Source: Asticcacaulis sp.
Lineage (GTDB): Bacteria > Pseudomonadota > Alphaproteobacteria > Caulobacterales > Caulobacteraceae
Assembly: GCF_020217185.1 (NCBI RefSeq)
Contig: NZ_JAIWNX010000251.1
Location: 1 to 10,000 of the forward strand
DNA length: 10,000 nt
Direction: 5' to 3'
Shown here: piece after piece, positions 1 to 10,000 of the stretch
Numbering within the stretch: the stretch's first letter is position 1
How the letters are laid out: every line of letters starts with the position of its first letter
Program-made: the position numbers and the translations under genes
The notes under the pieces: model-generated
What the model saw: the letters and a program-made list of their open reading frames with translations, nothing else
Databases searched by the model: none
Told to the model about the DNA's origin: nothing

Positions 1-462
1 GGCCTCGCCCTCCCCGGTCCTGACCGTCTGTTCCCACGCTTTCAGCGCCTCACCGGTCGGGGTCAGTTCAAACAGCGCCCGCGTCGTCTTTTCCGCCGTC
101 GGGTCCTGCGCCGGGGTCAGCACACAGGTTGCGGCCTGTGGCGTCAGTTTGCGGATTTGCGGCAGGACAGACTCAATGGCGGCCTGCGGCGGCTTGGGAA
201 AAGCGCGGAGAACGGGACGGTAATAGCTGACATCGTCCGGCCCGCTTTCCACCACGCCAAAGCCGGGCAGGGTCTCGTCGGCCACCATGTGCGTATTAGG
301 GCACGCAAAGGCGTACATAGACAGTTGCCGCCCTCGCACCGCCTGCCATTCGCAGCCGGTGAAGGTCTGCTTCGCCGCCTCGGATGGCTGCGGCTCAGCG
401 GGTTTTTGCCCGCAAGCCGTCAGGCCGAGCGCCATCAGTCCGACCATTGCCACCTTGCGCAT
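1..462 (-). CDS. Putative lipoprotein, C-terminal part missing at the window edge
   Basis: Reading leftward from the ATG at 462-460 gives 154 open codons that run off the left edge, so the stop is not visible. The N-terminus is a lipoprotein signal peptide: M-R-K, a hydrophobic stretch, then lipobox L14-T15-A16-C17. The protein should be diacylated at C17 and cleaved by signal peptidase II, whose gene is also in this window. Residue +2 is Gly, not Asp, so by the E. coli rule it would go to the outer membrane. A Pro/Glu-rich linker (about 20-32) leads to a domain with Cys37, Cys54 and Cys113. I do not recognise the family. A good Shine-Dalgarno (GGGGAGG on the minus strand) lies about 6 bases before the ATG. 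The gene starts 29 bases after the GyrI-like gene stops, on the same strand, so the two may be co-transcribed. The signal peptide is clear; the function is unknown. Confidence 0.8.
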   Translation of the reverse strand, partial: MRKVAMVGLMALGLTACGQKPAEPQPSEAAKQTFTGCEWQAVRGRQLSMYAFACPNTHMVADETLPGFGVVESGPDDVSYYRPVLRAFPKPPQAAIESVLPQIRKLTPQAATCVLTPAQDPTAEKTTRALFELTPTGEALKAWEQTVRTGEGEA

Positions 463-491
463 GGGTCCCTCCCCTGAATTGCCTCTCCTGA

Positions 492-1136
492 TTAGCTTGG
501 CAACGGTGAGGCGGCAAGGGGTGAGCGATACTGCACCGGCTGGCGCAGGATCGTCTTGAGCTTTTCGGGCGCGGTGCGGCGCGGGTCGGACAGATAGATT
601 TCGTGGTGATGACCGGTTTCGCTCAGACCATTGTCGGCAATCCATTGATGCAGGCGCGCGATCAGCGGGCCTTCATCGTCATAAGAGCCTACATGCAGGG
701 TCTGAACGCTCAAGCCCTCGGCCCAGGTTTCGAGCCGTAAGCGCCCCAGAGCTGTGCCGCCCTTGCCCTTGCGCCCGGCCCCGACCACGGCGCGGGCAAA
801 CATATCCGGCGTGATGGCGTCCGGCTGCGGCACCATGATCCGCCACGACCACAGGTCTTTGTCGCGGTCATAGAAGCGCTCGAAACGATCGGCCCACCAC
901 AGCCCCTCCATCGGCGGCACGCTGTAATCGAGGTCGCATTCGACCTTGCTCATGAATTTCAGCCCATAGGCCACCGAAAACAGCGCCTGCATGGCCTCGG
1001 CAAAGCCGTCGCCATTGGGGTCGCCGTGGCCGTCAATCATCAGGAACGGCAGCGGCGGCACGTCGATCAGCACAAACTGACCGGCGGGGGCGGTATAGAG
1101 CGGCTTGCGCTCGCGTTTCAGATCGACCTTGCGCAT
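492..1136 (-). CDS. GyrI-like small-molecule-binding domain protein
   Basis: A 214-residue cytoplasmic protein of the GyrI-like/COG4832 type, a stand-alone effector-binding (SRPBCC-like) fold related to the ligand domain of AraC/MerR regulators but with no DNA-binding domain. Family-typical stretches are the N-terminal phenylalanine/proline strand before IDGHGDPN, the segment with VPPMEGLWW, LHVGSYDDE, and the C-terminal HHEIYLSDPRR followed by EKLKTILRQPV. Relatives have been linked to binding or hydrolysing reactive small molecules such as cyclopropanoids; the substrate here cannot be told. I chose the ATG at 1136 over an in-frame GTG at 1142, because the GTG overlaps the AGGAGG Shine-Dalgarno that sits 5 bases before the ATG. 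The gene diverges from ileS, and its upstream region has a candidate operator. Family assignment is strong; physiological role is unknown. Confidence 0.88.
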   Translation of the reverse strand: MRKVDLKRERKPLYTAPAGQFVLIDVPPLPFLMIDGHGDPNGDGFAEAMQALFSVAYGLKFMSKVECDLDYSVPPMEGLWWADRFERFYDRDKDLWSWRIMVPQPDAITPDMFARAVVGAGRKGKGGTALGRLRLETWAEGLSVQTLHVGSYDDEGPLIARLHQWIADNGLSETGHHHEIYLSDPRRTAPEKLKTILRQPVQYRSPLAASPLPS

Positions 1137-1141
1137 GGGCA

Positions 1142-1157
1142 CCTCCTGAGCGGGAGG
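1142..1157 (-). promoter_or_regulatory. Shine-Dalgarno inside a small hairpin
   Basis: On the minus strand CCTCC, a 6-base loop, and GGAGG form a 5-bp hairpin. The 3' arm is part of the AGGAGG ribosome binding site of the GyrI-like gene. The pairing is seen directly. Whether it limits translation is an inference, since 5 bp next to a strong Shine-Dalgarno could simply be opened by the ribosome. The site also decides the start codon: ATG at 1136, not GTG at 1142. Confidence 0.45.
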
Positions 1158-1169
1158 TTACAGGTCGTG

Positions 1170-1186
1170 CTGACAGTTTTTGTCAG
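1170..1186 (-). promoter_or_regulatory. Candidate operator overlapping a -35 box
   Basis: A perfect inverted repeat, CTGACA and TGTCAG around a 5-base centre, lies 34 bases upstream of the GyrI-like ATG. Read on the minus strand, its outer CTGACA could be a -35 box (5 of 6 to TTGACA), followed 18 bases later by TGTAAC (4 of 6 to TATAAT). A dimeric repressor here would block RNA polymerase. The inverted repeat is seen; promoter and operator roles are inferred. The cognate regulator is not in the window. Confidence 0.45.
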
Positions 1187-1197
1187 GATTAGATGCG

Positions 1198-1219
1198 CCT
1201 CCCCTGATTTCAGGGGCGG
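1198..1219. repeat. Dispersed palindrome, D family, copy 1
   Basis: A 22-base near-palindrome with arms CCTCCCCTGA and TCAGGGGCGG around TT; the core CCCCTGA/TCAGGGG is perfect. Two close relatives occur at 4431-4452 and 4527-4548. All three are intergenic, which suggests a dispersed short palindrome family and not three independent operators. Confidence 0.6.
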
Positions 1220-1225
1220 CGGTTT

Positions 1226-1257
1226 GAGCGGAATGTCCATTAGAAACCATTCCGCTC
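1226..1257. other. Perfect 10-bp hairpin
   Basis: GAGCGGAATG and CATTCCGCTC form a perfect 10-bp inverted repeat with a 12-base loop (1236-1247), just after D-family copy 1 and before the ileS promoter region. No U-run follows on either strand, so a classical intrinsic terminator is unlikely. It could be a recombination remnant, a protein-binding cruciform or part of a small RNA. The function is unknown. Confidence 0.5.
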
Positions 1258-1297
1258 TAGGCAATCCCGGCGGCCTCTGATAAACGCTGCCTCCATG

Positions 1298-1322
1298 TTG
1301 ACGATACGGGCGCAGCTTCGAA
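1298..1322 (+). promoter_or_regulatory. Candidate ileS promoter
   Basis: TTGACGA (1298-1304), 10 bases, then GCTTCGAA (1315-1322) resembles the Caulobacter housekeeping consensus TTGACGS, N10-14, GCTANAWC. The -35 is near perfect and the -10 is partial. Transcription would then begin near 1329, at the base of the strong leader hairpin. This is an inference from consensus matching. Confidence 0.4.
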
Positions 1323-1329
1323 TTTGAAG

Positions 1330-1366
1330 CCCAGCGTAAGCCACCCGCACCGGGTCTTGCGCTGGG
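1330..1366 (+). promoter_or_regulatory. Strong hairpin in the ileS 5' leader
   Basis: CCCAGCGTAAG (1330-1340) pairs with CTTGCGCTGGG (1356-1366) with one G-U pair. Inside it ACCCG (1343-1347) pairs with CGGGT (1351-1355) around loop CAC, leaving a 2-base bulge at 1341-1342. This gives about 16 bp ending 54 bases before the ileS ATG. An outer GATACGG/CCGTATC pairing (1303-1309 with 1391-1397) and the near-palindrome at 1315-1330 could enclose it. There is no T-box consensus and no following U-run. A leader element or a small RNA are both possible. Confidence 0.5.
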
Positions 1367-1420
1367 AGTACATCGCCACGCCTTATTTGACCGTATCCCC
1401 TCCCAGAGATATCAGGATTC

Positions 1421-4420
1421 ATGTCCGAACACCCTTCACGCGATTACCGCGAAACCGTCTTCCTGCCTGAAACCGCCTTCCCGATGCGCGCCGGCCTGCC
1501 CAAGGCCGAGCCCGAAATGCTGAAAAAATGGGAAGAGTCCGACCTGTACCACAGCGTGCGCAAGGCGCGTCAGGCCAAAAACGCCCCCCTGTTCGTGCTG
1601 CACGACGGCCCGCCCTACGCCAATGGCAATATCCATATCGGCCATGCGCTGAACAAGATCCTCAAGGACTTCGTGGTGCGCTCGAAGTTCCTGATGGGCT
1701 ATGACGTCGATTACGTCCCCGGCTGGGACTGCCACGGCCTGCCCATCGAATGGAAGATCGAGGAGCAGTTCCGCGCCAAGGGCCGCAAGAAGGACGAGGT
1801 GCCCGCCGCCGAGTTCCGCAAGGCCTGCCGCGAATACGCCGCCGAATGGATCGGCGTGCAGCGCGAAGAGTTCAAGCGTCTGGGTATCCTTGGCGAATGG
1901 GATGAGCGCTACGCCACCATGGATTTCGACACCGAAGCCAAGGTCACGGCTGAGTTCCACAAGTTCCTGATGTCGGGTCAGCTCTATCGCGGCTCAAAGC
2001 CCGTCATGTGGTCGCCGGTCGAACGCACGGCTCTGGCCGACGCCGAGGTCGAATACCACCCGCACGTCAGCCCGACCATCTGGGTGAAGTTCCCGGTCGC
2101 AGAACATAAACCGTTGGCTCCATTCGTAAAGACTGGAGAAAAAGCGCCTAGCCTTCTCGATAAACACCCCCACTTACGGGACGCTTCCGTCGTGATCTGG
2201 ACCACCACACCGTGGACCATCCCGGCCAACCGCGCCGTCAGCTTCAACCCGAAGATCAGCTATTCGCTGTATGAAGTGACCGAAGTGGCTTCGGAAGAAA
2301 CGCTCGGTTTCGCGCCGTGGGCCAAGGTCGGAGATCGCCTGATCGTCGCTGAAAAGCTGGCTGAATCCGTGCGCACGGCAGGCAATATCACCGCATGGAC
2401 TTTGGTGCACGCCGATGTCGATTGCGAGGGCCTCACCCTCGCCCACCCGCTGGCCGCACTTGACGAAGGCTACGGTTTCGATGTGCCCATGCTGGCGGGC
2501 GATCACGTCACGGATGACGCCGGTACGGGCTTCGTGCACACGGCCCCCGGCCACGGCGCGGACGACTATCTGGTGTGGCTGAAATCCGGCTATTCGCTGG
2601 ATTCCATCCCCGATACAGTCGATCCGGACGGAGCCTACTACCCGCATGTGCCGCTGTTTGCGGGTCTGAAAGTCCTTGAAACCGAGGGCAAGAAGGCCGG
2701 CAAGTTCGGCGACGCCAACAAGGTGGTGATGGAAAAGCTGATCGAAGCCGGTAACCTGCTGGCGCGCGGTCGCGTCGATCACTCCTATCCGCATTCGTGG
2801 CGCTCCAAGGCCCCGGTCATCTTCCGCAACACGCCCCAGTGGTTCATTCGGATGGACCTCATTGGAAACGCGGAAAAAGAAGCTTCCGGCACTAATGCGC
2901 AATTGAATACGCTAAGAAGCAAAGCTCTAAAAGCCATCTCCGAGACCGCCTTCTACCCCGATCAGGGCCGCAACCGTATCGGCAGCATGGTCGAAACCCG
3001 CCCGGACTGGCTGATCAGCCGTCAGCGCAACTGGGGCACGCCGCTGGCCATGTACGTCGATAAAAAGACCGGTGAGCCGCTGAAAGACCCCGCCGTCAAC
3101 GATCGCATCATCAAGCTGATCGCGTCTGAAGGCGCAGACGCCTGGTTTACGCGCCCGGACGAGGATTTTCTGGGCAACGGCTACAATCCGGCCGACTATG
3201 AGAAGGTCACGGACATTCTGGATGTGTGGTTCGACTCCGGTTCGACCCACGCCTTTACGCTGGAAGGCCGCGACAATACCCATAGCCCCGCCGACCTCTA
3301 TCTCGAAGGCTCGGATCAGCACCGCGGCTGGTTCCAGTCAAGCTTGCTGGAAAGCTGCGGCACGCGCGGCCGTGCGCCGTATAAGGCCGTCCTGACCCAC
3401 GGTTTCGTCCTCGACGAACAGGGCGAGAAGATGTCGAAGTCCAAGGGCAATGTCGTCGCCCCGCAGGACATTGCCAAGGAATCGGGCGTCGAAATCCTGC
3501 GCCTGTGGGTCGCGCTGTCCGACTATTCCGACGACCTGCGCATCGGCAAGCAGATCATCCAGACGACCGTGGACGCCTATCGCAAGCTGCGCAATTCGCT
3601 GCGCTATTTGCTGGGGGCGCTCAATGGCTATACGGACGCTGAGGCCGTCGATTATCAGGACATGCCGTCGCTGGAACGCTACATCCTGCACCACGTGCAT
3701 GAGCTGGATGCCAGGGTGCGCGCCGCCTATGACGCCTATGACTTCGCGGGCGTCATCCGCCCGGTGGCCGATTTCGCGTCCCAGACCCTGTCGTCGCTCT
3801 ATTTCGACATCCGCAAGGACAGCCTCTATTGCGACAAGCCATCGGACGTGAAGCGCCGCGCCTGCCGCACCGTGCTCAACATCCTGTTTGAGCGCCTGAC
3901 GGCCTGGCTGTCGCCCATCATGGCCTTCACCACCGAAGAGGCGTGGAGCTATCGCTATCCGGAGGCACCGGAAAACCTCTATCGCACCCTGCCCGCCGTG
4001 CCTGCCGAATGGCACAATGCCGCCGAAGCCGCGCGCTGGGGCAAGATCGAAGAGGTGCTGTCGGTTGTTACCGCCGCTCTGGAAGAGAAGCGCCGCGACA
4101 AGGTGATCGGCTCGGCGCTCGAAGCCGCGCCGACAGTGTTTATCGACTCCGAACCGCTGCTGGCGGCCTTTGACGGCATCGACGCGGCGGAGGTCTTCCG
4201 CACGTCTCAGGCCGTGCTGTCGGCCTCGGTGGGCCCGGACGACGCCTTCCGCCTGAACGAGGTGAAGGACGTGTCGGTCGTGGTGCACATCGCGCACGGT
4301 AACAAGTGTCAGCGGTCGTGGCGCATCCTGCCCGAAGTGGGCTCGGACCCGCGCTATCCGGACCTCTCTTTGCGCGACGCCGACGCCGTCGCCGAATGGG
4401 ACGCCGCGCATGGGGGCTAG
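1421..4420 (+). CDS. ileS: Isoleucine-tRNA ligase
   Basis: A 999-residue class I aminoacyl-tRNA synthetase that activates isoleucine and charges tRNA-Ile in the cytoplasm. Visible motifs in order: HIGH at 72-75; the WDCHGLP block; the CP1 editing domain with WTTTPW from 260 and GTGFVHTAPGHGADDY from 368, which removes mischarged valine; WFDSGSTH and the DQHRGWF block; KMSKS at 670-674; then the helical anticodon-binding region. The C-terminal zinc knuckle is degraded: the usual paired CxxC motifs appear as C963-x2-S966 and S983-x2-D986, so only one of four expected ligands remains. Two internal patches (about residues 227-247 and 481-507) have low GC and rare codons. The start gives a typical IleRS N-terminus; AGGA is only 3 bases from the ATG, so the ribosome site is weak. 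ileS-lspA is a widely conserved pair. Identity is certain. Confidence 0.98.
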   Translation: MSEHPSRDYRETVFLPETAFPMRAGLPKAEPEMLKKWEESDLYHSVRKARQAKNAPLFVLHDGPPYANGNIHIGHALNKILKDFVVRSKFLMGYDVDYVPGWDCHGLPIEWKIEEQFRAKGRKKDEVPAAEFRKACREYAAEWIGVQREEFKRLGILGEWDERYATMDFDTEAKVTAEFHKFLMSGQLYRGSKPVMWSPVERTALADAEVEYHPHVSPTIWVKFPVAEHKPLAPFVKTGEKAPSLLDKHPHLRDASVVIWTTTPWTIPANRAVSFNPKISYSLYEVTEVASEETLGFAPWAKVGDRLIVAEKLAESVRTAGNITAWTLVHADVDCEGLTLAHPLAALDEGYGFDVPMLAGDHVTDDAGTGFVHTAPGHGADDYLVWLKSGYSLDSIPDTVDPDGAYYPHVPLFAGLKVLETEGKKAGKFGDANKVVMEKLIEAGNLLARGRVDHSYPHSWRSKAPVIFRNTPQWFIRMDLIGNAEKEASGTNAQLNTLRSKALKAISETAFYPDQGRNRIGSMVETRPDWLISRQRNWGTPLAMYVDKKTGEPLKDPAVNDRIIKLIASEGADAWFTRPDEDFLGNGYNPADYEKVTDILDVWFDSGSTHAFTLEGRDNTHSPADLYLEGSDQHRGWFQSSLLESCGTRGRAPYKAVLTHGFVLDEQGEKMSKSKGNVVAPQDIAKESGVEILRLWVALSDYSDDLRIGKQIIQTTVDAYRKLRNSLRYLLGALNGYTDAEAVDYQDMPSLERYILHHVHELDARVRAAYDAYDFAGVIRPVADFASQTLSSLYFDIRKDSLYCDKPSDVKRRACRTVLNILFERLTAWLSPIMAFTTEEAWSYRYPEAPENLYRTLPAVPAEWHNAAEAARWGKIEEVLSVVTAALEEKRRDKVIGSALEAAPTVFIDSEPLLAAFDGIDAAEVFRTSQAVLSASVGPDDAFRLNEVKDVSVVVHIAHGNKCQRSWRILPEVGSDPRYPDLSLRDADAVAEWDAAHGG

Positions 4421-4430
4421 TCGTCCCGCC

Positions 4431-4452
4431 TCCCCCCTGATATCAGGGGGGA
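4431..4452. repeat. Dispersed palindrome, D family, copy 2
   Basis: A perfect 22-bp palindrome starting 10 bases after the ileS stop. Each arm is an extended form of CCCCTGA/TCAGGGG with six C/G, around a TGATATCA centre. A second hairpin, CCGGCT/AGCCGG (4455-4468), follows at once, and a third, GGGGTTA/TAACCCC (4472-4496), comes next. Together they make the ileS-lspA gap highly structured. No U-run follows, so they could stabilise the ileS 3' end or attenuate lspA without being classical terminators. Confidence 0.65.
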
Positions 4453-4526
4453 TACCGGCTTTAGCCGGAGGGGGGTTATGCGACGGGATTAACCCCACCC
4501 GTCTCGTCGCTCACGCGCCGATCCAC

Positions 4527-4548
4527 CCTCCCCTGACATCAGGGGAGG
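4527..4548. repeat. Dispersed palindrome, D family, copy 3
   Basis: Arms CCTCCCCTGA and TCAGGGGAGG are perfect 10-bp complements around a 2-base centre. The right arm contains a Shine-Dalgarno-like GGGGAGG, but it ends 28 bases before the lspA ATG, too far to serve it. It is the same family as 1198-1219 and 4431-4452. The rest of the ileS-lspA gap shows no gene. Confidence 0.65.
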
Positions 4549-4576
4549 TGCTTATCTTCTGCATCGACGGCCAATC

Positions 4577-5107
4577 ATGACTGACCTTCACACCAAACTC
4601 AAAACCCACTTCGCCCCGCCGCACACCACGCCGCTGGGGCGGCAGATGCTGCTGATCGGGCTGATCGGCCTGATCCTTGATCAGATCAGCAAGAACTGGA
4701 TTTTATACGGTCTGCAACTGCCCAGTCTCGGACAGGTCAAGATTTTGCCCTTCTTCTCGTTCAGCATGGTGTGGAACAAGGGCGTCAGCTTCGGTTTCTT
4801 CCATTCGGAAGGGATCGGCCGCTGGCTGCTCACCCTGTTTTCGCTGGTCGTGTCGGCCTTCCTGATCGACTGGGTCCGCCGCACCAACCGGCGCATCCTC
4901 GGTCTGGGGCTGGCTCTGGTGGCGGGCGGAGCCATCGGCAACGCCATCGACCGTATCATCTACGGCGGCGTGGTCGATTTTCTCGATTTTTCGGGGCTGG
5001 GTTTTCCGTGGGTGTTCAACATCGCCGACGCCGCCATCAATATCGGCGTGGCCCTGTTGTTCATCGACGTCTTCTTCCTCAATCGGGAAGAGTCGAAACA
5101 AGGTTAA
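4577..5107 (+). CDS. lspA: Lipoprotein signal peptidase (signal peptidase II)
   Basis: A 176-residue inner-membrane aspartyl protease that cleaves the signal peptide of diacylated prolipoproteins just before the lipobox cysteine. Family landmarks: an N-terminal hydrophobic helix carrying LDQISK with D35; VWNKGVSFGFF (N67, G69); GNAIDRI with catalytic D125; the GGVVDFLDF strand; and FNIADAAINIG with catalytic D151. Four membrane segments can be seen (about 23-40, 57-75, 83-100 and 150-168, with GLALVAGGAIG near 110-120 adjoining the active site). Length is normal, with a slightly extended basic N-terminus. No clear Shine-Dalgarno precedes the ATG. It lies 156 bases after ileS and 85 bases before a lipoprotein gene that would be one of its substrates; the C17 lipoprotein at 1-462 would be another. 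Identity is essentially certain. Confidence 0.96.
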   Translation: MTDLHTKLKTHFAPPHTTPLGRQMLLIGLIGLILDQISKNWILYGLQLPSLGQVKILPFFSFSMVWNKGVSFGFFHSEGIGRWLLTLFSLVVSAFLIDWVRRTNRRILGLGLALVAGGAIGNAIDRIIYGGVVDFLDFSGLGFPWVFNIADAAINIGVALLFIDVFFLNREESKQG

Positions 5108-5192
5108 ACGCGGACCCTTGGCAGGGCGGCGAAAAGCAAGTAACACTCTCCGGCCCCTTCTGAAAAAGGGCACGGATAATGCGGAGCGAAGA

Positions 5193-5756
5193 ATGAAGTC
5201 GGTCAAAGTAGTGGCGGGTCTGGTGCTGATCGCCGGCGTCGGTCTGACGGGGTGCGAATCGACCAAGAGCGCGCTGGGCCTGAACAAGGTCGTGCCGGAC
5301 GAATTTCGCGTCGTGACCAAGGCGCCTTTGGTGGTGCCGCCGGATTTCGCGCTGCGCCCGCCCGCGCCGGGTGAGCCCCGCGCGCAGGAACTGCAACCCG
5401 AAAGCGCGGCGCGTGAGGCCCTTTTGGGTCAGCGTCAGGCCATCACCCGTTCCGAAGGCGAAAAGGTGCTGGCCACCAAGGCCGGGGCCGATAAGGCTGA
5501 TCCGCTGGCCCGCTACGTCGTGGACGATGAATTTGGCGATCTGGCCTATAAGGAAGAGAGCTTCGCCGACAAGATCCTGTTCTGGAAAAAGGACGCGACC
5601 CCGGCACCGGCGCCTTCGACCAACTCGGTGCTGGCCGGTGAAGTCAATGCGCTCGACCCGGAATCGGAAGCGGCGCGCATCAAGACGTTGCTGGGCAACG
5701 GCAAGGTGACCATAGAGCAAAAGAAGGAAAAGTCCTTCAAATTGCCCGGCCTGTAA
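5193..5756 (+). CDS. DUF3035 lipoprotein, probable BamF-like subunit
   Basis: A 187-residue predicted outer-membrane lipoprotein. The signal peptide has K-S-V-K at the start, a hydrophobic core and lipobox L18-T19-G20-C21; +2 is Glu, so the E. coli inner-membrane retention signal (Asp) is absent. The mature part has PDEFRVVTKAPLVVPPDF (about 35-52), typical of alphaproteobacterial DUF3035 proteins. The PPDF patch resembles the BamC motif that contacts BamD, and proteins of this kind have been described as BamF in the Caulobacter outer-membrane assembly complex. I recall that link from the literature, so no symbol is given. Charged, low-complexity sequence follows to the C-terminus. I start at the ATG at 5193, with GGAG 7 bases upstream. 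An in-frame ATG at 5118 would put 25 polar residues before the signal peptide. The gene is 85 bases after lspA and probably in its operon. Confidence 0.85.
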   Translation: MKSVKVVAGLVLIAGVGLTGCESTKSALGLNKVVPDEFRVVTKAPLVVPPDFALRPPAPGEPRAQELQPESAAREALLGQRQAITRSEGEKVLATKAGADKADPLARYVVDDEFGDLAYKEESFADKILFWKKDATPAPAPSTNSVLAGEVNALDPESEAARIKTLLGNGKVTIEQKKEKSFKLPGL

Positions 5757-5778
5757 GCCATCAAGCATTCAAAGTTTC

Positions 5779-5806
5779 AAAGGGCTGCCGCACGGCGGCC
5801 CTTTTT
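5779..5806 (+). terminator. Rho-independent terminator of the ileS-lspA-DUF3035 block
   Basis: AAAGGGC pairs with GCCCTTT, and inside it GCCG pairs with CGGC around a tight loop, followed by five T's. It begins 22 bases after the DUF3035 stop. Hairpin and T-run are seen directly, and it is the only clear rightward intrinsic terminator in the window. Confidence 0.85.
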
Positions 5807-5832
5807 CGTTTGAATTTATGCCTTAAGATCGA

Positions 5833-5926
5833 AACCACAGATTTCACAGATTTCACAGATTATCCGTGCCCGTGTCACTCACCCGGCGCGCAGCGCCCAT
5901 CTGTGAAATCTGTGAAATCTGTGGTT
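5833..5926. repeat. Palindromic element family A, copy 1
   Basis: A 94-base element with perfect 28-base complementary arms (5833-5860 and 5899-5926). Each arm is three 9-base units of the CACAGATTT type. The middle has a CCGTG-rich spacer and a small hairpin, GGCGC and GCGCC around GCA (5885-5897). A single strand could fold into a nearly complete long hairpin. No protein is encoded: open frames here only translate the 9-base period into repeated tripeptides. Confidence 0.8.
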
Positions 5927-5965
5927 CACACCTCTTACTGACATCGCGAGCGAGACTCTTTTGAA

Positions 5966-6042
5966 CCAAGGATAGATACGGATGACGAAGGGCGTTCGTC
6001 TGGCACAGATATCCGTGTCGGCGGCGAAGCCGCCATCCGCGG
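5966..6042. repeat. Palindromic element family B, copy 1, degenerate
   Basis: Matches the B element at 6223-6309 through the left arm, the GACGAA/TTCGTC hairpin, the AGATATCC centre and the GGCGGC-GAA-GCCGCC hairpin. It has point changes in the left arm (CCAAGG for CCACGG, TACGG for CACGG), and the right arm is cut to about one unit. It is 39 bases after A copy 1. The 55 bases at 6043-6097 that follow show no feature. Confidence 0.7.
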
Positions 6043-6097
6043 TGCAAGACATTCCTTAAAAGCCCACGGGCGTCACGACTCATGCAGAAACAGGAGA

Positions 6098-6182
6098 AAC
6101 CACAGATTTCACAGATTTCACAGATTATCCGTGCCCGTGTCACTCACCCGGCGCGCAGCGCCCATCTGTGAAATCTGTGGTT
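6098..6182. repeat. Palindromic element family A, copy 2
   Basis: Identical to A copy 1 except for a precise 9-base deletion of one repeat unit from the right arm, so the arms carry three and two units. The flanking 40 bases also match those after copy 1, which shows that an A+B module was duplicated in tandem 265 bases apart. Confidence 0.8.
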
Positions 6183-6222
6183 CACACCTCTTGCTGACAT
6201 CAGGCGCGGGACTCTTTTTGAA

Positions 6223-6309
6223 CCACGGATAGACACGGATGACGAAGGGCGTTCGTCTGGCACGGATATCCGTGTCGGCGGCGAAGCCGCCATCCGTGTG
6301 CATCCGTGG
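6223..6309. repeat. Palindromic element family B, copy 2
   Basis: An 87-base element: left arm CCACGGATAGACACGGATG; hairpin GACGAA/TTCGTC (6241-6257); perfect palindrome CACGGATATCCGTG (6261-6274); hairpin GGCGGC-GAA-GCCGCC (6277-6291); right arm of ATCCGTG units. It matches the B element beyond mutL at 81 of 87 positions in the same orientation. Confidence 0.8.
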
Positions 6310-6319
6310 CAAACCTTGC

Positions 6320-6426
6320 GGCGCGAAGCGCCCTCACCTGTCTTACCGCACAAACCGTAAGGGCCTTCGGGCGCGGGCGGCGTTACGGCTCAGCGTTCGT
6401 GATTTTGGTGTTTTTCGTGGCCAAAA
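6320..6426. repeat. Palindromic element family C, truncated copy 1
   Basis: Contains the inner hairpin GGCGC-GAA-GCGCC (6320-6332) and, about 75 bases on, a right arm of CACGAAAAA-type units in reverse (6395-6426). That arm differs from the complete C copy at one of 32 positions. The left arm is missing: B copy 2 ends 10 bases before the inner hairpin, so the two look fused. A CCGTAA/TTACGG pair lies inside. Confidence 0.7.
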
Positions 6427-6437
6427 CCTTCCCGACA

Positions 6438-6466
6438 TTGCCCCCGTCACCGGACTCACCTAAATT
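6438..6466 (+). promoter_or_regulatory. Candidate mutL promoter with a GANTC site
   Basis: TTGCCCC (6438-6444), 14 bases, then CCTAAATT (6459-6466) fits the Caulobacter housekeeping pattern TTGACGS, N10-14, GCTANAWC with good -10 agreement (5 of 7 defined positions). In E. coli terms it is TTGCCC, 17 bases, TAAATT. The predicted start is about 6473, the A of the mutL ATG, which would explain the lack of a Shine-Dalgarno. A GACTC (6453-6457) lies in the spacer and would be a CcrM methylation site in Caulobacterales. It is inferred from consensus. Confidence 0.5.
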
Positions 6467-6472
6467 GGGTCA

Positions 6473-8389
6473 ATGGCTCATATTTCCCGCCTGCCTCAGG
6501 ACACCATCAACCGCATCGCCGCCGGCGAGGTGGTCGAGCGTCCGGCTTCGGCCATCAAGGAGCTGGTCGAAAACGCCATCGACGCCGGCGCGACGCAGAT
6601 CGACATTTTCGCCGATATGGGCGGCCTGTCGCGCATCCTGATCGAGGATAATGGTCGCGGCATGGACGCCGACGACCTGCCGCTGGCGGTCGAACGCCAC
6701 GCCACTTCCAAGCTCAAACCGCAGGCCGACGGCACCTGGGATTTGCTGCATATCCAGACGCTCGGCTTTCGCGGTGAAGCCCTACCGTCCATGGGCTCGG
6801 TGGCGCGGCTGGACATCACCTCGCGTGCCAAGGGCATGGACGGGGCGATTGCCATTACGGTCGATGCCGGGGCGATGTCGCCGCTGCGCCCCGCCGCCTT
6901 TTCGCGCCCGCACGGCACGCGGGTCGAGCTGAAAGACCTGTTTTACGCCACCCCGGCGCGCCTGAAGTTTATGAAGACCGACCGCGCCGAGAACATGGCC
7001 ATCAGCGAAGAGGTCAAGCGGCAGGCCATGGCGCACGAGGATGTCGGCTTTTCGCTGACGCTGGACGGCAAGCGGTCCCTGCGCCTCTACCCCGAAGAGG
7101 CGGGGTTTGAGGGGCGGCTGAAGCGCCTCGCCGCGCTTTTGGGCGATGATTTCGGCCACAATGCCCTGCTGATTGATCAGCAGCGCGAAGGCGTCCGCCT
7201 GACCGGCTATGCGGGCCTGCCGACCTTTTCGCGCGGCAATGCCCAGCATCAGTACCTGTTCGTCAATGGCCGGCCGGTACGCGACAAGCTGCTGACCGGG
7301 GCGCTGCGCGGGGCCTATGCCGATTTTCTGGCCCGCGACCGCCACCCGATGGCGGTGCTCTATGTCGAGACCGACCCGCAGGATATCGACGTCAACGTCC
7401 ACCCGGCCAAGGCTGAGGTGCGCTTCCGCGACCCCAATCTGGTGCGCGGCCTGATCGTCGGCGCGCTGAAACATGCGCTGGCCTCGGCCGGGCACCGCGC
7501 CGCGACCACCGTTGCCGATCAGGCGCTCAGCGCCTTCAATCCGCTATCGTCGGGCTATCGCGCGCCGATGCAGCCGACCCTGTCCCTGAATGGAGGCTAT
7601 CAACCCCGCGCCTTCGCCACGCCGGAGCAGCCGCACCCCAACTATCAGCCGGCGTGGAATGCCGACCTGACCTTTGCCCCGTCGGCCAGAGTCGAAAGAG
7701 ACCTTGTTACCGCCGCACCCACGATGGAGAGGCCGGAGGACAGCGGCCTGGCCGAAGCGGGGGTTGATCTACGCACGCTCAGCCAGCCCCTGCCGCCCGA
7801 ATTTGAGTCCTATCCGCTGGGGGCTGCAAGGGCGCAGTTGCACGAGACCTACATTCTGGCGCAGACCAAAGACGGCCTGATCATCGTCGATCAGCACGCC
7901 GCCCACGAACGGCTGGTCTATGAGCGCATGAAGACCATGATGGCCGAAGGCAATGTGGCGCGTCAGACCCTGCTCATCCCGGAAATCGTCGATCTCGACC
8001 CCGCCGATGTCAGCCGCCTGATGGCGCGGCGCGACGATCTGGAAGGCTTTGGCCTGATGATCGAAAGTTTTGGCCCGGCGACGATTCTGGTGCGCGAAGT
8101 CCCGGCCCTGATCGGCGACGGTGACGTGGCCGGGCTGATCCGCGACCTGGCCGACGACATTGCCGAAAACGGTCAGGCCCTGATCCTGAAAGAGCGGATG
8201 GCCGAAATCTGCGGCAATATGGCCTGCCGTAACTCGGTGCGCGCCGGGCGGCGTCTGTCGGCCTCCGAAATGAACGCCCTGCTGCGGCAGATGGAGGCGA
8301 CGCCGCATTCGGGCCAGTGCAATCACGGCCGCCCGACCTATGTCGAGCTGAAGCTGAAAGATATCGAAAAGCTGTTCGGTCGAAGATAG
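6473..8389 (+). CDS. mutL: DNA mismatch repair protein MutL, endonuclease type
   Basis: A 638-residue mismatch-repair protein that couples MutS recognition to strand incision. The N-terminal GHKL ATPase (about 1-330) shows [10 protein letters not shown], the Mg-coordinating E33-N34, DNGRGM at 59-64, the ATSKL lid and GFRGEA at 98-103. A Pro/Ala-rich linker spans about 343-440. The C-terminal dimerisation/nuclease domain carries the metal motif [12 protein letters not shown] (473-484, matching DQHA-x2-E-x4-E), [10 protein letters not shown]616-N-H-G-R-P621 and the FGRR tail, all marks of latent endonuclease MutLs in bacteria without MutH. QTLLIP (498-503) matches the beta-clamp binding motif. 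No Shine-Dalgarno precedes the ATG; the N-terminus is normal for the family. The gene stands alone, hemmed in by palindromic repeats that begin 3 bases after its stop. Identity is certain. Confidence 0.98.
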
Positions 8390-8391
8390 GG

Positions 8392-8549
8392 TTTTGCCAC
8401 GAAAAACACGAAAAGCACGAACGGTGTCGGAGCGCTTTTTTGCGCGAAGCGCCTGAAAAACAGACGGATCGTGCGCTGTGCAACGGCTTTTGGGCAGAGC
8501 ATGTCCGCTATTTGAATGTTCGTGTTTTTGGTGTTTTTCGTGGCCAAAA
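8392..8549. repeat. Palindromic element family C, complete copy
   Basis: The left arm (8392-8422) has TTTTG-CCACG followed by CACGAAAAA-type 9-base units. The right arm (8518-8549) is its complement with three small differences. The inner hairpin GCGC-GAA-GCGC (8442-8452) has the same distance to the right arm as in the truncated copy. It starts 3 bases after the mutL stop, so mutL mRNA would end in this hairpin; it may act in 3' end formation, though no U-run follows. Confidence 0.75.
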
Positions 8550-8586
8550 CCATCAAAAAAGCGGCTCGTTAAACGGTATTATTTAG

Positions 8587-8673
8587 CCACGGATAGACAC
8601 GGGTGACGAACTGCGTTCGTCTGGCACGGATATCCGTGTCGGCGGCAAAGCCGCCATCCGTGTCTATCCGTGG
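8587..8673. repeat. Palindromic element family B, copy 3
   Basis: An 87-base B element with nearly perfect arms, CCACGGATAGACACGGGTG and the complement of CCACGGATAGACACGGATG, one mismatch apart. It has the GACGAA/TTCGTC hairpin, the CACGGATATCCGTG palindrome (8625-8638) and a GGCGGC-AAA-GCCGCC hairpin. It is a direct repeat of 6223-6309 across mutL. Confidence 0.8.
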
Positions 8674-8695
8674 TGAAAAAGAGCCCCGCCCGCGA

Positions 8696-8769
8696 AAGCA
8701 CAGAAGGGCGCTGCGCGCCGGTGCTGGTACCACAACGCGGTTAATCTGTGCAATCTGTGAAATCTGTGG
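8696..8769. repeat. Palindromic element family A, copy 3, degenerate
   Basis: The right arm (8743-8769) has three ATCTGTG-type units. The inner hairpin GGCGC-TGC-GCGCC (8707-8719) is the reverse complement of that in A copies 1 and 2, so this copy is inverted relative to them. The left arm is reduced to an AGCACAGAA remnant near 8697-8705. Confidence 0.6.
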
Positions 8770-8844
8770 CTTCTACTGCTTTAGGACACAGGTGCGGAAA
8801 GAGATTAACCACCTATATTCGCGGTGCCATTTCCAAGGGCGATC

Positions 8845-8995
8845 AGGGTGAGCGCGCCTCATCCGGCGCACTCACCCTAAGCCCCACTCCCCCGTCGGCT
8901 CATGCGGTCTGATGTCCCGTCAGACCGGAGCTTTTAGGTCAGACCCACGACCGGGACGGCAAGGTCAGTTTCCCCCTGAACCTCACCCCCGGTCG
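8845..8995. ncRNA. Candidate structured RNA with three hairpins
   Basis: Three strong inverted repeats lie in a row. Hairpin 1 (8845-8878) pairs AGGGTGAG with CTCACCCT and, past one mismatch, GCGCC with GGCGC. Hairpin 2 (8898-8931) pairs CGGTCTGA with TCAGACCG and GCTC with GAGC across a 3-base bulge; four T's follow. Hairpin 3 (8948-8995) pairs CGACCGGG with CCCGGTCG and encloses AGGT/ACCT plus CAG/CTG. A C-rich unpaired linker (8882-8893) resembles anti-Shine-Dalgarno loops of some alphaproteobacterial sRNAs. The hairpin 2 loop (GTCCCG) can also pair with CGGGAC at 8952-8957. I recognise no known RNA family, and the strand is undecided. No ORF is convincing here. Confidence 0.35.
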
Positions 8996-9006
8996 AAATC
9001 AGTCAT

Positions 9007-9033
9007 AAAAAAACCCGCGGCAAACGCCACAGG
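9007..9033 (-). terminator. Rho-independent terminator of the small membrane ORF
   Basis: On the minus strand CCTGTGGC pairs with GCCGCGGG (two G-U pairs) around GTTT and is followed by seven T's. It begins 8 bases after the small ORF's stop. A terminator placed here is the best support that the ORF is a real transcription unit. Confidence 0.75.
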
Positions 9034-9041
9034 CTACAAAA

Positions 9042-9182
9042 TCAACGCGTTACGTTGAGAACAATAATCCCGACACCCATCAGGAAGGCCCACGCCTGAA
9101 CACTCAGACCGGCCATCAGAATAACCTTCAGGCCGTCGCGGCGCTTCTTGCCGCCTTCAAGCTTGATCGCTTCTGCCGTCAT
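9042..9182 (-). CDS. Small single-pass membrane protein, 46 residues
   Basis: A 46-residue ORF: a polar N-terminus with basic K-K-R-R at 12-15, one hydrophobic segment at about 19-43 (VILMAGLSVQAWAFLMGVG, then IIVL), and a short N-V-T-R tail. The positive charges place the N-terminus in the cytoplasm. Support for a real gene: a GGGGTG Shine-Dalgarno 5 bases before the ATG; an intrinsic terminator just past the stop; amphipathic-basic then hydrophobic order typical of small membrane proteins; and codon use like the neighbours. It is on the same strand as rsmD but 212 bases downstream, with a terminator-like hairpin between, so probably transcribed alone. I do not recognise the family and assign no function. 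Confidence 0.6.
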   Translation of the reverse strand: MTAEAIKLEGGKKRRDGLKVILMAGLSVQAWAFLMGVGIIVLNVTR

Positions 9183-9213
9183 AACATCACCCCATTTATA
9201 ACAGTTCAGTCCC

Positions 9214-9228
9214 GCCCCTTGCTGGGGC
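9214..9228 (-). other. Small hairpin upstream of the membrane ORF
   Basis: GCCCC and GGGGC form a perfect 5-bp stem with a 5-base loop, 32-46 bases before the small ORF's ATG on the minus strand. It may sit in the 5' leader. A TATAAA at 9193-9198 on the minus strand is the only -10-like string close by, and no -35 matches it well, so the promoter is not assigned. Confidence 0.3.
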
Positions 9229-9312
9229 TTCGGTGCATTAATCGTGCCTGACGGCGCGGTTTACACCTTGTTAAGGACATATTGGGGACACAATAAAAAA
9301 CTCGTCAATATG

Positions 9313-9341
9313 AAAAATCCGGCCAATGGGTTAATTTGGCC
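9313..9341 (-). terminator. Candidate rsmD terminator
   Basis: On the minus strand GGCCAA pairs with TTGGCC across a 9-base loop and is followed by GGATTTTT. It lies 54 bases past the rsmD stop in a very AT-rich stretch. The stem is short, so it could be weak. The rest of the spacer (9229-9312 and 9342-9394) shows no gene. Confidence 0.5.
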
Positions 9342-9394
9342 ACACAAAGACGATGGTTTTTGAATTAAATTATATAAATCAATAATTTGATCAG

Positions 9395-9973
9395 TTAAAA
9401 ATTCGTAAGAATTTTTTGTTTCAGGAACAAAACCTGCGCCGGACCATAGGTTCGGGTGTCGATTATTTGCCACAGTTCCGTGGCAAAAAAGTCCTCATCG
9501 GCGGCCATCTCTGCCACAATCAAGGCCTCATCGCTCAGCCAGTTCCCGTTTCGCAACGCCTCCAGCGCCGGCTGTACCAAACCCTTACGGTAGGGCGGGT
9601 CCATAAACACCAGATCGAAGGCTTCCGACGCGCCGCCGGGGCGCACGCCCAGTTGCGTGGCGTCGCGGCGGTGGATGCGCGTGACGCCAAACAGGCCAAA
9701 CGCTTCGACATTGTCGCGGATGGCGCCGCGTGCCGCGTCATCCGTATCGACAAACAGACAAAACGCCGCCCCGCGCGACATGGCCTCAAGCCCCAGCGCG
9801 CCGGAACCGGCAAAGACGTCCATCACCCGCGCCCCGTTGAGGTTGGGGGCGAATTCCGCGTGCTCCAGAATGTTGAACACGGCCTGACGCGCCCGGTCCG
9901 AAGTCGGGCGGGTGTTCTGGCCTTCGGGGGCGCTCAGGGCGCGCCCGCGAAACTCACCACCGACGATACGCAT
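9395..9973 (-). CDS. rsmD: 16S rRNA (guanine(966)-N(2))-methyltransferase RsmD
   Basis: A 192-residue SAM-dependent methyltransferase that modifies G966 of 16S rRNA during 30S assembly. Order of motifs: MRIVGGEFRGR at the N-terminus; T-R-P-T-S-D-R-A-R at 21-29 with FNIL (33-36), the RsmD signature; SAM motif I VMDVFAGSGALGLEA at 50-64; acidic D76/D78 on the next strand; and the catalytic M-D-P-P-Y at 124-128. Length is normal. The last seven residues (QKILTNF) are encoded in AT-rich DNA that forms an AAAAATTC/GAATTTTT hairpin (9397-9416) overlapping the stop, so the 3' end may have been reshaped. The ATG is preceded by GGAG and AGGT on the minus strand. A probable rluB stop lies 6 bases upstream, implying an operon. 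Confidence 0.95.
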   Translation of the reverse strand: MRIVGGEFRGRALSAPEGQNTRPTSDRARQAVFNILEHAEFAPNLNGARVMDVFAGSGALGLEAMSRGAAFCLFVDTDDAARGAIRDNVEAFGLFGVTRIHRRDATQLGVRPGGASEAFDLVFMDPPYRKGLVQPALEALRNGNWLSDEALIVAEMAADEDFFATELWQIIDTRTYGPAQVLFLKQKILTNF

Positions 9974-9979
9974 ACGGAC

Positions 9980-10000
9980 CTACTCCGGACGCGGCTTGCG
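9980..10000 (-). CDS. Last codons of an upstream gene, possibly rluB
   Basis: On the minus strand the frame reads R-K-P-R-P-E then TAG at 9982-9980, 6 bases before the rsmD ATG. A basic, proline-containing tail just upstream of rsmD is what I would expect for the pseudouridine synthase RluB of Caulobacterales, but six codons are far too few to prove it. The TAG could also be in a non-coding frame. Confidence 0.3.
   Translation of the reverse strand, partial: RKPRPE

What the first reader, a model, noticed from the sequence alone, without database searches (positions are those of the whole stretch)
5833..8769. mutL flanked by three palindromic repeat families in mirror order
Elements of families A, B and C occur as A-B-A-B-C before mutL and C-B-A after it. 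A and C arms are built from 9-base units and B from a roughly 10-base unit, each with a GC-rich inner hairpin. Inner asymmetry shows B and C in direct orientation across mutL and A inverted, so the mirror order is not a simple inversion. Similar CACAGAT, CACGGAT and CACGAA repeats, from memory, occur in unrelated phyla and give spurious ORFs of repeated tripeptides; I know of no explained mechanism. A grouped, ordered set around one housekeeping gene suggests nested insertion into a permissive site, or a functional domain.
Basis: partly seen in the sequence, partly recalled or inferred. Interest (0 to 1): 0.75.

Follow-up and report, generated by a model that had tools for sequence, protein, structure and literature searches.

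The report
Palindromic mobile repeats paired with nuclease
The repeats around this DNA-repair gene look like gene-less members of a mobile-element type found in many bacterial phyla, whose full-length form carries a small nuclease gene between the same kind of palindromic arms; this gives a puzzling class of repeats a candidate enzyme.

Summary
In detail: A-B-A-B-C, mutL, C-B-A, with 9-base (A, C) and 10-base (B) iterated arms. It has no special meaning for mutL. Upstream A-B-A-B is a tandem duplication of one A-B unit (199 of 213 aligned bases identical). Related Asticcacaulis show stepwise gain and loss. Away from mutL, 27 of 30 hand-tallied loci of this genome hold one family only.

The main result lies outside the window. 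Such arms tightly flank genes of GxxExxY proteins (TIGR04256/PF13366, ~125 aa, PD-(D/E)XK fold): inverted arms scoring at least 15 at 110 of 142 gene loci (140 distinct), against 4 of 523 shifted windows. Copies sharing a gene but not flanks occur within one genome in two genera. Gene-less arm classes in Asticcacaulis track the resident gene's arm class (p 0.024, 0.003, 0.0003; 25 genomes, no phylogenetic correction). Orthologous C elements beside mutL changed their word in concert.

Best reading: MITE-like palindromes whose autonomous partner is a GxxExxY-nuclease element. That the nuclease is the mover is inferred, not shown; five element-rich genomes, the window's included, gave no PF13366 hit. 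Ten literature searches found no report of this link.

The parts
5833..5926 (+). A element 1 (arms 5833-5860 and 5899-5926, three 9-base CACAGATnn units; core with GGCGCGCAGCGCC hairpin)
5964..6043 (+). B element 1 (worn; right arm partly lost)
6098..6182 (+). A element 2, second half of the tandem A-B duplication; right arm one 9-base unit shorter
6221..6310 (+). B element 2; folds as a cloverleaf: outer stem plus three hairpins
6311..6422 (+). upstream C element, left arm lost (intact in orthologue G015); right arm 6396-6420
6473..8389 (+). mutL (bystander)
8396..8545 (+). downstream C element, both arms intact (three CACGAAnnn units each, the middle right one CACCAA)
8586..8674 (+). downstream B element, direct orientation relative to B1/B2
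8694..8770 (-). downstream A element, inverted, one arm worn

Best explanation
A, B and C are non-autonomous, MITE-like copies of one broad type of mobile element. Its autonomous form is: palindromic arm made of iterated words (CACAGAT, CACGGAT, CACGAAA and the like) spaced 9-10 bases apart, then a ~125-aa GxxExxY gene, then the inverted arm. The GxxExxY protein, a small PD-(D/E)XK nuclease, most likely recognises its own class of arm, probably as the hairpin or cruciform that the arms can extrude. It would cut there and so start copying, moving or converting of both gene-bearing and gene-less copies in trans. The intergenic space on both sides of mutL has collected several such copies in this Asticcacaulis lineage. 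SHOWN: the association of arms and gene, matched arm classes, dispersed copies, stepwise gain and loss, concerted change of arm words at two elements. INFERRED: that the nuclease is the mover, and that structure rather than duplex is recognised.
Against: G000, G010, G011, G016 and G017 hold many arm matches and no PF13366 hit, including near-perfect arms in G011 and G017 (G016's count comes largely from one tandem array). Copies must then have outlived the gene, or something else moves them. Other mover enzymes were not searched for, beyond PF01797 in G000. No target-site duplication was recognised. 32 of 142 gene loci scored under 15. Direct-orientation scores >=15 were 23 of 82, 6 of 30 and 3 of 28, and mismatched loci 74 of 406. 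Phylum-wide co-occurrence of triple arms and PF13366 (14 of 397 with both, p 2e-7) is carried by one family; within it p 0.051, outside it p 0.20. Resident/arm-class tests are not corrected for kinship, rest on hand-made labels, and for the A class are weak: p 0.45 at >=5 copies, 0.089 without G009.
Confidence: 0.6

Rival explanations
1. The arms and gene form one element type, but another enzyme moves it in trans; GxxExxY is an accessory nuclease, regulator or passenger.
For: Five element-rich genomes gave no PF13366 hit. PD-(D/E)XK proteins can act as accessory nucleases (general knowledge).
Against: Of three widely spaced arm sets looked into, two were separate elements (L262, L267) and one an A element split by insertion-sequence-like genes (L263); this is a small sample. 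No Y1 transposase in G000. Arm class follows the GxxExxY clade.
Confidence: 0.25
2. The palindromes spread or persist by replication slippage and template switching, and GxxExxY is a homing-type selfish gene that uses them as landing sites.
For: Arms gain and lose exactly one 9-base unit. Compared with C112, the composite on C187 lacks an A right arm, as after a deletion between GGCGCGCAGCGCC repeats.
Against: Does not explain dispersal of whole elements to unrelated flanks with homology ending near the arms, nor gene-less counts tracking the resident class.
Confidence: 0.12
3. A functional regulatory or structural domain of mutL (terminator, boundary).
For: Dense ordered cluster at one housekeeping gene.
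Against: Among 19 relatives of the genus with 73-89% identical MutL, the arm scan found arm pairs near mutL in 5 and I saw 2 more by eye (part was cut). 27 of 30 loci away from mutL in this genome hold one family only.
Confidence: 0.03

Closest known systems
REPtrons and TIRtrons (REP/RAYT and TIRYT systems; PMC3733652, passages and section 16 read)
   Same: Short palindromic repeats dispersed in the genome, partner gene flanked by repeats of the same family, partner missing in some strains.
   Different: Partner there is a Y1 HUH tyrosine transposase; here a PD-(D/E)XK nuclease. Arms here are iterated 9-10-base words ending CCAC, not GTAG or CGTC hairpins, and the window's elements lack GGGGWSAS.
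Prokaryotic MITEs, type II (review PMC10969869, passages read)
   Same: Short, terminal inverted repeats shared with an autonomous element, mostly intergenic.
   Different: Autonomous partner is not a known IS; no target-site duplication seen; arms are internally iterated and cores variable.
Caulobacter CIR elements (named in PMC10969869; primary paper recalled, not read)
   Same: Same family of bacteria; intergenic repeats.
   Different: Recalled defining feature, a CcrM site (GANTC) in the repeat, is absent from the window's elements.
GxxExxY protein family TIGR04256 / Pfam PDDEXK_3 PF13366
   Same: The gene product inside the autonomous form.
   Different: No link of this family to repeats was found in the papers searched (one passage read).

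Membership tests
MITE | terminal inverted repeats shared with an autonomous element | tested here: met
   A, B and C arms flank GxxExxY genes in other genomes of the genus; none in G000 itself. That the gene-bearing form is autonomous is inferred.
MITE | target-site duplication | tested here: inconclusive
   none recognised by eye at the sites compared; flanks often extend the palindrome
MITE | mobilised in trans by the partner enzyme | not testable with these tools
   needs an experiment
REP/RAYT | GTAG-tagged short hairpin | tested here: not met
   elements end CCAC...GTGG with iterated arms
REP/RAYT | Y1 tyrosine transposase in the genome | tested here: not met
   0 hits to PF01797 in G000, 95.8% complete; other genomes of the genus not searched
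TIRtron | Y1 transposase (TIRYT); some TIRs carry GGGGWSAS | tested here: not met
   no Y1 in G000; 5 motif matches in the window, none inside an element
CIR | CcrM GANTC site within the repeat (recalled) | tested here: not met
   18 GANTC sites in the window, none inside an element
GxxExxY / PDDEXK_3 protein (partner gene) | profile match and GxxExxY, D, ExK residues | tested here: met
   TIGR04256 E 3e-42 and PF13366 E 1.4e-39 for L102; E30, Y33, D70, E80, K82 invariant in 21 sequences, G27 in at least 90%
Holliday junction resolvase Hjc | same fold | tested here: inconclusive

The most novel reading that the evidence does not exclude
GxxExxY proteins are the movers of a bacterial mobile-element class in which a stand-alone PD-(D/E)XK nuclease recognises extruded hairpins or cruciforms (B folds as a four-way cloverleaf) made of iterated words. 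The nuclease and the word co-evolve, so that copies in a genome switch word together. This would explain the CACAGAT / CACGGAT / CACGAA repeats scattered across bacterial phyla.
Probability: 0.35. Interest if true: 0.93.

Novelty: new variant of a known kind. Interest (0 to 1): 0.82.

Why it matters
Tying them to one small, conserved nuclease family turns them into a testable system. It also gives TIGR04256 a likely role and suggests a route of mobility unlike DDE, HUH or recombinase chemistry.

Tried and rejected
Rfam: 0 families in the window at gathering scores. Y1 transposase (PF01797): none in G000. GANTC and GGGGWSAS: not inside the elements. Neighbour orientation of 25 G000 elements by a longest-ORF rule: 10 tandem, 8 convergent, 5 divergent, 2 undecided; too rough to build on. 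PDB by sequence: one weak match, E 0.058, not used. Plasmids: GxxExxY relatives on 8 of 72,556 records; viral contigs: 2 loci; so neither looks like the usual vehicle. Wide-spaced A arms in G022 proved to be an A element split by insertion-sequence-like genes, judged from their translations only. L265 and L266 showed no arms with a strict pattern but clear ones by alignment, scores 43.5 and 37.5. Compensatory pair counting (count of structure pairs) was not run: 9-base indels among six sequences make the columns unsafe; unit tallies were read by eye. No primary paper on CIR elements was looked up.

Full report
1. What is in the window. The repeats are real and as described. A (5833-5926, 6098-6182, 8694-8770) has arms of up to three 9-base CACAGATnn units. 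B (5964-6043, 6221-6310, 8586-8674) has CACGGAT words 10 bases apart. C (6311-6422 without its left arm, 8396-8545) has three CACGAAnnn units per arm. Folded as single strands they beat all 200 shuffles: z -10.8 (A), -6.9 and -9.3 (two B), -6.4 (C). B folds as a cloverleaf: an outer stem of the arms and three hairpins, that is, a four-way junction. A-B-A-B is one A-B unit duplicated in tandem, 199 of 213 aligned bases identical.

2. Genome-wide. A word pairs without mismatch: 22 hits; B word pairs (up to 2 mismatches): 16; C triples (up to 3 mismatches): 17. Reversed-pattern controls gave 0, 0 and 1. By hand I tallied 30 loci away from mutL. This is a lower bound: one search lists only 13 of 36 A hits. 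A match on C152 was left out, as a near-identical one recurs in relatives and looks coding. Of the 30, 27 hold one family (11 A, 6 B, 10 C) and three hold two: C112 and C187 (A inside C) and C251 (B then A) (sum). In this tally no A-B-C order exists outside mutL.

3. Relatives at mutL. The genus is Asticcacaulis: named record L125 shares 55 of 56 sampled 60-mers with L097 (G023), and L148 (Asticcacaulis sp. AC460) 55 of 56 with L118 (G007). In mutL orientation: G000 and G019 A-B-A-B-C / C-B-A; G005 A-B-C / C-B-A; G023 A-B-C / C-B; G010 A-B-C / C; G015 one C-like element on each side. Among the 19 more distant genus members (73-89% identical MutL) the arm scan found arm pairs near mutL in 5 (L062, L075, L077, L078, L080) and I saw two more by eye (L063, L076) (one search was cut in the middle). 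Arms differ by exactly one 9-base unit between close species. So the mirror order grew by steps.

4. The partner gene. From memory, GxxExxY proteins are often annotated with N-terminal peptides that would be read from such repeats; this was a lead. PF13366 was found in 13 of 25 genomes of the genus, not in G000. Flanks read at 28 gene loci show A arms (L102, L122), B arms with side hairpins at the same places as in the window's B (L095), C arms (L097, L099), and further classes (CACGAACnn, CACGGAAAA, AAGCCAGAT, 10-base CACAGATGGC). The gene is packed between the arms: for example, with the start codon that I chose, ATG directly follows the last left-arm word in L100 and L123.

5. Measured association. 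Best inverted alignment between 200 bases on either side of the gene, score >=15: 60 of 82 loci from named genomes and viral contigs, 25 of 30 from a phylum sample, 23 of 28 in the genus, plus 2 of 2 fetched later: 110 of 142 loci, 140 distinct since L125=L097 and L148=L118. The same score in windows shifted by 700 or 1000 bases: 2 of 293, 0 of 118, 2 of 112. Other controls: upstream of one locus against downstream of another 74 of 406 (arms share consensus); direct orientation 23 of 82, 6 of 30, 3 of 28 (tandem arms and neighbouring palindromes). One search kept the best 80 of 581 confirmed loci, so it leans towards relatives of L095; one search gave loci for 30 of 42 positive genomes, best scores first. 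Record titles of loci that reach 15 include Verrucomicrobia, Planctomycetota, Lentisphaerae, Deltaproteobacteria such as Desulfobacula, Nitrospira, Bacteroidia, Anaerolineales, KSB1, Riflebacteria, Sumerlaeota, Clostridiales and Calditrichia.

6. Arms and protein belong together. On a tree of 107 proteins, 81 with a clear arm class (26 dropped), the class needs 14 changes against 28.9 for shuffles, 0 of 200 as low; many forks are open and near-copies help. Within the genus, gene-less arm counts track the class of the resident gene: AGA p 0.024, GAA p 0.003, GGA p 0.0003 (Mann-Whitney, 25 genomes; counts; they include the few arms of gene-bearing copies). As presence/absence: 7 of 15 against 0 of 10, 6 of 11 against 0 of 14, 4 of 6 against 1 of 19. 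Residents were labelled by hand; the AGA set goes by protein clade and includes G009, whose arms read AAGCCAGAT; the GGA set leaves out the B-arm gene of G019 and the broken genes of G014, G018 and G022. With those four put in, GGA gives p 0.004; without G009, AGA gives p 0.089 by counts and 0.028 by presence; with the close group G000/G005/G010/G019/G023 cut to G005, p 0.012, 0.0006 and 0.001. At >=5 copies the A class is not significant (p 0.45). Cross-class tests were weaker but not all flat (GAA residents: AGA counts p 0.028, GGA counts p 0.041). Kinship is otherwise not corrected.

7. Mobility. G007 carries L108 and L118, 97% identical over 471 bases, with unrelated flanks and shared ends GTGGAATT...AATTCCAC; a Sunxiuqinia genome carries L156 and L158, 87% over 605 bases, with homology ending near the arms. 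A response-regulator gene was found in all 25 genomes of the genus; by eye 16 of 25 have the same neighbour downstream of it. At that junction G005 and G023 carry a C-arm element with gene, G015 a different gene with CACGAAC arms, G020 a gene-less CACGGA palindrome, and G000, G010 and G019 no CAC-word element. No target duplication was recognised.

8. Concerted change. Both C elements flanking mutL have A at the fifth place of the word in the G000 group (26 of 26 downstream units in five genomes, read by eye) and G in G015 (5 of 6), though the cores are homologous (downstream 66 identical of 107 columns, upstream 58 of 79; 0 of 500 shuffles score as high). G015 also holds a GxxExxY element with CACGGAAAA arms (L111), G005 and G023 ones with CACGAAAAA arms; G000, G010 and G019 gave no C-arm gene. 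This is what a trans-acting, word-specific factor with a homogenising process would do; independent replacement is less likely given the cores, but not excluded.

10. Against. G000, G010, G011, G016 and G017 are element-rich without a PF13366 hit. Across 397 genomes of the phylum, triple CACGRA arms and PF13366 co-occur in 14 (31 and 42 in all; p 2e-7), but one family carries this (within it p 0.051, outside it p 0.20), and the pattern also hits what look like tandem coding repeats. Whether the nuclease moves the elements, only cuts them, or rides on them is untested.

11. Literature. Ten searches of the held library (one search failed on a sign) listed no paper that by title, abstract start or the passages I read links GxxExxY or PF13366 to these repeats; most subscription papers are not held. 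The nearest systems are REPtrons and TIRtrons (PMC3733652, passages and section 16 read), which use a Y1 transposase.

Noticed in passing
L210, L218, L223, L076: Another intergenic palindrome family in the genus, around GCTCACGTACTyAAGTACGCT, unrelated to the CAC-word arms.
   Followed up: no
L028, L048, L210, L229: A further family around GCGGAAAAnTGTGAGCGGTTTTCCGC followed by a TGTTTTGTCGCGA-like stretch, in more than one species of the genus.
   Followed up: no
window 1196-1220, 4428-4450, 4527-4551: Short palindromes of the type CCTCCCCTGATnTCAGGGGAGG between genes.
   Followed up: no
L263 396-4894: In G022 an A element is split by about 4.4 kb holding insertion-sequence-like genes.
   Followed up: partly
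L264 2200-2944: In G020 three CACGGA elements stand in a tandem array on a 250-kb contig.
   Followed up: no
G000:C187 and C112 (L009, L004): Two copies of a C-with-nested-A composite; one lacks an A right arm, as after a deletion between 13-base GGCGCGCAGCGCC repeats.
   Followed up: partly
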